A model generated the notes under the pieces. The model did no database searches. It saw nothing but the letters and a program-made list of their open reading frames with translations, and was not told the DNA's origin. Below are positions 1-64,000 of a stretch of 64,000 nt of DNA, one piece after another; the first letter of the stretch is position 1, and every line of letters starts with the position of its first letter. A program made the position numbers and the translations under genes. Source of the DNA: Microvirga lotononidis (GTDB lineage Bacteria; Pseudomonadota; Alphaproteobacteria; Rhizobiales; Beijerinckiaceae); assembly GCF_034627025.1 (NCBI RefSeq), contig NZ_CP141050.1:866001-930000 (forward strand). Reading direction: 5' to 3'.

Positions 1-104
1 GACAGGACCGGCGTGCCGTCAGCATCGACGATCGCCACGCCGCCGCGGTGGCGCGACTCGATCAGACTCCCGCGCGTTACCTCAATGAGGAATGGATTTA
101 CCAT
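1..104 (-). CDS. L-asparaginase II family protein, N-terminal part (runs off the window)
   Basis: Only the first 34 codons lie in the window, read leftwards from an ATG at 104. The N-terminus includes the segment EVTRGSLIESRHRGG, characteristic of the thermolabile L-asparaginase II family (PF06089), which hydrolyses asparagine to aspartate and ammonia. An AGGGGA ribosome binding site sits about seven bases upstream of the ATG. The gene follows the M19 dipeptidase on the same strand with a gap of about 50 bases, so the two are probably one transcript that links peptide cleavage to release of ammonia. The catalytic residues lie outside the window. The family call rests on the N-terminal signature alone. 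Confidence 0.8.
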   Translation of the reverse strand, partial: MVNPFLIEVTRGSLIESRHRGGVAIVDADGTPVL

Positions 105-155
105 CGAAAAATCCCCTGCCTGTCTGCCGTCGAAATCACCTTTTAGCCGGCTGAT

Positions 156-1202
156 TTACTCGCCCCAGGTTCGTTCGAGGACCCTGATCCAGTTCTCCGC
201 ACAGATCTTTCGCACCGCTGCGTCGTCATATCCCCTGCTCTTCAAGAGATCGACGAGAGCTGGGAGGCGGCTGACGTCGCTCAGATCGATCGGAACCGTG
301 GTCCCATCGAAATCGGACCCAAAGCCGACCCGTTCGAGCCCGATCCGATCGACGAGGTAGTCAATATGGTTCACGAGTTCGTCGAGTTTGGTATCTGGGT
401 CCTTGCGGCCATCTGCTCGCATGAACATCGTGCCGAAATTTACGCCAACGAAACCATCAGAGTCCCGGATCGCATCGAGCTGCCGATTGGTCAGATTGCG
501 CGAATGCGGCGTCAAGGCATGAACGTTGGAGTGGCTTGCCACGAGCGGAGCGTCCGATAGGGCGGCCACATCCCAAAAACCCTGCTCGTTGAAATGCGAC
601 AGGTCGATGAGAATGCGCAACTTGTTGCATGCCCGAACCAGCTCTCGGCCCTGATCGGTCAGACCGGGCCCGATGTCGGGAGAGGATGGGAAGCGAAACG
701 GCACGCCATGGCCGAAGATGTTCGAGCGACTCCAGACCGGCCCAATGGAGCGCAATCCCGCCTGATACAGCACGTCGAGCATCTTCAGGTCGGGGTCGAT
801 CATCTCGGCCCCTTCGACGTGGAACACCACGGCAAGGGCGCCGCCTGCCATGGCCGCACGGATGTCGCGCCCGCTTCGGCAGATGCGGATGCCGCCTTCC
901 GAAGCTCGTTCCATGCGCACAAGGAGGGAGATTAGCTCATAGGTTGCCGCTTGCGCCTCTGCGAGAGACGGCGGCAGAGCCTGGGGCTTGCCGTCACTCC
1001 CCACCCCATCGGCCGACGATGGGATATAGACCGCAAACAGCCCGCCTGCGAAACCTCCGACCCGCGCGCGGGGGAGATCCAGGTGACCGGACGTCCCCTC
1101 TTTCAGGAAATCGAGTTCGGCTGTCTTCTTCCCTGATTTCCAGAGGCGAAGCAGCACATCGTTATGTCCATCAAAAACGGGTATGCGGGTTTCAGGTATC
1201 AT
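156..1202 (-). CDS. Membrane dipeptidase, peptidase family M19
   Basis: A 348-residue zinc dipeptidase of the renal/microsomal dipeptidase family. Metal ligands are visible: the H-x-D pair in FDGHNDVLLRL near residue 13, the glutamate in FHVEGAEM, a histidine in VASHSNVHAL, and the C-terminal GFGSDFDG. The family hydrolyses dipeptides and tolerates a D-residue at the C-terminal position. I place the start at the ATG at 1202, preceded by GGAAAA, rather than at 1217, because the family usually begins just before the FDGHND strand. There is no signal peptide, so the enzyme should be cytoplasmic. It is divergent from a dipeptide importer, fitting cleavage of imported dipeptides. Confidence 0.9.
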   Translation of the reverse strand: MIPETRIPVFDGHNDVLLRLWKSGKKTAELDFLKEGTSGHLDLPRARVGGFAGGLFAVYIPSSADGVGSDGKPQALPPSLAEAQAATYELISLLVRMERASEGGIRICRSGRDIRAAMAGGALAVVFHVEGAEMIDPDLKMLDVLYQAGLRSIGPVWSRSNIFGHGVPFRFPSSPDIGPGLTDQGRELVRACNKLRILIDLSHFNEQGFWDVAALSDAPLVASHSNVHALTPHSRNLTNRQLDAIRDSDGFVGVNFGTMFMRADGRKDPDTKLDELVNHIDYLVDRIGLERVGFGSDFDGTTVPIDLSDVSRLPALVDLLKSRGYDDAAVRKICAENWIRVLERTWGE

Positions 1203-1599
1203 GGTTTTCCAACGCAATAAGCCAAGCGGCGTCGTCCGGAGAGCATCTCGTGTAGGATCCCATGGGGCCTCTCGGCCAATTCAATTTCCGGCAGAAGTGA
1301 TACCGGACTTGCATAGGAGGTCGACGCGGAGGCCGGCAATGCAAAGGATGCATAAGGCATGCCATTTTCCGAATTTGTCAGGCAAAACCTGGGCCGTATA
1401 GGTTCTTGCTCAGGCGGAGGGGCTCCGAAGACTGAGCGCATTCGAAACCGCATGGTTCTCAATGCAACACTAGCACAGGATTTCGGAGCGACCTGAAGCA
1501 CTCAGAAACGCGAAGGGCTGCCAATCCGCGACCGCCGGTTGCGAGTGGCAGTAAGAATGGCCTGGAAGGCCGGACCCTTCTCAACAGAGGTGATACGGG
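1203..1599. promoter_or_regulatory. Divergent intergenic region between dipeptidase and peptide importer
   Basis: About 400 bases with no credible gene; the open frames here do not resemble proteins I know. It must contain the promoters for the leftward dipeptidase and the rightward importer. An AGAGGTG ribosome binding site lies upstream of the ATG at 1600. I could not pick a convincing operator. Confidence 0.5.
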
Positions 1600-3198
1600 A
1601 TGCTTAATCGGCGCACATTTCTCGCAAGTTCCGCAGCTGCATCGTTCTTCAGCTATGGGGGTCTGTCGGCGGCCTTCGCTGACACGCCCAAGGATATCCT
1701 CGTCGTGGCACAGCAGCTCGACAACATGACGAGCCTCGATCCACACGAGAGCTTCGAGGCGGTGGGAAGCGAAATCAGCAGCAATTGCTACCAGAAGCTG
1801 ATCAAGGCCAACCTGGACAAGCCGTCCGAGGTCGTGGGCGATCTGGCGGAATCCTGGGAAACAGGCGCCGACGGCAAGACCGTCACCTTCCGGCTGCGCA
1901 AGGATGCGAAATTCGCCAGCGGCCAGCCCGTCACGGCAGAGGACGCGGCCTTCTCTCTGCAGCGCGCTGTGATCCTGAACAAAGGTCCGGCCTTTATCAT
2001 CAACCAGTTCGGATTTACGAAGGAGAATGCGGCGGAGCGCATCAAGGCCAAGGACGCCAACACCCTAGTGCTGACGCTGCAGGAGCCCACCTCCCCGTCC
2101 TTCCTGCTTTACTGCCTCTCCGCCAATGTCGGCAGCGTAGTCGAGAAGAAAGTTGCCCTCGAGAAAGCCCAGAGCGACGATCTCGGCAATGGCTGGCTGC
2201 GCCAGAACACCGCCGGCTCCGGCGCGTGGGTGCTGCGCTCCTGGAAGCCGAGCGAGAGCATCATGCTCGACGCCAATCCGAACGGGTCGTATAAAGGCAA
2301 TATCAAGCGTATCATCCTCCGGCACATCGTCGATCCGTCGGCGCAGCTCCTGATGCTGCAGAAGGGCGACGCAGACGTCGCCCGTAATCTGACCACCGAG
2401 CAGCTCCGCACGCTCAAGGGCGATGCCAACTACAACCTCGTTCAGTCGGGCGTGGCGTCTCTGATGGTCATTTCCATGAACCAGATGACTCCCAACCTGG
2501 CGAAGCCGCAAGTCTGGCAGGCGATCAAGTGGGCTCTCGACTACGAGGGCATTCAGAAGAACATCGTTCCCCTGACCCATATCGTGCATCAGACCATGGT
2601 GCCGAAGGGATTCCCGGGCGCCATCGAGGACAAGCCCTATCAGAAGAATGTGGCGAAGGCGAAGGCGCTGCTGGCTGAGGCTGGTCTTACCGACGGCTTC
2701 GAGGTGACCATGGATCACTACTCGGCGCAGCCCTATCCTGACATCGCCCAGACCATCCAGGCGAATCTCGCCGAGATTGGCATCCGCGTGAAGCTGATGG
2801 CATCGGAGAACCGCCAGGTCCTGACCAAAATGCGTGCCCGTCAGCACGAGCTCATCCTGACGGCCTGGGGCTCCGACTACTTCGATCCGAACACCAACGT
2901 GGAGGCGTTCTGCGTCAACACGGATAACGGCGAGAATGCCCTCAATCGCACCCTCGCTTGGCGCTCGTCCTGGCAGGACAAACAGATAACGGATCGCTCC
3001 AACGAGGCTCTGAAGGAGCGTGACCCGGCCAGGCGCATCGCTCTCTACGAGCAGCTCCAGCGCGATCACATGGCCAACAGCCCCTTCGCGATCATGATGC
3101 AAGGGATCACGACGGCGGCCTGCCGCAAGAATATCTCGGGTGTCCGCCTGGGCACGCTCTCGGACACTCATACCTACTCTGGAGCCAGCAAGGCGTGA
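1600..3198 (+). CDS. Peptide ABC transporter substrate-binding protein (SBP family 5, Dpp/Opp type)
   Basis: A 532-residue solute-binding protein of the DppA/OppA/NikA class (PF00496). The N-terminus has an RR-T-F-L motif and a hydrophobic stretch ending near AFADTP, a twin-arginine-like signal peptide, so the protein is periplasmic. Typical family features follow, including LAESWE and FRLRKDAKFASGQPVTAEDA near residues 80-125. It is the first gene of a five-gene importer operon (3195-6674) joined by ATGA overlaps. Neighbouring dipeptidase, D-aminopeptidase-like and D-amino acid transaminase genes suggest the ligand is a small peptide, perhaps with D-residues. Substrate cannot be read from sequence alone. 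Confidence 0.9.
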   Translation: MLNRRTFLASSAAASFFSYGGLSAAFADTPKDILVVAQQLDNMTSLDPHESFEAVGSEISSNCYQKLIKANLDKPSEVVGDLAESWETGADGKTVTFRLRKDAKFASGQPVTAEDAAFSLQRAVILNKGPAFIINQFGFTKENAAERIKAKDANTLVLTLQEPTSPSFLLYCLSANVGSVVEKKVALEKAQSDDLGNGWLRQNTAGSGAWVLRSWKPSESIMLDANPNGSYKGNIKRIILRHIVDPSAQLLMLQKGDADVARNLTTEQLRTLKGDANYNLVQSGVASLMVISMNQMTPNLAKPQVWQAIKWALDYEGIQKNIVPLTHIVHQTMVPKGFPGAIEDKPYQKNVAKAKALLAEAGLTDGFEVTMDHYSAQPYPDIAQTIQANLAEIGIRVKLMASENRQVLTKMRARQHELILTAWGSDYFDPNTNVEAFCVNTDNGENALNRTLAWRSSWQDKQITDRSNEALKERDPARRIALYEQLQRDHMANSPFAIMMQGITTAACRKNISGVRLGTLSDTHTYSGASKA

Positions 3199-4208
3199 AT
3201 AAGCGACTCGGTGCACTGGCGGGTCTTCTCGCCAGCGTCTCTCTTACCCTGCTCGGGCTCGTCATCGTCACCTTCCTGATCGGGCGCGTCATGCCCATCG
3301 ACCCGGTTCTCGCCGCGGTCGGGGACAACGCGCCTCAGGAGGTGGTCGAAAGGGCCCGTCAGGAAATGGGTTTCGACCAGCCTCTGCTGCAGCAATTCCT
3401 CGCCTTCGTGGGGCAATTGCTGCATGGAGATCTCGGCCGTTCGATCCTGACGAAAAATCCCGTCACCAGTGACATCGCCCGATATTTCCCAGCGACCCTG
3501 GAGCTTGCTACGGCGGCGATCATCGTCGCGGCCCTGATCGGGATTCCCCTGGGCGTATGGGCCGCAGTCCGGCAAGGCACCTGGATCGACCAGACGATCC
3601 GGGTCGTCTGTCTAGCTGGCCACTCGGTGCCAGTCTTCGTCTTGGCTCTCATATGTCTGCTCGTCTTCTACGCGGTCCTCGGAATCGCACCGGGCCCCGG
3701 ACGACAGGACATCATCTTCCAGGACATGGTCCCGCATGTGACGGGACTTCTGACCATCGATACCCTGATCGCCGGCGACTGGGATGCGTTCTGGGATGCA
3801 TTGGCGCATATGGTGCAGCCCGTCTGCATCCTGGCCTATTTCAGCATGGCCTACATCACCCGGATGACGCGCGCCTTCATGCTCGATGCCCTGCATGGGG
3901 AATATGTCATTACCGCGCGCGCCAAAGGCCTTTCGCCGGCGACTGTGATCTGGCGCCACGCCTTTCCGAATGTCGGAGTGCAGCTCGTGACCGTGCTCGC
4001 CCTGACCTATGCGGGTCTCCTCGAAGGCGCGGTCGTCACCGAGACGGTCTTCAGCTGGCCCGGGCTCGGCCAGTATCTCACGGTTTCCCTCATGAATGCC
4101 GACATGAATCCCGTCATCGGTGCGACTCTTCTGGTCGGCTTGGTCTATGTCGGCCTCAACCTCCTCGCCGATGCCCTTTATCGTCAACTGGATCCTCGTG
4201 TACGATGA
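3195..4208 (+). CDS. ABC transporter permease, DppB type
   Basis: A 337-residue inner-membrane permease (BPD_transp_1, PF00528) with an N-terminal membrane helix, a periplasmic segment (EMGFDQPLLQQFLAFVGQLL) typical of DppB/OppB, and several further helices. The EAA loop that contacts the ATPase is visible as ITARAKGLSPATVIWRHAFP. The ATG overlaps the preceding stop by four bases, indicating translational coupling. It pairs with the DppC-type permease that follows. Confidence 0.92.
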   Translation: MNKRLGALAGLLASVSLTLLGLVIVTFLIGRVMPIDPVLAAVGDNAPQEVVERARQEMGFDQPLLQQFLAFVGQLLHGDLGRSILTKNPVTSDIARYFPATLELATAAIIVAALIGIPLGVWAAVRQGTWIDQTIRVVCLAGHSVPVFVLALICLLVFYAVLGIAPGPGRQDIIFQDMVPHVTGLLTIDTLIAGDWDAFWDALAHMVQPVCILAYFSMAYITRMTRAFMLDALHGEYVITARAKGLSPATVIWRHAFPNVGVQLVTVLALTYAGLLEGAVVTETVFSWPGLGQYLTVSLMNADMNPVIGATLLVGLVYVGLNLLADALYRQLDPRVR

Positions 4209-5107
4209 GCGCAGTCCTTTCCCGCGAATGGCTTCTGGCGGAAACGCCAACATCCCGAACCCAGGCGTCCTGGGGCCGTCGGTATCGGGCCTGGCTCGAT
4301 CTCCGCTCCAATCCCCTGGCGATGATCGGGCTCACGATCGTCGTCGCCTTCGTGGTTCTGTCCCTGGCAGCGCCCCTGCTGGCGCCCCATGATCCCAGCG
4401 CTCAGGACCTCGCAAACCGCTTGGCCCGTCCTTCGGCAGCACATTGGTTGGGAACAGACGAACTCGGCCGCGACATCTATTCGCGCATTCTCTACGGCGG
4501 TCGCGTGACGCTCGGTATGGTTATTGCCGTGGTGGTTCTCGTGGCGCCGATCGGCCTCGCCGTCGGATGCATCGCCGGCTATGCGGGCGGTATCGTCGAC
4601 CGCGTCCTGATGCGCGTGACCGACATCTTCCTGGCCTTTCCCCGCCTGATCCTGGCCCTGGCCTTCGTGGCGGCTCTGAAGCCCGGGGTGGAAAGTGCCA
4701 TCCTGGCCATCGCGCTGACGACCTGGCCTCCCTATGCACGCCTCGCCCGCGCCGAGACCATGACAGTGCGCAACAGCGACTTCATCGCCGCCTGCCGCCT
4801 GACCGGTGCTCCGGCCGGACGCATCGTGCTGCGGCACGTCGCCCCGCTATGCGTCCCGAGCCTGATCGTGCGCGTCACACTCGACATGAGCTCCATCATC
4901 ATCACGGCGGCGAGTCTCGGCTTCCTCGGCATGGGCGCGCAGCCGCCATCCCCGGAATGGGGCGCGATGATCGCTACCGCCAAGCGCTTCATCTTCGAGC
5001 AATGGTGGGTTCCGACCATTCCGGGAATTGCCATCTTCCTGGCCTCCCTCGCCTTCAACTTCCTGGGGGACGGCCTGCGCGACATCCTCGATCCAAAGCA
5101 ACGATGA
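4205..5107 (+). CDS. ABC transporter permease, DppC type
   Basis: A 300-residue permease starting MSAVLSREW at the ATG at 4205, which overlaps the preceding TGA. The open frame extends further upstream inside the DppB gene, but that part is a shadow. The protein has the DppC layout: a cytoplasmic N-terminus, one helix (MIGLTIVVAFVVLSLA), the LAPHDP and HWLGTDELGRDIYSR segments characteristic of the family, then four to five helices. The EAA loop appears near FIAACRLTGAPAGRIVLRHV. It forms the channel with the DppB-type subunit. Confidence 0.92.
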   Translation: MSAVLSREWLLAETPTSRTQASWGRRYRAWLDLRSNPLAMIGLTIVVAFVVLSLAAPLLAPHDPSAQDLANRLARPSAAHWLGTDELGRDIYSRILYGGRVTLGMVIAVVVLVAPIGLAVGCIAGYAGGIVDRVLMRVTDIFLAFPRLILALAFVAALKPGVESAILAIALTTWPPYARLARAETMTVRNSDFIAACRLTGAPAGRIVLRHVAPLCVPSLIVRVTLDMSSIIITAASLGFLGMGAQPPSPEWGAMIATAKRFIFEQWWVPTIPGIAIFLASLAFNFLGDGLRDILDPKQR

Positions 5108-5937
5108 TGCTGGTTGACATCAACAATCTCCGGATTTCCTTCAAAACTCGGACGGGTACTTTCGAGGCCGTGCGCGGCGTGTCGATGGCGATTGGGACCG
5201 AGAAGCTCGGCATCGTAGGGGAAAGCGGCTCGGGAAAGTCGCTGACCGCGCGTGCCCTGATGCGCCTGCTGCCTCCGAACGCCAGCATTGCGGCAGACCG
5301 GCTGACCTTCGATGGCATTGACATCCTCAACGCCGACGAGCGGACCATGCGGCGTATTCGCGGGAAGCGGGCCGGGTTCATCCTTCAGGACCCGAAATAT
5401 TCCCTCAATCCCGTCATGACCATCGGACGGCAGGTGGCGGAGGCCTGGCGCACCCACAAGGGCGGCAGCCGCAAGGAAGCTACCGAGGCGGCCATCGACC
5501 TTCTCGATCAGGTCCGTATCCGGGAGCCGCGCAAGGTCTACGACCTCTATCCGCATGAGGTCTCTGGAGGTATGGGCCAACGCGTCATGATCGCCATGAT
5601 GCTGGCCCCCGATCCGGCACTGCTCATTGCCGACGAGCCGACGAGCGCCCTGGACGCCACGGTTCAGGCGGAGATCCTGCGACTGATGGAGGATCTCGTG
5701 TCCCGGCGCGGCATGGGTCTCATCCTCATCAGCCACGATTTGCCTCTGGTTTCCCATTTCTGCGACCGTGTCGCAGTCATGTATGCCGGACGCATCGTTG
5801 AGGAGGTTGGTGCTGGCAACCTCGCTCAGGCAAGGCACCCCTATACGCGCGGCCTGCTCAACTGCCTGCCTTCCCTCATCCATCCCAAACCACGTCTGCC
5901 GGTCCTTAGCCGCGACGCAGCATGGCTTCAATCATGA
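5104..5937 (+). CDS. Peptide ABC transporter ATP-binding protein, DppD type
   Basis: A 277-residue ATPase with Walker A GESGSGKS near residue 40, a Q-loop FILQDPKYSLNP, signature SGGMGQRV, Walker [14 protein letters not shown] and a switch histidine in LILISHDLPLV. It hydrolyses ATP to power the importer. The ATG at 5104 overlaps the DppC stop, and the extra frame upstream of it lies inside DppC. The C-terminal oligopeptide-transporter extension is short. The signature is SGGMGQ rather than SGGQRQ, a variation often seen in DppD-type subunits. Confidence 0.92.
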   Translation: MMLVDINNLRISFKTRTGTFEAVRGVSMAIGTEKLGIVGESGSGKSLTARALMRLLPPNASIAADRLTFDGIDILNADERTMRRIRGKRAGFILQDPKYSLNPVMTIGRQVAEAWRTHKGGSRKEATEAAIDLLDQVRIREPRKVYDLYPHEVSGGMGQRVMIAMMLAPDPALLIADEPTSALDATVQAEILRLMEDLVSRRGMGLILISHDLPLVSHFCDRVAVMYAGRIVEEVGAGNLAQARHPYTRGLLNCLPSLIHPKPRLPVLSRDAAWLQS

Positions 5938-6674
5938 TCGACGTTGACAGCTTGCGCGTCCGTTTCGGCAGCAACGAGGTGGTCAAGGGCGTTTCGTTCC
6001 ATGTTCCCGTCGGGGGCAGCTTCGGCATCGTCGGGGAGAGCGGCTCCGGCAAGTCGACCGTCCTTCGTGCCATCTCCGGCCTGAATGCCGAATGGTCAGG
6101 ACGCATCGTGATCGAGGGCGAGACCATGAAACCCCGCCGCGACCGAGCGTTCTTCCGGAAGGTCCAGATGGTCTTTCAGGACCCCTACGGCTCTCTGCAC
6201 CCCCGCCAGACCATCGACCGCATCCTGAGCGAGCCCCTGCTGGTGCACGGGATCGGCGAGATCGAAGCACGTATCGAGAAGGTTCTGGCCGAAGTCGCGT
6301 TGCCGAGTACCGTGCGCTTCCGCTACCCGCATCAGCTCTCCGGCGGCCAGCGTCAGCGCGTCGCGATCGCGAGAGCGCTGATCGCCGAGCCGGAAATCCT
6401 GCTTCTCGACGAACCGACCAGCGCCCTCGATGTGTCGGTCCAGGCGGAAATCTTGAATCTCCTCGCCGATCTCCGGGAGACGCGCCGCCTGACCTATGTC
6501 CTCGTGAGCCACAACCTTGCCGTCGTCACGCATCTCTGCCCGCAGGTCGGAGTCATGATCGGCGGCGAAATGGTCGAGCAGCTGAGCGCAGAAGACCTGC
6601 GCGCCGGTAGGATCCATCACCCGCACACGTCGCAGCTGCGCGCGCTCAGCGTCGATCTCGAAGAGGTCGCGTGA
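5934..6674 (+). CDS. Peptide ABC transporter ATP-binding protein, DppF type
   Basis: A second ATPase of about 246 residues: Walker [11 protein letters not shown]-loop MVFQDPYGSLHPRQT, signature [15 protein letters not shown], Walker [12 protein letters not shown], and switch histidine in VLVSHNLAVV. Two starts are possible, 5922 (MASIM) and 5934 (MIDVD). I chose 5934 because it forms the same ATGA overlap seen at every other junction of this operon. It should form a heterodimer with the DppD-type ATPase and closes the importer operon. Confidence 0.9.
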   Translation: MIDVDSLRVRFGSNEVVKGVSFHVPVGGSFGIVGESGSGKSTVLRAISGLNAEWSGRIVIEGETMKPRRDRAFFRKVQMVFQDPYGSLHPRQTIDRILSEPLLVHGIGEIEARIEKVLAEVALPSTVRFRYPHQLSGGQRQRVAIARALIAEPEILLLDEPTSALDVSVQAEILNLLADLRETRRLTYVLVSHNLAVVTHLCPQVGVMIGGEMVEQLSAEDLRAGRIHHPHTSQLRALSVDLEEVA

Positions 6675-6723
6675 GCCCGCTTCTTGCGTAGGCCATCCCT
6701 CTCTTTCGGTTCAGGATATAACC

Positions 6724-8247
6724 ATGTCTTTTGCTTTGTCCGAATTGCACTGGTCATCGGCCGCGGAAACGGCGGCAAAGATCGCGGATGCCTGGAGGCA
6801 GGAGGCTGGCCCCGGTGGCGCGATTGTGATCTTCGACGAGAACGACATCCGGGAGGAATCCTGCGGCGGCCTAGAAAGTCTCGCCACAGGCGTTCCGTTC
6901 TCGGGCCACAGCGTGGTGCGCTACGCATCGATCACCAAGCACATCTTCGCCGCCATGGCCCTGCGCCATGACGACAAGATCGGTCTTGACGATCGACTGG
7001 GCTCCCACCTGCCGGGCCTGCGCGGTTCCATGGCGGATGTGACCGTCGGACGTGCCCTCGACATGACGGGTGGACTGCCCGATGTGCGCGACACTCTCTC
7101 GCTCCTGGGGCTTTCCGTTCACACCGCAACGGAGGCGCAGCCGATCCTGGACTTTCTTGACAGCCTCGGAGAGTTGAATTTCCCGGCAGGTCAGGAGATT
7201 TCATACTCCAACACGGGCTACCGCCTCATTGAAGCCGCTCTGAAGAACAAAGGCCTGCTGTTCGACGAGATGGTGCAGGAGCGGATCTCCCGTCCCCTCG
7301 GAATCGCCTTTCGTGCTCCCGAATTGTGGTTCGACCCCGTGCCAGACTTGGTTCCGGGCTATTGGCGCTCCGAACATGGCTGGCAGCTCGGAAATGCCGG
7401 GCTGCATCTCTCGGCGTCCGGCAGCCTGACCGGGAGCGCGCACGATCTTGCGATCTGGCTGCAGGCGCTCCTGGGCAACAGAGGCCCCGGCGCAGGTTGG
7501 CTCGAGCGCCTCTCTGCCCCCCGGTACCTTACGGATGGACGGCCAACCCAGTACGGGCTCGGCCTCGCCTGGTCGCAGATTGGCGGCAATCGTCTGGTCG
7601 GGCATGGCGGCGCCCATGCAGGCTATAAGAACTACTTCCTTATCGACCCGCAGCGTCGGGCAGGCGTTGCGCTCGTCTCAAATCGCGAGGACACACTACC
7701 CTCAGGGCTTGCCCTCCAAGTGATGGCGGCGCTGCTCGGGGAGGCCCTTCCCGCGCGCAGCACGCGCATCCCCGATGGACTTTACGCGGCCGAGGAGGGA
7801 CCGTTCTGGCTCGAGATGAAGGATGGCGCCGCTACATTCCTTGGAGCCGGAGAGACCCTCTATGAGGGCGAGGATGGATGGTCCGTTTCCCTTTCGGCTC
7901 ACATGCCGATGCGCCTGCGCTGGACGGGCGGGGCTGTCGAGGGCGAGATCGGACATGCCACGCGCCGCTTCGTCCCGGTCCGGCCCGACGATTGCCTGTC
8001 GCGTGTTCAGGGACATTGGGTGTGCCGGGCCTATCACTCAGATTTCGAGATCAGGGGCGACAGGCTTGAGATGGGCATCGGTCCAGCTCGGACGAGCGCG
8101 CCGCTCTCATCCCTGGGTGGCAACAGGCTTCTCATGGACGGCAAGGATGGCCCCTGGACGAAACGCTCCAGTCTCGTCTTCAAGGGCAACCGTGTGGGAC
8201 TGTTCCTGAACCGCAGCCGCGTGATCCAATTCGAACGGGCTGCCTGA
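6724..8247 (+). CDS. Serine hydrolase of the class C beta-lactamase / D-aminopeptidase family
   Basis: A 507-residue protein with the penicillin-recognising hydrolase motifs: S69-x-x-K72 in RYASITK, Y161-S-N163 in EISYSNTGY, and the H-x-G-type motif GHGGAHAG near residue 298. After the catalytic domain come about 170 residues of beta-rich sequence, matching the three-domain, roughly 520-residue layout of Ochrobactrum D-aminopeptidase (DAP). DAP releases N-terminal D-amino acids from peptides. No signal peptide is visible, so it should be cytoplasmic. It lies about 50 bases after the importer and faces a D-amino acid transaminase, which supports a D-peptidase role over a beta-lactamase or esterase role. 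Confidence 0.8.
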   Translation: MSFALSELHWSSAAETAAKIADAWRQEAGPGGAIVIFDENDIREESCGGLESLATGVPFSGHSVVRYASITKHIFAAMALRHDDKIGLDDRLGSHLPGLRGSMADVTVGRALDMTGGLPDVRDTLSLLGLSVHTATEAQPILDFLDSLGELNFPAGQEISYSNTGYRLIEAALKNKGLLFDEMVQERISRPLGIAFRAPELWFDPVPDLVPGYWRSEHGWQLGNAGLHLSASGSLTGSAHDLAIWLQALLGNRGPGAGWLERLSAPRYLTDGRPTQYGLGLAWSQIGGNRLVGHGGAHAGYKNYFLIDPQRRAGVALVSNREDTLPSGLALQVMAALLGEALPARSTRIPDGLYAAEEGPFWLEMKDGAATFLGAGETLYEGEDGWSVSLSAHMPMRLRWTGGAVEGEIGHATRRFVPVRPDDCLSRVQGHWVCRAYHSDFEIRGDRLEMGIGPARTSAPLSSLGGNRLLMDGKDGPWTKRSSLVFKGNRVGLFLNRSRVIQFERAA

Positions 8248-8251
8248 AGAA

Positions 8252-8290
8252 GGGAGGGGTCTCCGCGGCCCGGCCGCGGAGACCCCTCCC
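8252..8290. terminator. Bidirectional hairpin terminator between convergent genes
   Basis: A perfect inverted repeat with 19-base arms (8252-8270 and 8272-8290) around a single central base, very GC-rich. It occupies nearly the whole gap between the convergent serine hydrolase and transaminase genes, leaving only a few bases on each side. There is no long T-tract, but the position between two stop codons and the arm length make a shared terminator the natural reading. Confidence 0.8.
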
Positions 8291-8294
8291 CGGT

Positions 8295-9149
8295 TCACTG
8301 CGACGTGGTGCGCGCGAAGTCAATATAGATCTCACGCAGACGCTTCGCGACCGGACCCGGCTTGCCATCGCCCACCGGAGCGCCATCAATCGTTACCACG
8401 GGCTGCAGGAAGCTCGAAGCGCTGGTGATGAACGCTTCCTTGGCGGCCCGCGCCTCCTCGACGGAGAAGGCCCTCTCCTCGATACGGATCTGACGCTCCT
8501 CTGCCAGGGCGATAAGAGCCTTACGCGTGCATCCCGGCAGGATGGCGTTGGAATTGGGACGTGTGACGATCACATCGTTCCGGGTCACGATGAAGACGGT
8601 CGACGAGCCGCCTTCCGTAATTAGTCCATCCTCGACCATCCAGGCTTCCTGACAGCCGGCTTCCGCCGCAGCCTGCTTGGCGAGGACCTGAGCTAGGAGA
8701 GCCACGCTCTTGATGTCACGCCGGGCCCAGCGGATATCAGGCAGGGTTTTCACCGCAATGCCGTTCCGGGCGGCCGGAGAATCGACGATGTTCTTGACTT
8801 GGGTAAATATAACAAGGGTCGGCTTCACACCCTTCGGAAAGGCGAAGTCTCGGTCGGCCGCGCCACGGGTCACCTGCAGATAGACGACCCCTTCGACGAG
8901 ATCGTTACGGGCGATGAGCTCCTTCTGGATTTCCTCGATGCGCTCCAGAGTTTCCGGCAGAGGCAGGGCGATCTCCCCGACCGAGCGGGCTAGCCGGACG
9001 AGATGCGCCTCGTTGTCGACGAGCTTGCCATCGAGCACCGCCGAAACCTCGTAGATCCCGTCAGCGAATAGGAACCCGCGATCGAGGATCGATATGCGGG
9101 CCTCGTCGAGTGGCACGAACTCTCCATTCACATAGGCAATGCGGCTCAA
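8295..9149 (-). CDS. dat: D-amino acid transaminase (class IV PLP aminotransferase)
   Basis: A 284-residue fold-type IV aminotransferase. The N-terminal segment YVNGEFVPLDEARISILDRGFLFADGIYE splits into the usual D-alanine transaminase pattern. The PLP lysine lies in the RRDIKSVALLA segment near residue 145, and the phosphate-binding LITEGGSSTVF follows. The enzyme interconverts D-amino acids and 2-oxo acids, typically D-Ala plus 2-oxoglutarate to pyruvate plus D-Glu. It is convergent with the D-aminopeptidase-like gene and would process the D-amino acids that enzyme releases. A branched-chain (L) specificity is possible for the family, but the DRGFLFADG pattern favours the D-type. Confidence 0.85.
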   Translation of the reverse strand: MSRIAYVNGEFVPLDEARISILDRGFLFADGIYEVSAVLDGKLVDNEAHLVRLARSVGEIALPLPETLERIEEIQKELIARNDLVEGVVYLQVTRGAADRDFAFPKGVKPTLVIFTQVKNIVDSPAARNGIAVKTLPDIRWARRDIKSVALLAQVLAKQAAAEAGCQEAWMVEDGLITEGGSSTVFIVTRNDVIVTRPNSNAILPGCTRKALIALAEERQIRIEERAFSVEEARAAKEAFITSASSFLQPVVTIDGAPVGDGKPGPVAKRLREIYIDFARTTSQ

Positions 9150-9342
9150 GTTCGTCGTCTCCTCAGTTTAACCGAGCCAACCCGGTTCCGAGTTGTGCTC
9201 CCACAGATAATGTCGGCCTCTTCGTAAAGGCGCTAACCATGCCCCCTTTGAAAGCAGAGAGGCTTTGTCGCGAGGATCTTTAAGGATTGATTCCGACTTT
9301 GCCCAATTCGTATTGCGAACCACTTCATGCGGGTTCCGCATA

Positions 9343-9349
9343 GGCTCGA
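9343..9349. repeat. Target site duplication, left copy, of the IS21 element
   Basis: GGCTCGA immediately left of the IS21 terminus and repeated exactly at 11988-11994. IS21-family elements usually duplicate four to eight bases. Confidence 0.85.
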
Positions 9350-9499
9350 TGAGGATACCGACGAAGCCGTCCACTTCGTCCAATCTGAAGCCGTCCAGGC
9401 ATTCCGATTTCAAGCCGTCCATGGGTCCGAGGTGAAGTCGTCCACCTGAGCGCCGCTCTTCGGGTCAGTGATGGATGGTGGTTGAGGTGGTGACGCTGG

Positions 9500-10246
9500 T
9501 CAAGCGTCGGCTGGCGTGTGGCGGGTCTTGCGCAGGCTCTCGCCGGTCAGATTAATCCGGTAGGCGTTGTGCACGACCCGATCGAGGATGGCGTCCGCCA
9601 GCGTCGGAACGCTGCCGATCATCGCGTACCAGTTCTCGACCGGCACCTGGCTCGTGATCAGCAGCGAACCGGCATCGTAGCGGTCCTCGACGATTTCCAG
9701 CAGATCGCGCTGCTGCTCGCCGGTGAGCGCCTCAGGACCCCAGTCGTCGAGGATCAGCAGCTTGGCCCGGGCAAGACTGCGTAACAGGCGAGAGTAGCGG
9801 CCATCGCTGCGGGCGAGATCGAGCGCCGCAAACAGCCGTGGCACACGATGGTAGAGCACCGACAGGTCCTCCCGGCAGGCCCGGTGTCCCAGGGCGCAGG
9901 CGAGCCAGCTCTTCCCGACCCCGCACGGGCCGGTGATCAACAGATTGCGCCGCTCGCGGATCCAGTCGCAGGTGGCCAGCTTGAGAAACAGCGCCCGGTC
10001 GAGGCCGCGTGCGGCCCGGAAGTCAACATCCTCGACGCTGGCGGGATGGCGCAGTTTGGCCGTTTTGGCCCGGGTCTCGCAGCGCTTCTGCTGCCGCGTC
10101 GTCACTTCATGATCGAGGATCAGGCCGAGCCATTCGGCATGGCCGAGCGCGTCAGCCTCGGGAGTGGCGCTGAGCGCCTTGAAGCCTTTGGCCATGCCGT
10201 GCAGGCCCAGCGCGTGAAGCTGGTCGAGGGTGGGATGGATCAACAT
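9500..10246 (-). CDS. istB: IS21 family helper ATPase IstB
   Basis: A 248-residue AAA+ ATPase that assists the IstA transposase in target-DNA assembly. It shows the IstB-type N-terminus (LDQLHALGLHGMAKGF), Walker A in ITGPCGVGKSWLA, Walker B in LLILDDWGPE, and a sensor segment LITSQVPVENWY. I chose the start at 10246 (MLIHPTL), because the longer frame to 10288 runs into the istA end region. It follows istA by 13 bases, as expected for coupled IS21 genes. Confidence 0.93.
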   Translation of the reverse strand: MLIHPTLDQLHALGLHGMAKGFKALSATPEADALGHAEWLGLILDHEVTTRQQKRCETRAKTAKLRHPASVEDVDFRAARGLDRALFLKLATCDWIRERRNLLITGPCGVGKSWLACALGHRACREDLSVLYHRVPRLFAALDLARSDGRYSRLLRSLARAKLLILDDWGPEALTGEQQRDLLEIVEDRYDAGSLLITSQVPVENWYAMIGSVPTLADAILDRVVHNAYRINLTGESLRKTRHTPADA

Positions 10247-10259
10247 GGTCGGTCTCCTG

Positions 10260-11792
10260 TCAGTGGAAATACCCCGGTCCGCGGACATTGGGGTGGGTGA
10301 GAACGGGCGTATCGGCGGCGGGAGCGCGCTCGCGGTAGGTGTCGAGAAGCGACACGATGCTCTTGTAGGTCAGCGCCTGGATCGCCAGGGCTTTGGCCGC
10401 GACCGCCTCGACACGCTCCTGCGGGATGCCGCGCATGTGCTGCAAAACCCCGATGCAGGTGCGAAAGCCCTGCTCGGGATGGCGGCGGGCGGACAGAATG
10501 GCGGCAATCAGCCCCTCGGTGTTGGGGCCGATCGACGCCGCCCAGGAGCGGAAGCGCTCGGGCGACCAGGCGGCATAGCGGCGATGCGAGCTCGGCATGT
10601 GCTCGGCCTGCGTGCCATGCGCCCGTCCCGCATAACGCCGCGCGTGGGCCGCGACGCGTCCGCCTTTGTGGAAGGCCTCGATCGTGCGCTGGGTGACGCG
10701 CACCTCGACCTGCTGGCCGATGAGGCCAAATGGCACCGAGTAGAAGAAGCCCTCGACCTCGATGTGGTAGTCGAGCCCGACCCGGGCGAACTGCCACTGC
10801 GCGAAGACGTAGTCCTCGGCCGGCAGGGGTGCGAGGGCCGGCTTCTCGATCGTCTCGAACAACTGGCGCCGGCTGACGCCGAGCCGGCGCATGGGTACGC
10901 TGTTCATCCGCTCGACGGCCTCGGCGATCGCGGCATTGGCCTCCTGGAGCGAGAAGAAGGTGCGGTGGCGCAGGCGACCGAGAATGTAGGATTGGGCGAA
11001 GCGCACCCCGGCCTCGACTTTGGCTTTGTCCTTCGGCCGGCGCGGTCGGGCTGGCAAAATGCCGACCGCGTAATGGGCCGCCATCTTGCCGTAGCTGCGG
11101 TTGATCTCGGGATCGTAGAACGAGGCCTTGTGGACGCCGCTCTTCAGGTTGTCCGGCACGACGAGCTTGGTCACGCCACCCTGGAACCGGAACATGCGCA
11201 CATGCGCCTCGATCCAATCCGGCAGGGTCTGGGTCCAGGTGGCTTCGGCATAGGTCAGGTTGGAGGCGCCGAGCACCGCGACGAAGATCTCGGCCTGGCG
11301 GATCTCGCCGGTGAGTGGATCGACGATCGGCAGCTTCTTGCCCGAGTAATCCACGAACACCTTGTCGCCGGCGACGTGATGCTGACGCATGGTCGGCGTC
11401 AGGCGGCGCTCGAAGGAGCGGACCAGGTCGCAGAAACGCGAATAGCCGTAGCCGTCCGGATGGTCTGCCCGGTACTCCTCATGCAGGATGGCGATGCTGA
11501 CGCCGGGCCGCTTGAGTTCCTGGACCAGGTGAGCCCAATCCGGCTCCGGCCGGCGGCGCGTTCCGACCCGGGTGCCCGCCCGGGCGAACAGCTTCTCCTC
11601 CAGGGCCGCGTCGGTCAGGTCCTCCGGCAGGGGCCAGGCCAGCCCGGCCGCCTTGGCCCGCTGGATGGCATCGCGCACGGTCGAGCGCGCCGCACCGACA
11701 ATCCGGCCGATCTCGCGATCGCTGGTTTGGCTGGCGTGGAGCCGCAGCACTTGCCGCATCTGTCGCATGGTCATCTCTCTGTTTGCTGGCAT
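10260..11792 (-). CDS. istA: IS21 family transposase IstA
   Basis: A 510-residue DDE transposase. An N-terminal helix-turn-helix (ASQTSDREIGRIVGAARSTV) binds the terminal repeats. The rve integrase core shows the catalytic D-D-E in VFVDYSGKK, VVPDNLKSG and DKAKVEAGVR, and the C-terminal part has the Mu-transposase-like beta domain. Start taken at the ATG at 11792 (MPANREMTMRQ); the frame extends to 11828 but lacks a better start. No internal stop or frameshift is seen, so the element should be active or only recently silenced. Confidence 0.93.
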   Translation of the reverse strand: MPANREMTMRQMRQVLRLHASQTSDREIGRIVGAARSTVRDAIQRAKAAGLAWPLPEDLTDAALEEKLFARAGTRVGTRRRPEPDWAHLVQELKRPGVSIAILHEEYRADHPDGYGYSRFCDLVRSFERRLTPTMRQHHVAGDKVFVDYSGKKLPIVDPLTGEIRQAEIFVAVLGASNLTYAEATWTQTLPDWIEAHVRMFRFQGGVTKLVVPDNLKSGVHKASFYDPEINRSYGKMAAHYAVGILPARPRRPKDKAKVEAGVRFAQSYILGRLRHRTFFSLQEANAAIAEAVERMNSVPMRRLGVSRRQLFETIEKPALAPLPAEDYVFAQWQFARVGLDYHIEVEGFFYSVPFGLIGQQVEVRVTQRTIEAFHKGGRVAAHARRYAGRAHGTQAEHMPSSHRRYAAWSPERFRSWAASIGPNTEGLIAAILSARRHPEQGFRTCIGVLQHMRGIPQERVEAVAAKALAIQALTYKSIVSLLDTYRERAPAADTPVLTHPNVRGPGYFH

Positions 11793-11987
11793 CGCGTCCT
11801 CTCTGGTGGAGAGGTCGCAATGCCCCAATCGGATGACCCGGTGCAGCAGGGTTCTTCAGACCGATCCCTGGACGGGATCAAATCGGAAGGAGGGACGGCT
11901 TCAAGTCGGAAGGGTGGACGGGATCAAATCGGAACCGGGGACGACTTCAAGTCGGTACACATGGACGGATTGCGTCGGTATCCGCAG

Positions 11988-11994
11988 GCTCGAT
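11988..11994. repeat. Target site duplication, right copy, of the IS21 element
   Basis: GGCTCGA directly after the right terminus, identical to 9343-9349. The next base (T) also matches the first base of the element, so the duplication could be read as eight bases. Confidence 0.85.
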
Positions 11995-12178
11995 ATCGTC
12001 ATTTTAAAAAGTTTCGATAGCTGCCGGAGTTTGTCGCGTTTGCAAGCCAGTTCGACTTAGGTAGTGTGCGGGGCTCATCAGGACCGTTCGTCGCAGCTGG
12101 CAACCAGCTCGGCCGAGAAACGTCACGGACTGGCCTGGTGAACCGTGAGGCACCCCTCGTCCGCGCTCGGAGTAAGGC

Positions 12179-13072
12179 ATGGAAATCAAGTGGCTAGAGG
12201 ACTTCATCAGCCTTGCGAACACCTTGAGCTTCTCGCGGGCAGCGGAAGAGCGCCACGTCACGCAGTCCGCCTTCAGCCGGCGCATCAAGCAGCTCGAAAC
12301 CTGGATGGGCGTTCCCCTGGTCGATCGCGCCACTTTTCCGGCTCATCTCACTCAGGCGGGGCAGGACTTCCTTCCGGTCGCGCAGGAGGTTGTCGCCAAT
12401 CTCTACCGGACGCGCAATGACGTTCGAGGAAGCCACGGCATCAAAGCCAACACGCTCAGTTTTGCAGCGCTCCACACCCTCTCGATCACGTTTTTCCCGC
12501 GCTGGCTCCAGAGCATCGAGCCGCGGTTCGGCCCACTCTCGACACGCCTGAGCGCCGACAATAGCAGCATGGAGGGTTTCATAAACTCGCTCACGGAGGG
12601 GGAAAGCGACTTCCTGCTCATCTATGCCCACCCTGCTGTACCGGTCATGATTGATGAGGCGCGATTTGCCTACAAAACCTTGGGTCGGGAGAACATCATT
12701 CCCGTGTCAGCACCCGATCCGGAAGGCCGCGCCCTCCACCGGATCGATGAGGGCAGCAAACCGGTCCGCTACCTAGCCTATGGCCCAGGCGCCTTCTTCG
12801 GACATGCGCTGACGAGTCTGTTTGAGCAACGTCCGCTGGAACGTACCACGATCTACGAGAACACCATGTCTGAAGGCTTGAAGGCCATGGCCCTCGCTGG
12901 CTGGGGTCTTGCCTGGATCCCAGAGAGTATCATCGTGGATGACTTGGCCGCCAAGCGCATCGTGCGAGCCGGAGATCCATCTTGGGATCTAAGTGTCAAT
13001 ATTCGTCTTTACCGCTTTCTTGCGAATGACCGCCCGATCGTCAGACGCTTTTGGAACCTGCTCGAAGCCTGA
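12179..13072 (+). CDS. LysR family transcriptional regulator
   Basis: A 297-residue LysR-type regulator. The N-terminal winged helix-turn-helix is clear (FIS-LANTLSFSRAAEERHVTQ, then FSRRIKQLETWMG), followed by a substrate-binding domain of the periplasmic-binding fold. A GGAG ribosome binding site precedes the ATG. It lies beyond the IS21 insertion from the D-peptide genes, and with the IS removed it would be about 550 bases from dat, so it may have belonged to that locus. The inducer is unknown, and a role for a different, now distant, operon cannot be excluded. Confidence 0.88.
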   Translation: MEIKWLEDFISLANTLSFSRAAEERHVTQSAFSRRIKQLETWMGVPLVDRATFPAHLTQAGQDFLPVAQEVVANLYRTRNDVRGSHGIKANTLSFAALHTLSITFFPRWLQSIEPRFGPLSTRLSADNSSMEGFINSLTEGESDFLLIYAHPAVPVMIDEARFAYKTLGRENIIPVSAPDPEGRALHRIDEGSKPVRYLAYGPGAFFGHALTSLFEQRPLERTTIYENTMSEGLKAMALAGWGLAWIPESIIVDDLAAKRIVRAGDPSWDLSVNIRLYRFLANDRPIVRRFWNLLEA

Positions 13073-13221
13073 TCGTCCGACAAGCAGCAATCCGCAGTAA
13101 CGATGGCCGACTTTATTTATCCGATAAAACTTCCAGGTAGATCCAAACGATCATAATACTGCTTTACCAAGGTACTGTCCGGTCCGGGTCTTGGTCGTGT
13201 CAAAACGCTTTGGCCGAAGGG

Positions 13222-13359
13222 GAATGTCACATTAACTGAGTATAGCCGTCGTGCGGTCCGGCAAGGTCAGTTTTTGCATCCCGCAAGCCGTTGATTTTCC
13301 TCTGTCCGAGATTTTTCCTTGACCAGTACAGGGCAGTATTCCCGGTTAATGTGACATCC
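13222..13359 (-). repeat. MITE-like 138-bp element, copy A
   Basis: A short non-coding element with near-perfect terminal inverted repeats: the reverse complement begins GGATGTCACATTAAC and ends GTTAATGTGACATT. It resembles the elements at 24465 and 41359 over its whole length, including the internal ACTCAGTTAATGTGACAT end and the block GTCAAGGAAAAATC. Copy A is inverted relative to the other two. It ends about ten bases before the stop codon of the RpiR gene. I do not recognise the parent transposon. Confidence 0.8.
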
Positions 13360-13369
13360 CCCGCCGTAG

Positions 13370-14320
13370 TCACACTCTGCGTCTGGGAATAGCTGTCGCG
13401 TAGGTGTTGAGCGACGATAAGTGGCGGTCAGTCTTCTGCAGGGCCTCCACGGCGGCAGCGCGGTCCATGTTAGCCAATAGGCCACAGAGCACTTCGGAGA
13501 CGGCGAGCGCCGGGGTTAGCGTATGGAAAAAGGTCGGGCTCTCGATTGTACAGAGGATCACGCTATCCGAGATTGAGACCAAAGGTGACACTTCACTGTC
13601 GGTGATGGCGACAATGCCGAGCCCTTTCTCGCGAGCGAGCTCGGCGAGTTCGAGGCTGTGGACCGCATAGGGATTGATGGAGGCGACCAGAAGCACGTCC
13701 TCGGCTCCCGCCCGGATAAGACCGTCGCCGATAGTCCCGGCTGGGCCGTCGAGATGGACCGTCTTATCGCCGATCAGCGCCATCACGTAATGAAAGTGCC
13801 AAGCCACCAAATGACACGAGCGCAGCCCGAGGACGTAGACTCGGCGCGCCCGCGCAAGCCGTTCCGCCGCCGCGCTCAACCGAGCGAGCGACTCGGGCTC
13901 GCACAGGCGCGCGATTTGCCCGGCGACACCCTGAAGCATCTGGCGCGCGAATGTCTCGCTGCCTACCTCCTGCCCGCTCTCTCCCCTCTGCAGCGCGCGC
14001 GCTGCGAAGCCGTCGATGCGGTGGCGGATCGCTTCGGCGTAGTGGGCACGGACATCGTCATAGCCCGGGAGCCCGAGAAACTTCGCCATACGTGTCATCG
14101 TCGAGGGCTGAACGCCCGCATTGCGCGAGAGCTCACGCATGGAGACGAGGGCCACCTCTTCGGGGTGCTCGAGAACATAGCGCGCCGCCTGCTGCAACTG
14201 AGGAGGCATGTCGTCGAACCTACTGACGATGAGGTCGCGCAAGGAGGCATTTTGCAACATTTGGATCGCTTCCGCTTGGAACTCTACGCGAGCGTTGTCG
14301 GTCAACGGGGCCGTCTTCAT
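13370..14320 (-). CDS. MurR/RpiR family transcriptional regulator
   Basis: A 316-residue regulator with an N-terminal HTH_6 domain (SRFDDMPPQLQQAARYVLEH and the recognition region RNAGVQPSTMTRMAKFLGL near residues 65-90) and a C-terminal SIS domain (VYVLGLRSCHL; VASINPYAVHSLEL; VAITDSEVSPLVSISD) that senses phosphorylated or amino sugars in known members. It is divergent from the aminotransferase-MlrC-importer genes and probably controls them, though a non-sugar inducer seems likely here. A pair of direct repeats lies in the shared promoter region (14361-14399). Its 3' end abuts MITE copy A. Confidence 0.88.
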   Translation of the reverse strand: MKTAPLTDNARVEFQAEAIQMLQNASLRDLIVSRFDDMPPQLQQAARYVLEHPEEVALVSMRELSRNAGVQPSTMTRMAKFLGLPGYDDVRAHYAEAIRHRIDGFAARALQRGESGQEVGSETFARQMLQGVAGQIARLCEPESLARLSAAAERLARARRVYVLGLRSCHLVAWHFHYVMALIGDKTVHLDGPAGTIGDGLIRAGAEDVLLVASINPYAVHSLELAELAREKGLGIVAITDSEVSPLVSISDSVILCTIESPTFFHTLTPALAVSEVLCGLLANMDRAAAVEALQKTDRHLSSLNTYATAIPRRRV

Positions 14321-14360
14321 ACCCTTTTTCTGAGCTTTTGGCCACTTGCATACGGATTCG

Positions 14361-14399
14361 AATGTTTCATCATTCCAAGCTTATTACATAAATGTTTCA
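14361..14399. promoter_or_regulatory. Direct-repeat candidate operator for the RpiR regulator
   Basis: AATGTTTCA occurs at 14361-14369 and again at 14391-14399, exactly 30 bases apart (about three helical turns), in an AT-rich stretch of an otherwise GC-rich region. It lies between the divergent RpiR and aminotransferase genes, where an operator is expected. No binding data are available. Confidence 0.5.
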
Positions 14400-14502
14400 C
14401 TGACCATGTTTTTAAAATTATTGTTGCATCGGTCCTAATGGCATGCAAGGTTCGGGCCCGCGGCCCTCCGAGGTTGAAGCCGAACGACGAACCGGAGCCA
14501 AG

Positions 14503-15828
14503 ATGACTAGGATTCTCCACCGCACTATCGGATCACGGTTGCCAGAAGCCGTGGCCGGCCAGGGCATCTACATCACAGATAGCGACGGCAAGAGCTACAT
14601 TGACGGTTCGGGCGGCGCCGCCGTCTCCTGTCTTGGCCACGGCCATGTGGAAGTGCTCGATGCGATGCGGGCGCAGATGGACCGGATCGCCTATGCCCAC
14701 ACTTCGTTCTTCACGACAGACGTCGCGGAATCCCTCGCCGAGCGCCTCGCCGCGCTGGCACCGGAGGGCCTCGATCACGTCTATCTGGTCTCCGGCGGCT
14801 CGGAGGCCGTTGAGGCGGCGCTCAAGATGGCCCGGCAGTATTTCGTCGAGATCGGCCAGCCCCAGCGTCGCCACATTATCGCGCGCCGCCAGAGCTACCA
14901 CGGCAACACGATCGGCGCGCTGGCGACCGGCGGCAATGCTTGGCGGCGGGCGCAGTTCCAACCCATCCTACCTAAGACCCACCACGTCTCCCCCTGCTAT
15001 GCCTACCGGGACCAGCAGGCCGACGAGACGCCGGAGGCCTATGCGGCGCGCCTTGCCGACGAACTCGAGGCGAAGATTCTGGAACTTGGACCCGACGAGG
15101 TTATCGCCTTCGTCGCAGAGCCGGTCGTCGGGGCAACGCTCGGTGCCGTCGGGCCCGTGGCTGACTATTTCGCGCGGATCCGCAGGATCTGCGACAAGTA
15201 CGGCGTGCTGCTGATCCTCGACGAGGTGATGTGCGGTATGGGTCGCACGGGCACACTGTTCGCCTGCGAGCAGGACGGGATAGTCCCCGATCTCGTCACC
15301 ATCGCCAAAGGCCTCGGCGGTGGCTATCAGCCGATCGGCGCCGTGCTCCTGTCTGACCGGATTTACCGGGCGTTCGCCGAGGGCTCAGGCCTGTTTCAGC
15401 ACGGCCACACCTACATCGGCCACCCGATCGCGGCAGCTGCCGCGAACAAGGTGGTCGAGATCCTAGCCCAACCGGGTATGATGGAGGACGTGCGGGATAG
15501 GGGCGAGCGCCTACAAGCTGGTCTCGATGCGGCGCTCGGCCAGTCGCCGCACGTCGGCGACATCCGCGGCCGCGGTCTCTTCCGCGGCATCGAAATCGTT
15601 GCTGACAAGGAGACAAAGGCTCCCTTCGATCCGTCACGCCGCGTCCACTCACGGATCAAGAGAGAGGCGATGGCGCGCGGCCTTCTCTGCTACCCAATGG
15701 GCGGCACCATCGACGGTGTGCACGGCGATCACGTGCTGCTCGCCCCGCCATACATCATCAGGCCGGAGGAGATCGACCTGCTCGTCGAACGCCTCGCTGC
15801 GGCGATCGACGCCGCGCTTCGGGACTGA
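14503..15828 (+). CDS. Class III PLP-dependent aminotransferase
   Basis: A 441-residue fold-type I aminotransferase of class III, the group that acts on omega- and beta-amino acids. Visible are the GGSEAVEAALKMAR segment (98-111), LILDEVMCGMGRTG with the PLP-ring aspartate at 240, and the Schiff-base lysine at 269 in TIAKGLGGGYQP. Start chosen at the ATG at 14503 because the longer frame to 14443 has a low-complexity leader. It is the first gene rightwards from the RpiR promoter, 10 bases before the M81 peptidase. Given the BKACE enzyme at the operon end, a beta-amino acid to beta-keto acid reaction is plausible; substrate specificity is not visible. Confidence 0.87.
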   Translation: MTRILHRTIGSRLPEAVAGQGIYITDSDGKSYIDGSGGAAVSCLGHGHVEVLDAMRAQMDRIAYAHTSFFTTDVAESLAERLAALAPEGLDHVYLVSGGSEAVEAALKMARQYFVEIGQPQRRHIIARRQSYHGNTIGALATGGNAWRRAQFQPILPKTHHVSPCYAYRDQQADETPEAYAARLADELEAKILELGPDEVIAFVAEPVVGATLGAVGPVADYFARIRRICDKYGVLLILDEVMCGMGRTGTLFACEQDGIVPDLVTIAKGLGGGYQPIGAVLLSDRIYRAFAEGSGLFQHGHTYIGHPIAAAAANKVVEILAQPGMMEDVRDRGERLQAGLDAALGQSPHVGDIRGRGLFRGIEIVADKETKAPFDPSRRVHSRIKREAMARGLLCYPMGGTIDGVHGDHVLLAPPYIIRPEEIDLLVERLAAAIDAALRD

Positions 15829-15838
15829 GATCACCGAG

Positions 15839-17308
15839 ATGGGCCTCCGCATCGCATTCGCCGGTTTCAACCTCGAATCCGTGACGGCCGTCCCACAGTC
15901 GGTCGGCCTCAATGAGTTCGAACGCGTCTGTGTGCGCGGAGAACAGATCACTGTTCGCTTCCGCGGCACCAACACGGTGCCGGGCGGCTGTATGAAGGTG
16001 TGCGAGGAGCTTGGCGCTGAATTCGTGCCGCTGTTCCACACTTTGCTGGGCGCTCTAGGTCCGGCGACTGACGAGGCGGTCGACCACTACACCCGTGAGA
16101 TCATCGAGGGCCTCGGCAGTAACGGCTCTCTCGACGGCGTGATCCTGTTCCTGCACGGCGCCTGCTGGGCCGCGGGCTATGCGGATGTCGAGCGGCATGT
16201 GATCGATGCGGTGCGCGCCGCGGCGCCGTCGCTGCCGGTCGCCGTCGCGCTCGACTATCACGGCAATATCGACCGGCAGACCCTGCGCGGAGCGGATATC
16301 GCCGTCGCCTATCGCAACTCGCCGCATATCGACATGGGCGAGACCGGTGAGCGGGCCGCGCGGGCACTGCTCAGGCTGCTGCGCGAAGGGCGCCGCCCTG
16401 GCCTTGCAGTGGCGCGCCCCAATGTCGTCATCCCCTCAATCATGTCGGCCACGGCCCTGGAGCCGCTGGCTTCGATCATCGCCGAGGCGCGTGCCGCCGA
16501 GGCGGCGGGCGATTGCGACATCTCGGTGATGGCCGGTTTCTCCTACGCCGACAGCGCCAATACCGGCATGTCGGTAATCTGCCTTGATTGGAACGGGCGG
16601 GAAGCGGCCGAAGCCAAGGCCGCGGCCTTCTCCACTCGGCTGCACGACGCGCGCCACGCCATCGCAAGCGCTATTCCGATCCTAAGCGCCGAGGAGGCTT
16701 TGGCCGATATCGAGCGCAAGCCAGCGAACGGCCGCCCGATTGTGCTGCTCGAACATGCCGACCGCATGAACGACTCGACCCACCTGTTGCGTGCCCTGCT
16801 CGGCCGCGATGTTGGACGGGTCGCTGTGCCTTTCCTGCTCGATCCCGAGACCGCCGCCCAGGCCCATGCGGCAGGAGAGGGTGCCGAGATCGCGGTCGCC
16901 TTGGCCGGCAAGACGGCGCCGGAAACGGGCGGGCCGGTCGAGGCGGTAGCGCGCGTCCTCTGGTCTGGTCCAAAATCCTTCACTGTCTCGGGCCGCTACC
17001 AGCGCGGCTCCTTCGTTGACCTCGGGATGACAGCGCTGATTCAGATCGGCGCGATCCGCGTCTCGGTCGTCTCGCATTTCGCCTTCGCGGTCGACGGAGA
17101 TCCCTTTTCCATCTTCGGCGAGCAGCCGGAAGACTACGACGTCATCCTGCTGCGCTCAAAAACGCATTTCCGTGATTTTTACGAGCCGCTGGCCGACCGC
17201 ATCCTGGTGGTCGATACGCCCGATCTCGGCCCGGCCGATGTCCGACTAATCCCGTATCGGCAGCTCGACACGGCCAAAGCCTATCCGTGGAGCGACGCTC
17301 CAGCCTGA
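15839..17308 (+). CDS. M81 family metallopeptidase (MlrC-like)
   Basis: A 489-residue protein of the MlrC family, founded by the enzyme that cleaves linearised microcystin. The N-terminal M81 domain has likely zinc ligands in ALDYHGN and NSPHIDMGETG, and the C-terminal MlrC domain includes FSVSGR-type sequence and EQPEDYDVILLRSKTHFRDFY. Start taken at the ATG at 15839; the longer frame lies inside the aminotransferase. Other M81 members act on varied non-standard amide or peptide substrates. It sits between an aminotransferase and a peptide importer, consistent with hydrolysis of an imported peptide containing an unusual amino acid. Confidence 0.88.
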   Translation: MGLRIAFAGFNLESVTAVPQSVGLNEFERVCVRGEQITVRFRGTNTVPGGCMKVCEELGAEFVPLFHTLLGALGPATDEAVDHYTREIIEGLGSNGSLDGVILFLHGACWAAGYADVERHVIDAVRAAAPSLPVAVALDYHGNIDRQTLRGADIAVAYRNSPHIDMGETGERAARALLRLLREGRRPGLAVARPNVVIPSIMSATALEPLASIIAEARAAEAAGDCDISVMAGFSYADSANTGMSVICLDWNGREAAEAKAAAFSTRLHDARHAIASAIPILSAEEALADIERKPANGRPIVLLEHADRMNDSTHLLRALLGRDVGRVAVPFLLDPETAAQAHAAGEGAEIAVALAGKTAPETGGPVEAVARVLWSGPKSFTVSGRYQRGSFVDLGMTALIQIGAIRVSVVSHFAFAVDGDPFSIFGEQPEDYDVILLRSKTHFRDFYEPLADRILVVDTPDLGPADVRLIPYRQLDTAKAYPWSDAPA

Positions 17309-17343
17309 CACCAAGAACCAACCAAACCAGAAGCGAGGGAACA

Positions 17344-18924
17344 ATGACATTACGGTTAAAGACATTCGGGATTGCCGCGCTGCTCGCCGGTTCCCTCCAC
17401 GCCTTCCCGGCTTTTGCCGAGACGACGCTCAACGTCGTGATGCAGGCACCGCTCAGGACCCTCGATCCGATCCTGAGCACCGCCCAGATCGTGCGCACGC
17501 ATGGCTTCATGGTGTTCGAGACGCTGCTCGGCATGGACGCCAAGTACAACCCGCAGCCGCAGATGGCCGATTACACCGTCTCGGCCGACAAGATGACCTA
17601 TACCTTCACCCTGCGCGACGGGCTCAAATGGCATGACGGCACGCCGGTGAAGGCTGAGGATTGCGTAGCCTCGATCAAGCGCTGGGCCGCCAACGACGGC
17701 GCCGGTCGCACGATGATGACGTATGTCGCTTCCGTCGAGGCGACCTCCGACAAGCAGCTCGTCATCAAGCTGGCGAAGCCCTTCGGCCAAGTACTGGAAC
17801 TCCTGGCGAAGCCCTCGCCGGTGCCGCCCTTCATGATGCCCAAACGCCTCGCCGAGACGCCCGCCGGCCAGCAAGTGACCGAGATGATCGGTTCCGGTCC
17901 GTTCAAGTTCGTCGCCGACCAATATCGGCCCGGCGATCAGGCCGTCTACGTCAAGAACTCCGACTACAATCCGCGTCCCGAGCCAATGAGCTGGACCGCC
18001 GGCGGCAAGGTCGTGAATGTCGACAAGGTCGTCTGGAAGGCGATGCCAGACATGCAGACCTCGATCAACGCGCTGCAGTCCGGCGACGTCGACCTGATCG
18101 AGCAGGTCACGATCGACCTCCTGCCGCTGCTCACGGCCAATGACGAGATCAAGACCGGCGCCATCAACGCGCTCGGCAGCCAAGTCACCGGCCGCTTCAA
18201 CCACCGCCTGCCGCCCTTCGACAATCCGAAGGTCCGCCAGGCGGCGATGTATGCGCTTGATCAGGACCAGCTCATGCAGACCGCAATCGGCGACAGCCAG
18301 TATTACAAGCTCTGCGCCTCGGTTTATGGCTGCGACGTGCCGCTCGCTTCAGATGCCGGCTCGGAATATCTCAAGGGCAGCGCCAAGGAGCGCCTGGCGA
18401 AAGCCAAGGAGCTGCTGAAGGCCTCCGGCTACGACGGCACGCCGGTGCTGATGATGCAGCCGACGGATCTGACGATCCTCTCCACCCAGCCGATCGTCGC
18501 GGCCGAGCGTCTGCGCGAGGCCGGCTTCAAGGTCGATGTGGCCGCGATGGACTGGGCGACGCTGCAGTCGCGCAAGAACAGCACGCAGCCGGTGGCGCAG
18601 GGCGGCTGGAACATGCTGTTCACCTATTGGGGTGTTTCCGGCATCTGGAACCCGACCGTGCATGCCCTGCTCGACGGTTCGGGCTCGGACACCGCATGGT
18701 CGGGCTGGCCACGTAGCGCCCGCGTCGAGGAACTGCGCTCCGCCTATCTCACCGCACCGACACTCGACGAGCAGAAGAAGATCGCCAAGGAGATCCAGCA
18801 GATCGCCTATGACGAAGGCTTCTATTTCAATGCCGGCGAGTTCCAGTCCGTCGCCGCCTGGCGGGCGAACCTGAAGAACCTCCAGCCCGGTCCGCTCACG
18901 TTATTCTGGGGCGTAAGCAAGTAG
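17344..18924 (+). CDS. Peptide ABC transporter substrate-binding protein (SBP family 5)
   Basis: A 526-residue periplasmic binding protein of the Dpp/Opp class. A Sec signal peptide is clear (MTLRLKTFG, hydrophobic core, AFPAFA before ETTLNV). The body has the usual LRTLDPILSTAQIVRTHG and FTLRDGLKWHDGTPVKAEDC segments. The ATG at 17344 is preceded by GCGAGGGA; the longer frame starts inside the spacer. It follows mlrC by 35 bases and is separated from the permeases by a hairpin, which may allow extra binding protein to be made over the membrane components. Confidence 0.92.
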   Translation: MTLRLKTFGIAALLAGSLHAFPAFAETTLNVVMQAPLRTLDPILSTAQIVRTHGFMVFETLLGMDAKYNPQPQMADYTVSADKMTYTFTLRDGLKWHDGTPVKAEDCVASIKRWAANDGAGRTMMTYVASVEATSDKQLVIKLAKPFGQVLELLAKPSPVPPFMMPKRLAETPAGQQVTEMIGSGPFKFVADQYRPGDQAVYVKNSDYNPRPEPMSWTAGGKVVNVDKVVWKAMPDMQTSINALQSGDVDLIEQVTIDLLPLLTANDEIKTGAINALGSQVTGRFNHRLPPFDNPKVRQAAMYALDQDQLMQTAIGDSQYYKLCASVYGCDVPLASDAGSEYLKGSAKERLAKAKELLKASGYDGTPVLMMQPTDLTILSTQPIVAAERLREAGFKVDVAAMDWATLQSRKNSTQPVAQGGWNMLFTYWGVSGIWNPTVHALLDGSGSDTAWSGWPRSARVEELRSAYLTAPTLDEQKKIAKEIQQIAYDEGFYFNAGEFQSVAAWRANLKNLQPGPLTLFWGVSK

Positions 18925-18936
18925 CCCTCCTACAAC

Positions 18937-18960
18937 GGGCGACGGCGGGAGCCGTCGCCC
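18937..18960 (+). terminator. Intercistronic hairpin after the binding-protein gene
   Basis: A perfect 10-bp stem (GGGCGACGGC and its complement) with a GGGA loop between the binding-protein gene and the first permease. It lacks a T-tract, so partial termination or protection of the upstream mRNA end is more likely than full termination, as is common after binding-protein genes. Confidence 0.6.
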
Positions 18961-18996
18961 GGTCCTGCAGGCATCGTTTTCGGCGCGGAGCACCGC

Positions 18997-19941
18997 ATGG
19001 CTTCTTACTTCCTGCGCAGGCTGCTAATGGCGATCCCCGTCATGTTCTTCGTGGCGCTATTCGTCTTTCTGTTGTTGCGTCTGACGCCCGGCGACCCGGC
19101 CCAGGCGATCGCCGGCGATCAGGCCACGCCAGCCCAACTCGCCGCCATCCGCGAGAATCTCGGCCTCGACAAGCCGCTCACCAGCCAGTTCGTCGCCTGG
19201 ATCGGTGCCATGGCCGGAGGCGATTTCGGTCACTCGCTGATCTCGCAGCGACCGGTGCTGGAGATGATCGGCCAACGCATCGGCCCGACGCTGGCCCTCG
19301 CCGTCATGGCGATGATCTTCACGGTCGTCATTTCGCTTCCGCTCGGCGTGCTCGCGGCCTGGCGCCACGGCGGGCTGGTCGACCGCTTCGTCATGGCCCT
19401 GTCGGTTGTCGGCTTCTCGGTGCCAATCTTTGTGATCGGCTATGTGCTGATCGCAGTTTTCGCGGTCGATCTGAAGTGGTTCCCGGTGCAGGGCTACAAG
19501 CCCCTCTCTGAGGGCTTCGGCCCATTTCTCCACCGCATTCTGCTGCCTGGGTTGGCGCTCTCCTCCTTCTATATCGCGCTGGTTTCGCGGATGACGCGCG
19601 CCTCGATGCTGGAGGTGCTGCGCGAGGATTATGTGCGCACGGCGCGGGCGAAGGGACTAGGCGAGCGCGTCGTCCTGTTCCGCCACGCTCTGCGCAACGC
19701 CGCGATCCCGATCCTCACGGTGGTCGGCACGGGCTTCGCGATGATGATCTCCGGCGTCGTCGTCACCGAGACGGTCTTCAATATTCCCGGCCTTGGACGG
19801 CTGGTCGTCGACGGCGTTCTGGCGCGCGATTACCCCCTGATCCAGGCGATTATCCTGCTGACCGCCGGCACGTATGTTCTGATCAACCTCTTGATCGACC
19901 TGTCCTATGCATTGAGCGACCCGAGGATCCGCTACCAATGA
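18997..19941 (+). CDS. ABC transporter permease, DppB type
   Basis: A 314-residue permease beginning MASYFLRRLLMAIPVMFFV, with the DppB-type segment LTPGDPAQAIAGDQATP and ENLGLDKPLTSQF in the first periplasmic region. The EAA loop is VRTARAKGLGERVVLFRHAL. Five to six membrane helices follow. It overlaps the next permease by four bases (ATGA). Confidence 0.92.
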   Translation: MASYFLRRLLMAIPVMFFVALFVFLLLRLTPGDPAQAIAGDQATPAQLAAIRENLGLDKPLTSQFVAWIGAMAGGDFGHSLISQRPVLEMIGQRIGPTLALAVMAMIFTVVISLPLGVLAAWRHGGLVDRFVMALSVVGFSVPIFVIGYVLIAVFAVDLKWFPVQGYKPLSEGFGPFLHRILLPGLALSSFYIALVSRMTRASMLEVLREDYVRTARAKGLGERVVLFRHALRNAAIPILTVVGTGFAMMISGVVVTETVFNIPGLGRLVVDGVLARDYPLIQAIILLTAGTYVLINLLIDLSYALSDPRIRYQ

Positions 19942-20810
19942 GCGCCTCATCGAATCCCATGCAGGTCACGCTTCCCCGGCGCCGCCTGCTGCAGAACCCG
20001 CCGCACTGGACGACGGTGCTCGCCGTCATCGTCTTGCTCGCCGTTGTCGCGATGGCTGTGTTCGCGCCGCTGCTCGCCAATTTCGAGCCGACCAAGCTCA
20101 ATGCCGCCATGCGGCTAAAGCCTTCGTCCGACACCTACTGGCTAGGTACGGACAGCTTCGGCCGCGATCTCTATTCGCGGGTGGTGTATGGCGCGCGGGT
20201 CTCGCTCCTGGTGGGTGCTGGCGTCGCCGCCGGCGCGATCCTGATTGGCCTGCCGCTCGGCTTACTCGCGGGCTGGTATCGCGGGATCGACGGCGTGCTG
20301 ATGCGGATGATGGACGGCCTGATGGCGATCCCCGGCATCTTGCTCGCCATCGCGATCGTCGCGCTGACCCGCGGCGGGCTCGTGACTGTGATCTTCGCCA
20401 TCATGATCCCGGCGATCCCGCAGGTCGTGCGCTTGGTGAGGGCGCGCGTGATTGCAGCCCGCGAGGAGACCTATGTCGACGCGGCGGTCCTGCTCGGGAC
20501 GCCGCCGGCCAAGCTGATCTGGAAGCATCTGCTTCCGACGACGATCGCGCCCCTGATCGTGCAGGGCACCTACATGTACGCCTCCGCCATCCTCACGGAG
20601 GCGGCCCTGTCGTTCCTGGGCGTTGGAATCGGCACCGAGATCCCAAGCTGGGGCAATATCATGGCCGAGGGTCGGCTCTATTTCGCGATCAACCATTGGC
20701 TGGTGTTCTGGCCGGCCATCGTGCTGTCGCTGTGCATCCTGTCGATCAATCTGCTCGGCGATACGCTGCGTGACCGGCTCGATCCGAAAATGCAAGGGAG
20801 GAACGCATGA
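19938..20810 (+). CDS. ABC transporter permease, DppC type
   Basis: A 290-residue permease with one helix near residues 28-50, the family segment YWLGTDSFGRDLYSRVVYG, and the EAA loop near YVDAAVLLGTPPAKLIWKHL. The C-terminus ends with the common LGDTLRDRLDPK. It pairs with the DppB-type subunit and is translationally coupled to the fused ATPase that follows. Confidence 0.92.
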   Translation: MSASSNPMQVTLPRRRLLQNPPHWTTVLAVIVLLAVVAMAVFAPLLANFEPTKLNAAMRLKPSSDTYWLGTDSFGRDLYSRVVYGARVSLLVGAGVAAGAILIGLPLGLLAGWYRGIDGVLMRMMDGLMAIPGILLAIAIVALTRGGLVTVIFAIMIPAIPQVVRLVRARVIAAREETYVDAAVLLGTPPAKLIWKHLLPTTIAPLIVQGTYMYASAILTEAALSFLGVGIGTEIPSWGNIMAEGRLYFAINHWLVFWPAIVLSLCILSINLLGDTLRDRLDPKMQGRNA

Positions 20811-22483
20811 CCGAGATGGCCCGCCCGACGCAGCCCGTGCTCTCGATCCGCGACCTGCGCGTCGCGACGCGAGGGCGTGAGCCCTCCAAGATTCTGAAGG
20901 GCATCACCTTCGACATCCAGCCGGGCGAGACGCTGTGCCTCGTCGGCGAATCCGGCTCGGGCAAGTCGGTGACCTCTCTGGTCGCTATGGGCCTGCTGCC
21001 GCGCGACGAACTGCAGGCGACGGGCGGCACGGTGTTGCTCAACGGTGAAGACATCCTGACCGCCACGCCGTCACGCACTAAGGCGCTGCGCGGCGCCGAG
21101 ATGGCGATGATCTTCCAGGAGCCGATGACGGCGCTTAACCCGGTGCTGACCATCGGGCTGCAGATGGACGAGGTCTACTGGGCGCATACGCAGATGCGGC
21201 CGAAAGAGCGTCGCGAGGCTGCGCTCGCCGCGTTCGAAGCGGTGCACCTGCCTGATCCGGCGCGGATCTACGAGAGCTTCCCGCACCAGCTCTCCGGCGG
21301 CCAGCGCCAGCGTGTGATGATCGCGATGGCACTCGCCCTGAAGCCGAAACTCCTGATCGCCGACGAGCCGACTACCGCGCTCGACGTCACCACGCAGAAA
21401 CAGATCCTCAGCCTGATCCGTGAGTTACAGGACAAGCAGAACACCGCCGTTCTGTTCATCACCCACGATATGGGCGTGGTCGTCGATGTCGCCGACCGCG
21501 TCTGCGTCATGCGCCGGGGCGAGATCGTCGAGACTGGTCCGGTCGAGCAGGTGCTGAGCCAGCCTCAGGAGGCCTATACGCGCGACCTGCTGCAGGCAGT
21601 GCCGTCGCTGGTTCCGCGCGCCCCACGCGCCCCGGCACAGGAGGCGGAAGCCGTCGTTGAGATCCGAAATCTCGAAAAGACCTTCAGCTTTTCCTCACTT
21701 TTCGGGAAGCTGATGGGGCGCGACATCCGCACTGTGCGCGCCGTGAACAACGTCAGCTTCAAGTTGGCGCGAGGGCGCACGCTCGGCATCGTCGGCGAGA
21801 GTGGCTCGGGTAAGTCGACGGTCGCGCGCTGCCTGCTTAGGCTTGAGCATCCGACCGGCGGCGAGATCCGTGTCAACGGCCAAGACATCGCGTTGCTCGA
21901 GGGCCAAGCGGCGCTGGCGCCGGCTCGGCGGCGCGTGCAGATGGTCTTCCAGGACCCCAACCGTTCGCTCAATCCGCGCCTGCGCATCGGCGAAAGCCTG
22001 ATCGAGGGGCCGCTCAATCTTGGCGAGGATCGCGCCTCCGCGCTGAAGCGCGCTAGCGAGCTGGTCGAGGTGGTCGGCCTGCCGCGCACCAGCCTCGAAC
22101 GCTTTCCTCACCAGTTCTCCGGTGGCCAGCGCCAGCGCATCGCGATCGCGCGCGCCCTAATGATGGAACCGGAGGTCATCGTCGCTGACGAGGCCGTCTC
22201 GGCGCTCGACGTCTCGGTGCAGGCGCAGGTGCTCGCTCTGCTGGCTGAGATCCAGCAGCGCCGCAATCTCGCGGTGCTGTTCATCACCCATGACCTGCGT
22301 GTTGCAGCCCAGATCTGCGACGAGGTGATGGTGATGCAGCGCGGCCGCGTCGTCGAGGACGGACCGGCCTCCGAAGTGCTGGCCAGACCGCGTCACGACT
22401 ATACACGCGCCTTGATCAACGCAGCGCCGGGGCGGGACTGGGATTTCGCCGCCGGACGCCGCATCGCCGGAGCCGACGCATGA
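20807..22483 (+). CDS. Dipeptide-type ABC transporter, fused double ATP-binding protein
   Basis: A 558-residue protein carrying two complete ATPase domains, equivalent to DppD and DppF joined (as in GsiA-like proteins). The first half has [23 protein letters not shown] and [11 protein letters not shown]; the second has [23 protein letters not shown] and [12 protein letters not shown]. In the second Walker B region the usual EPTSALD is EAVSALD; the catalytic glutamate is kept. It overlaps the flanking genes by four bases on each side. The first importer of this window uses two separate ATPases, so the two systems are of different lineages. Confidence 0.93.
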
Positions 22484-23382
22484 TTTCCGCCAGCCTTGTC
22501 CAGTTCGACGTCCAGTGCTTGGCCCCGGCTGAGAACTTCGGGCGTATCCACGACTTCGTCGCCCTCGAGGCGGCACATGGCGCGCAGCTCATCCTGTTCC
22601 CGGAGCTGTCGAACACCGGCTATGTCGAGCCGCTGGTGCCGGGCGGGCCGATGGTCAGTGACGTGCCGCATTTCGGCGCGGCGCTTTACGAGGCCTGCGC
22701 AGCTCCGGACGGTGAGGAGATCAAGGCACTCGTCACGCTCGCGGCACGGCATCGCGTGCATCTGGTGATCGGGCTCGGCCTGCGCGACCAGCTCCGCGCC
22801 GGAGTGATGCGCAATGCTTCGCTGCTGATCGGGCCGGAGGGCGTGTTGGGCCAATATACCAAGGTCCATCAGTGGCAGAACGAGAAGCTCTACTTTACCA
22901 AGGGCGACCGCATCGACACCTTCGCCGCGCTCGGCACGCATCTCGGAATGCAGATCTGTTACGACATCCGCTTTCCCGAAATCACCCGCATCCTGGCGCT
23001 CCGAGGTGCCGGTATTGTCACGTCCGTCTGGGCATCCTTTGGAGCCGAAGCGACCCCAGTCGCCGATGGGGCGCTGTTCATCCACCGCGCCTATACCCGC
23101 GCAGTCGAGAACGGCGTCTTCTTCCTGAGTTGCAACCGCAGCGGCAGCCACGGCGGGCAGCGCTTTTTCGGCCGCTCCTGCGCATTAGCACCGGACGGGA
23201 CAGTGCTTGGCGCCCTCGACCACGACATGGAGGACGTGTTGCGGGTAGAGATCGACCTCGAGGCCGTCACCCGCTACCGTAGCTTCACCGGGATTTGGGC
23301 CGATCGTGATCCTACCCTCTATGAGAAGTATCTCTCCCCGGACCGCTCGGATTCCCGCCGCTCCCCACCCGAAAAGTCATAG
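22480..23382 (+). CDS. Nitrilase-superfamily carbon-nitrogen hydrolase
   Basis: A 300-residue amidase-type hydrolase with the Glu-Lys-Cys triad visible: E42 in FPELSNTGY, K128 in GQYTKVHQW and C160 in QICYDIRFPE. Members hydrolyse amides, carbamoyl amino acids or nitriles through a thioester intermediate. No signal peptide, so cytoplasmic. It overlaps the importer ATPase by four bases and is thus co-translated with it. A role in deamidating or decarbamoylating an imported beta-amino acid derivative fits the context, but the substrate is unknown. Confidence 0.87.
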   Translation: MISASLVQFDVQCLAPAENFGRIHDFVALEAAHGAQLILFPELSNTGYVEPLVPGGPMVSDVPHFGAALYEACAAPDGEEIKALVTLAARHRVHLVIGLGLRDQLRAGVMRNASLLIGPEGVLGQYTKVHQWQNEKLYFTKGDRIDTFAALGTHLGMQICYDIRFPEITRILALRGAGIVTSVWASFGAEATPVADGALFIHRAYTRAVENGVFFLSCNRSGSHGGQRFFGRSCALAPDGTVLGALDHDMEDVLRVEIDLEAVTRYRSFTGIWADRDPTLYEKYLSPDRSDSRRSPPEKS

Positions 23383-23494
23383 GGAGACGACTGATCCGCC
23401 GAGATCGCTGAAATGAGAGGCGGCGTCGCTCACGCCCTCCATGTCCAGCGTTCGATCCAGTATTAGCAACACGTGACTCAACTCGGAGAGATTG

Positions 23495-24337
23495 ATGCAG
23501 GACACCGACCACCGCTCACCGGTTGCGATCGCCGTTGCTCCCAACGGCGGGCGACGGACAAAGATCGATCATCCCAGCCTACCAATGACGCCTGGCGAAA
23601 TGGCTGGCACGGCGACCCAGTGCCTTGAGGCGGGAGCTTGCATGATCCACGTCCATGTGAGGGATCGCGAAGGCGGCCATCTTCTTGATGCGGACGCTTA
23701 CCGGGACACGACCGCAGCAATCCGTCAGGCCGTGGGCGAGCGCCTGGTCGTACAAATCACCAGCGAGGCACTCGGCATCTACAAACCCGACACCCAGATG
23801 GCGGTAGTACGTGCGGTGCGGCCCGAGGCCGTCTCCCTCGCCTTGCGCGAGCTCGTGCCCGACGATTCCGCCGAGTCCGCGTTCGCACAGTTCCTGAGTT
23901 GGGCGAAGCGTGAGCGGGTTGTGCCGCAAATCATTCTGTACTCTCCAGACGAAGCTGTGCGGTTGGCAGACATGCAACGCCGCGGGATAGTGCCGTTTGA
24001 GAACATCCCGGTTCTTTATGTTCTCGGACGCTACACAGTTGGGCAAACATCCAGCCCCGCCGACCTGCTTCCCTTCATCGCCCCCGACATGCCAGCGTTC
24101 AAGGACTGGATGGTTTGTGCCTTCGGCCGCTATGAGACGGCCTGCGTCACCGCTGGCGCCCTGCTAGGTGGGAGCGTGCGGGTCGGCTTCGAGAATAACC
24201 TGGAGCTCCCCGACGGATCGAGGGCAGGCTCAAATGCGGAATTGGTCGAGCGCGCCGCCACAGCAATGGCCGCATGCGGCTGCCCTGTCGCGACGGGGAC
24301 TGTGCTGCGGGAAACGTGGTCAAAGGACTTCGAGTAG
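23495..24337 (+). CDS. Beta-keto acid cleavage enzyme (BKACE, former DUF849)
   Basis: A 280-residue protein of the 3-keto-5-aminohexanoate cleavage enzyme family (PF05853). Zinc ligands appear as H-x-H in MIHVHVRD and the later glutamate in VGFENNLEL; the N-terminal VAPNGG is typical. These enzymes condense a beta-keto acid with acetyl-CoA to give acetoacetate and a new acyl-CoA. I start at the ATG at 23495, preceded by GGAGAG, although a TTG lies directly before it. It lies about 110 bases after the amidase. The residue that sets substrate charge in this family cannot be assigned here. Confidence 0.9.
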   Translation: MQDTDHRSPVAIAVAPNGGRRTKIDHPSLPMTPGEMAGTATQCLEAGACMIHVHVRDREGGHLLDADAYRDTTAAIRQAVGERLVVQITSEALGIYKPDTQMAVVRAVRPEAVSLALRELVPDDSAESAFAQFLSWAKRERVVPQIILYSPDEAVRLADMQRRGIVPFENIPVLYVLGRYTVGQTSSPADLLPFIAPDMPAFKDWMVCAFGRYETACVTAGALLGGSVRVGFENNLELPDGSRAGSNAELVERAATAMAACGCPVATGTVLRETWSKDFE

Positions 24338-24464
24338 GTTTGCAAACAGCGGGGTTCAACAATCTGCTATTTGCACAGCGCGGCGAAAGAACAAACCTTT
24401 CTAGGTGACGACAAATCTCACGCCTCTCTTCAGTCAACGAGCGCTTAAAATGCACTCTTCGAGG

Positions 24465-24590
24465 GGATGTCACATTAACGGCGAATACTGCCCTGGTCTC
24501 GTCAAGGAAAAATCCCGTGCGGAGAGAAAGCAACGGCTTGGCCTGTGCACAAACTGACCTCGTCGGGTAGCTCAACAGCAATACTCAGTT
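24465..24590 (+). repeat. MITE-like element, copy B (right end lost)
   Basis: Starts with the same GGATGTCACATTAAC terminus as copies A and C and follows them through the GTCAAGGAAAAATC block to ACTCAGTT, where the match stops and the right inverted repeat is absent. It lies 127 bases after the BKACE gene, in the opposite orientation to copy A, so the module 13370-24337 is bracketed by an inverted pair. Confidence 0.75.
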
Positions 24591-24962
24591 CCGGCAGGTT
24601 CTGCCGACCTTTGCCGGCTTCTCGTTCGCGTCTCATCGGCTCCTCCTTGGGGTGGGAGGGGCTGGACAGCGCCACAGGTCAACTTCCTAACCGGATCGTC
24701 CTGGGGCGTCACCACTCTCAAGCGCGCAACAGCCCATAGACGATGTTTTTAACGGGGTCATGCGCCGCCAATAAGCTCACGGCCGCTCCGCTGCGGCAAC
24801 AAACTACCAGCAAGCTGTTTCTGACCCCGCAGGCGGACCCATTCCGCAACGGATTTGTTAGCATCAAATGTCACTGAGGGTGTTCCGGATCCAAACCCGA
24901 GCTTTCTGATCCAGACCAAGCTCCGATAATCCTACAGTTCAAGTCCTTATCTGAAGTGCAGG
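24591..24962. other. Intergenic region without a recognised gene
   Basis: No open frame here has family resemblance or a convincing ribosome binding site. It sits between a decayed repeat and a pseudogene and looks like degraded sequence. Confidence 0.4.
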
Positions 24963-25404
24963 TCAAAGCCGCGCGCAGATCCGGGTGCGTCCGCGCAGAA
25001 TCGCCTCCTGGTAGAAGCGCTTCCTGGATTCGACAATGATATCCGCCACGTTTTCCGTACGGCAGGATCACTGCTGTGGAGCACAATAAGACCCTCGGAG
25101 GGCTCCCGTTCGATCCAACCGCTTGCGCCGCGCCACTGCCCTATCGCATGGGTCATGGCCAGCTCGGCCGGACGGCGCGGGGTCACGAAATCATTGAGGA
25201 AGCCGTGCCACTCCGAACCATGAACCACGCCGCCATTGGGCGGTCGCGGCCGAAATAGAGTGTGTCGCGGATCATGGCTTTGTCGCCGGCATCGCAGGCG
25301 TAAAAGCCCGACGGAAGCGGAATGGCGGTTTCGGCGCAGCCGATGGGAACTGAGGCCAGCGCGGTCAGCATCGCCATTCGGCCAATAAGGATACTTCTGC
25401 TCAC
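24963..25404 (-). pseudogene. DUF3574 family lipoprotein-like gene broken by two frameshifts
   Basis: Read leftwards from the ATG at 25404, frame one gives a signal/lipobox-like start (ASVPIGC) and GFYACDAGD...LYFGRDRP. Near 25225 the homologous sequence jumps to a second frame (SEWHGFLNDFVTPR, then GQWRGASGWIEREPSEGLIV), and near 25055 to a third (VADIIVESRKRFYQEAILR), ending at a TGA at 24963-24965. Stitched together this matches the DUF3574 pattern FGR...W..F....VTPRFP..GQWR...RE.SK...RF.QE. Function of the family is unknown. The gene is clearly inactive unless the frameshifts are sequencing errors. Confidence 0.72.
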
Positions 25405-25649
25405 ATAATGTTACTCGCGGGCCGCCTGCCCTCCTGTGCGTCCTCTCCGTTGAGCTGCCAAGCCATGGACTTTCGGATCTTCTGGGAACTAGTGAAAGGG
25501 CGTCGGAACCCTGCGGGTCACGTGGTACGCCTGGCGCCGCGCCACAACCGGCCAGCCATGCGACGTGCCGTCAGGAGCTCTGCGCCTTTTGACCGAACCC
25601 AGATGATAACAGGGCACGCCCCTTGGGGGATTGAGCGTTTTCGGGTCTA
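25405..25649. other. Short intergenic stretch
   Basis: Nothing recognisable; open frames here are not protein-like. Confidence 0.4.
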
Positions 25650-26453
25650 TCAGGCAACGAAGCTGTTTCTGAGCCATGCATGCAGGGCAGGATTTCCTGC
25701 CACCACCGAGCCCGCCACGGGATCGTGACCAGCGAAATCGCTGATGCGTCCGCCGGCCTCCTGAACGAGGAGCTTGCCCGCCGCGAAGTCATAGTAGCTG
25801 AGACCGTCTTCGATGTAGCCGTCGAGACGGCCGGCCGCCACATACGCCAGGTCGAGGGCGGCAGAGCCCAGGCGCCGAATGCCGGCCGAGTGATGCATGA
25901 CGGCTCTGACGCCGGCCAGATAGCGATCTTCGTCGATGCCCTTGAGCTGTCCCGGAACCGGCAGCGAAACCGAGATCAGAGCCTGCCTAGGCTGCCGATC
26001 CGACACCTTGAGTTGGTTGCCGTTGAGCCAGGCACCCTTGCCGGTCTCAGCGCAGAACATCTCCTCCCGCAGTGGGTCGAGGACGATCCCGGCGAGCACC
26101 CGGCTTCCCTCTGCCAGAGCGATGCTGACGGAGAAGTAGGGAACCGACCAGATAAAATTGGTCGAGCCGTCGAGCGGGTCGACGATCCAGCGCAGCCGGC
26201 CGTGGGCCGCCTTCGTGATGCCGGTCTCCTCGCCCTCAAAGCCGAAATCCGGGGCGCCTCGTTTCAAAACGAGAGCAATGGCGTTCTCGGCCGCCAAGTC
26301 AGCGTCGGAAGCGAAATCCGCCGGTCCCTTGGACTCGACGGATGACCGGTCGAGTTTGCCATAGCGGGTATTCAGCTCGGTGGCACCGGCCCGGGCGGCT
26401 TCGGCCATCAAGACGAGATGGGGCGAAGCGCCCTCCGGCAGCAAGGATATCAT
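25650..26453 (-). CDS. Inositol monophosphatase family protein
   Basis: A 267-residue phosphatase of the IMPase/SuhB/CysQ superfamily. The metal-binding motifs are present: GFEGEETG (motif with the first glutamates), WIVDPLDGSTNF (the D-P-L-D-G-T/S signature), and the C-terminal region with YYDFAAGKLLVQEAGG. It dephosphorylates small phosphorylated molecules with magnesium. It overlaps the importer ATPase by four bases and is the last gene of that operon, so its substrate is probably what the importer brings in, such as a phosphorylated sugar or polyol. This is inference from context. Confidence 0.88.
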   Translation of the reverse strand: MISLLPEGASPHLVLMAEAARAGATELNTRYGKLDRSSVESKGPADFASDADLAAENAIALVLKRGAPDFGFEGEETGITKAAHGRLRWIVDPLDGSTNFIWSVPYFSVSIALAEGSRVLAGIVLDPLREEMFCAETGKGAWLNGNQLKVSDRQPRQALISVSLPVPGQLKGIDEDRYLAGVRAVMHHSAGIRRLGSAALDLAYVAAGRLDGYIEDGLSYYDFAAGKLLVQEAGGRISDFAGHDPVAGSVVAGNPALHAWLRNSFVA

Positions 26454-27508
26454 GAGGCCCTCAGAAAGCGTGGCGCGTTGATGGCGAGGCCGACGGGGGT
26501 GCCGTTCGGGATCCGTGTGGCCACATCGACGATCAGGATCTCATCGTCGGAAACTTGGACTTCATGAACCCAGGCCCGACCGACATAGCGGGCGCTGGCA
26601 ACATGGCCCGGAAGAACCCCGGCGACATGCGGATCGACTAGGCGAAGTCCTTCAGGGCGCACGAACAGAGTTGCGGGCCCATCGGTCTGGGCGTCGGGCA
26701 CCTCGATCCGGCCGCCCCCTTTCAGTTCGAATCGTCCCTCGCGGAGAACTCCATCGACGAGGTTTGCGGCGCCCACGAACTCGGCAACGAAGCGATTGCT
26801 CGGAGAGGCATAGATATCCTCGGGCTTTCCGAGCTGTTGAACGATCCCGCCCTGCATCACCGCAACGCGGTCGGACAGCTCCAGAGCCTCCTCCTGGTCG
26901 TGAGTCACGTAGATGGCCGTGACCCCGAGCGCCTCCTGGATGTCACGAAGTTGCCGGCGCAGGCTCACGCGCAGCTTGGCGTCGAGGTTCGACATGGGCT
27001 CGTCGAGCAGGAGCAGCGGCGGATCGATCACCAGCGCGCGGGCCAGCGCAATGCGTTGCTGCATGCCGCCACTCATCTCGCCGGGAAAGCGTGCCTCGAC
27101 ATTCCTGAGTTCGACGCGCTCAAGAGCATCCCGGACACGCCGAGCAATCTCGGCTTTCGGGACGTTGCGGATCCGCAGTCCGTAGGCCACGTTGTCGAAG
27201 ACGGTCTTATTGGGCCAGAGCGCATAGTTTTGGAATACGAACCCAATGTTCCGGTCCCAGGGCTGTGTCCGCGAGACGTCCTGGCCATTGAAGAGAATGC
27301 GCCCTTCGTCGATGCCATGGAAGCCGGCGAGCGCGCGCAGCAAGGTCGTCTTCCCGCACCCCGATGGACCGAGCAGGGTAAAGAACTCGCCCGGCTTGAT
27401 TGCCATATTGATCGATTTCAGCACCGTGTTGGAGCCATAACGCTTCGAGACCTGGTCGATGGTGACGGCGCAGCCGGACGGGGGACGTATGGTCGAAGGT
27501 TCAGACAT
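26450..27508 (-). CDS. ABC transporter ATP-binding protein, FbpC/PotA type
   Basis: A 352-residue ATPase: Walker A GPSGCGKTT, Q-loop FVFQNYALWPNKT, signature EMSGGMQQRIALARAL, Walker B LLLLDEPMSNLD, switch histidine in YVTHDQEEAL. After about residue 240 it has the TOBE-type regulatory domain found in FbpC, PotA and PhnT proteins. It overlaps the permease by eight bases and the phosphatase by four. Ferric, polyamine, phosphonate or sugar-phosphate import are all known for this subclass. Confidence 0.92.
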   Translation of the reverse strand: MSEPSTIRPPSGCAVTIDQVSKRYGSNTVLKSINMAIKPGEFFTLLGPSGCGKTTLLRALAGFHGIDEGRILFNGQDVSRTQPWDRNIGFVFQNYALWPNKTVFDNVAYGLRIRNVPKAEIARRVRDALERVELRNVEARFPGEMSGGMQQRIALARALVIDPPLLLLDEPMSNLDAKLRVSLRRQLRDIQEALGVTAIYVTHDQEEALELSDRVAVMQGGIVQQLGKPEDIYASPSNRFVAEFVGAANLVDGVLREGRFELKGGGRIEVPDAQTDGPATLFVRPEGLRLVDPHVAGVLPGHVASARYVGRAWVHEVQVSDDEILIVDVATRIPNGTPVGLAINAPRFLRAS

Positions 27509-29516
27509 CGATGCGCCTTTCAGAGCGTCCGTATCGCACGACGAGGTAAAGCGGCACGTAGATGATGAGCATAAGCAGGACGGTCTGGGCCGCCGACACG
27601 CCGAAGTCCGAGTCGCGCAGGGTATTTTCGAAGATCACGGCCGTGAGCGGCTTCCATGGCGGCCGGTACAGCACGATGGTGGATGAAAGCTCGGTCACGA
27701 TATGCAGGAAGGTCAGGGTGGCTCCCGTAACGGCACCTGCGAGCATCAAGGGGGCGGTGACCGTCAGGAAGCTCCGCAGCGGTCGGGCGCCCAAGCTCAT
27801 GGCGGCTTCTTCCAGCGCGGGATGCACCTGGTTCAGAGCCGCCTCCGCTGCCTTGACGGTGAACGGCAGGTTCCGGATGAGATAGGCGATGGCCAGGATG
27901 AGCCACGTGCCGGTCAGGACGATTGGCCCATCGTTGAAGATCAGGATCAGCCCGATGCCCAGCACGGTGCCGGGAATTACGTAAGGCAGCATGACGATGA
28001 AATTTAGAGCGGGTGCAATGATCCGATAGCGCTTGCGCACGAGCACGTAGGCAATTCCGACCCCTATGGCGAGGGCCGCTAGGGTTCCGGCGATGCCGAG
28101 CGACAGCGTCACCCATGCCGATGCCAGGTTGGAATTGAACATCGCCAGGTAATTGGCCGTGGTGAAGACGGGTTCCGGCAGTCCGACCCGCCAGCGCAGG
28201 AAGCTTGTTACCAGCACGGTCAGGTGGGGAACGAACGCAAAGAACAGCACCAACGCGGCGAACCCGATCGCAGCGATCCGTCCGCCTGGGCTGATAGGTT
28301 TCGCGCGTGGCGGCCGCGCCGACACAACGGCGAATGTCCGCCGTGCCAGATAGACCTGCTGAGCGTACAGGAAAGCGCTGGACAGGCCGACGAGGACCAT
28401 CGATCCGGTGGCGGCCAATCCCGGATTGCCGCCGCCCTCACTGAGGAAGGACGTGTAGACCAGAACGGGAAGCACATTGAGATCGAGGGCGATGATGCGC
28501 GGCGTTCCGAAATCGGCAAGCGCCGCCATGGTGGCTAGGTAAAGGCCGATCAGGATACCGGGCATCGCGAGCGGCACCTCGACGGTCCAGCGAATGTGGG
28601 ATGGTCGGGCGCCCAGGCTCGCCGCTGCCTCCACATGGCCTTCGTCGAGTCCCGTGAAGGCATCGTAGCTCAACAGGAAGATGATCGGAAAGACGAGCCA
28701 TGCGATGACCCAGATCACCCCGTGGATGCCGACGATCGAGAAGTGGACGTCGAGAGAGCGCGTGATCAGTCCGTTGCGGCCGAGCAGAAGGCGCCAGGCA
28801 TAGGCGCCCAAGAACGGAGGCGAGATCGACGCCATCGTGATGAGGAGAATGATGATCTTCCGCCCCGGCACGGCAAAGCGCGCGACCACATAGGCCAGCG
28901 AAACCCCAATGAGGCCTGCGAGAGTGGTCGAGGCGATGGCGACCACGAGACTGTTGATGGTGGCGGCCAGGGTGTCCCGGCTGGTGAAGAACGACACATA
29001 ATTGGCAAGAGTTGCCGATAGGGTCCTGTCTTCGAAGGTCAGATAGGCATTGAGCCCATGGCTCAGGCGGAGGCTCCCGTTCCCGAGGTCAGTTACCGAC
29101 AGAGGATCGGGCGCCTTGCGATTGAACAGGCCCGTAGGCACCTGTTGGGTGACGTGAAGGGTCCTGTCACCCGCCAGGATGGTGATGGAACTGTCAGAAT
29201 CGATTCTGGCCCTGATGCCGCCCCCGCTCAGCGCGGTCAGCCTGATGGTCTGAGGGCCGTCCGGCTGTAGGGTGAGCAGCGCCTCCCCGTTCGTTCCCAC
29301 CGACAGGGCTTCCGGCATTCCGCTGACCTCGAACCGGTCGGACAGCTCCTTGACGGCCTCGAGACCCGCCGTCGCCCGATGGACGACGGCGAACCTCCCG
29401 CCGGCCGTGATCAACGATGCGCTTAGGAGCCGGAATTGCGGAACGACGATCAGTCCCAGGCAAAGGGCCAGCGCGACGATTGCGAAAAGAAACCAACTGT
29501 CGCGCCAGACCTTCAT
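27501..29516 (-). CDS. Fused double permease, FbpB/AfuB type, with large periplasmic insertion
   Basis: A 671-residue membrane protein with two BPD_transp_1 domains in one chain, as in FbpB-type permeases. EAA loops appear as EAAASLGARPSHIRWTVEVP and later EEAAMSLGARPLRSFLTVTAP. After the first helix there is an extra segment of about 150 residues, rich in beta strands and without membrane helices (roughly residues 30-185), which makes it longer than ordinary FbpB permeases of about 500-560. AfuB-type permeases have a similar length. The insertion is presumably periplasmic and could help dock the binding protein. Coupled to the binding protein and ATPase by short overlaps. Confidence 0.9.
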   Translation of the reverse strand: MKVWRDSWFLFAIVALALCLGLIVVPQFRLLSASLITAGGRFAVVHRATAGLEAVKELSDRFEVSGMPEALSVGTNGEALLTLQPDGPQTIRLTALSGGGIRARIDSDSSITILAGDRTLHVTQQVPTGLFNRKAPDPLSVTDLGNGSLRLSHGLNAYLTFEDRTLSATLANYVSFFTSRDTLAATINSLVVAIASTTLAGLIGVSLAYVVARFAVPGRKIIILLITMASISPPFLGAYAWRLLLGRNGLITRSLDVHFSIVGIHGVIWVIAWLVFPIIFLLSYDAFTGLDEGHVEAAASLGARPSHIRWTVEVPLAMPGILIGLYLATMAALADFGTPRIIALDLNVLPVLVYTSFLSEGGGNPGLAATGSMVLVGLSSAFLYAQQVYLARRTFAVVSARPPRAKPISPGGRIAAIGFAALVLFFAFVPHLTVLVTSFLRWRVGLPEPVFTTANYLAMFNSNLASAWVTLSLGIAGTLAALAIGVGIAYVLVRKRYRIIAPALNFIVMLPYVIPGTVLGIGLILIFNDGPIVLTGTWLILAIAYLIRNLPFTVKAAEAALNQVHPALEEAAMSLGARPLRSFLTVTAPLMLAGAVTGATLTFLHIVTELSSTIVLYRPPWKPLTAVIFENTLRDSDFGVSAAQTVLLMLIIYVPLYLVVRYGRSERRIDV

Positions 29517-30472
29517 CGACGAATCGCCTCCTGGAAGCGCGCCGTCACGACCGGACGGGGATCCACAGGCGAGACGATGTTAAGCTTCCCGATGTCGGGG
29601 AGCTGCGTGGGCGGTACCACGTCCTGGCGGGCCGATCGACGGATCGTCGCGTCACGCACGATCTCGTGCGATTCCTTTGTCCCCAGGAAGTCGATAAAGG
29701 CCTGCGCGGCTTTCAGATGAGGGGCGCCCTTCACGATCGCCTGCGCGTCGATCTGGCCGGTCACCGCATCCGTCGTGTAAACGATTTCGATCGGGAGACC
29801 CGCGGCCTTCCACTTGGCCCCGAGATCCTCGTTGATCCACCCCACGGCGGCTTCCCCGTCGCGGACGGCGTTGAAGGCATCATCCGATCCAGGGGAGATC
29901 TTCGCTCCCTTGGCGAGCGCTGCGATGAAGTCCCAGCCGTTCGCGCCGGCAAGTGCCGACAGGATGGTGTAGCCGGTGCCGGATTTCGACGGATCCGGAA
30001 TGATGAGGCTGCCCAGGGAGGCCCATTTGGGATTGGCGAGATCCTTCTGGGTCTTTGGCATGTCTTCGGCCTGAACCCGCTTCCGGCTGACAATGACGGG
30101 CTGGAGAAGGACCGTATAGGCATGCCACTTGTGATTCGGATCTGCCGCCACCATCACGCTGTCGGCCTGGCTCTCATAGGATTGAAAAAGGGCCGCGCTC
30201 TCGTCGAAGCTCTGTGTGGGGCCTCCCCAGAGAATGTCCGCCGTGGGGTTTCCGGCCTCGGCGCGGAGGCGTTCCAGAACCTCGCCCGTTCCGCCGCGCA
30301 CTACCGTGACGTTGATGTCAGGCCGGGCCTTCTTGAAGGCGTCCAATACGGGCCCGGACGTCACCTCCCCGTGCGACGTATAGACGACAAGATCCTCCGC
30401 TCGCACCTGCCCGAATGCTGCAATGCCCACCAGCACTGTCGCGGCGACCGCAACGCTCTTCACGTTCACCAT
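29513..30472 (-). CDS. Extracellular solute-binding protein, FbpA/AfuA type
   Basis: A 319-residue periplasmic binding protein with a Sec signal peptide (MVNVKSVAVAATVLVGIAAF, cleavage near VRAED) and the FbpA-like start LVVYTSHGEV. The downstream pattern PTADILWGGPTQSFDESAALF and the GxDDAFNAVRDGEAAVGW segment are typical. I start at the ATG at 30472, preceded by AAGGAGAG; the longer frame to 30538 lacks this. It heads an operon with permease, ATPase and IMPase-family phosphatase and is divergent from a ROK regulator. The paired iron-binding tyrosines of true FbpA are not evident to me. Confidence 0.88.
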   Translation of the reverse strand: MVNVKSVAVAATVLVGIAAFGQVRAEDLVVYTSHGEVTSGPVLDAFKKARPDINVTVVRGGTGEVLERLRAEAGNPTADILWGGPTQSFDESAALFQSYESQADSVMVAADPNHKWHAYTVLLQPVIVSRKRVQAEDMPKTQKDLANPKWASLGSLIIPDPSKSGTGYTILSALAGANGWDFIAALAKGAKISPGSDDAFNAVRDGEAAVGWINEDLGAKWKAAGLPIEIVYTTDAVTGQIDAQAIVKGAPHLKAAQAFIDFLGTKESHEIVRDATIRRSARQDVVPPTQLPDIGKLNIVSPVDPRPVVTARFQEAIRR

Positions 30473-30539
30473 GGCCCTCTCCTTCACGGCCGACTTCCCT
30501 CGCTCGGCCTGTCCGACCCCGGCATGTGCCTGCCGCAAT

Positions 30540-30599
30540 CAATTTATCCATTGAATTGCTAAATTGCGGAAATCGCAAGCCCGAAAATTGGATAAGTTG
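30540..30599. promoter_or_regulatory. Dyad operator candidate for the ROK regulator
   Basis: CAATTTATCCATT (30540-30552) and ATTGGATAAGTTG (30587-30599) form an inverted repeat matching at 11 of 13 positions across a 34-base spacer, in an AT-rich island of a GC-rich region. It lies just upstream of the importer operon and in front of the divergent ROK gene, where ROK/NagC-type operators are found. Confidence 0.55.
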
Positions 30600-30714
30600 A
30601 CTAACCACCTCTGCTTTGAGGTTGCGGTCGCACGAAAGAGCGCCTACGATATCATCAATCAAATGGATTAAAGCGGCCCGCGGATCTCAAGGGGTGTTCA
30701 GGATTGGCGGATTC

Positions 30715-32001
30715 ATGACCCATGTCGGCAACAACCATGCCGTTTCCGCGAGGCGCAATCGGAGGTTGGCCTTCGAGCTCATCTGGCGGGAGGGCCCGAT
30801 CAGCCGGACGGATCTCGTTGCGCGGACGGGTCTACGGGCGCAGACGATTTCCAACATCGTGCGCGAGCTGCAGGATCGCGGTCTGATCCTCGAGAGCGGC
30901 CGCTCGGAAGGCGGAAGGGGTGCGCCGCAAACTTACCTGAAGATCAATCCGGGTGCCGGGTCGTCGGTGGGCCTCCACCTCGATCGCGACCGTCTAAGCT
31001 GTGTGGTCTACGACCTCGCAGGTCAGCCTTTGGCGTTCCGGGAAGACGTCATCGAGTGGACGGATCCGGCCGCTGCTGTCGCCACGATGGCGGCTGCTGT
31101 AAAGTTGACGGCGGAACAATGCGAGGCGGCGGATCTGTGGGGCGTCGGCGTAGCCATGCCAACCCTGCAGGATGCGGAATTCGACGAATATGTCGGCAGC
31201 CCGGGATGGCAGGCGTGGAGCGGCTTCCCAATCGCCGACCGGCTGCAGGCGCTCACAGGCCTTCCGGCCGTGGTCGAGAACGATGCGACCGCTGCTGGGC
31301 TTGGGGAGTTGATCACTGGCGCAGGCCGGGGCCTGTCGAACTTCGTCTACGTCTTCGTCGGCAACGGGCTTGGCGCAGGCATCATCGCGGACGGCCTGCC
31401 GTTTCAGGGCGCCTGGAACAACGCCGGCGAGATCGGGCTCTTGTCATGGCCGGAGAACCTTGACGAGCATCCCTCCGGCAAGACGCCGTTTTCCCTGGAC
31501 GAACTGGCCGATATGCTCGAATGCAGTGTGACCGCGCTGGCCGACCCGGCCTATCTGGCAGTCCTTTACGAGAAACGGAACGCTAGCCTGATGCGCTGGC
31601 TCGAGCTCAATGGGCGCCGCCTGCGCCTGCTGGCCTCGATCATCGAGAACCTCCTCGATCCCCAGACGATCATTGTCGGCGGGCTTCTCCCGAGCAGCGT
31701 CTGCAGCTCCCTCGTGGACCGCGCCTACCCTTTGCAGGCCTCGCCGGCCGCACGCCGGGACCGCAAGATGCCGCGCCTTCAGGTGGGCAGCCTCGACCGG
31801 AAGGCTGCCGCCGTCGGGGCCGCTATGCTGCCGTTCATCGTGAACGGCAGTCCCGAGTTCCGGCGGCTGTCGCTGGGCCGCGGCCGGGGGCAGCCCATCG
31901 ACGCCGAGAGCCTTTTCGATCATGTCACCGGAAGCGGTGGCACGAAGCCTCAGGACGAAGCGCCGTCAGGACGCCCGGCGTATGCGCCTGCGGCACCCTG
32001 A
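30715..32001 (+). CDS. ROK family transcriptional regulator (NagC/XylR type)
   Basis: A regulator of about 428 residues with an N-terminal winged helix (IWREGPISRTDLVARTGLRA and recognition region near residues 25-55) and a C-terminal ROK/hexokinase-like domain (VVENDATAAGLGEL; FVGNGLGAGIIADG; NNAGEIGLL). ROK regulators usually respond to sugars or sugar phosphates. The ROK zinc motif with several cysteines is not obvious. Start taken at the ATG at 30715 (MTHVGNNH), because the upstream extension to 30616 is not protein-like. It is divergent from the importer and precedes an oxidoreductase, so it probably controls both. Confidence 0.88.
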   Translation: MTHVGNNHAVSARRNRRLAFELIWREGPISRTDLVARTGLRAQTISNIVRELQDRGLILESGRSEGGRGAPQTYLKINPGAGSSVGLHLDRDRLSCVVYDLAGQPLAFREDVIEWTDPAAAVATMAAAVKLTAEQCEAADLWGVGVAMPTLQDAEFDEYVGSPGWQAWSGFPIADRLQALTGLPAVVENDATAAGLGELITGAGRGLSNFVYVFVGNGLGAGIIADGLPFQGAWNNAGEIGLLSWPENLDEHPSGKTPFSLDELADMLECSVTALADPAYLAVLYEKRNASLMRWLELNGRRLRLLASIIENLLDPQTIIVGGLLPSSVCSSLVDRAYPLQASPAARRDRKMPRLQVGSLDRKAAAVGAAMLPFIVNGSPEFRRLSLGRGRGQPIDAESLFDHVTGSGGTKPQDEAPSGRPAYAPAAP

Positions 32002-32063
32002 CGGCGCCCCAAGGGTGAATACGTGATGTCAGTCACTGTCAGAGATAGGAACGAGGTTTGCGC

Positions 32064-33239
32064 ATGAAACTCGGCGTCATTGGTCTCGGCTACCGCATGG
32101 CCGCCGTGCTGGAATGCCTGGTGAAGGCAGACCCGGACATCCAGGTGGTCGCCTGCGTCGATCCCTCGCCGGCGGGGGCGCCGGGTCTCAGCAGGGCCAG
32201 GATCGGGATCGGGACGATGTACGACACGCCAGACCGGATGCTGGCGGCCGAGACGCTGGACCTGCTGCTGGTGGGTTCGCCCAACCATCTGCATCTGGAG
32301 CACGTGAGGGCGGGTCTCCGCGCCGGCGTGCGTGTCTTTACCGAGAAGCCTGTCGTGATCGACGAAAACCAGACCTTTGAGCTGGCCGCGCTGCTAAGGG
32401 AGTTCGGCTCCGACAGAGTTCTCGTCGGCCTAGTGCTGCGCTATGCTTCCCTGTACAAGGACCTGCGGGCAGCCCAGCGGGCAGGCCATCTCGGCGCCAT
32501 CGCGTCTATCGAGGCGACGGAGCACATCGCACCCTATCACGGCGCCTTTTTCATGCGCGACTGGCGGCGCTACCAGCGCTTTGCCGGACCCTACATTCTG
32601 GAGAAGTGCTGCCACGATCTGGACATCTACGCGAGCGTTGTCGGGGCTCGTGCGATGACGGTGGCGAGCTTCGGCGGGCGCAAGTCGTTCATTCCCGAGA
32701 ACGCTCCTGGCCATCTTTCAAATGCCGAGCGCGAAATGTACCACCGCAAGCCCAGTGGATGGATGGCCAGCGATCACGTCTTCGACGGCGATGCCGACAT
32801 CATCGATTATCAGACGGCCCTGATCGAGTACGCGAATGGCGCCACCATGGCGTTCCACGCGAATCTCAACGTGCCGGATCAGTTCCGACGCTTCTGCATC
32901 GTCGGTTCGAATGGCATGGCCGAAGGAGACTTTATCCGAAACTATTTCCGGGTCCACGACGCGCGCAATGGCGAGAAGATCCTCGAGACCAGCTATGCCG
33001 GGCACGAGCACAACCACTACGGAGCTGATGACCAGATGGCGTTCGACCTGATTGACCATTTCAGGACCGGCACGCCCCTGCCGGTGGGAGTGCTGGACGC
33101 GCTTGAGGCCGGTCTGACGGCCATCAAGATCGACGAGGCTCGCCGCACCCGCCGTCTGGTCGACCTGACGGAGAGCTGGCAGCGCTTTGACGACGCGTTG
33201 GGAAGCGCCGCGTGCCGCGCTGAAGGCGGATCCGTCTGA
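32064..33239 (+). CDS. Gfo/Idh/MocA family NAD(P)-dependent oxidoreductase
   Basis: A 391-residue oxidoreductase. The N-terminal Rossmann fold shows GVIGLGYRMAAV; the family EKP motif appears in VFTEKPVVI near residue 96, and the catalytic histidine region is YILEKCCHDLDIY near residue 180. The family oxidises or reduces sugars, inositols and related polyols. The ATG at 32064 follows GGAACGAGG; a TTG six bases earlier is possible. It lies 62 bases after the ROK gene and two bases before a GNAT gene, forming one transcript that fits polyol or sugar metabolism. Confidence 0.88.
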   Translation: MKLGVIGLGYRMAAVLECLVKADPDIQVVACVDPSPAGAPGLSRARIGIGTMYDTPDRMLAAETLDLLLVGSPNHLHLEHVRAGLRAGVRVFTEKPVVIDENQTFELAALLREFGSDRVLVGLVLRYASLYKDLRAAQRAGHLGAIASIEATEHIAPYHGAFFMRDWRRYQRFAGPYILEKCCHDLDIYASVVGARAMTVASFGGRKSFIPENAPGHLSNAEREMYHRKPSGWMASDHVFDGDADIIDYQTALIEYANGATMAFHANLNVPDQFRRFCIVGSNGMAEGDFIRNYFRVHDARNGEKILETSYAGHEHNHYGADDQMAFDLIDHFRTGTPLPVGVLDALEAGLTAIKIDEARRTRRLVDLTESWQRFDDALGSAACRAEGGSV

Positions 33240-33240
33240 C

Positions 33241-33858
33241 ATGACCCAGGCAAGAACCGAAGCGGGCCAGTGGCGCATCAGGCCCGCCCACCGGCAGGAC
33301 GAGCCCGCCCTGTTCGACATCTGCCTCAGGACGGCCGATGCCGGGGCCGACGCGAGCTCCCTCTTCGGTGACCCGCGCTATCCGGGCCTGATCTGGGCGG
33401 TTCCCTACCTGATCCATGAGCCGTCTCACGCCTTCGTTCTGACGGATGGGACGCGAACGCTGGGCTATGTGGTCGGCACGCCCGACAGCCTTGCCTTCGA
33501 GGAGCGGCTCGAGCGCGAATGGTGGCCCGGCTTACGCGCAGGATACGCTCTGCGGCACCCGGAGCGCGCCTCGGACCAGGACATCTTGGACCGCATTCGT
33601 GAACCCGAGAGGACAAGCCCGGACAGGGCCGCCGCTTATCCGGCGCACCTGCATGTCAATCTCCTGCCGGAGGCCCAGGGCCAGGGCTGGGGACGGGCGA
33701 TGATTGAAGCCGAGATGGCTTCCCTGAAAGCGTCCGGTGCGCCGGCTGTCCACCTGGGGATCAGCTTGGCGAACGAGAAGGTGGTCCCGTTCTACGTAAA
33801 ACTGGGCTTCCGGGAGATCGCGCGTGATCAGGCCATCATTCTCGGTCGGCCGCTTTAG
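33241..33858 (+). CDS. GNAT family N-acetyltransferase
   Basis: A 205-residue GNAT acyltransferase beginning MTQARTEAGQWRIRPAHRQDE. The acetyl-CoA loop is in LPEAQGQGWGRAMIEAEM (Q-x-x-G-x-G/A pattern) near residues 145-160, followed by VHLGISLANEKVVPFYVKLGF, a common C-terminal GNAT motif. Length and sequence pattern resemble O-GlcNAcase-associated GNAT proteins. It starts one base after the oxidoreductase stop, so is coupled to it; an acetylation of an amino sugar or polyamine is conceivable. Confidence 0.85.
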   Translation: MTQARTEAGQWRIRPAHRQDEPALFDICLRTADAGADASSLFGDPRYPGLIWAVPYLIHEPSHAFVLTDGTRTLGYVVGTPDSLAFEERLEREWWPGLRAGYALRHPERASDQDILDRIREPERTSPDRAAAYPAHLHVNLLPEAQGQGWGRAMIEAEMASLKASGAPAVHLGISLANEKVVPFYVKLGFREIARDQAIILGRPL

Positions 33859-34494
33859 CGGGCCCGGGGCCGATCCGCCTACCCTCAGGCCACTTGATCG
33901 ATGCCTTGCCCTCCGTCGCGTGACGTCCGCGTTGTCCCGACTGAATCGCGCTTTCAGGTCGCCTGATTTCGCCGCGAGAAGTGGCTCTGATCGGCGTTGG
34001 TCAGTTGCAAACACCTATCCGGCGTCACCCGTCATTGGGGCGCCCCAATGGGGAATCCGCTCGAGCACGCCTCTATAGCTGGCCGGCCTCATGGGCCGCT
34101 GTCGCTTTGCCTTTAACTCTGAGATTCGTCGCGTTGGGTGACGGCAAGCGATATTCTTTGCCCTTAAAGGTGAGATGCCGATCAGGATTGTTCGCGGCTC
34201 CTTGATCTCAAGGTGCGAACTCGGTGCTGTATCCGGCACGCAATACGATCGACGGTGGCGAGCAATCGGGCCTCCTTGTGATAGGTCCGCAGCAAGGCGA
34301 CTCTGGCGAAGTGATCGATACCAGTGGTGAACAACGCCGCCTTGAGCAGCGGACGCTTCTGGACCGCAGCAATCGCGGCGAGGCAGAAGAGCCGGACTTC
34401 TGGATTATAGCTTTGCAGTCCCGCAGCAGGGGGGTGATGTCATGTCTGGATGGCGCCTGTTTGGCAATGTGCTTGTTGATGATGCTTGGGCCTA
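33859..34494. other. Gene-poor stretch after the GNAT gene
   Basis: About 640 bases without a gene I can name. It includes a perfect 18-base palindrome at 34033-34050 and, between about 34200 and 34440 on the minus strand, an 80-codon frame without a start codon that could be a remnant of an older gene. Probably degraded sequence next to the IS110 element. Confidence 0.4.
34033..34050. repeat. Perfect 18-base palindrome
   Basis: CATTGGGGCGCCCCAATG is fully self-complementary. It lies 175 bases after the GNAT stop codon with no T-tract, so a regulatory or protein-binding site is as likely as a terminator. Confidence 0.5.
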
Positions 34495-35990
34495 GCGGGG
34501 CGGGTGCAGTCATGTCTCCGGCCTGTAAGCGCGGTGCTGCATGACCGCTGGCCCTGATGTTTTCCGCTGAACCTGGTCCCTCTCACGTTATCGCGCTCGA
34601 CTGGCGCAAGACAACACCACGGGTTTGCCAGATCTGGCGGTCCATATCCGCTGTGGCTTCACATCATCTCATCATCACCGTGCCAACTGGATGCCCCGAG
34701 GGGCGAATAGTGTGAACGGGGCGGCTATACCGCCGGCGCGGCAGCTCCCTTGTTGCCAGGCTCATAAGCCGTGCTCCTGGCCATCACCGCCCAGGCGATC
34801 CGGGCGATCTTGTTGGCCAGTGCGATGGCGACCACCTTGAACGGCTTCTTGACCAGCAGAGACCGGGCCCAGTCCGCCAGGGGCGTTCGGGTCTTGCCGG
34901 ACTTCAGGCTGTAGAGCGCCGCATGCGCGCCGACGACCAGCAGCTTGCGCAGGTGCCGGTTGCCCATCTTGGAGATGGAGCCCAACCGCGGCTTACCGCC
35001 GGTTGAGGGCTGCCGCGGCACGAGACCGAGATAGGCGGCAAACTCCCGACTGCCGTGGAACAGGCTGGGGTCTGGAACACTGGCCGAGAGACAGGAGGCC
35101 ACAATCGGCCCAATGCCGGGAATGCTGGCGAGCCTCATGCTGACCGGATCGCTGCGGTGGGCGGCCAGAATGGCTTTGTCGAGCCTGGCAATCTGCGCTT
35201 CGATCTCAACCAGCATCGCCGCCAAAGGCTGGAGTGCGACCCGGGCTGTGACGGGGAGGCCGGGACTGGTGGCATCATGGATAAGGGCAATCAGTTGCCG
35301 CGTGTTGCGAGCGCCTTGCGCCACTACGATGCCCAGCTCGGCAAAGTGACCGCGCAGGGCATTGATCAGGGCTGTCCGTTGCCCGATCAGACGATCGCGG
35401 GCTCGGTGCCGCATGAGGGTGCTCTGCTGCTGCGGGCTCTTGACCGGAACGAAGCGCATCGACGGCCGAGTGACCGCCTCGCAGATGGCAGCGGCGTCGG
35501 CGGCATCGTTCTTCTGCCGGCGCAGATAAGGTTTGACATAGGCGGGAGAGATCAGGCGGACGTCATGGCCGAAGGCCATGAGCGTGCGGGCCCAGTGGTG
35601 AGCCGTCGCGCACGCCTCCAACCCGATCAGGCAAGGCGGAAGGGCGCTGAAGAAGCCCGGCACCTGGCTGCGGCGCAGTGCCTTGCGCAGGACGATCTTG
35701 CCATTTCGGTCGATGCCGTGGACCTGGAAGACGTTCTTCGCGATATCAAGGCCGACGGTGGCAATCTCAGACATGACAACACCTGTGCTCTCCCTATAGC
35801 ACGGTAGATCCACAAAGCTGCTGGTGTAGGAGGCGCGGAGATTGTGCAGCTCAACGGCACCAAAGGAACATTGCGTGTTGATCGGTATGATCAGGATTTC
35901 TCCATCACCATCAACTGGTAAGACATCTACCTTCCAGCTTGCATCTTCCGAGTATTGAGAAGCCGGAAAGCCATGGAGCACGCACTATCA
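34495..35990 (-). mobile_element. IS110-family insertion sequence (boundaries approximate)
   Basis: One transposase gene with non-coding ends. The end downstream of the gene (34495-34724) shares ACATCAGGGCCAGCGG and then a patchy CAGGCCG...ATGACTGC...CCC pattern with the matching end of the second IS110 copy (42318-42530), which places this end near 34495. The upstream end is not fixed; I set about 35990. IS110 elements lack clear terminal inverted repeats and target duplications, so exact ends need comparison with other copies. Confidence 0.75.
34725..35774 (-). CDS. IS110 family transposase
   Basis: A 349-residue DEDD transposase. The RuvC-like catalytic residues are visible as D10 in VGLDIAKNVFQVHG, E53 in IGLEACATAHHW, and D90/D93 in KNDAADAAAICEA. 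The C-terminal transposase_20 domain has SIPGIGPIVASCLSA and REFAAYLGLVPRQPSTGGK. Start taken at 35774 (MSEIATVG), because known members begin a few residues before this catalytic D; the frame to 35981 is an upstream extension. The gene looks intact. Members use a structured RNA from the adjacent non-coding end to choose target and donor DNA. Confidence 0.92.
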   Translation of the reverse strand: MSEIATVGLDIAKNVFQVHGIDRNGKIVLRKALRRSQVPGFFSALPPCLIGLEACATAHHWARTLMAFGHDVRLISPAYVKPYLRRQKNDAADAAAICEAVTRPSMRFVPVKSPQQQSTLMRHRARDRLIGQRTALINALRGHFAELGIVVAQGARNTRQLIALIHDATSPGLPVTARVALQPLAAMLVEIEAQIARLDKAILAAHRSDPVSMRLASIPGIGPIVASCLSASVPDPSLFHGSREFAAYLGLVPRQPSTGGKPRLGSISKMGNRHLRKLLVVGAHAALYSLKSGKTRTPLADWARSLLVKKPFKVVAIALANKIARIAWAVMARSTAYEPGNKGAAAPAV

Positions 35991-36190
35991 GTTTCCTGTT
36001 GAGCCACTAACCTGATCTTCGGCGGACGCGCTGTGGGCTTGGCATGTCCAAAGTCGCATCAAGCTGTAGTCAGGGATCCACTATTACTTACGGAGTCCTT
36101 CGATCGCCAACTCCACGACGGCACCCGCTTTCAGATAGCGGGGCGCCGACGTGGGATACTCTTTTCCTGCTAGCCGTTCGGCTCCGGGCG
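35775..36190. other. Non-coding end of the IS110 element and adjoining sequence
   Basis: No separate gene is supported. The part nearest the transposase start (about 35775-35980) corresponds to the IS110 left end, where IS110-group elements encode the bridge RNA. An open frame continues through it upstream of the transposase and contains DGDGEILIIPI, reminiscent of AbrB-like proteins, which might be a remnant of the gene into which the IS jumped. Confidence 0.45.
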
Positions 36191-37438
36191 TCAGCTCAAC
36201 GTCTTGTCGAGGCTCCGCATCATCGCGTCGACCGCGTCCTCGACCGTGGAGCTCCCGACCAGAATCTTTTGGAACTCGGGGAACATCTGGTTCTGCCCCC
36301 AGGCCTCGACGCCAGGGGTGTCGATCGCGTTTTGACCGAACGATAGCGTCTCGATGGCGGGCTTGTAGAGTGGATTGCCGGTGATGCGCGGATCCTGGGC
36401 GACTTTGAAGGACGCTGGGAAGTAGCCCGTCTCCTCGAGGAGCGCGATTGCGGGATCCGGCTCGGCCCAGAAGCTGACCCAGTTCCAGGCCGCCTCCCGG
36501 TTCCGGTCGTTGGAGACGCCGTTGTAAAGGTTGTCGACCCGGGCCGCCCGCAGAACCGGGCCCTTCGGGCGCAACGTGGTACCGATTTGGTTCGGCTTGA
36601 GCGCGGCTGTCAGCTCTGCCAGCGATCCGGTGTGATGCCAGATGATGGCCGTTTGACCTGTCTTGAAGCCCTCCATGATCTGCCGGAAGCTGTCGTTGGG
36701 CGCGCTCGGGGGCACGACCTTGTACTTGGTGTAGAGATCCGAGAAGAAACGCACCGCCTCGATTGCCTTCGCCCGATCGATCGCGGGCTTGCCATCGGAG
36801 ACGATCGGCGAACCGTAGGCGATCAGCAAGTCCATCAGGTATTGATGGCCGCCCCCGCCGCCCCGCATGCCAAAGCCGTAGCGGTTCTTGGCCGGGTTCG
36901 TGAGCTTGATGCAGACCTCAAGGAACTCCTGCATCGTGTCCGGTGGCCCGGACAGGCCTGCTTCCTCGAAGAAGTCCTTGCGGTAGTACATCCAGTTGAC
37001 GAATGAATAGGCCGGGACGCCGAAGGGCTTGCCGTCGCGCTCGGCGCCCTTCCAAGCGCTGGGCTTGAAATCGGCCTTGCGATCCCATTTGGCGACCTCG
37101 GGCGAGAGGTCGAGCAAGGCCTTCATGGCGTACATGTCGGCGAAGCGTTCGGCTGCGACCATGCAGGTATCGGGACGGCTGTTGGCCACCACGGAGGCGG
37201 TTACCTTCGTCAGGTACTCGGCGTTCGGGATCGTCTCGATCGCCATCGAGATGTTGGGGTACTTGGCACGGAACATCTCGGTCAGGCGGCGCAGGCCCTT
37301 CTGCTCGCTCTGGCTTGCGAAGTGGTGCCAGTAGCTCAGGCGGACCGGGCTTTGCGCGCGGGCTAAGCCCGGTGCGCCGAGTGCTGCGAGGGCGGCTCCG
37401 TATTGGAGTATTCCGCGGCGTGTCGGATAATTGTTCAT
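36191..37438 (-). CDS. Carbohydrate ABC transporter substrate-binding protein (SBP family 1)
   Basis: A 415-residue extracellular binding protein. The N-terminus has an RRGILQYG twin-arginine-like motif and a hydrophobic core ending near ALAQSP. The body shows LTEMFRAKYPNISMAIETI and the typical WGQNQMFPEF segment. It is the last gene of a four-gene operon with two CUT1 permeases and a sugar-acid enolase-superfamily enzyme. Sugar or sugar-acid import is the likely role. No ATPase gene lies beside it. Confidence 0.9.
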   Translation of the reverse strand: MNNYPTRRGILQYGAALAALGAPGLARAQSPVRLSYWHHFASQSEQKGLRRLTEMFRAKYPNISMAIETIPNAEYLTKVTASVVANSRPDTCMVAAERFADMYAMKALLDLSPEVAKWDRKADFKPSAWKGAERDGKPFGVPAYSFVNWMYYRKDFFEEAGLSGPPDTMQEFLEVCIKLTNPAKNRYGFGMRGGGGGHQYLMDLLIAYGSPIVSDGKPAIDRAKAIEAVRFFSDLYTKYKVVPPSAPNDSFRQIMEGFKTGQTAIIWHHTGSLAELTAALKPNQIGTTLRPKGPVLRAARVDNLYNGVSNDRNREAAWNWVSFWAEPDPAIALLEETGYFPASFKVAQDPRITGNPLYKPAIETLSFGQNAIDTPGVEAWGQNQMFPEFQKILVGSSTVEDAVDAMMRSLDKTLS

Positions 37439-37456
37439 TGTTTCCTCCCTTGATTG

Positions 37457-38305
37457 TTATCCCTTAGTGGCGCCTTCGGTCAGACCGCGCACCATCGATC
37501 CCTGGACGAAGGCGAAGAGCACGACGACGGGAATGATGCTGATGACCCCGCCCGCCGCGAGTAGTCCCCACGGCAACTGGAAGTCGCCGATCATGAGTTG
37601 CAGGCCGACAGGCCAAGTCCGCGTGTCCGCCCCGGTCGTGAGCATCAGGGCGAACAGGAACTCGTTCCAGGCACTAATGGCAATGAGCACGGTGGTGGCC
37701 AGGATGCCGTTGCGGGCGACCGGAAGCGCGATCCGCCACAGCGCCCCGAGCCTGGAGCAGCCGTCGATACGAGCTGCCTCCTCCAATTCACCCGGCAGGT
37801 CGTCGAAGAAGCCCTTCATGAGCCAGATGAACATGGGCAGCAGGAAGCTGGCATAGGCGAGCGCCAGACCGAGCTTGGTGTCGAGGAGCCCGATAGCCTT
37901 CATGATGATGAAGAGCGGGATGATCTGCATCACGGCTGGGAACATCCTGATCGCCAAGAGACCCATGAGCAGGGGCTGCCGCCCTCGGAAGGCCTCGCGC
38001 GACAGTGCATAGGCCGCCAGCGTGCCCACCACCAGGCAGATGGCGACAGTGAGCGTCGTAGCCGAGAGGCTGTTGCGGAACAGGGTCGGGAAATCGGTCT
38101 GGTCCCAGAGCTCCCGGTAGTTGGCCAGAGTCAGGGTGCTCGGCCAGTACACGACGCCCTGTGCGGTGACGATGTCGGCCTCCGTCTTCAAGGACGTGAG
38201 CACGAGCCAAACGATTGGCCCCAGGGCCGTGAGGCCGAAGAACCCGGCAATCGCATAGGTTGCGACGTTCCAAAGGCGGCGTTCGCGCGCGCTTCCGACG
38301 ATCAT
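37457..38305 (-). CDS. Carbohydrate ABC transporter permease, UgpE/MalG type
   Basis: A 282-residue inner-membrane permease (CUT1 family). The EAA loop is visible as LEEAARIDGCSRLGALWRIALP near residue 175, with six predicted helices. The LILDEV-type ATPase contact is in the loop. It overlaps the preceding permease by four bases and is followed by the binding protein after 18 bases. Confidence 0.92.
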   Translation of the reverse strand: MIVGSARERRLWNVATYAIAGFFGLTALGPIVWLVLTSLKTEADIVTAQGVVYWPSTLTLANYRELWDQTDFPTLFRNSLSATTLTVAICLVVGTLAAYALSREAFRGRQPLLMGLLAIRMFPAVMQIIPLFIIMKAIGLLDTKLGLALAYASFLLPMFIWLMKGFFDDLPGELEEAARIDGCSRLGALWRIALPVARNGILATTVLIAISAWNEFLFALMLTTGADTRTWPVGLQLMIGDFQLPWGLLAAGGVISIIPVVVLFAFVQGSMVRGLTEGATKG

Positions 38306-39273
38306 GCTTGTCTCCCGACACTCGAGGCCCGGACATAGAGGAACGTGAACAGCATCAGGATGACAAGCATCACAACCGCGAGCGCCGAGCCGTACCCGAA
38401 GTCGAAGCCGCGGTAGGCGGTCTCGAAGGCGTAGAGCGAGAGCACCAGGGTCGAATGGCCCGGTCCACCCTGCGTCAGGATGAGGAGCAGGTCAGGCGAG
38501 TTCACGAGGGAGATCACCCGTAGGATCACAGCCACGAGCATCACGTTACGGAGCATGGGCAGGGTCACGAAGCGGAATCGCTGCGTGGGAGTGGCGCCGT
38601 CGATCGACGCAGCCTCGTAGAGTTCATTCGGGATACCCTTCAACCCGGCCATAAACAGCAGCGTGAAGAAGGGAAAGCCGCACCAGGCCTCGATGACGAC
38701 GGCCGTGCCGAAGGCCGTGGCCGGATCCGAAAACCAGGCTTTGTACTGCGCCAGGATGCCGAGATGGACCAGGATGTCGTTGAGGACGCCGAGACGCGGG
38801 TCGAGCATCAGCGCCCACATATTGCCCGCCACGACCTTCGGCAGGAACCAAGGCAGCAGCACGAGCACGGCGATGACCTTCAGCCCCGGCAGTGCACGAT
38901 TGAGGGCAAGCGCGCTGATCATGCCGAGGCCGACCTCGAGGACGCAGGCGATGCCGACCCACAGGAAGGTGTTGCGTACCGCAAGCCAGAACACGTCGTC
39001 GGACAGCATGGCGACGAAATGCTTCGGTCCGACGAACCCCGTTCCGAGTTCGGGTCGGGTCAGGCGCATCTCATGCGCGCTGAGGCTGAGCCCATAGAAC
39101 AGCGGGTAGAGCACGATGAGGGCGAGCAGGATTACGGCTGGCGCCAGCAGCGCGACGACCCAGAACCTGCCGTCGGACCAGTGACCCAGGAGGTAGAAGG
39201 GGTTGTAGCGGTCGGCGATCAGCGCCAGCCGCGGCATCCCCTGCCCTTGCGAGGAATCCTGGAAAGCGCTCAT
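38302..39273 (-). CDS. Carbohydrate ABC transporter permease, UgpA/MalF type
   Basis: A 323-residue CUT1 permease with a short cytoplasmic N-terminus and the EAA loop in NELYEAASIDGATPTQRFRFV. It forms the transmembrane pore with the MalG-type subunit. Start and stop both overlap neighbouring genes by four bases, so the operon is tightly coupled. Confidence 0.92.
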   Translation of the reverse strand: MSAFQDSSQGQGMPRLALIADRYNPFYLLGHWSDGRFWVVALLAPAVILLALIVLYPLFYGLSLSAHEMRLTRPELGTGFVGPKHFVAMLSDDVFWLAVRNTFLWVGIACVLEVGLGMISALALNRALPGLKVIAVLVLLPWFLPKVVAGNMWALMLDPRLGVLNDILVHLGILAQYKAWFSDPATAFGTAVVIEAWCGFPFFTLLFMAGLKGIPNELYEAASIDGATPTQRFRFVTLPMLRNVMLVAVILRVISLVNSPDLLLILTQGGPGHSTLVLSLYAFETAYRGFDFGYGSALAVVMLVILMLFTFLYVRASSVGRQA

Positions 39274-40457
39274 GCGGCGGACATCTCGAGGGGGATCGGA
39301 GGAGCGGGAAGGATGCGGGCGGCAGTCTCCTGGCCAGCCTCGGGGCAGCGGAACTCAGCCCGCGCCCGATCGGAGAGCCGAATCCCATGGCCCGGCCTGT
39401 CCGGCGCGTAGGCATAGCCACCTTCGATCCGGACGGTTTCCTCGACAAGGATCGTCGTATTCTGGAAGCTGTACTCGAGCCAGTGGCACTCGGGCAGCGC
39501 GCAGGCCACGTGGACGCCGATTTCCATACTGGTGTTGCCGAGCGACACCTCGAGGCCATGCTCGGCTGCAAGCCACCCGGCCCGCAGCGAGTCCGAGATC
39601 TTGCCGTGGACGTTGAGGATGTCGACGGCGCGGGCCGCGATGAGCGCCCGCTTCCCCGCAAGGTCGAGGTACTCGCCCGTGTTGAGATGGGTGTAATGCA
39701 ACGCCTCTCCGACTTGGCGCAGGCCCTCGAAGTCCTCGCGCAGGCAGGGATCCTCAAGCCAGTAGATCGGGAAGCCAGCATCCTGATAGGCATTGATGCG
39801 CCGGATGGCCTCCTTGGGCGTCCAGGCCTCGTTGGAGTCGACCATGATCAGCGCCTCAGGTCCAACGGCATCACGCAGCAGGCTGAGGCGGTTGAGATCC
39901 CATGCAACGTCGCGGTGGCCGACCTTGATCTTGAAGGCCTCGTATCCCTTGGCCTTGGCCTGGGCGAAGAAGTGGCTGTAGTGACTGTCGGACAGATGGT
40001 AGTCGAGGCCGCTAGCATAGGCGCGCACGCGCCCCTCCTTTCCGCCGAGGAGCCGCCACAATGGCAGCCCGAGGGACTGGGCGTGGAGATCCCATAGGGC
40101 TTGGTCGATGGCCTCGGCGAAGCCGTAGGGCAGCATCCGGCGATTGCCGCCGCGGGGGCGCAGGATGCGATTGATGAGGACAGCGGGGATCTCGCCCTTG
40201 AGCCCGGGCATGGCCTGGTCCTCGAAAATGCGGGTCAGTTCGCGTTCCGACGGCAGGCCATAGAAGAGGTCAAAGAAGAAGCCGGTGCCCACTAGGCCAT
40301 CGCTCGTGGTGAGTTCGAGCACGCCGATGTTGGCCTTCTCGATCCGGACTTGGCTGTCGCCGATCACCCGGTCACGGGGGAACGAGAAGCGCAGCAGTCG
40401 CGCCTCGTGGATCGTTCCAGTCTGACTGCGGGATGATGGTAGGTCGTTGTGGGACAA
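39270..40457 (-). CDS. Enolase-superfamily sugar-acid dehydratase (mandelate racemase/muconate lactonising type)
   Basis: A 395-residue protein with the MLE/MR fold. The K-x-K motif is in EAFKIKVGHRDV, and metal ligands appear in IMVDSNEAW, IYWLEDPC and HLNTGEYLD (Asp-Glu-Glu). The general base histidine motif of the mandelate racemase group may correspond to LNVHGKISD. These enzymes abstract an alpha proton from carboxylates, often to dehydrate sugar acids. The start is unusual: the frame begins with TTG at 40457 and no ATG lies nearby, so the true start is uncertain. First gene of the transporter operon, divergent from GntR. Confidence 0.85.
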   Translation of the reverse strand: MSHNDLPSSRSQTGTIHEARLLRFSFPRDRVIGDSQVRIEKANIGVLELTTSDGLVGTGFFFDLFYGLPSERELTRIFEDQAMPGLKGEIPAVLINRILRPRGGNRRMLPYGFAEAIDQALWDLHAQSLGLPLWRLLGGKEGRVRAYASGLDYHLSDSHYSHFFAQAKAKGYEAFKIKVGHRDVAWDLNRLSLLRDAVGPEALIMVDSNEAWTPKEAIRRINAYQDAGFPIYWLEDPCLREDFEGLRQVGEALHYTHLNTGEYLDLAGKRALIAARAVDILNVHGKISDSLRAGWLAAEHGLEVSLGNTSMEIGVHVACALPECHWLEYSFQNTTILVEETVRIEGGYAYAPDRPGHGIRLSDRARAEFRCPEAGQETAARILPAPPIPLEMSAA

Positions 40458-40566
40458 GGGGCCGACTTTCGCGTTGCAGAGCAGATTGGCTCAAGGTTTA
40501 CACATCAAACTGCTCCTGATATATTTTTGTCAAGACGTGTGATGTATCAGTGAACGAGACTGAAGT
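40458..40566. promoter_or_regulatory. Divergent promoter region with GntR-type operator candidate
   Basis: The 109 bases between the divergent sugar-acid operon and the GntR gene are AT-rich. TGATGTATCA (40540-40549) is an imperfect palindrome with TGAT and ATCA arms, the general form of FadR-subfamily GntR sites, and ACATCA near 40500 mirrors its left half. Probably the GntR binding region controlling both directions. Confidence 0.5.
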
Positions 40567-41211
40567 ATGAGCCTGAGTGACGTTGCCTATCAGCGCTTTA
40601 AGGAGCGCCTCTTCGATCACATGATCGACCTTGGCACCGTTATGACCCAAGGGCAGCTTTCGGAAATGCTCGACGTGCCTGTTACGCCGCTGCGGGACGC
40701 CATCCGGACGCTGCATGCTGAAGGGTTAGTCGAGATCCTGCCACGCAACGGCATCCGCATCGTCCGTCCTGGCATGGAGATCATCCGGCACACCTACCAA
40801 CTGCGCCGTCTGATTGAGAAGGAAGCGGTCTCGCACTTCTGCTCGGTGGGCTCGCAGGATGAGATTGATCGTTTCACTCGCACCCATGATGAGATCGAGG
40901 CACGCGTCCGCGCAGGCTTGCGCCAGCCGGAGCTTGGGGATGCGATCGAGGCCATGGAGCGTGAGTTCCACGACACGATGGTCGGCAGCCTCGGCAATCC
41001 CTACATCGATGCGGTTTACGCGCAGGCCGGTGACCGCATCAAGGTGATCCGCATCGACAGGCGCTACGTGATCACGCCCCCGCTTGTCCAGAACACGATC
41101 GCTGAGCACCGTGCGATTATCCTGGCCCTGGAGAAGCACGATGTCGCGGCGGCGGTGAAGGCGATGGAAGATCACATGTCCTCCGCCCTCCAAAGGGCAA
41201 TGGGGTTGTGA
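40567..41211 (+). CDS. GntR family transcriptional regulator (FCD/FadR subfamily)
   Basis: A 214-residue regulator. The N-terminal winged helix includes GQLSEMLDVPVTPLRDAIRTLHAEGLVEI, broken here as the HTH core near residues 28-55, and a C-terminal FCD ligand domain has RLIEKEAVSHF, EREFHDTMVGS, NTIAEHRAII and EDHMSSAL, with the metal-binding histidines of the family. FCD regulators usually sense small organic acids, consistent with control of the divergent sugar-acid operon. Confidence 0.9.
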   Translation: MSLSDVAYQRFKERLFDHMIDLGTVMTQGQLSEMLDVPVTPLRDAIRTLHAEGLVEILPRNGIRIVRPGMEIIRHTYQLRRLIEKEAVSHFCSVGSQDEIDRFTRTHDEIEARVRAGLRQPELGDAIEAMEREFHDTMVGSLGNPYIDAVYAQAGDRIKVIRIDRRYVITPPLVQNTIAEHRAIILALEKHDVAAAVKAMEDHMSSALQRAMGL

Positions 41212-41358
41212 CATTCACCGCAAAGCCTCACCGGCGTGTGAGAAAGCAAGGTACCTGAGGAGCCCCGCGACTCTGAATGGATCTGTCGCAGGATTTTGTT
41301 TCGAAGTTTCAGCTACTGTGACCGTAGTTCCAGTTGCGGAGGTCATAGTGTTCAAGGG

Positions 41359-41496
41359 GGATGTCACATTAACGGCGAATACTACCCTGTACTCGTCAAG
41401 GAAAAATCTCGCAGTGAGAAAAATCAACGACTTGGGCTGTGCAAAAACTGTCCTTGTCGGTCAGCCCAAGGACTATACTCAGTTAATGTGACATCT
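41359..41496 (+). repeat. MITE-like 138-bp element, copy C
   Basis: The most complete copy: GGATGTCACATTAAC at the left end, GTTAATGTGACATCT at the right end, and the shared internal blocks. It ends ten bases before the first retained codons of the truncated IS110 transposase, so its insertion or a related rearrangement removed the front of that gene. Non-coding; no transposase of its own. Confidence 0.82.
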
Positions 41497-41504
41497 CCAA
41501 GCTG

Positions 41505-42317
41505 ATGCCGCCGGCCTACGTCAAAGCCTATGTTAAGCGCGGGAAGACCGATGCAGCCGATGCGGAAGCGATCTGCGAGGCGCTCACCCGCCCGAGCATG
41601 CGCTTCGTTCCGGTTAAGTCGGGCGAGCAGCAGAGCGTCTTGATGCTCCATCGCGTGCGGGCCCTGCTGATCCGCCAGCGCACGATGCTGGTCAATGCTC
41701 TTCGCGGGCACCTGGCCGAATTCGGCATCATCGTCGCCCAAGGGATCAGCCGCATCCGCGAGTTGATTGCCATCCTCACAGACGAGAGCGCCGATGCCGT
41801 GCTGCCCCCTCTGGCCCGGCGGGCTCCGGCGCCTCTTGTCGACCAACTGATCGATCTGCAGCCGCGGATCCGAGCGCTCGAAGCCGAACTGCTGGCCTGG
41901 CACCGGCAAAGCCAAGAGAGCCGCAGGCTCGAGACGATCCCGGGCGTCGGCTTCATCACCGCCACAGCTCTTGCCGCGACTGTGCCGGATCCATCCCTCT
42001 TCCGCTCTGGCCGGGAGTTTGCCGTTTGGTTGGGACTGAGACCACGGTCGAACTCCTCCGGAGGCAAGGAGCGGTTGGGGCGGATCTCGAAGATGGGCGA
42101 TGGCAACCTGCGAACGCTGCTGGTGGTTGGCGCCACCGCCGTCATTCGCTACGCTCGGACGAAGACGGCGTCGAACACAGCTTGGATCAACAGCCTGCTG
42201 TCCAAGAAACCAGTTCGGCTCGTCTCTGTGGCTCTGGCCAACAAGACGGCTCGGATCACCTGGGCGCTGCTGGCCAGAGGCGAGGTCTACCGATCTGCCG
42301 TGGTGGCTGCCGCTTGA
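41505..42317 (+). pseudogene. IS110 family transposase, N-terminally truncated
   Basis: 270 residues homologous to the intact IS110 transposase at 34725-35774, but starting at the position equivalent to residue 75 there (MPPAYVKAYVKRGKTDAADA). The missing front includes the first two catalytic acids (equivalents of D10 and E53), so the protein cannot be an active transposase. The remaining C-terminal domain is intact to the stop, and the element end downstream is still recognisable near 42460-42530. Truncation point coincides with MITE copy C. Confidence 0.85.
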
Positions 42318-42530
42318 GGGTTGCCACGGATTGAAAGTCTCAGTTTGGGAAGGGCGACGATGACGTGATGCAAACCGGTCGAGCCGGGATCAGAATAACC
42401 CGAGGTACTGTCAGAGCTGCGAGTTCGTCAAGTTGTAAGGGATCTGCTCCGCGGACTTACATCAGGGCCAGCGGCCACATAAGCCGCACTCCCAGGCCGT
42501 AGATATGACTGCCCCGACCCCTTGCACTCA
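42318..42530 (+). mobile_element. Right end of the truncated IS110 element
   Basis: Contains ACATCAGGGCCAGCGG at about 42463-42478, also found at the same place relative to the transposase in the first IS110 copy, followed by a shared CAGGCCG...ATGACTGC pattern. Marks the IS boundary near 42530. Confidence 0.6.
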
Positions 42531-42944
42531 CGTTCAACAAAACCCTTGCCGGCAGGGAGCGTCCAGATATGACAGTACCCGTCAGACGCCCACACCGAGG
42601 CGTATTAGGCCGTCGGCTTGCTCGACACACCTGCGTTAGAGAGCATGTTCCTGCTACGTGCTGCGTTAGCGCTCAATCAGGAGCAGATCTTGCGCTGATC
42701 GCAATCGCTAGTGGGGTTTAGGCATCCCGAATCAGCAGAAGCCCGTTGGATCAAGGAGCAACTGGCACCGAGCAGGATCCTATCGCGTTCTGCGGTCTGC
42801 CGGATCGGGGACATAGTCCGACCCTATGTTTTGCCAACATTATTTGGATTTTTCCGGGTCGGGCGCGGCGATAGGCTCCCTGCGACGGTTGGGGTTTCGT
42901 TTTGCCCATGAAACGAACCGCATCGAATCCAGGGAGTCTAAAAC
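42531..42944. other. Intergenic region before the aldolase
   Basis: About 400 bases with no gene I recognise. The last part carries the AGGGAG ribosome binding site of the aldolase gene and presumably its promoter. Confidence 0.4.
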
Positions 42945-43760
42945 ATGTATCGGCCCAATCTCCTGAAAACACGCCTCAAGAACGGCGAGAAGGTATTCGG
43001 AAGCTGGAACGTCCTTGCCAGTGCCTTCGCAACCGAAGTCATGGGTTATGCGGGTTTCGACTTTATTATTATCGATCACGAACACGGCTGTGGCGACCTG
43101 ATGACTCTTGGTCATCAGTTCCAAGCTCTCTCCCCAACACCCACCACCGCTCTGGTACGCGTGCCGAGCCACGATAGTGCCTATATTCGCCGCGTTCTCG
43201 ATCTAGGGGCCGAGGGTGTCGTGGTACCGAGCGTGAATACGGCAGATGAGGCTCGTGCGATTGTGCAGACCTGTCATTATCCTAAATTCGGTTCACGCGG
43301 CGCTGCACCAGGGACGATCCGCGCATCAAGCTTCGGCGCAGAAGCCAACCTATATGCCCGCACGGCAAGCGAAAACACGCTTGTGATCTGCCAGATCGAG
43401 ACGGTCGAAGGTGTGCGGAATGCCGACGAGATCGCCGCTGTCGATGGCGTCGACATGATCTTCATCGGCCCCTACGACCTTTCCGCATCCGCGGGCTTTA
43501 TGGGTGAGATGGATCATCCGGAGGTTGTCGCCCTGATTGAAAAAGCGGAGGCCGCAGCGAAAGCCGCCGGCAAGCCGCTCGGCTCTATCCTGAGACCTGG
43601 TGTCTCTCTCAAGGAGGTCTACGACCGCGGCTACCAGCTGATTTCGACCGGAAGCGACTCGAGCCGTCTTCGCGCGGCTTGTCTGGCCGATGTTGCCAAA
43701 TTCCAGGACGCGGTCGGGGCCGATGCGGCGCCAAAGCTCGTCTCTGTCAAGGCTAGCTGA
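42945..43760 (+). CDS. HpaI/HpcH-type class II aldolase
   Basis: A 271-residue aldolase of the HpcH/HpaI family (4-hydroxy-2-oxoheptanedioate and 2-dehydro-3-deoxyglucarate aldolases). The metal site is seen in CQIETVEGVRNADE (glutamate) and FIGPYDLSASAG (aspartate), with the histidine-containing FIIIDHEHG. Such enzymes cleave 4-hydroxy-2-oxo acids to pyruvate plus an aldehyde. An AGGGAG site precedes the ATG. It is followed at 11 bases by a decarboxylase/NMT1-like protein and then an M20 amidohydrolase. The lower-GC composition of this block is visible by eye and suggests a different origin from its neighbours. Confidence 0.88.
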   Translation: MYRPNLLKTRLKNGEKVFGSWNVLASAFATEVMGYAGFDFIIIDHEHGCGDLMTLGHQFQALSPTPTTALVRVPSHDSAYIRRVLDLGAEGVVVPSVNTADEARAIVQTCHYPKFGSRGAAPGTIRASSFGAEANLYARTASENTLVICQIETVEGVRNADEIAAVDGVDMIFIGPYDLSASAGFMGEMDHPEVVALIEKAEAAAKAAGKPLGSILRPGVSLKEVYDRGYQLISTGSDSSRLRAACLADVAKFQDAVGADAAPKLVSVKAS

Positions 43761-43771
43761 GGAGAACGGGC

Positions 43772-44755
43772 GTGGCCATTCCCAATGTTAATATCGTTTT
43801 GCGGGCCTATGACCAGTTCTGTCCGCTCATCATCGGGGCAATCGAATCACCGGGCGTGGCGATCAATGTCAACTTCAACACGCCTTTGTCGAATGAATTT
43901 CCTGAAGACATTCACGCCGCAGAGGTCTCGTTCAACCGCTATGTCATGGCACGGGCCAACGGCGATCACCGGCTCGTCGGTATTCCGGCCTTCGTACTTC
44001 GAGGCTTCCGCCATCGAAATTATATTGTTCGGCGCGACTCTCCGCTTGAAAGCCTCGCCGAACTGAAGGGAAAGCGCGTCGGGTCGAACTCGTGGAGTGA
44101 CACGGGGACGATGTGGGCCAGGGCGGCACTCCGGGAGGCAGGCGTCGAGGTCACGGACGTTCAATGGGTCATCGGGCACCTTGACGAGAAGATCAAGATG
44201 AAGCCGAAAACCTCGTTCGATGTTGAGCCGCCAAAGGGTTCGCATTTCCTAAACAACGACGAAACTCTGATGGGCGGCCTCAGAGCCGGCACGGTCGACG
44301 CCGTTACAACGGCATTTATGCCGCCGTCCGTCTATGAGGTCAACGGAGAATTTCGCAGGCTCGTCAGAGATTTCAGGACCGCGGAGACCGAATACCATCG
44401 CAGGACAGGGATCTATCCCGGTTTCCATGTCATGGCCTTTCAGCGATCGTTCGCGGAAAACAACCCCGAGGCCGTTCTGGCTGTCTACGACGCGCTGCGC
44501 GCGTCATGGGAGAACTGGTGGCTGAAGGTAAAGAACTTCGGCGAGGCCTCTCCTTGGGCAATCGCAGAGGCGGAAACCATGATCCGCGAGTTCCCCGAGG
44601 ACACTCCACCATTCGGGCTGCATCAACCGGCTCACAGGAAGATGCTGGAAACGATGTGCCATGAGCAATATGCCCAGGGCATCGTCAGCGCGCCGGCCGA
44701 TCCGACGAAGCTCTTTTCCGACTTCGAAGCAATCGCCAAGACTGCAGGACGTTAG
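43772..44755 (+). CDS. 4,5-dihydroxyphthalate decarboxylase / NMT1-type solute-binding-like protein
   Basis: A 327-residue protein of the periplasmic-binding fold group that includes phthalate 4,5-dihydroxy decarboxylase and thiamine-precursor-like (NMT1) proteins. It shows ELKGKRVGSNSWSDTGTMWARA, GGLRAGTVDAVTTAFMPPSVYE and ENNPEAVLAVYDALRASW. No signal peptide is visible, favouring a cytoplasmic enzyme over an exported binding protein. The start is a GTG at 43772 with a GAGGAGA site. Co-transcribed with the aldolase. Substrate cannot be inferred. Confidence 0.7.
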   Translation: MAIPNVNIVLRAYDQFCPLIIGAIESPGVAINVNFNTPLSNEFPEDIHAAEVSFNRYVMARANGDHRLVGIPAFVLRGFRHRNYIVRRDSPLESLAELKGKRVGSNSWSDTGTMWARAALREAGVEVTDVQWVIGHLDEKIKMKPKTSFDVEPPKGSHFLNNDETLMGGLRAGTVDAVTTAFMPPSVYEVNGEFRRLVRDFRTAETEYHRRTGIYPGFHVMAFQRSFAENNPEAVLAVYDALRASWENWWLKVKNFGEASPWAIAEAETMIREFPEDTPPFGLHQPAHRKMLETMCHEQYAQGIVSAPADPTKLFSDFEAIAKTAGR

Positions 44756-44805
44756 GTCCCGCGACTTAACTCCGCACATTCTGTTCACGTCGAATCGAGC
44801 TTGCC

Positions 44806-45972
44806 ATGCCTGTCATTAACCGCGTCGCTGACCTTGTACCTGAGATTGCCCAGTGGCGGCAGGATTTTCACGAGCACCCTGAGCTGCTTTTCGACGTGAA
44901 TCGAACCGCTGCGATCGTAGCTGAAAAGCTCACGGAATTCGGATGTGACGAGATCGTCACTGGTATTGCCCGAACCGGCGTGGTCGCGATTATTCAGGGC
45001 CGGGAGACTGGCTCAGGAAAGCGTATCGCTCTCAGAGCGGACATGGACGCCCTGCCTCTCGATGAACTCGGGGATTTACCCTATAAATCGAAAGTGCCAG
45101 GGAAAATGCATGCTTGCGGCCACGATGGGCACACCGCGATGCTTCTGGGGGCAGCCCGCTACCTGGCAGAAACTCGCAATTTTGACGGAACAGCAGTGCT
45201 CATCTTCCAACCCGCCGAAGAGGGCGGCGGCGGCGGTAAGATGATGCTCGACGAAGGCATTATGGAGCGTTTCGCGATCGATGAAGCCTACGGCATGCAC
45301 AACATGCCCGGAATTCCGGTCGGCGCCTTTGCGATACGCGCGGGCGCCATGATGGCCGCAGCGGACCGCTTTAAAATTCTGGTGCAAGGGAAAGGGACGC
45401 ATGCCGCAATGCCGCATCAGGGCACGGATACGATCCTGGCCTCCTGTCACCTGGTCACCGCCCTCCACTCAATCGTCTCTAGGAATGTAGATCCTCTTGA
45501 AGCCGCTGTTGTCTCGGTTGGACGGATTTGTGCCGGGGAAACCTTCAATGTGCTGCCGCAGCAGGCAGAAATTCTCGGCACTGTTCGGACCCTGTCGCCA
45601 AAGATCCGGGATGATATCGAAATCCGCGTGCGATCAATCGCAGATCACGTCGCGGCGACCTTTGGAGCGACTGTCGAAGTCGACTACATGCGTGGTTACC
45701 CCGTGCTCATGAATGACGCCGCAAGTGCAAGTTTCATGCAGGATGCAGCCTGTGATGTTGCTGGCTCGCAGGGGGTCGACGGTAAAGGGAATCCGATCAT
45801 GGGATCGGAGGATTTTGCCTTCATGCTTGAGGAGCGGCCTGGCGCATATATCTTCCTTGGCAACGGTGATAGTGCGGCGCTTCATCATCCGGCCTACGAC
45901 TTCAACGACGCCGCCATCCCATACGGCGTTTCACTCTGGGCCCGGCTGATCGAAAAGCGCATGCCTGTCTAA
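44806..45972 (+). CDS. M20 family amidohydrolase/peptidase
   Basis: A 388-residue zinc amidohydrolase of the hippurate hydrolase/indole-acetyl-amino-acid hydrolase type. Metal ligands are in MHACGHDGHTAML (H-x-D-x-x-H) and FQPAEEGGGGGK, and the later GSEDFAF; the M20 dimerisation domain begins near VQGKGTHAAMPHQG. It removes N-acyl groups from amino acids or cleaves dipeptides. It lies in the same strand unit as the aldolase and decarboxylase-like gene and is convergent with a LysR gene, with only 34 bases between stops. Confidence 0.88.
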   Translation: MPVINRVADLVPEIAQWRQDFHEHPELLFDVNRTAAIVAEKLTEFGCDEIVTGIARTGVVAIIQGRETGSGKRIALRADMDALPLDELGDLPYKSKVPGKMHACGHDGHTAMLLGAARYLAETRNFDGTAVLIFQPAEEGGGGGKMMLDEGIMERFAIDEAYGMHNMPGIPVGAFAIRAGAMMAAADRFKILVQGKGTHAAMPHQGTDTILASCHLVTALHSIVSRNVDPLEAAVVSVGRICAGETFNVLPQQAEILGTVRTLSPKIRDDIEIRVRSIADHVAATFGATVEVDYMRGYPVLMNDAASASFMQDAACDVAGSQGVDGKGNPIMGSEDFAFMLEERPGAYIFLGNGDSAALHHPAYDFNDAAIPYGVSLWARLIEKRMPV

Positions 45973-46006
45973 AGAGAGCAAAGCAAGATTGGCGTTGGGG
46001 ACACCC

Positions 46007-46939
46007 TCAAGGCGACTTGACCTGTATATCATTACAAGACACCTTGAAGTGCTTTACGAAGGCTTTGGTCAAATCGGACGTGCGCCGGTTGGGATAAACC
46101 AGTTCGATCGCCACGCCGATCGTCGGTACAAAGGGCCGATAGGACAGCTTTTCCTTTGAATGACTTCGAAGCGAAAACTCGTCGACCAGACCGAGCCCGA
46201 TGCCGTTTTCCACGTGCGGGTAGATCGACATGACACTATCCACCGTCAGAACCGGTTCAGGTCTCGGCTTGTTTTTGTCGATGACCTTTTCGAATTGGGC
46301 AAGCAGCCATTGATGGCCCGGCGGGAACGATACCATCGGGTAGTCGACAAGATCGTTGTGAGAGACGGACATCTTCGACTCGAGCGGATGGCCCTTCGGC
46401 ATGATGCAGAAAAGTTGGCCTGAGCAGACCTTTTCCACCGAGAGCCCTTCCTGCTCGGCCTCTCCCGTCTGAAACGAGATACCTAGGTCGGCACCTTCGG
46501 CCGCAACCGCGTGATAAACCGCTTTCCGGGGGCGGATGAGAAGGTGGACTCGCGCCTCCGGCTTTTCCTTTAGAAACTGCTGCAATGCCGTCGAGACGAT
46601 GCCGTTTCCGAGTGGCTGAATCGCGGCGATGCTCATCCGCTGTGAAACGCCCTTCTGGATCATCGATATGGCATCGGCGATCGCCTGAAAGTAGCTAAAG
46701 TTCCTTTGCAACGCTTCAAAAAGGAGGCGGCCTTCATTGGTTGGCGCCAAACGCCCTCTGTCTTTGCGGAAAAGTGCCAGTCCCAGCTGGTCTTCCATCC
46801 TGCGGACAGTCGCGCTCACGGTGGGCTGGGATATATGAAGGCTCTCGGCTGCTGCAGTAATGCTGCCTGCCGCAACGACCGCATAAAAAACTTCGAGCTG
46901 ACGCAAGCTCATAGCTCCCAACGATGCTAGCACACTCAT
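46007..46939 (-). CDS. LysR family transcriptional regulator
   Basis: A regulator of about 310 residues. The winged helix is visible as LRQLEVFYAVVAAGSITAA and HISQPTVSATVRRMEDQL. The C-terminal effector domain ends SCNDIQVKSP. I take the start at 46939 (ATGAGTGTG, preceded by AGGGAA); 46957 and 46912 are alternatives. It is divergent from the polar amino acid importer, and its presumed operator (47082-47098) lies between them, so it probably controls the importer and perhaps the upstream catabolic genes. Confidence 0.88.
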   Translation of the reverse strand: MSVLASLGAMSLRQLEVFYAVVAAGSITAAAESLHISQPTVSATVRRMEDQLGLALFRKDRGRLAPTNEGRLLFEALQRNFSYFQAIADAISMIQKGVSQRMSIAAIQPLGNGIVSTALQQFLKEKPEARVHLLIRPRKAVYHAVAAEGADLGISFQTGEAEQEGLSVEKVCSGQLFCIMPKGHPLESKMSVSHNDLVDYPMVSFPPGHQWLLAQFEKVIDKNKPRPEPVLTVDSVMSIYPHVENGIGLGLVDEFSLRSHSKEKLSYRPFVPTIGVAIELVYPNRRTSDLTKAFVKHFKVSCNDIQVKSP

Positions 46940-47081
46940 CGAAAGTTCCCTGCCCAAGCCCCGGCTAGTGACCCTAGATGATCCCGATAGCTGCAGAAAA
47001 TCAAGTGGTTCGCCTGCAGCACGCTCGCTCTGCGATCGAACTGACGGATAGCGCGAATGTGATTATTCGCGGGCGCCTGCA

Positions 47082-47116
47082 CATAGTCTTCATCTATGCG
47101 GTGCCTAAACTTTAGG
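47082..47116. promoter_or_regulatory. LysR-type operator (T-N11-A) and adjacent palindrome
   Basis: CATAG-tcttcat-CTATG (47082-47098) is an inverted repeat of the ATAG-N7-CTAT type, which is the classic T-N11-A LysR box. Six bases further lies a second perfect palindrome, CCTAAACTTTAGG (47104-47116). Both are within the divergent promoter region of the LysR regulator and the amino acid importer. Confidence 0.7.
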
Positions 47117-47229
47117 TCTTTTTAAACGATGAAGGGATGCTTTCTAATCGGCTTCAGCCTTTTCGGGGTCGAGGTCTTCTCGAACAGGAGGCAGGCCACA
47201 ATCCGGTGAAAGGATCGAGAGTGACCATT

Positions 47230-48162
47230 ATGACCACTACGAAAGTCGGGTCGAAAGTGGGGAGCGGCCCATCTCGCAACCCAAGAGACGTTTCTCAGGC
47301 AATCACCCCGGTCAATTATCTGCGTTGGCTGCTGATCGCCGTCGTTCTGGCTCTAGTCACACAATTCTTATGGCTCGTTGTCAGCAACGAGACCTTTCAA
47401 TGGGATGTCGTGCTCAGATGGCTGTTCGATCCATCAGTGATCAGAGGGTTATATGTGACGCTCGGCCTGACCGTGGTTGCCATGGTTCTCGGCACGGCCA
47501 TTGGTCTTGTCCTTGCCATCTGCCGCCTCTCCCAGAGCCGGGTAGCGTCTTCATTCGCTGCGGTCTATATCTGGTTCTTTCGCGGCACCCCGATGCTGGT
47601 GCAATTGATCTTCTGGTATAATCTGGCGACAATCTTTCCTCACCTGTCGATCGGCATACCTTTCGGACCGACGCTGGTCAGCTGGGAAACGAATGCGATC
47701 ATAACGCCGCTGACGGCAGCCATCGTTGGTCTTGCTCTCAACGAGGCTGCCTATATGGCAGAAGTCATCCGAGGCGGCCTGCTGTCGGTCGATCCAGGTC
47801 AAAGCGAGACGGCGCAGGCTTTCGGGATGACGCGAAGCCGTGCGCTTTGGCGTATCATCATCCCCCAAGCCATGCGCTCGATTGTTCCGCCGACGGGCAA
47901 TCAGCTGATCAGCATGATTAAAGGCACGTCGCTCGTTAGCGTCATCGCGATGAACGACCTGCTCTATTCGGTGCAGGCAGTGTACAACCGCACGTTCGAG
48001 ATCATCCCGCTGCTTATGGTAGCGGTCATCTGGTACCTCGCGATCACATCAATCCTCAACGTCGGGCAAACCTTCATCGAACGCTATTACGCCCGTGGTG
48101 AGCGCAACAACCAAGCGCAGGCGCCCCAAGAGATTGCAAAGTCCGTGGAGGCCGCTCGATGA
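47230..48162 (+). CDS. Polar amino acid ABC transporter permease (HisM/GlnP family)
   Basis: A permease of about 310 residues with a long cytoplasmic N-terminus, a first helix near [17 protein letters not shown], and the PAAT-type permease domain ([55 protein letters not shown]). The EAA loop is [20 protein letters not shown]. Start chosen at the ATG at 47230; the frame to 47137 and a GTG at 47221 are alternatives. Only one permease gene is present, so it probably forms a homodimer. Confidence 0.9.
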
Positions 48163-48956
48163 ACATGACCGCTCCACTCAACCAGGGCGGAAGCTCCCCT
48201 GTGCTTGTTCGCGCTCGCAACGTCCACAAGTCTTATGGTCAACACGAAGTCCTGAAGGGGATCGATCTCGATGTCCGGGTCGGGGAAACGATCGTCATCC
48301 TTGGCCCCTCGGGGTCTGGAAAATCCACGTTCTTGCGATGCATCAACCATCTTGAGACCATGCAGGGCGGGTCGATCATCGTCGGTGACGAGCAAGTGGG
48401 ATATCAGATGCGGGGAGGTAAGCTCTATCGCGCATCCCCGGCTGTAATGGCACGTCAGCGCAAGGACATCGGCATGGTGTTCCAACAGTTCAATCTCTAT
48501 CCGCATCTCACAGTGCTCCAGAATATCATTGAAGCACCAATCGGCGTCCACGGCGAGAAGCGATCAGAAGCGGAAAGTTATGCCCGCGCGCTGCTTGAGA
48601 GGATAGGCCTCTCCGAAAAGGAGAATGCCTACCCGCGCCAGTTGTCCGGAGGACAGCAGCAGCGTGTCGCCATAGCCCGGGCGCTGGCCATCAAGCCGAA
48701 ACTGATGCTTTTCGATGAGCCAACATCGGCGCTCGATCCTGAACTTGTCGGCGAGGTTCTCGCAACCATGAGGGATCTTGCGACGCAGGGGCTGACGATG
48801 ATCGTCGTCACGCACGAGATCGGCTTCGCCAAGGAAGCCGCCGATCGCGTCATCTTCATGGATGGCGGCAAGATCGTCGAAGAGGGCTCCCCGGAACAGG
48901 TGTTGGTCAACCCCAACCAGCTTCGGACGAGGGCCTTTCTCAATCGTTTTATTTAG
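48159..48956 (+). CDS. Polar amino acid ABC transporter ATP-binding protein (GlnQ type)
   Basis: A 265-residue ATPase with GPSGSGKST Walker [12 protein letters not shown]-loop, [15 protein letters not shown] signature, [14 protein letters not shown]alker B and VVTHEIGFA switch. All are typical for GlnQ/HisP subunits. It overlaps the permease stop by four bases. Ligand class is small polar or acidic amino acids. Confidence 0.93.
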
Positions 48957-48995
48957 ATCCGGATGAAGCCTCCAAAAACTAGAAGGGAACAGACT

Positions 48996-49895
48996 ATGTT
49001 ACGGAAACTTATCAAGTACTCTCTCGTCTCCGCGGTGATTGCCTGCACGGCGCCGGCGGTCGCTCAAGACATTCCGGTGCAGAAGAGGAATGAGACGATC
49101 AGAGCGTTGCTGCCCGAAAGTATTCGGGAGCGGGGCTACCTCGTCGCGGTGAACAGCGGCTCCTACCCGCCCTACGAGATCGTGATGGGGCCGAACGAGC
49201 TTCAAGGCGCCAGTAACGACTTTGCGACTGCCTTTGGCCAATTGTTCGGAGTCGAGGTCCGTCACCAAACCGTAGGCGGTCTCGCGGCGATGTTGGCAGG
49301 CTTCGATGCCGGCCGCTATGACATGTCGGTCGGCCCGACGGGAGATTTCCCGGACCGCCGTTCGAAGATCGATTTTATTGATTGGGTGCAGGAGTATGTG
49401 GCCTTCGCGGTCCAGAAGGGTAATCCCAGGAACATTCAGAGTCTCGACGACGTCTGCGGCCTGACAATCGCCGTCATGGCGGCTGGCTCAGCCGAACGCG
49501 TCCTGAAGGCGAAGGCGGAAAACTGCGCGGCATCCGGTAAGCCGCTGACCGTTCAATCTTTTCCTGATCAGAATGCTTCGATCCTTGCGGTCCGCTCGAA
49601 GCGATCAGATGCTTTCTTCTCTGGACAGGCGCCGCTGACCTACTTTGTCGGTCAATCCCCCAATGTGCTTGATCTCGCGGCCGCCAATCTTCCAAACGGG
49701 TTCGGCGACATCTACCAGGGCGGCATCGCGCCAAAAGGTTCAGCCATGAGCAAAGCCATGCTCGCCGCATTCCAGGAGCTTTTCGACAACGGCACCTATG
49801 CAACAATCATGAAAAAGTGGGGTCTGGAGCGCAACATGCTCAAGAAGCCGGGAATCAACCTCGCCCCGGACACAGAGCACTTTAAAACTAAATAA
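48996..49895 (+). CDS. Amino acid ABC transporter substrate-binding protein (SBP family 3)
   Basis: A 299-residue periplasmic binding protein with a Sec signal peptide (MLRKLIKYSLVSAVIACTAP, cleavage near AVAQD). The body has LVAVNSGSYPPYEIV, FDAGRYDMSVGPTGDF and the C-terminal FQELFDNGTYATIMKKWGL, standard for SBP_bac_3. Start at the ATG at 48996, preceded by AGAAGGGA, rather than at 48963. Last gene of the importer operon, followed by a terminator hairpin. Confidence 0.92.
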   Translation: MLRKLIKYSLVSAVIACTAPAVAQDIPVQKRNETIRALLPESIRERGYLVAVNSGSYPPYEIVMGPNELQGASNDFATAFGQLFGVEVRHQTVGGLAAMLAGFDAGRYDMSVGPTGDFPDRRSKIDFIDWVQEYVAFAVQKGNPRNIQSLDDVCGLTIAVMAAGSAERVLKAKAENCAASGKPLTVQSFPDQNASILAVRSKRSDAFFSGQAPLTYFVGQSPNVLDLAAANLPNGFGDIYQGGIAPKGSAMSKAMLAAFQELFDNGTYATIMKKWGLERNMLKKPGINLAPDTEHFKTK

Positions 49896-49942
49896 TTGCG
49901 GGACGGCAGTCCCTGACGTTTCGAGACGACAGCTCTTTAACG

Positions 49943-49967
49943 AGGCCGCAGTTGAGTACTGCGGCCT
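49943..49967 (+). terminator. Rho-independent-type terminator after the amino acid importer
   Basis: A perfect 9-bp stem, AGGCCGCAG (49943-49951) and CTGCGGCCT (49959-49967), with a seven-base loop and two further T residues. Located about 50 bases after the binding-protein stop codon. Confidence 0.75.
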
Positions 49968-50105
49968 TTCGGGCGAAACCATGGCTGGCGGAAGGAGCAT
50001 GGAAGCGAGAGGACAAAGGACATCTTTGTCTGTCTGAAACGCTAGCGCACATGCGCGAGCCCAACCGCGATAGTTTGATGCTCGGCTTCCTGTGAGTGGA
50101 GCGTC

Positions 50106-50243
50106 ATTAGAACCGACGTCCTGCATGCTGAAATTGATAAAATCGTCAGCGAGATTGAACCCAGTCTTATTGCCGTCCGTCGGCAGATCCATGCAAATCC
50201 TGAATTGTCCGCCGTCAGCACTCATGAGACAGATCGAGTGAGT
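50106..50243 (+). pseudogene. N-terminal fragment of an M20 amidohydrolase, cut by the IS3 element
   Basis: About 46 codons in one frame read EIEPSLIAVRRQIHANPELS, which is the standard N-terminus of M20 amidohydrolases (IRR.IH..PEL). No ATG, GTG or TTG precedes it in frame after a stop at 50076; ATT at 50106 sits where a start would be expected, possibly a mutated ATG. The frame ends at a TGA formed by the first bases of the IS3 element at 50244. No continuation appears after the IS (51680 on), so the rest was deleted. This was probably a second amidohydrolase of the importer operon. Confidence 0.75.
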
Positions 50244-50285
50244 TGAGGAAGGGAGAGGTTCTGGTTCATCGTAGCCCATGAGGAC

Positions 50286-50807
50286 ATGACGATGAGACAG
50301 AAGCAGGGGCCGGAGAAAGAGCCGGCTGAGACGGTGGTCAAGGAGATCCGCCGCGCCACCCGCAAGCACTACTCCGCCGAGGAGAAGATCCGCATCGTGC
50401 TGGAAGGGCTGCGCGGCGAGGACAGCATCGCCGAGCTCTGCCGGCGCGAGGGCATTCGGCCCAACGGGTATTACCGCTGGTCCAAGGAGTTCCTGGAAGC
50501 CGGCAACAAGCGCCTGGCCGGCGCCACGGCCCGGGAGGCCACCTCGGACGAGGTCAGGGGCCTGCGCCGGGAGGCTGCCGCCCTCAAGGAGGTGGTGGCC
50601 GATCTTACCCTCGAGAACCGCCTGCTCAAAAAAGCATGCGCGGGGATGGGGAGGACGGCGCATGAGGGATCCAGCCTCCGAGAAGATCGAGATCATCCGC
50701 TTGGTGGAGCAGTCTCATCTGTCCGTGCGCGAGACCCTGGAGCGGATCGGCATCCCACGGCCAACCTTCTACCGCTGGTACGATCTCTCCCAGACCGGCG
50801 GCCCTGA
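50286..50807 (+). CDS. IS3 family transposase, orfA
   Basis: Helix-turn-helix protein of the HTH_Tnp_1 type (KHYSAEEKIRIVLEGLRGED, then IAELCRREGIRPNGYYRW) with a leucine-rich coiled-coil region up to LENRLLKKACA. The conserved protein ends near 50640; the frame continues to 50807 but that tail overlaps orfB and is not family-like. A run of six A followed by G at 50628-50634 is a typical IS3 slippery site for -1 frameshifting into orfB. Confidence 0.85.
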   Translation: MTMRQKQGPEKEPAETVVKEIRRATRKHYSAEEKIRIVLEGLRGEDSIAELCRREGIRPNGYYRWSKEFLEAGNKRLAGATAREATSDEVRGLRREAAALKEVVADLTLENRLLKKACAGMGRTAHEGSSLREDRDHPLGGAVSSVRARDPGADRHPTANLLPLVRSLPDRRP

Positions 50808-51642
50808 GGCCTTGGAGGAACGGCGCCCCCAGCCGAAGCGGGTCTGCAACCGCATCCCGGATCGGATACGCGAGCAGATCATCCAATTGGCTCTCGACGA
50901 ACCCGAGCTGTCGCCACGGGAACTGGCGGGACGCTTCACCGGTCAGCACAGCTACTTTGTCTCCGAGGCCTCCGTCTACCGCCTGCTCAAGGCGCAGGAC
51001 CTGATCGCCAGCCCGGCCTTCATCGTGATGAAGGCCTCTGACGAGTTCAAGGATAAGACCACCGGGCCGAACCAGCTCTGGCAGACCGACTTCACGTACC
51101 TGAAGGTGATCGGCTGGGGCTGGTTTTATCTCTCGACCGTGCTCGACGACTTCTCACGCTACATCCTCGCCTGGAAGCTGTGCACCACGATGAAGGCCGA
51201 AGACGTCACTGACACTCTGGAGGTGGCGCTTCGAGCCTCTGGCCTGGAGCAGGTGGAGGTGGCGCATCGGCCTCGGCTGCTGTCGGATAACGGCTCGAGC
51301 GACATCTCCGCGGACCTGGCCTCCTGGCTGGAGGGCAAGGGCATGAGCCATGTGCGTGGGGCACCGTATCACCCCATGACCCAGGGCAAGATCGAGCGCT
51401 GGCACCAGACGCTCAAGAACCGCATTCTGCTGGAGAACTACTTCTTGCCGGGCGACCTGGAGGCGCAGATCGCGGCGTTTGTGGTGCACTACAATTACCG
51501 GCGCTCCCACGAGAGCCCCGACAATCTCACACCCGCCGATGTCTACTTCGGACGCGGAGAAGCCATTCTGAGGCAGCGAGAAAGGATCAAGCGCCAGACC
51601 ATTCAAAGCCGCCGCTTGCAGCATCAGACGCAAGCCGCCTAA
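50662..51642 (+). CDS. IS3 family transposase, orfB (DDE integrase)
   Basis: A 326-residue integrase-type transposase with an N-terminal HTH_21 region, and the catalytic triad in LWQTDFTYLKV (D), RLLSDNGSSD (D) and MTQGKIERWHQTLKN (E). Expressed most likely as an OrfAB fusion through the slippery A6G at 50628-50634, so the ATG at 50662 may not be the real start. No stop or frameshift inside the domain, so the element may be active. Confidence 0.9.
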   Translation: MRDPASEKIEIIRLVEQSHLSVRETLERIGIPRPTFYRWYDLSQTGGPEALEERRPQPKRVCNRIPDRIREQIIQLALDEPELSPRELAGRFTGQHSYFVSEASVYRLLKAQDLIASPAFIVMKASDEFKDKTTGPNQLWQTDFTYLKVIGWGWFYLSTVLDDFSRYILAWKLCTTMKAEDVTDTLEVALRASGLEQVEVAHRPRLLSDNGSSDISADLASWLEGKGMSHVRGAPYHPMTQGKIERWHQTLKNRILLENYFLPGDLEAQIAAFVVHYNYRRSHESPDNLTPADVYFGRGEAILRQRERIKRQTIQSRRLQHQTQAA

Positions 51643-51679
51643 TCTGAAACCCAGATGAGCCGGAGTCTCCCTTAAATCA

Positions 51680-51808
51680 GACCGCCCCCGTCTCAAAAAC
51701 TCTGACGACGGACACAGATGGTCCGCGACCTCCATCCCCTGAATGCTCAAGCTGGTTCAGCTTGAAGACGATGGTTACCCGCCTCCAGTTTTGATTGACG
51801 GGGAGCAC
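51680..51808. other. Short sequence right of the IS3 element
   Basis: No gene. The missing remainder of the M20 gene is not found here. Confidence 0.4.
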
Positions 51809-52666
51809 TCACGACCTTCCGGGACGGCGGCTGCGTTCCGACATGGCGGCACCGATCTGTTGTACCAATTCCGCGATGAAGCCTGTGCTCTCCCAGGCAT
51901 AGATGGAAACCATAATCGGAGCTTCGGCGCCGAATTGCGCATAGGGCCTGACATGACGCCCGAGCGTCGCGGCAACCGGGAGGAGCGTTATGCCAAGACC
52001 GGCCTCGACGGCGACGAGCACATTGTTGAGGCTGCTTCCTGAAAAGGCGATGTACCAATGGCGGCGCTCACGCTCGATGCGGTCGAACATGGTCTCACGA
52101 TACAGGCCACCAGGAGGGAAGGTCACGAGGGGGACAGGGTCCGGCCAGGCATCAGGAGCATCCTTGCTCTCGAACCAGCCTGTGGCTTCGGGGAAGCTTG
52201 CCCGGCAATCGTTGCTGGGTGCCGGCTCCTTGACCACAACGATGTCGAACTCGCCACCACGGTAGCGCCGGGTCAGGTCGCGGCTCAGCCCGGCGCTGAC
52301 GTCGAGACGGATCTCCTGGTGGCGCTTGGAGAACTCGCCGAACAGCCGGGCCATGGGACGGCTGAAGACATCCTCCGGAAGCCCGATATGAATGGGCGTT
52401 GTGCCGGCCGGATTGCCCAGTGCCGCCGTCGCCTCGCACTGGAGCGCCATGATCCGACGGGCATACCCAAGGAGGCGTTCACCTGCGGCGGAGGGGCGGA
52501 TGGGGCGTGCGTCCCGATCCACCAAGGTCTGCCCAACGGCTTCCTCGAGGCGGGCGAGCTGCTGACTTAAGGTCGACTGGGTCATGTGCAGGCGCTCAGC
52601 TGCCCGAGTAAAGCCTCCGGCTTCGATAATTGCAATAAAGGTCCGCAATAGGCGTGGATCGAGCAT
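51809..52666 (-). CDS. LysR family transcriptional regulator
   Basis: A regulator of about 285 residues. The N-terminal helix-turn-helix is LLRTFIAIIEAGGFTRAAER and HMTQSTLSQQLARLEEAVG, and the effector domain shows HIGLPEDVFSRPM and EAGLGITLLPVAATLG. Start taken as 52666 (MLDPRLL), the usual LysR N-terminus, rather than 52690. It is divergent from the Tat-exported amidohydrolase across a 250-base AT-rich gap and probably regulates it. Confidence 0.88.
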   Translation of the reverse strand: MLDPRLLRTFIAIIEAGGFTRAAERLHMTQSTLSQQLARLEEAVGQTLVDRDARPIRPSAAGERLLGYARRIMALQCEATAALGNPAGTTPIHIGLPEDVFSRPMARLFGEFSKRHQEIRLDVSAGLSRDLTRRYRGGEFDIVVVKEPAPSNDCRASFPEATGWFESKDAPDAWPDPVPLVTFPPGGLYRETMFDRIERERRHWYIAFSGSSLNNVLVAVEAGLGITLLPVAATLGRHVRPYAQFGAEAPIMVSIYAWESTGFIAELVQQIGAAMSERSRRPGRS

Positions 52667-52920
52667 CAGCGTCTCGTTGGAGCACTGCAATCAATATTCA
52701 ATAAGCTAATAATTCCGATTTGAACATTTAATTTCCACATAGAGTGAGCTGACACTACTCTCCCGACATTGCAGTAAGGAATGCTTGGCGGCCTAGGGGA
52801 TCTCCTCGTAAGGAGGACTAACGCCAGGCAGCATTGTAACGGCCAAGCCGGAATCCGGCAGCCGACGCAGGCTCAAAGACCGTCCACCACGCCTCAACGA
52901 CAAGCAGAGAGGAGCGCACC
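52667..52920. promoter_or_regulatory. Divergent promoter region, LysR and amidohydrolase
   Basis: AT-rich near 52690-52735 (for example ATTCAATAAGCTAATAAT), which is where a LysR operator would lie. A GAGAGGAG ribosome binding site precedes the GTG at 52921. No precise operator can be chosen. Confidence 0.45.
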
Positions 52921-54315
52921 GTGCAGAGTGCAAATCACCAAAGCCGCAGAGCCTTTCTGCGCCATTCGGGTGGGCTGGCGACCGCGTCCGCAATCCTGAG
53001 CCTGAGCGGCACGCAGAGCGGGGCCGCCGAGGCTGCTGCCAACACCGATCAGTCCCGTCACCACATTACAGCCGTTACTGACAGCCACTACTATTTGAGT
53101 GACGTGCGCCTCGAGGAGGGCTTCGAGCACGAGGGTGAGGTGGTCGTCGGCACCCGGACCGGGATCCATACGCTGGAAATCCAAGACGGTCGCATCAAAG
53201 CGTTGCACGACGCGGGTGCCGCACTGGACGCATCCCTGCCGCGCTACAAGGCGCAGGGCAAGTTGCTCCTGCCAGCGTTCCGGGACATGCACATCCACCT
53301 GGACAAGACCTTCTATGGCGGACAATGGCAGGCTCCCCTTCCCCGTCAAGGCAAGACGATCATGGACATGATTGCGCGGGAGGAAGTTCTTCTTCCGAAG
53401 CTGCTGCCGACCTCGCAGACGCGTGCGGAGAGGCTGATTGACCTCCTCCTCTCGCAAGGCAGCTCGGTGGCGCGCAGTCACTGCAACATCGATCCAGTGA
53501 GCGGATTGAAAAGCCTGGAGCATCTGCAGCTTGCACTGGCGAATTATCGCGACAGCTTTGAATGCGAGATCGTCGCCTTCCCGCAGCACGGCCTTTTGCA
53601 TTCCAAGGTGGATGGGCTGATGCGTGAGGCCATGAGCATGGGCGTGCACTACGTCGGCGGCTTGGACCCCACCAATGTTGACGGTGCCATGGAAGCATCG
53701 CTGGATGCGATGTTCCAGATCGCGCTCGACCACGACAAGGGTGTCGACATCCATATCCATGAAACCCACCCCGCCGGCGTGGCGGCCCTCAACTACATGA
53801 TCGCAACCGTCGAGAAGACCCCAGCGCTGCGCAACCGGCTGACGCTCAGCCACGCCTTCGCCCTTTCCACTCTGCGTCCCGAGGAACTGAACGAGATGGC
53901 CGGGCGCATGGCCGCTCACGGCGTGACCGTGGTATCGACGGTGCCGATCGGCCAGAGGACAATGCCGCTGCCGCAGCTGCGTGCCAAGGGAGTCACGATC
54001 ATGACCGGCACGGACAGCGTGATCGATCACTGGTCACCGTTCGGTAGCGGGGACATGCTGGAAAAAGCTAACCTTTGCGCTCAGCTTTACGGTGGAAGCG
54101 ACGAATTCCGTCTGTCGCGTTCCCTCGCGATCGCCACCGGCGATGTGCTTCCACTGAGCGACGATGGCAAAGTGGCTTGGCCGAAACCAGGTGACACGGC
54201 TGAGTTCGTTCTGGTTGATGCCAGCTGTTCGGCCGAGGCCGTCGCACGGCGCTCCCCGCGGCGGGCAACGTTCCACAAGGGGCGGTTGGTCTACGGTGCT
54301 GTTGAGCGTGCCTGA
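52921..54315 (+). CDS. Twin-arginine-exported amidohydrolase family protein
   Basis: A 464-residue metal-dependent hydrolase of the amidohydrolase superfamily, cytosine deaminase-like. The N-terminus SRRAFLRHSGGLATASAILS is a clear twin-arginine signal, implying export of the folded, metal-loaded enzyme. Metal ligands appear in FRDMHIHLDKTF (H-x-H), VDIHIHETHPAG and LSHAFALS, and the aspartate in MTGTDSVIDHW. It starts at a GTG with a GAGAGGAG site. Paired with the divergent LysR gene. Substrates of the family are N-heterocycles or cyclic amides; none can be assigned. Confidence 0.85.
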   Translation: MQSANHQSRRAFLRHSGGLATASAILSLSGTQSGAAEAAANTDQSRHHITAVTDSHYYLSDVRLEEGFEHEGEVVVGTRTGIHTLEIQDGRIKALHDAGAALDASLPRYKAQGKLLLPAFRDMHIHLDKTFYGGQWQAPLPRQGKTIMDMIAREEVLLPKLLPTSQTRAERLIDLLLSQGSSVARSHCNIDPVSGLKSLEHLQLALANYRDSFECEIVAFPQHGLLHSKVDGLMREAMSMGVHYVGGLDPTNVDGAMEASLDAMFQIALDHDKGVDIHIHETHPAGVAALNYMIATVEKTPALRNRLTLSHAFALSTLRPEELNEMAGRMAAHGVTVVSTVPIGQRTMPLPQLRAKGVTIMTGTDSVIDHWSPFGSGDMLEKANLCAQLYGGSDEFRLSRSLAIATGDVLPLSDDGKVAWPKPGDTAEFVLVDASCSAEAVARRSPRRATFHKGRLVYGAVERA

Positions 54316-54366
54316 GGTAACGACCTTCGGCCGAGACGCTCACTGCTCCTGCAAGGAGTTCCGATT

Positions 54367-54999
54367 ATGCGAAGAAGTCTTGCTATCTCGATCCTTGTTG
54401 TACTCGGCATGACGGGCCATTCGATGACAGCGGCCGGACAATCGACGAGCGGGAAAGACTTATTGGAAGCTGTCACAGACAACGATGTCGATGCGAGGGA
54501 TGAAGCCGGACGTACCGCATTGCTCATCGCAACCCACGGCAACCGGATTGAGGTTGCGAGGGCGTTGATTGAGGCCGGTGCCGATGTCAATGCAAAGGAT
54601 CGGATCAATGACAGTCCCTATCTCTATGCCGGGGCGCGGGGTCATCTCGAGATCCTGAAGATGACGCTCGCGCACGGCGCGGATCTCAAGAGCACCAATC
54701 GCTATGGCGGCACTGCCCTCATCCCAGCAGCGGAGCGTGGCCATGTCGACACCGTCCGCACTTTGATCGAGGCGGGCGTCGATGTGGACCATGTCAACAA
54801 TCTCGGGTGGACGGCTTTGCTGGAGGCTATCATTCTGGGTACCGGGGGCGAACGTCATCAGCAGATCGTCGAGCTTTTGGTGAAGGCAGGGGCCGACATC
54901 AACTTGGCGGATCGGGATGGCGTGAAGCCGCTGCAGCACGCGCGCAGCCGCGGCTACAGGGAGATCGAAGCGATCCTTATCGCGGCTGGAGCCATGTGA
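54367..54999 (+). CDS. Secreted ankyrin-repeat protein
   Basis: A 210-residue protein with a Sec signal peptide (MRRSLAISILVVLGMTGHSM, cleavage near TAAGQ) and about five ankyrin repeats, shown by DEAGRTALLIATHGNRIEVA, ALIEAGADVNAKDRIND, YLYAGARGHLEILK and LIEAGVDVDHVNNLGWTALL-type blocks, ending with the DRDGVKPLQHARSRGY repeat. An AAGGAG site lies nine bases before the ATG. Such proteins act as periplasmic protein-binding partners; its partner is unknown. It follows the amidohydrolase by about 50 bases and may be co-transcribed. Confidence 0.85.
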   Translation: MRRSLAISILVVLGMTGHSMTAAGQSTSGKDLLEAVTDNDVDARDEAGRTALLIATHGNRIEVARALIEAGADVNAKDRINDSPYLYAGARGHLEILKMTLAHGADLKSTNRYGGTALIPAAERGHVDTVRTLIEAGVDVDHVNNLGWTALLEAIILGTGGERHQQIVELLVKAGADINLADRDGVKPLQHARSRGYREIEAILIAAGAM

Positions 55000-55216
55000 A
55001 CCAACCTCAGCGGCTGATCGAATGGGAATATTAGTAGACCGTCTATGATTGATAAGGCCCGCTGACGTTATGGAGACCTCATCAGCCTGCGGATTAGCGT
55101 TCTGTTAACAATGTTCGGTCAACGGTAGCCAAAGCCGAATGGTAGGTGGGAAGAGCGCAGAAGAACCGCCTCCCGCTTTTTGTGGCTTGGGTTACGTCTG
55201 CCCCAAGGAGCCCAGT

Positions 55217-55597
55217 GTGAACGCGATCCTCAAAGAGCGCATCAGAGAGCGGGTTTCTGCGCTCAAGATTTCGTGGCGTAGGGCCTCCCTGGAAGCGGGT
55301 CTGGAGGCGGGATTCATCCAGGACATCATTACCGGTCGCTCCCAACATCCAGGTGAGGACGCGGTGGCAAGCCTGGCGACCGTTCTCAAGTGCAGCTCGG
55401 CATATCTGACGGGCCAGAGCGACGATCTTGCCAGCGCTGCAGGGGCTCACGGCGCAACAGCAGTTCCTTCGGACGCCGCCCAGCGGCCCGATGCTGTGAT
55501 GGCGCTCAGAATTGTCGACGAACTGCTGGCCGCCGGTCACATCGAGGCAGCCCGCGTCGCTGTCAGGCGCGCTCTCAAAGCTATTGCTGTCGAATAA
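55217..55597 (+). CDS. Small XRE/Cro-type helix-turn-helix protein
   Basis: About 126 residues from a GTG at 55217, preceded by AAGGAG at seven bases. The N-terminal part, RIRERVSALKISWRRASLEA and IQDIITGRSQHPGEDAVASL followed by LKCSSAYLTG, is a Cro/C1-type DNA-binding domain. An upstream ATG in the same frame (55139) exists but has no good binding site. C-terminal about 50 residues are alanine-rich and unassigned. It could be a phage-type repressor or antitoxin; no partner toxin is seen. Confidence 0.75.
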   Translation: MNAILKERIRERVSALKISWRRASLEAGLEAGFIQDIITGRSQHPGEDAVASLATVLKCSSAYLTGQSDDLASAAGAHGATAVPSDAAQRPDAVMALRIVDELLAAGHIEAARVAVRRALKAIAVE

Positions 55598-55971
55598 AGT
55601 TGCACTCGCCTTCCAATCGCACATCACACAACTGCATCATTTAACCCGTTGCGTCATCGATAACAGCGAGCATGAAGCACCGTGTTCGTTGAACCCGAGT
55701 TGGTCCGAACCGCCGATTAGCACCAATTCGCCATGGACGTCCCGCTGCAGCCGAGCCTGATGGAAGATGGGTATCCGGGGCTTTGACGTTTCTGCTTCGC
55801 AGTATCAGGACATTCTAACTCTGCGGCTACAGGCGCTACACTGGCCCTCCACTTCGTTTCACCCTGGGGTCTGCACCGAGGCAGGCCACAGGTGATCTGG
55901 CAATCGGGTCATCTCTCTTCTAGAAACCTGCTCATGAGTCACTTCCTCCGCCTCTTGCCTCGCAGTGCACC
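55598..55971. other. Intergenic region
   Basis: About 370 bases with no recognisable gene or RNA. Confidence 0.4.
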
Positions 55972-56532
55972 ATGACCAGACATGTGGTTATTGATGTCGA
56001 AACAGCGCAGCCATACGACCACATTGTCGAGATTGCGGCGGTTGAGGTCCTTGGCAACGCCATCTCGCCCCGCTCGCTGCAGCGCCGGATCAAGCCGCGC
56101 TCGGCGATGAGCCGGTTCTGCTATGCCGTCCATGGCATTTCGCTGAAAGACCTGCAGAACGACCCATATTTCGAGGAGATGGTCCCGGAACTCGTCGAGT
56201 TCGTCGGTGAGGCCACGATCGTGGCTCACAACTATGTCTACGAGTACAACACGCTCAAGCGAGAGTTCGAGCGCGCCGCCCGTCCGGTTTTTCCACGCGA
56301 ACGCTTTTCCTGTACCATGGCTATGGCCAAGCGATCAGGCCTTCCTGGCAAGCTCCGCCAGGCGTGCTCACAGATTGGCATCAGCGTCACCCACCTTCGC
56401 AACGAGCATGATGCGTTGAACGATGCACTTCTGGCAGCTCACCTGTTTCTCAAGCTAAACCGAAACCAATACCCCTCGAACCTTCCCAGCGTGGTACGAC
56501 GACGAAGCTCTCTCGCAAAAAAGAGCACTTAG
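55972..56532 (+). CDS. DnaQ-like 3'-5' exonuclease domain protein with altered ExoII motif
   Basis: A 186-residue DEDDh-family exonuclease. ExoI is VVIDVETAQ (D8, E10), ExoIII is EHDALNDALLAA (H146 and D151). In ExoII the usual HN...D is AHNYVYEYNTL, with glutamate (E91) where the family has the metal-binding aspartate. The protein might keep reduced activity or act as a binding module. It has no polymerase partner nearby and is about half the length of the polymerase III epsilon chain. Function unknown beyond the fold. Confidence 0.78.
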   Translation: MTRHVVIDVETAQPYDHIVEIAAVEVLGNAISPRSLQRRIKPRSAMSRFCYAVHGISLKDLQNDPYFEEMVPELVEFVGEATIVAHNYVYEYNTLKREFERAARPVFPRERFSCTMAMAKRSGLPGKLRQACSQIGISVTHLRNEHDALNDALLAAHLFLKLNRNQYPSNLPSVVRRRSSLAKKST

Positions 56533-56700
56533 GATATCCGGACGAGGCAACGTCTTTCAGTTCCCATCTCCCATAGACGTTGGGGCACCTCCACCCGTCG
56601 ACCAGTCCATCCTGCCTGGAGTGACCTGCGTCTGCTGTTCATCGCCCATCGTTCGACGTGCCGGCCTTCGAGAGCCGATTGTGTCTGAACCGTATACCTG

Positions 56701-57654
56701 TCAGCCAAGCCAGCCCAAAGTTGAATCCGGCCTCCGGAGCCAGGTTTTGGCGACGCGGCAAACAACGGTGTAAGCCGGGTTGAACACGTTGCCTATGTCA
56801 TAGCGCACCACCTGCCCCAGAAGATGGCTGGCGGAAATGGGATCCAGGTCGAAGCTGTTGCCTAGCCAGTTCAACATCTCTGTCGTTGCGTGTTGGAGCG
56901 CCTGGTCCAGCGGACGGGCATTGCCGACCGTGAAAATATCCGAAGCTGTCTCGCCACGGGGCCAACCGTGATTGGCGTTCTTCTTCAGCCGCACGGTGAA
57001 TTCAATCTCGAACGATGTCTCGATCCCCGTGCCGACAATCTCGCCATCTCCTTGGCAGGCATGCCCATCGCCCAGGAAGAACAGAGCACCGTGCTCGAAC
57101 ACCGGGAAGCAGGCGACTGCTCCTGGCCCAAAGCCTCTGAAGTCCATGTTGCCGCCATGCCGGCCGCTCGTGGCCGTGGAGATCGCCTGTCCCATGCCAG
57201 GGGCTACTCCGAAGCACCCGATCATGGGGATCAAAGGCAACACAAGATCCGCCACCGCTTTGGGCGGCTCCAGCAAGCGCACAGTCTGAGCGTCGCGATC
57301 AATGACCCACTCGACCTGGTGCCGCTCAGGCAGGCGAGGCAGGATCTCCGGATCGACCACATTCGGGGCCAGAAGGGAATAGGTCCAGCCTGTATCCCGG
57401 GTCGGCGTCATGCGTTGGATCTGCACGATCAGCGCGTCGCCGGGCTCTGCCCCCTCCACGAAGAAGGGGCCCGTCATAGGATTTGGCCTGGGAGCGCGTT
57501 CCACATTCTCATGGTCACGTCCAGCGGCATCAACCGTGGTGGTGATGACCGTGTCGCCATCAGCGATCCGCAGGACCGGATCACGAGCACCCAAAACATT
57601 GTGATAGCTTGTCGGACTGAACCGATGTTGCGCCACGTGCAATCTCCTCAACAT
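56701..57654 (-). CDS. Acetamidase/formamidase family protein
   Basis: A 317-residue cytoplasmic amidase of the FmdA/AmdA family (PF03069). The family signature is FFLGDGHACQGDGEI near residue 195, together with MIGCFGVAP and TATSGRHGGNMDFRG. Known members release ammonia from formamide or acetamide. Start at MLRRLHVAQHRF. It stands alone on the minus strand between a DnaQ-like gene and the PolX gene, so genomic context gives no further clue. Confidence 0.88.
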   Translation of the reverse strand: MLRRLHVAQHRFSPTSYHNVLGARDPVLRIADGDTVITTTVDAAGRDHENVERAPRPNPMTGPFFVEGAEPGDALIVQIQRMTPTRDTGWTYSLLAPNVVDPEILPRLPERHQVEWVIDRDAQTVRLLEPPKAVADLVLPLIPMIGCFGVAPGMGQAISTATSGRHGGNMDFRGFGPGAVACFPVFEHGALFFLGDGHACQGDGEIVGTGIETSFEIEFTVRLKKNANHGWPRGETASDIFTVGNARPLDQALQHATTEMLNWLGNSFDLDPISASHLLGQVVRYDIGNVFNPAYTVVCRVAKTWLRRPDSTLGWLG

Positions 57655-57866
57655 TACCGGCGTTGTACATCATTCGAGCTGTGCGAGCCACAAGGCGGCT
57701 CAAACCGCCATTCGGGCAACCGGCCTTGCCTACGAAATGACCTGTACCTTGGCTCGCGGCGCGTGCCGGACCACCAAGGGCGGTCTATTCCACTCTTCGT
57801 GGACAAGAAGAACCGCAAGTTTAATACGCCGATTGATTCAGCCTGCCCTGAGGGAGTTGCACAGCT

Positions 57867-59609
57867 TTATGTTGCGCTGACCTCGTTGAGCGGCAGAGCC
57901 CGCCTGGTGAGATAGCCCGCGAGCTCATCAGGGCCCAGGCAATTCAGCACCCGGTGCGGAGGAATGCCTCCCTTGCGGGCCATCAAAACACCCCAGGAGG
58001 TAAGACCAAGCTCGTCGACACTATGCGCGTCCGGGTTGATGCTGAACACGCACCCTAGATCGAGGGCTCGCTGATGCCAGCGCCAGTCCAGATCCAGACG
58101 GGAAGGATGGGCGTTGATTTCAACCGCCACCCCGTGCTTTGCGCAAGCCTCCAAGACCGTCTCGATGTCAATCTGGTACCCCTCCCGGCGGCGGAGCAGC
58201 CGACCTGTCATATGGCCAAGAATGGTCGTGAAGGGGTTGGACACCGCCCGAATGATGCGCTCGGTTTGGGTCTTGGCATCAAGCTTGAAGCGGCTGTGCA
58301 CACTTGCCACGACGAAGTCGAAGCGAGCCAGCACCTCGTCCGGATAGTCGAGCGAGCCGTCTTCGAGAATGTCGGACTCAATCCCCTTTAAGATCCGGAA
58401 TTGGCCTCGGTAGCGGGCATTCAACTCGTCCGCGAGTTCGTGCTGGATAGTGACCCTCTCGACTGAGAGTCCGCCGGCATAGCTGGCTGTTTTTGAGTGA
58501 TCCGCGACACCGAAATACTCATAGCCTTTGGCCCGCGTCGCCTCAGCCATGTCCTCAAGCGTGTTGCTACCATCCGAGAAGTCGGTGTGGCAGTGCAGAA
58601 GACCGCGGATGTCCTGATCGGCCACGAGGTGAGGCAATCGTCGCGCCATGGCGAGGGTGATCTCTCCCCTGCCCTCCCGCAGTTCGGGTTCGATGAAGGG
58701 AAGATCCAGCGCGGCATAGACGTCCTTCTCGTCCACGCAGTCAACAAGGTGCTGACCGCGGTACAGCCCTCGCTCATCCAGCCGCAAGCCATGGCCCTCG
58801 GCAACCGATCGGAGTTCGTTGATGTGCTCGGACGAGCCTGTCGCCAGCAGCAGGGCGACACCATAGTGCTGCCGGTCTGCCAGCCACACCTTGGCTCCCT
58901 CAGAGACGTTGACAATCTCAACCCCCAAGTGAGCCGGGGTCTCGGCCACAAGAGCGAGATCGGAGACCAGCTCGGAGCCACGCCGGAAGTCGCCGGCGGG
59001 AACGATGCGGGTGAGTTCTGGATGCGACCGCCTGAGGTTTGCTTCCAAAGTGCTGAGGTGCTCGCCGGCGCGATGGATGAGCCGCTGCCCGTGCGAGCGC
59101 CGCATGAGCTCTATGCCGGTGAGGACCTTGTTCTGGAAGGCAGGACCGAAGCCTTTCGTCGCCTTGAGGCGGTCCTGCCGGCACGCCGCTTCGAGCTCAT
59201 CGACGCTGGTGATCCCGAGCTTGCGGTAGAGGTCGAGGACTTTCTGTGGGCGCAGACCTGGGATTGCCAGGAGTTCCAGCACGCCCGCTGGCACCTCGGT
59301 CCGCAGGGCCTCCAAGCGCGACGTGGTGCTGTCCCGGTGCAGTCGCTGGATCGTCTCTGAGAGGGCGGCGCCCACGCCTGGGATCTCCTGAAGTCGCCCT
59401 GCCGCGATGACCTCCTCAAGGGCCTCACTGAGCAGCAGGAGGCTCTCGGCCGCCCGGGTGTAGGAGCGCGCCTTGTAGGGGTTCTCTCCCGCGAGCACGA
59501 GCCGCTGCCCGATCTCGACCAGCAGCTTGGCGACGGCGGGCGCATCCAGGCCCTTGGAGGCCTGTGCCCCTATCTCTGACGGCGGCGATGAGGCTGGTTC
59601 TCGGTCCAT
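57867..59609 (-). CDS. PolX-type protein: HhH/palm region plus PHP phosphoesterase, polymerase site apparently lost
   Basis: A 580-residue protein built like bacterial family X DNA polymerases: helix-hairpin-helix DNA-binding repeats (RLQEIPGVGAALSETIQ, GLRPQKVLDLYRKLGI, KATKGFGPAFQNKV; residues 70-165), a palm-like region, and a C-terminal PHP metal-dependent phosphoesterase (LLHCHTDFSDGSNTLEDMA, VADHSKTASY, EINAHPSRLDLDW). In family X the palm carries D-x-D and a later V-D-L-R. Here those read D217-L-A219 and VWLA, so two catalytic aspartates are missing. The nuclease half looks whole. Start chosen at 59609 (MDREPASS); the frame to 59681 has a leader unlike the family. Confidence 0.87.
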   Translation of the reverse strand: MDREPASSPPSEIGAQASKGLDAPAVAKLLVEIGQRLVLAGENPYKARSYTRAAESLLLLSEALEEVIAAGRLQEIPGVGAALSETIQRLHRDSTTSRLEALRTEVPAGVLELLAIPGLRPQKVLDLYRKLGITSVDELEAACRQDRLKATKGFGPAFQNKVLTGIELMRRSHGQRLIHRAGEHLSTLEANLRRSHPELTRIVPAGDFRRGSELVSDLALVAETPAHLGVEIVNVSEGAKVWLADRQHYGVALLLATGSSEHINELRSVAEGHGLRLDERGLYRGQHLVDCVDEKDVYAALDLPFIEPELREGRGEITLAMARRLPHLVADQDIRGLLHCHTDFSDGSNTLEDMAEATRAKGYEYFGVADHSKTASYAGGLSVERVTIQHELADELNARYRGQFRILKGIESDILEDGSLDYPDEVLARFDFVVASVHSRFKLDAKTQTERIIRAVSNPFTTILGHMTGRLLRRREGYQIDIETVLEACAKHGVAVEINAHPSRLDLDWRWHQRALDLGCVFSINPDAHSVDELGLTSWGVLMARKGGIPPHRVLNCLGPDELAGYLTRRALPLNEVSAT

Positions 59610-59736
59610 TCGCACCTCTAGCGGGTCGCGGCTCCCGGCCACGAGTAACGTCTGGCAGAACCCGACAGTTTCCGAAAGCAAGCCGACCCCATAGGGCGGT
59701 GGTCTCGTGCACCTCGTTGGGATGCTCCTGTCCGTG

Positions 59737-60150
59737 TCAGAGGTCCAGGCCGGAGACCATACCGTCGCGAGCCATGAGGACGATTCTGATGCCGGCCCGC
59801 CGAACCAGCGGACGTTCGCGCCATGCCTCTGCGAGCCTACGGAAGACCGGCGTGTCCGGCACGGCCGCGATCACGATGTTGTCGGCGGATACGTCGAACA
59901 GGAGCGCCTGCCCTAGCGCCGTGGTGAGGAGCGGATACTCTGAACTTCCGGGCCTGCGGGCCAGAGGACCCTTCTGGCATGCTGCGATGATCCGGCGGCC
60001 ATTGATGGTGGTGATGACGTCGCCCTCGCCCGGGCGTGAATGCACGCGAATGGTCTCGTCGCCGCGCCGGTATGAGCCAATCCAGGCGCTGCGGCCGACC
60101 TGCGGTTCCTTGACCTGCTCCCATCCCGTCCCGGCCATAAATCGTCTCAT
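59737..60150 (-). CDS. Hypothetical protein
   Basis: 137 residues (or up to 161 from a GTG at 60222), with no family I recognise. It is charged, mixed alpha/beta in look (RRGDETIRVHSRPGEGDVI, NGRRIIAACQKG), with no signal peptide or helix bundle. It lies about 130 bases upstream of the PolX-type gene on the same strand and could be co-transcribed. The ATG at 60150 is taken as start because it lacks the unusual leader; a GTG at 60222 gives a longer form. Confidence 0.5.
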   Translation of the reverse strand: MRRFMAGTGWEQVKEPQVGRSAWIGSYRRGDETIRVHSRPGEGDVITTINGRRIIAACQKGPLARRPGSSEYPLLTTALGQALLFDVSADNIVIAAVPDTPVFRRLAEAWRERPLVRRAGIRIVLMARDGMVSGLDL

Positions 60151-60429
60151 GTCAAAGAGGACGGTGTTGCCGATCCGGATTGTGAAGCGACACCGAAGGT
60201 TGACCCTTCTCGAGGGGAGCACAATGCCTTAGTTTAGCGACACAAAATGGAATTTCGGCGGGCACGTTAGGCGCTCATGATAACCCCGCCAACGCTGTGA
60301 ATTGGCCGGCAATGTCATGCGATTAGTGACAGTCGTCACAGAGGGCAGCGTCGATGCTGATTCATACTTTGTCCGCGTTAGACCAAGCGACCTTCCTTCT
60401 TGGTTCTCCTGGATCCCAATCTTTCAATC

Positions 60430-60702
60430 CTAATCCATCTCCATGATAGCTTTTTGCATAGCTTCTCTGAGGGTGGTCTTAGGATTTTTCGTGCAGACCT
60501 TCAGGATAGCTTTGTCCATTTCCGCCATTGAGGCATCCGCCTCCGCATCGCCGGTCTTCACGCCGCCAAGCACTCCCTTTGCTGAACCCGTTGATGCCTT
60601 CACATAGTCAGCGCAACTCATCGCTCCGGGATCCGCTGGCGAAATCTGAGCAGCACATGGAGTAGCGATCACCAATATAAGCGCGAGAATAGTCTTATTC
60701 AT
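60430..60702 (-). CDS. HdeA/HdeB-like small periplasmic protein
   Basis: A 90-residue secreted protein. The first 20 residues are a Sec signal (MNKTILALILVIATPCAA before QISP). The mature part has two cysteines, C30 in AMSCADYV and C70 in LKVCTKNP, and the spacing and the small helical content fit the HdeA family of acid-stress periplasmic chaperones, which have one disulfide. Not all HdeA-family members are acid chaperones. No operon partner is evident; a tiny membrane peptide gene lies 90 bases upstream on the same strand. Confidence 0.72.
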   Translation of the reverse strand: MNKTILALILVIATPCAAQISPADPGAMSCADYVKASTGSAKGVLGGVKTGDAEADASMAEMDKAILKVCTKNPKTTLREAMQKAIMEMD

Positions 60703-60789
60703 AAGCCAACCTGGAGTTTGTGGGGCGAGGATCGAGGGCAGGGTAGAAAGGGATCCACTACCTAACAGGAATAGGGACGGCTCCCTATT

Positions 60790-60867
60790 CTACCGGAGAA
60801 TAACCCACACGACGATTGCGAGAGGGCCCACCGCCCCCAGCGTAAAGGAAAGAGCATTCTGTGCCAT
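60790..60867 (-). CDS. 25-residue single-helix membrane peptide (too short for standard gene calling)
   Basis: Reading left from the ATG at 60867 gives MAQNALSFTLGAVGPLAIVV followed by WVILR and a TAG stop. An AAAGGA site lies about eight bases upstream; two more ATGs at 60873 and 60876 are possible starts. The middle is a single hydrophobic helix, then a positive end, which is typical of small bacterial membrane proteins. It lies 88 bases upstream of the HdeA-like gene, same strand, and may share its transcript. No family is recognised and expression is not shown. Confidence 0.5.
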   Translation of the reverse strand: MAQNALSFTLGAVGPLAIVVWVILR

Positions 60868-61727
60868 GGTCATCATCCTTTGATGATGCTTGTGCCATGG
60901 ATCAGACCAGCGATCTGTGAGACTACGCACAGAGTGTTAGCGTTCCTGCCGGGAAAGACCGTGTCAACGCCGCTCGTCGCGAACCGTGCCCTCCGTCCAA
61001 CGGCAGATCCTCCATGTTGGGCTGTGGCGCGCCGACGCCCGAAGGGGGCAAGCTGGTGCTCCTGGCACTCGGAGGTCGTGTTCGTGGTGCGCTGACCTGA
61101 GCGAGACCAGCGGAATGCAGTCTGATGGCAATGTGGGTGAACTGTCGATTGGTTTACCCCTTGTATTATCAAGAGCGGTAACTATATCTCGTTTGTAGGC
61201 GCTGCCGGTTAGGTAAGCCTCAAAGCCTCCTCTGATTTCTCCGGTGTCTTTGATCGATCACCTCGACAGGATCTGGCTGCATGAGGCTGTGTGGATACGT
61301 GATGAATCTCCCTTGCATTTGTCGGGAGATCGCTTATGTGTCCCCTCCCCGCGCCGCCGCGACAGCAGGTGAGCGCGTTTTTCTAGACACGGTAACCATC
61401 AGTTCCTGAGCCTTGCGCGGGAGCGATGTTGCGCCTTCAGACATGCGCAGTTCGAGGCCAGACCGGCCCGAGTGCGGATTCTGAGGGTGAGGCTCTTTGT
61501 GTCTGGCTTGGTCCATGAGCGATGAATGTTCGAAGTGCATTCGAAGCAGTCATCCTGCTCCTCTGGCGATAATTCGTACATGAGCCGGAGGTCTTTAGAT
61601 CGTTCGGCGAAGGTCAACGCAGAAATGGCATCATTTCTGTGAACGGCTTTGCTTTGTCTGTATTTAAATGTACTTAGCAAAATGAGCAAACCATCTCAGG
61701 AAATCTTCAAAAAACTTCTGAACGAGG

Positions 61728-61756
61728 TTGACAGAGTCGGCGGGTTGGACTAAATA
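61728..61756 (+). promoter_or_regulatory. Candidate rRNA operon promoter
   Basis: TTGACA at 61728-61733 followed by 17 bases and TAAATA at 61751-61756, about 300 bases upstream of the 16S rRNA 5' end. The -35 is perfect and spacing is ideal; the -10 is a partial match, as for many rRNA promoters. Confidence 0.65.
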
Positions 61757-61867
61757 AGCTTCATCGACGGCGCGGTTCGAACGGACCGGGTGCCGAAGCC
61801 TCCAGAAGCCGGCGCCTTTGGGCAGTAAGCTGATGCGAGGTTTGTCTTCGTCTCTGATCGAGACACC

Positions 61868-61879
61868 TGTTCTTTGACA
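61868..61879 (+). promoter_or_regulatory. boxA-like antitermination element
   Basis: TGTTCTTTGACA closely matches the bacterial boxA consensus TGCTCTTTAACA and lies about 175 bases upstream of 16S rRNA, the usual location for Nus-dependent antitermination of rRNA transcripts. Confidence 0.6.
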
Positions 61880-62053
61880 TTGTTGAGAGGGAAGAGAAGC
61901 GTAGGCGGCGGTGTCCTTGCGCCGGACCTTTTGGGGTTCGGGTGGATAGACATCGACCAGTTCTATGCTTTGGTGAGTACACCGCTTCAGGGCGACCTGG
62001 AGTGAGATGGACTCTGTCAATTTGCGTAGTGACTACAGTCGAGATCAAATTCT

Positions 62054-63549
<1,496 letters not shown>

Positions 63550-63708
63550 GTTCTCTTACGAGGTGGCGTCATGCCGCTTCTATCGGAACACTTGGAACAC
63601 TAGGGTCAGTCAGACCCTGCTATGCGGGACGCTGCCGTCTTCGCTTCTCTTCTCAATCCGGATACATCGACCGGGGCGTTGGCGCTGCTTCAGCGCGCGC
63701 TTTGGTTG

Positions 63709-63785
<77 letters not shown>

Positions 63786-63813
63786 TTGTCGTGTCGCCTC
63801 GTGACGAGGCTCA

Positions 63814-63889
63814 GGGGCCTTAGCTCAGCTGGGAGAGCGGTAGCTTTGCAAGCTTCAGGTCGTCGGTTCGATCCCGACAGGCTCCACCA
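63814..63889 (+). tRNA. tRNA-Ala (TGC anticodon)
   Basis: A 76-base cloverleaf with GGGGCCT acceptor (one G-T pair with AGGCTCC), anticodon loop CTTTGCAAG containing TGC, GGTTCGATCCC T-arm, and CCA end. Follows tRNA-Ile by 28 bases. Confidence 0.95.
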
Positions 63890-64000
63890 CGATGCTTCGT
63901 GGCCATGATCCGGAGGTCAAAGGAATTCGCCTCCCCTTATCTTGAGGGTGAGCGCGGATGTTTGAAATCGTAAAGAGGCAGCATCTTCGGCCAGCAGGAC
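63890..64000 (+). other. Start of the 16S-23S internal transcribed spacer beyond the tRNAs
   Basis: Sequence after tRNA-Ala up to the window edge; no gene. The 23S rRNA is expected further right. Confidence 0.7.

Follow-up and report, generated by a model that had tools for sequence, protein, structure and literature searches.

A DUF849/BKACE-like gene fills the slot of a lost decarboxylase-family gene in an RpiR-flanked aminotransferase operon of Microvirga lotononidis

In the characterised Paracoccus BKACE15, substitution of leucine for the glutamate at the Kce Glu143 position (E171L) resulted in no activity (PMC11961710). Other chemistry is found within DUF849 as well, BsfD of flavophos biosynthesis being a member with an altered active site and non-BKACE chemistry (PMC12871164). 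In Paraburkholderia, catabolism of beta-phenylalanine proceeds via transamination of the beta-amino acid to a beta-keto acid which decarboxylates spontaneously (PMC6150868). Here, we analysed a locus within a 64,000-nt stretch of Microvirga lotononidis DNA (contig NZ_CP141050.1), referred to as the window, to which all coordinates refer. A first-pass annotation had proposed a pathway for beta-amino-acid peptides in which, after import and hydrolysis, an aminotransferase forms a beta-keto acid that ordinary BKACE chemistry then cleaves with acetyl-CoA to acetoacetate and an acyl-CoA.

All genes named by this annotation were found as intact open frames at the places and on the strands it had given, and the Pfam scores of all main domains were above their cut-offs, with an extra OppC_N match slightly under its own. 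As claimed, the RpiR-family regulator (HTH_6 and SIS domains, 316 aa, 13370..14320, minus strand; HTH_6 34.4 bits, cut-off 28.3) is divergent from the operon, whose genes all lie on the plus strand. The first of these encodes a class III aminotransferase of the PRK07483/NF005685 type (AT; 441 aa, 14503..15828) with a Pfam Aminotran_3 match and the PLP lysine motif, scoring 790.8 bits against NF005685 (cut-off 485) and thus belonging to the PRK07483 group. It is followed by an M81 metallopeptidase (489 aa, 15839..17308; DUF1485 and MlrC_C domains; PF07364 256.7 bits, PF07171 110.4 bits) that keeps the DxH and PHID motifs, which we take to have a metal role and which align with those of MlrC 7ylq. 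While the assignment to M81 holds, the additional label MlrC does not, the protein being far from the MlrC microcystinase profile NF041767 (68.2 bits, cut-off 999). Four genes make up a peptide-type ABC importer: a family-5 solute-binding protein (17344..18924; SBP_bac_5), permeases of the OppB/GsiC (18997..19941) and OppC/GsiD (19938..20810) types, both with Pfam BPD permease matches, and a double ABC ATPase of the YejF/GsiA type (20807..22483; Pfam). The nitrilase-superfamily amidase (22480..23382; CN_hydrolase) contains Glu-Lys-Cys motifs, presumably the catalytic triad of this superfamily, and its C-terminus is about 13 residues longer than in the amidases of loci L012 and L017. Last comes a PF05853 (DUF849/BKACE-like) protein of 280 aa (23495..24337, start ATG at 23495 or possibly TTG at 23492), hereafter BKACE. 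Coupling mostly by four-base overlaps, as previously described, applies to three of seven junctions (permease/permease, permease/ATPase and ATPase/amidase), but the other four are gaps of 10, 35, 72 and 112 bp, the longest preceding the BKACE gene.

A search with the M81 protein returned 79 loci. Because AT lies directly 5' of M81 in 23 of them, and 21 of these also carry the importer and amidase (61-96% protein identity for shared genes), the gene set is beyond chance; RpiR adjoins AT in 22 of the 23. The neighbourhood of RpiR, AT, M81, importer and amidase is conserved, and the first-pass annotation had named absence of the BKACE from such neighbourhoods as evidence against its pathway. This absence is what we observed: no BKACE was found in the fetched flanks of any of the 23 clusters, nor did their genomes contain a match at the 1e-35 cut used for the BKACE clade described below (best E 4.9e-21, 30% identity). 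A carboxymuconolactone-decarboxylase-family (CMD) gene is present in 22 of the 23 clusters, located 3' of the amidase in 21 and 3' of M81 in one (L032), while the remaining cluster (L026) ends at a contig end before the CMD position. This operon type (RpiR, AT, M81, peptide-type importer, amidase, CMD) is found in Bosea, Paracoccus and other genomes. We found no published name for it and, among the literature matches listed (including the best 10 of 662 and the best 15 of 158), no description of the whole gene set.

In the window, no intact CMD gene follows the amidase. The segment between amidase and BKACE holds a relic of one (23383..23464, plus strand), in the amidase frame and with stops at 23392 and 23464. 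Its best-kept stretch is 23398-23460, with 13 of 22 residues identical and 84% DNA identity over 45 bp, and its alignment score was 41 compared with a maximum of 29 among 2,132 control tiles from the same loci, the CMD region itself excluded. Since this relic persists between the two genes, we conclude that the BKACE took the place of the CMD; that the operon lost its CMD gene and now has a DUF849/BKACE-like gene in the slot is well supported by computation. The window AT falls within a 28-tip tree clade (support 1.0) in which 25 tips carry CMD and one is the truncated L026; the other two, from the window and from Paracoccus aminovorans plasmid IV, carry BKACE. Across 84 AT loci we counted 48 with BKACE, 30 with CMD, six with neither and none with both, which, given that the loci were anchored on M81, BKACE or plasmid AT matches, describes an absence of overlap and not a rate. 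The replacement hints at what class of substrate each of the two enzyme groups handles, although these substrates need not be the same compound and may differ.

Using an operator matrix built from the 22 other, BKACE-less clusters, all 127,966 positions of the window were scored on both strands. The predicted RpiR operator TTTAAAATTATTGTTGCA (14411..14428, plus strand), two mismatches from the consensus TRNAACANNTGTTNCA, obtained the top score, and a weak operator-like site just 5' of the BKACE start (23465..23482, minus strand) ranked tenth. The genome itself contains no exact operator sites, and matches at two mismatches were fewer than in the reversed control (161/162 vs 274/280), so that the regulon cannot be extended to other genes and the site 5' of the BKACE remains weak, being indistinguishable from noise genome-wide. 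The motif is common to the CMD-type and AT-BKACE operons: in all 12 BKACE loci chosen for this purpose, the best site is at most 310 bp from the start of a BKACE, AT or RpiR gene.

That members of the BKACE clade usually neighbour an AT of the window AT's family is well supported by computation. The clade occurs in 56 of 385 sampled same-class genomes, window genome included; among the other 384, AT was found in 96, a clade BKACE in 55 and both in 47 (Fisher 4e-25, genomes not being independent). The two genes are at most 3 kb apart in 41 of the 55 clade-bearing genomes, 14 of the 55 BKACEs not being near an AT. Counted from the AT side, 41 of 99 genes have a clade BKACE at a distance of 3 kb or less and 58 do not, which makes the pairing a recurring one. 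Wider flanks of these 58 loci (some on short contigs) contained CMD in none and BKACE in one, so that many ATs do without either gene close by. We accordingly rejected the idea that CMD accompanies AT in general; the partnership is confined to some lineages. Because the BKACE clade is this widespread and mostly sits near one aminotransferase, a single assay could name a common catabolic step.

A MITE-like repeat (13219..13362), bounded by terminal inverted repeats of 26 nt, and an inverted second copy (24463..24590; 79% over 128 nt) lie on either side of the cluster. As the genome has 13 copies, 12 of them on the same contig, the flanking pair says little about mobility, and we rejected the idea that the cluster was carried by a MITE-borne transposon. 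An IS21-type element is also located near the cluster. The repeats and this element suggest local rearrangement and, together with the 112-bp gap and the degenerate operator, would suit a BKACE inserted by chance beside the operon with no functional link; we regard this as highly improbable, since the gene stands, in the operon's own orientation, where the terminal gene used to be, and AT and BKACE are found as partners repeatedly in the class sample. The gene would derive from an AT-BKACE locus. Its closest relatives (P0003, P0005, P0008 and P0013) were covered as proteins alone and several inner supports of the BKACE tree are weak (0.37, 0.72), so this donor is a putative one.

The window BKACE matches PF05853 over its whole length (219.9 bits, cut-off 24.8), whereas it scores 80.1 bits against the 3-oxoadipate-type profile NF053568 (cut-off 350) and lies outside that family. 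We compared 197 clade sequences (73 + 4 + 120) with characterised BKACEs. In Kce numbering, the zinc ligands His46, His48 and Glu230 and also Arg226 are kept in 197/197, while the catalytic base Glu143, present in 17/17 canonical sequences compared, is Ile in 197/197. Gly84 is likewise replaced by Glu and Asp231 by Asn throughout, the swap being complete in each sequence set (73/73, 4/4 and 120/120). Glu141 is Gln with a single His among the 197, Glu14 is mostly Arg, and Tyr145 is mostly kept. The corresponding window residues are R20, H52, H54, T89, E91, Q145, I147, Y149, R229, E233 and N234. The window BKACE thus belongs to a distinct clade, well supported by computation, with an intact zinc site and a rebuilt catalytic site. 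A structure model (mean pLDDT 88.5) has the strand/helix alternation of an alpha/beta barrel. The glutamate invariant in the clade, Glu91, lies two residues beyond strand 85-89, past the strand end like the zinc ligand Glu233 in predicted secondary structure alone, and may take over the role of the missing base. We rejected Arg20 as an indicator that the substrate is a dicarboxylate: NF053568 has Val, Ile, Leu or Gln at this position (Kce 14) in 13/13 readable sequences, so the residue lends no support.

Import, amide hydrolysis and transamination, the first part of the proposed pathway, are a natural reading of a cluster conserved in relatives. An amino compound in peptide or amide linkage would enter through the importer and be hydrolysed by M81 and the amidase, after which AT would remove the amino group to give an oxo acid. 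A 3-oxo (beta-keto) acid is the simplest product because at some AT-less loci the clade pairs with a 3-hydroxyacyl-dehydrogenase-type gene (within 500 bp in 6 of 25 loci without AT; 6/69 overall). The BKACE-like enzyme, or the CMD-like protein in relatives, would then break or decarboxylate the oxo acid. Acetoacetate formation by cleavage with acetyl-CoA is not established, since the glutamate base is missing; with the corresponding Glu-to-Leu exchange abolishing activity in Paracoccus BKACE15 (PMC11961710), textbook BKACE chemistry cannot be assumed. The full pathway as first written therefore seems doubtful, BKACE being absent from the fetched flanks of all 23 homologous clusters and, at the clade cut, from their genomes, even though the AT-BKACE linkage, the retained zinc ligands, Arg226 and mostly Tyr145, and a CoA-transferase gene that in Sinorhizobium kostiense lies close to both AT and BKACE (1/69 loci), which would suit acetoacetate, speak for it.

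Of the 69 clade loci, 33 have a transporter of the TAXI-TRAP or GlnH (glutamate/glutamine) type nearby. TAXI binding proteins are within 8 kb of 28/69, and the one tested (L175) scores 427 bits to the L-glutamate-specific VcGluP and, when we map the published residues onto it, keeps Y45, Q93, E125 and Y200. A GlnH-type protein occurs at five loci, and the single example compared is close to E. coli GlnH. These neighbours fit an AT acting on a glutamate-like alpha- or gamma-amino acid, with hydrolysis, lyase or tautomerisation by the BKACE-like and CMD-like proteins, and BsfD and cis-epoxysuccinate hydrolase are PF05853 relatives with chemistry other than that of BKACE. We consider this reading unlikely but worth weighing, the hydroxyacyl-dehydrogenase-type partner suiting a 3-oxo acid better. 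More speculative, and to be held at long odds, is a new enzyme of the BKACE superfamily, its base moved from Glu143 to Glu91, which alongside AT would degrade a glutamate-like beta-amino acid (such as beta-glutamate or its amide beta-glutamine) via 3-oxoglutarate and whose function a CMD-type decarboxylase could equally fill, with swap and relic both recorded in the window; beta-glutamate as the substrate is a guess. An N6-acetyl-beta-lysine pathway was considered and had no support among the literature matches listed. Our overall reading, to which we give an even chance, is an RpiR-controlled nitrogen/carbon-scavenging operon whose CMD slot was refilled by a BKACE and in which a BKACE-like or CMD-like enzyme would consume the AT product.

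Compared with known systems, the window protein shares with the BKACE/Kce family (PF05853; CcaKce 2Y7D, P. denitrificans BKACE15 8RIP) the zinc His-His-Glu site, Arg226, mostly Tyr145 and the predicted barrel-type alternation, whereas its clade differs in Ile for Glu143, Glu for Gly84, Asn for Asp231, Gln for Glu141 and mostly Arg for Glu14, and in having AT and RpiR as neighbours. BsfD carries Phe in place of the Tyr and Arg91 in a long loop (PMC12871164), while the window clade alters the Glu base instead. The Paraburkholderia beta-phenylalanine pathway shares the proposed transamination to a beta-keto acid, with no BKACE step reported in the sections available (PMC6150868). The loci on Sinorhizobium meliloti RCAM1115 plasmid p_2 and in Shinella sp. 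WSC3-e resemble the window in AT (69-70% identity), BKACE (66-68%), RpiR and operator, but M81, peptide-type importer and nitrilase-type amidase were not found in the fetched 10-12 kb flanks; the Shinella locus has GlnHPQ and a C45 peptidase. In Sinorhizobium meliloti 1021, the AT and BKACE homologues are, judged by position, probably SMb20277 and SMb20275. The Bosea/Paracoccus operon has the same eight genes in the same order and a related operator, and ends in CMD where the window operon ends in BKACE.

The RpiR-divergent gene set reported by the first-pass annotation at about 13370..24337 is real and intact, with all families matched by Pfam and NCBIfam. The RpiR gene lies on the minus strand, and the plus strand carries, in order, a class III aminotransferase (AT), an M81 metallopeptidase, a solute-binding protein, two permeases, a double ATPase, a nitrilase-superfamily amidase and the PF05853 (BKACE/DUF849) gene. 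The DxH/PHID motif of M81, the PLP-lysine of the AT and the Glu-Lys-Cys residues of the amidase, which we take to serve their usual functional roles, are all present. Four-base overlaps, said to couple most of these genes, were found at just three of the seven junctions, and 112 bp separates the BKACE from the upstream genes. This BKACE is the sole PF05853 match in the 7.3 Mb genome. The window belongs to contig C3, which holds 12 of the 13 genomic copies of a MITE-like repeat (window 13219-13362, 24463-24590 and about 41356-41494). Two inverted copies closely flank the cluster, the left one 7 bp from the RpiR gene end. An IS21-like istB/istA pair, named from its reading frames, lies just upstream (9500-11828, minus strand), and an rRNA operon (16S rRNA gene, then tRNA-Ile and tRNA-Ala, 62055-63889) starts at the right window edge.

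Using the M81 protein as query for homologous neighbourhoods, 79 loci were returned. The AT directly precedes M81 in 23 of these (L012-L034; Bosea, Paracoccus, other Rhodobacterales, Hoeflea, Shinella and others), while the M81 proteins of the remaining 56 are more distant (28-57% identity). Importer and amidase follow M81 in 21 of the 23 clusters, the exceptions being L026, which ends at a contig end, and L032, where the genes are absent; RpiR adjoins in all except L020. The BKACE, which had been counted as part of the same set, is absent from all 23 over the flanking sequence retrieved, which reached up to 10 kb, and a search of the 23 whole genomes gave no clade BKACE (the window BKACE and relatives with the same altered active site) at the 1e-35 cut-off (best E 4.9e-21, 30% identity). 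The BKACE is thus no member of the conserved AT-M81 operon. In three Bordetella loci (L040, L041, L061), M81, AT and a TAXI transporter protein are adjacent, and neither a BKACE nor the CMD gene described below was found.

Downstream of the amidase, 21 of the 23 clusters carry a same-strand carboxymuconolactone-decarboxylase-family (CMD) gene, spaced from a 32 bp overlap to a 92 bp gap with script-picked start codons. In L032 CMD follows M81, and the contig of L026 ends before the CMD position. Of the proteins run against the Pfam CMD model, two of this kind (L012, L294) scored above the cut-off, and the more distant L297 and L042 fell slightly under it; no gene common to the positions after CMD was seen in six loci looked at. 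The amidase-BKACE interval of the window reads GDD*SAEIAEMRGGVAHALHVQRSIQY* in the amidase frame, where 13 of 22 residues are identical to the L034 CMD (...WPAEIAEMRSGFAGALNVYRTMAH...). The best DNA match of this stretch is L016 (84% over 45 bp, score 41). Scores of at least 29 were reached at 6 of 22 CMD starts versus 4 of the 2,132 tiles that these loci supplied as controls (control maximum 29), and the stretch ranks second of 1,162 window tiles, the first being the amidase end, itself part of the compared stretch. Further, the window amidase exceeds that of L012 or L017 by about 13 residues. Judged from these remnants, the window CMD gene has been destroyed and the BKACE occupies its slot. 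A similar RpiR-AT-CMD set lies between insertion sequences on the conjugative IncF plasmid pBH100alpha of E. coli (L296).

In the AT tree, where L018 and L293 are one species, the window AT falls within a 28-tip clade (support 1.0). Of its tips, 25 carry CMD, one is the cut L026, and the remaining two, the window and Paracoccus aminovorans plasmid IV, carry BKACE. The window BKACE groups nearest to P0003, P0005, P0013 and P0008 (Microvirga), followed by L167 and BKACEs from AT-RpiR-BKACE loci, in a tree where some supports are weak (0.37, 0.72).

The same AT accompanies clade BKACEs widely. Among 384 other genomes evenly drawn from the class (presumably Alphaproteobacteria), AT (E up to 1e-130) occurs in 96, clade BKACE (E up to 1e-35) in 55 and both in 47 (Fisher 4e-25, uncorrected for kinship). 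A BKACE lies within 3 kb of 41 of 99 AT genes, 39 times on the same strand; 14 of the 55 clade BKACEs have no AT nearby. The remaining 58 AT loci, a part of them on short contigs, held no CMD, one further BKACE at a 150-bit cut-off (L362; a weaker match in L347 falls below it) and a TAXI protein in 18 cases. For 69 BKACE-anchored loci, an AT lies within 8 kb in 44 and within 500 bp in 35; TAXI (28), TRAP permease (26), GlnH-type (5) and C45-type hydrolase (5) genes also occur within 8 kb, the GlnH-type and TAXI loci showing no overlap. Six of the 25 loci without AT (L170, L176, L213, L214, L229, L230) have a 3-hydroxyacyl-CoA dehydrogenase-like gene within 500 bp, Pfam-checked for L170, where the BKACE also adjoins an MmgE/PrpD gene; L229 and L230 contain an AT-like gene (39%). 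Across 84 AT loci of at least 9.5 kb, picked via BKACE, M81 or plasmid AT matches, 48 have BKACE only, 30 CMD only, six neither (L026, L037, L039, L040, L041, L061) and none both. Arrangements include AT-RpiR-BKACE (Sinorhizobium meliloti, Shinella), AT-BKACE with GlnHPQ and C45 (P. pantotrophus), AT-CMD with GlnHPQ and C45 (Pantoea) and AT-CMD (Rhizobium gallicum, S. meliloti pHRC017). On an S. meliloti plasmid (L290), AT-RpiR-BKACE has hydroxyproline genes on one side and, on the other, an ABC operon resembling SMb20278-20285. For SMb20278-20285, PMC3596328 reports repression under nitrogen limitation when glnB and glnK are mutated, and an increase in a glnD mutant.

An operator matrix (consensus TRNAACANNTGTTNCA) was built on the sites between RpiR and AT in 22 clusters lacking a BKACE and applied to 12 hand-picked BKACE loci, L167 and 11 with RpiR of 40-46% identity; the scan did not include L185, L197 and L204, whose RpiR identity is similar. 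In all 12, the top site of the 16-25 kb stretch is at most 310 bp from the start of a BKACE, AT or RpiR gene, scoring at least 13.7 in 11 and 7.7 in L167, versus a median best score of 3.5 in 53 control loci (four highest 20.0, 16.4, 15.7, 13.1). Seven of ten scanned TAXI operons have an RpiR match, each with its top site no more than 61 bp from the start of RpiR; the other three, which lack RpiR, gave best scores of 5.5-10.5. Microvirga VF16 has separate exact sites for BKACE and AT. Within the window, the top-scoring predicted operator is that of the AT, and a weak site immediately before the BKACE ranks 10 of 127,966 positions. Since both share these sites, CMD-type and BKACE-type operons seem to be under one kind of regulator and presumably answer one kind of signal.

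Cleavage of a beta-keto acid with acetyl-CoA had been proposed for the BKACE. Based on alignment with the canonical Kce (2Y7D), His46, His48, Arg226 and Glu230 are kept in the clade, as is Tyr145 save for four Phe among 73. Catalytic-position Glu143 is replaced by Ile, together with Gly84 to Glu, Ser82 to Thr and Asp231 to Asn, in all 73 genome (window included), 4 plasmid and 120 database sequences, all of them recruited as homologues of the window protein, which P0004 matches exactly over its length; 17 canonical sequences retain Glu143 and Asp231. In an AlphaFold model (mean pLDDT 88.5), Ile147 lies inside strand 143-148 and Glu91 two residues past strand 85-89, while residues 21-28, beside Arg20, are poorly defined. 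PMC12871164 equates Tyr173 of the Paracoccus enzyme with Kce Tyr145, so that its E171 corresponds to Kce Glu143; PMC11961710 reports activity abolished by E171L and 5% left with E171D. Clade chemistry thus cannot be taken as given, and normal BKACE chemistry appears doubtful.

The TAXI binding protein of an AT-BKACE-TRAP operon (L175) is closest to 9OZ4 and to VcGluP (8S4J; 427 bits). According to PMC11574862, VcGluP binds L-glutamate, and glutamine and pyroglutamate less strongly. In our reading of the alignment, referred to the residues named in that paper, Y45, Q93, E125 and Y200 are kept and M201 is Thr. L-glutamate is also the proposed cargo of a Cereibacter sphaeroides TAXI system (PMC12632250). 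In L165, the GlnH-type protein closely resembles E. coli GlnH (337 bits). Together, these likenesses suggest a glutamate- or glutamine-like AT substrate. As TAXI or GlnH-type genes occur near just 33 of the 69 BKACE loci, this hint is not valid for all of them. Amides of beta-amino acids are known to be cleaved by C45 enzymes (Drosophila Tan) and by MlrC.

The proposed route from a beta-amino acid to a beta-keto acid is a plausible hypothesis. In conclusion, the cluster is real and interesting, with its novelty elsewhere than in the beta-amino-acid peptide pathway first proposed. That novelty consists of a gene replacement with the relic still in place and of a PF05853 clade that is widespread, has a rewritten active site and often accompanies one AT.
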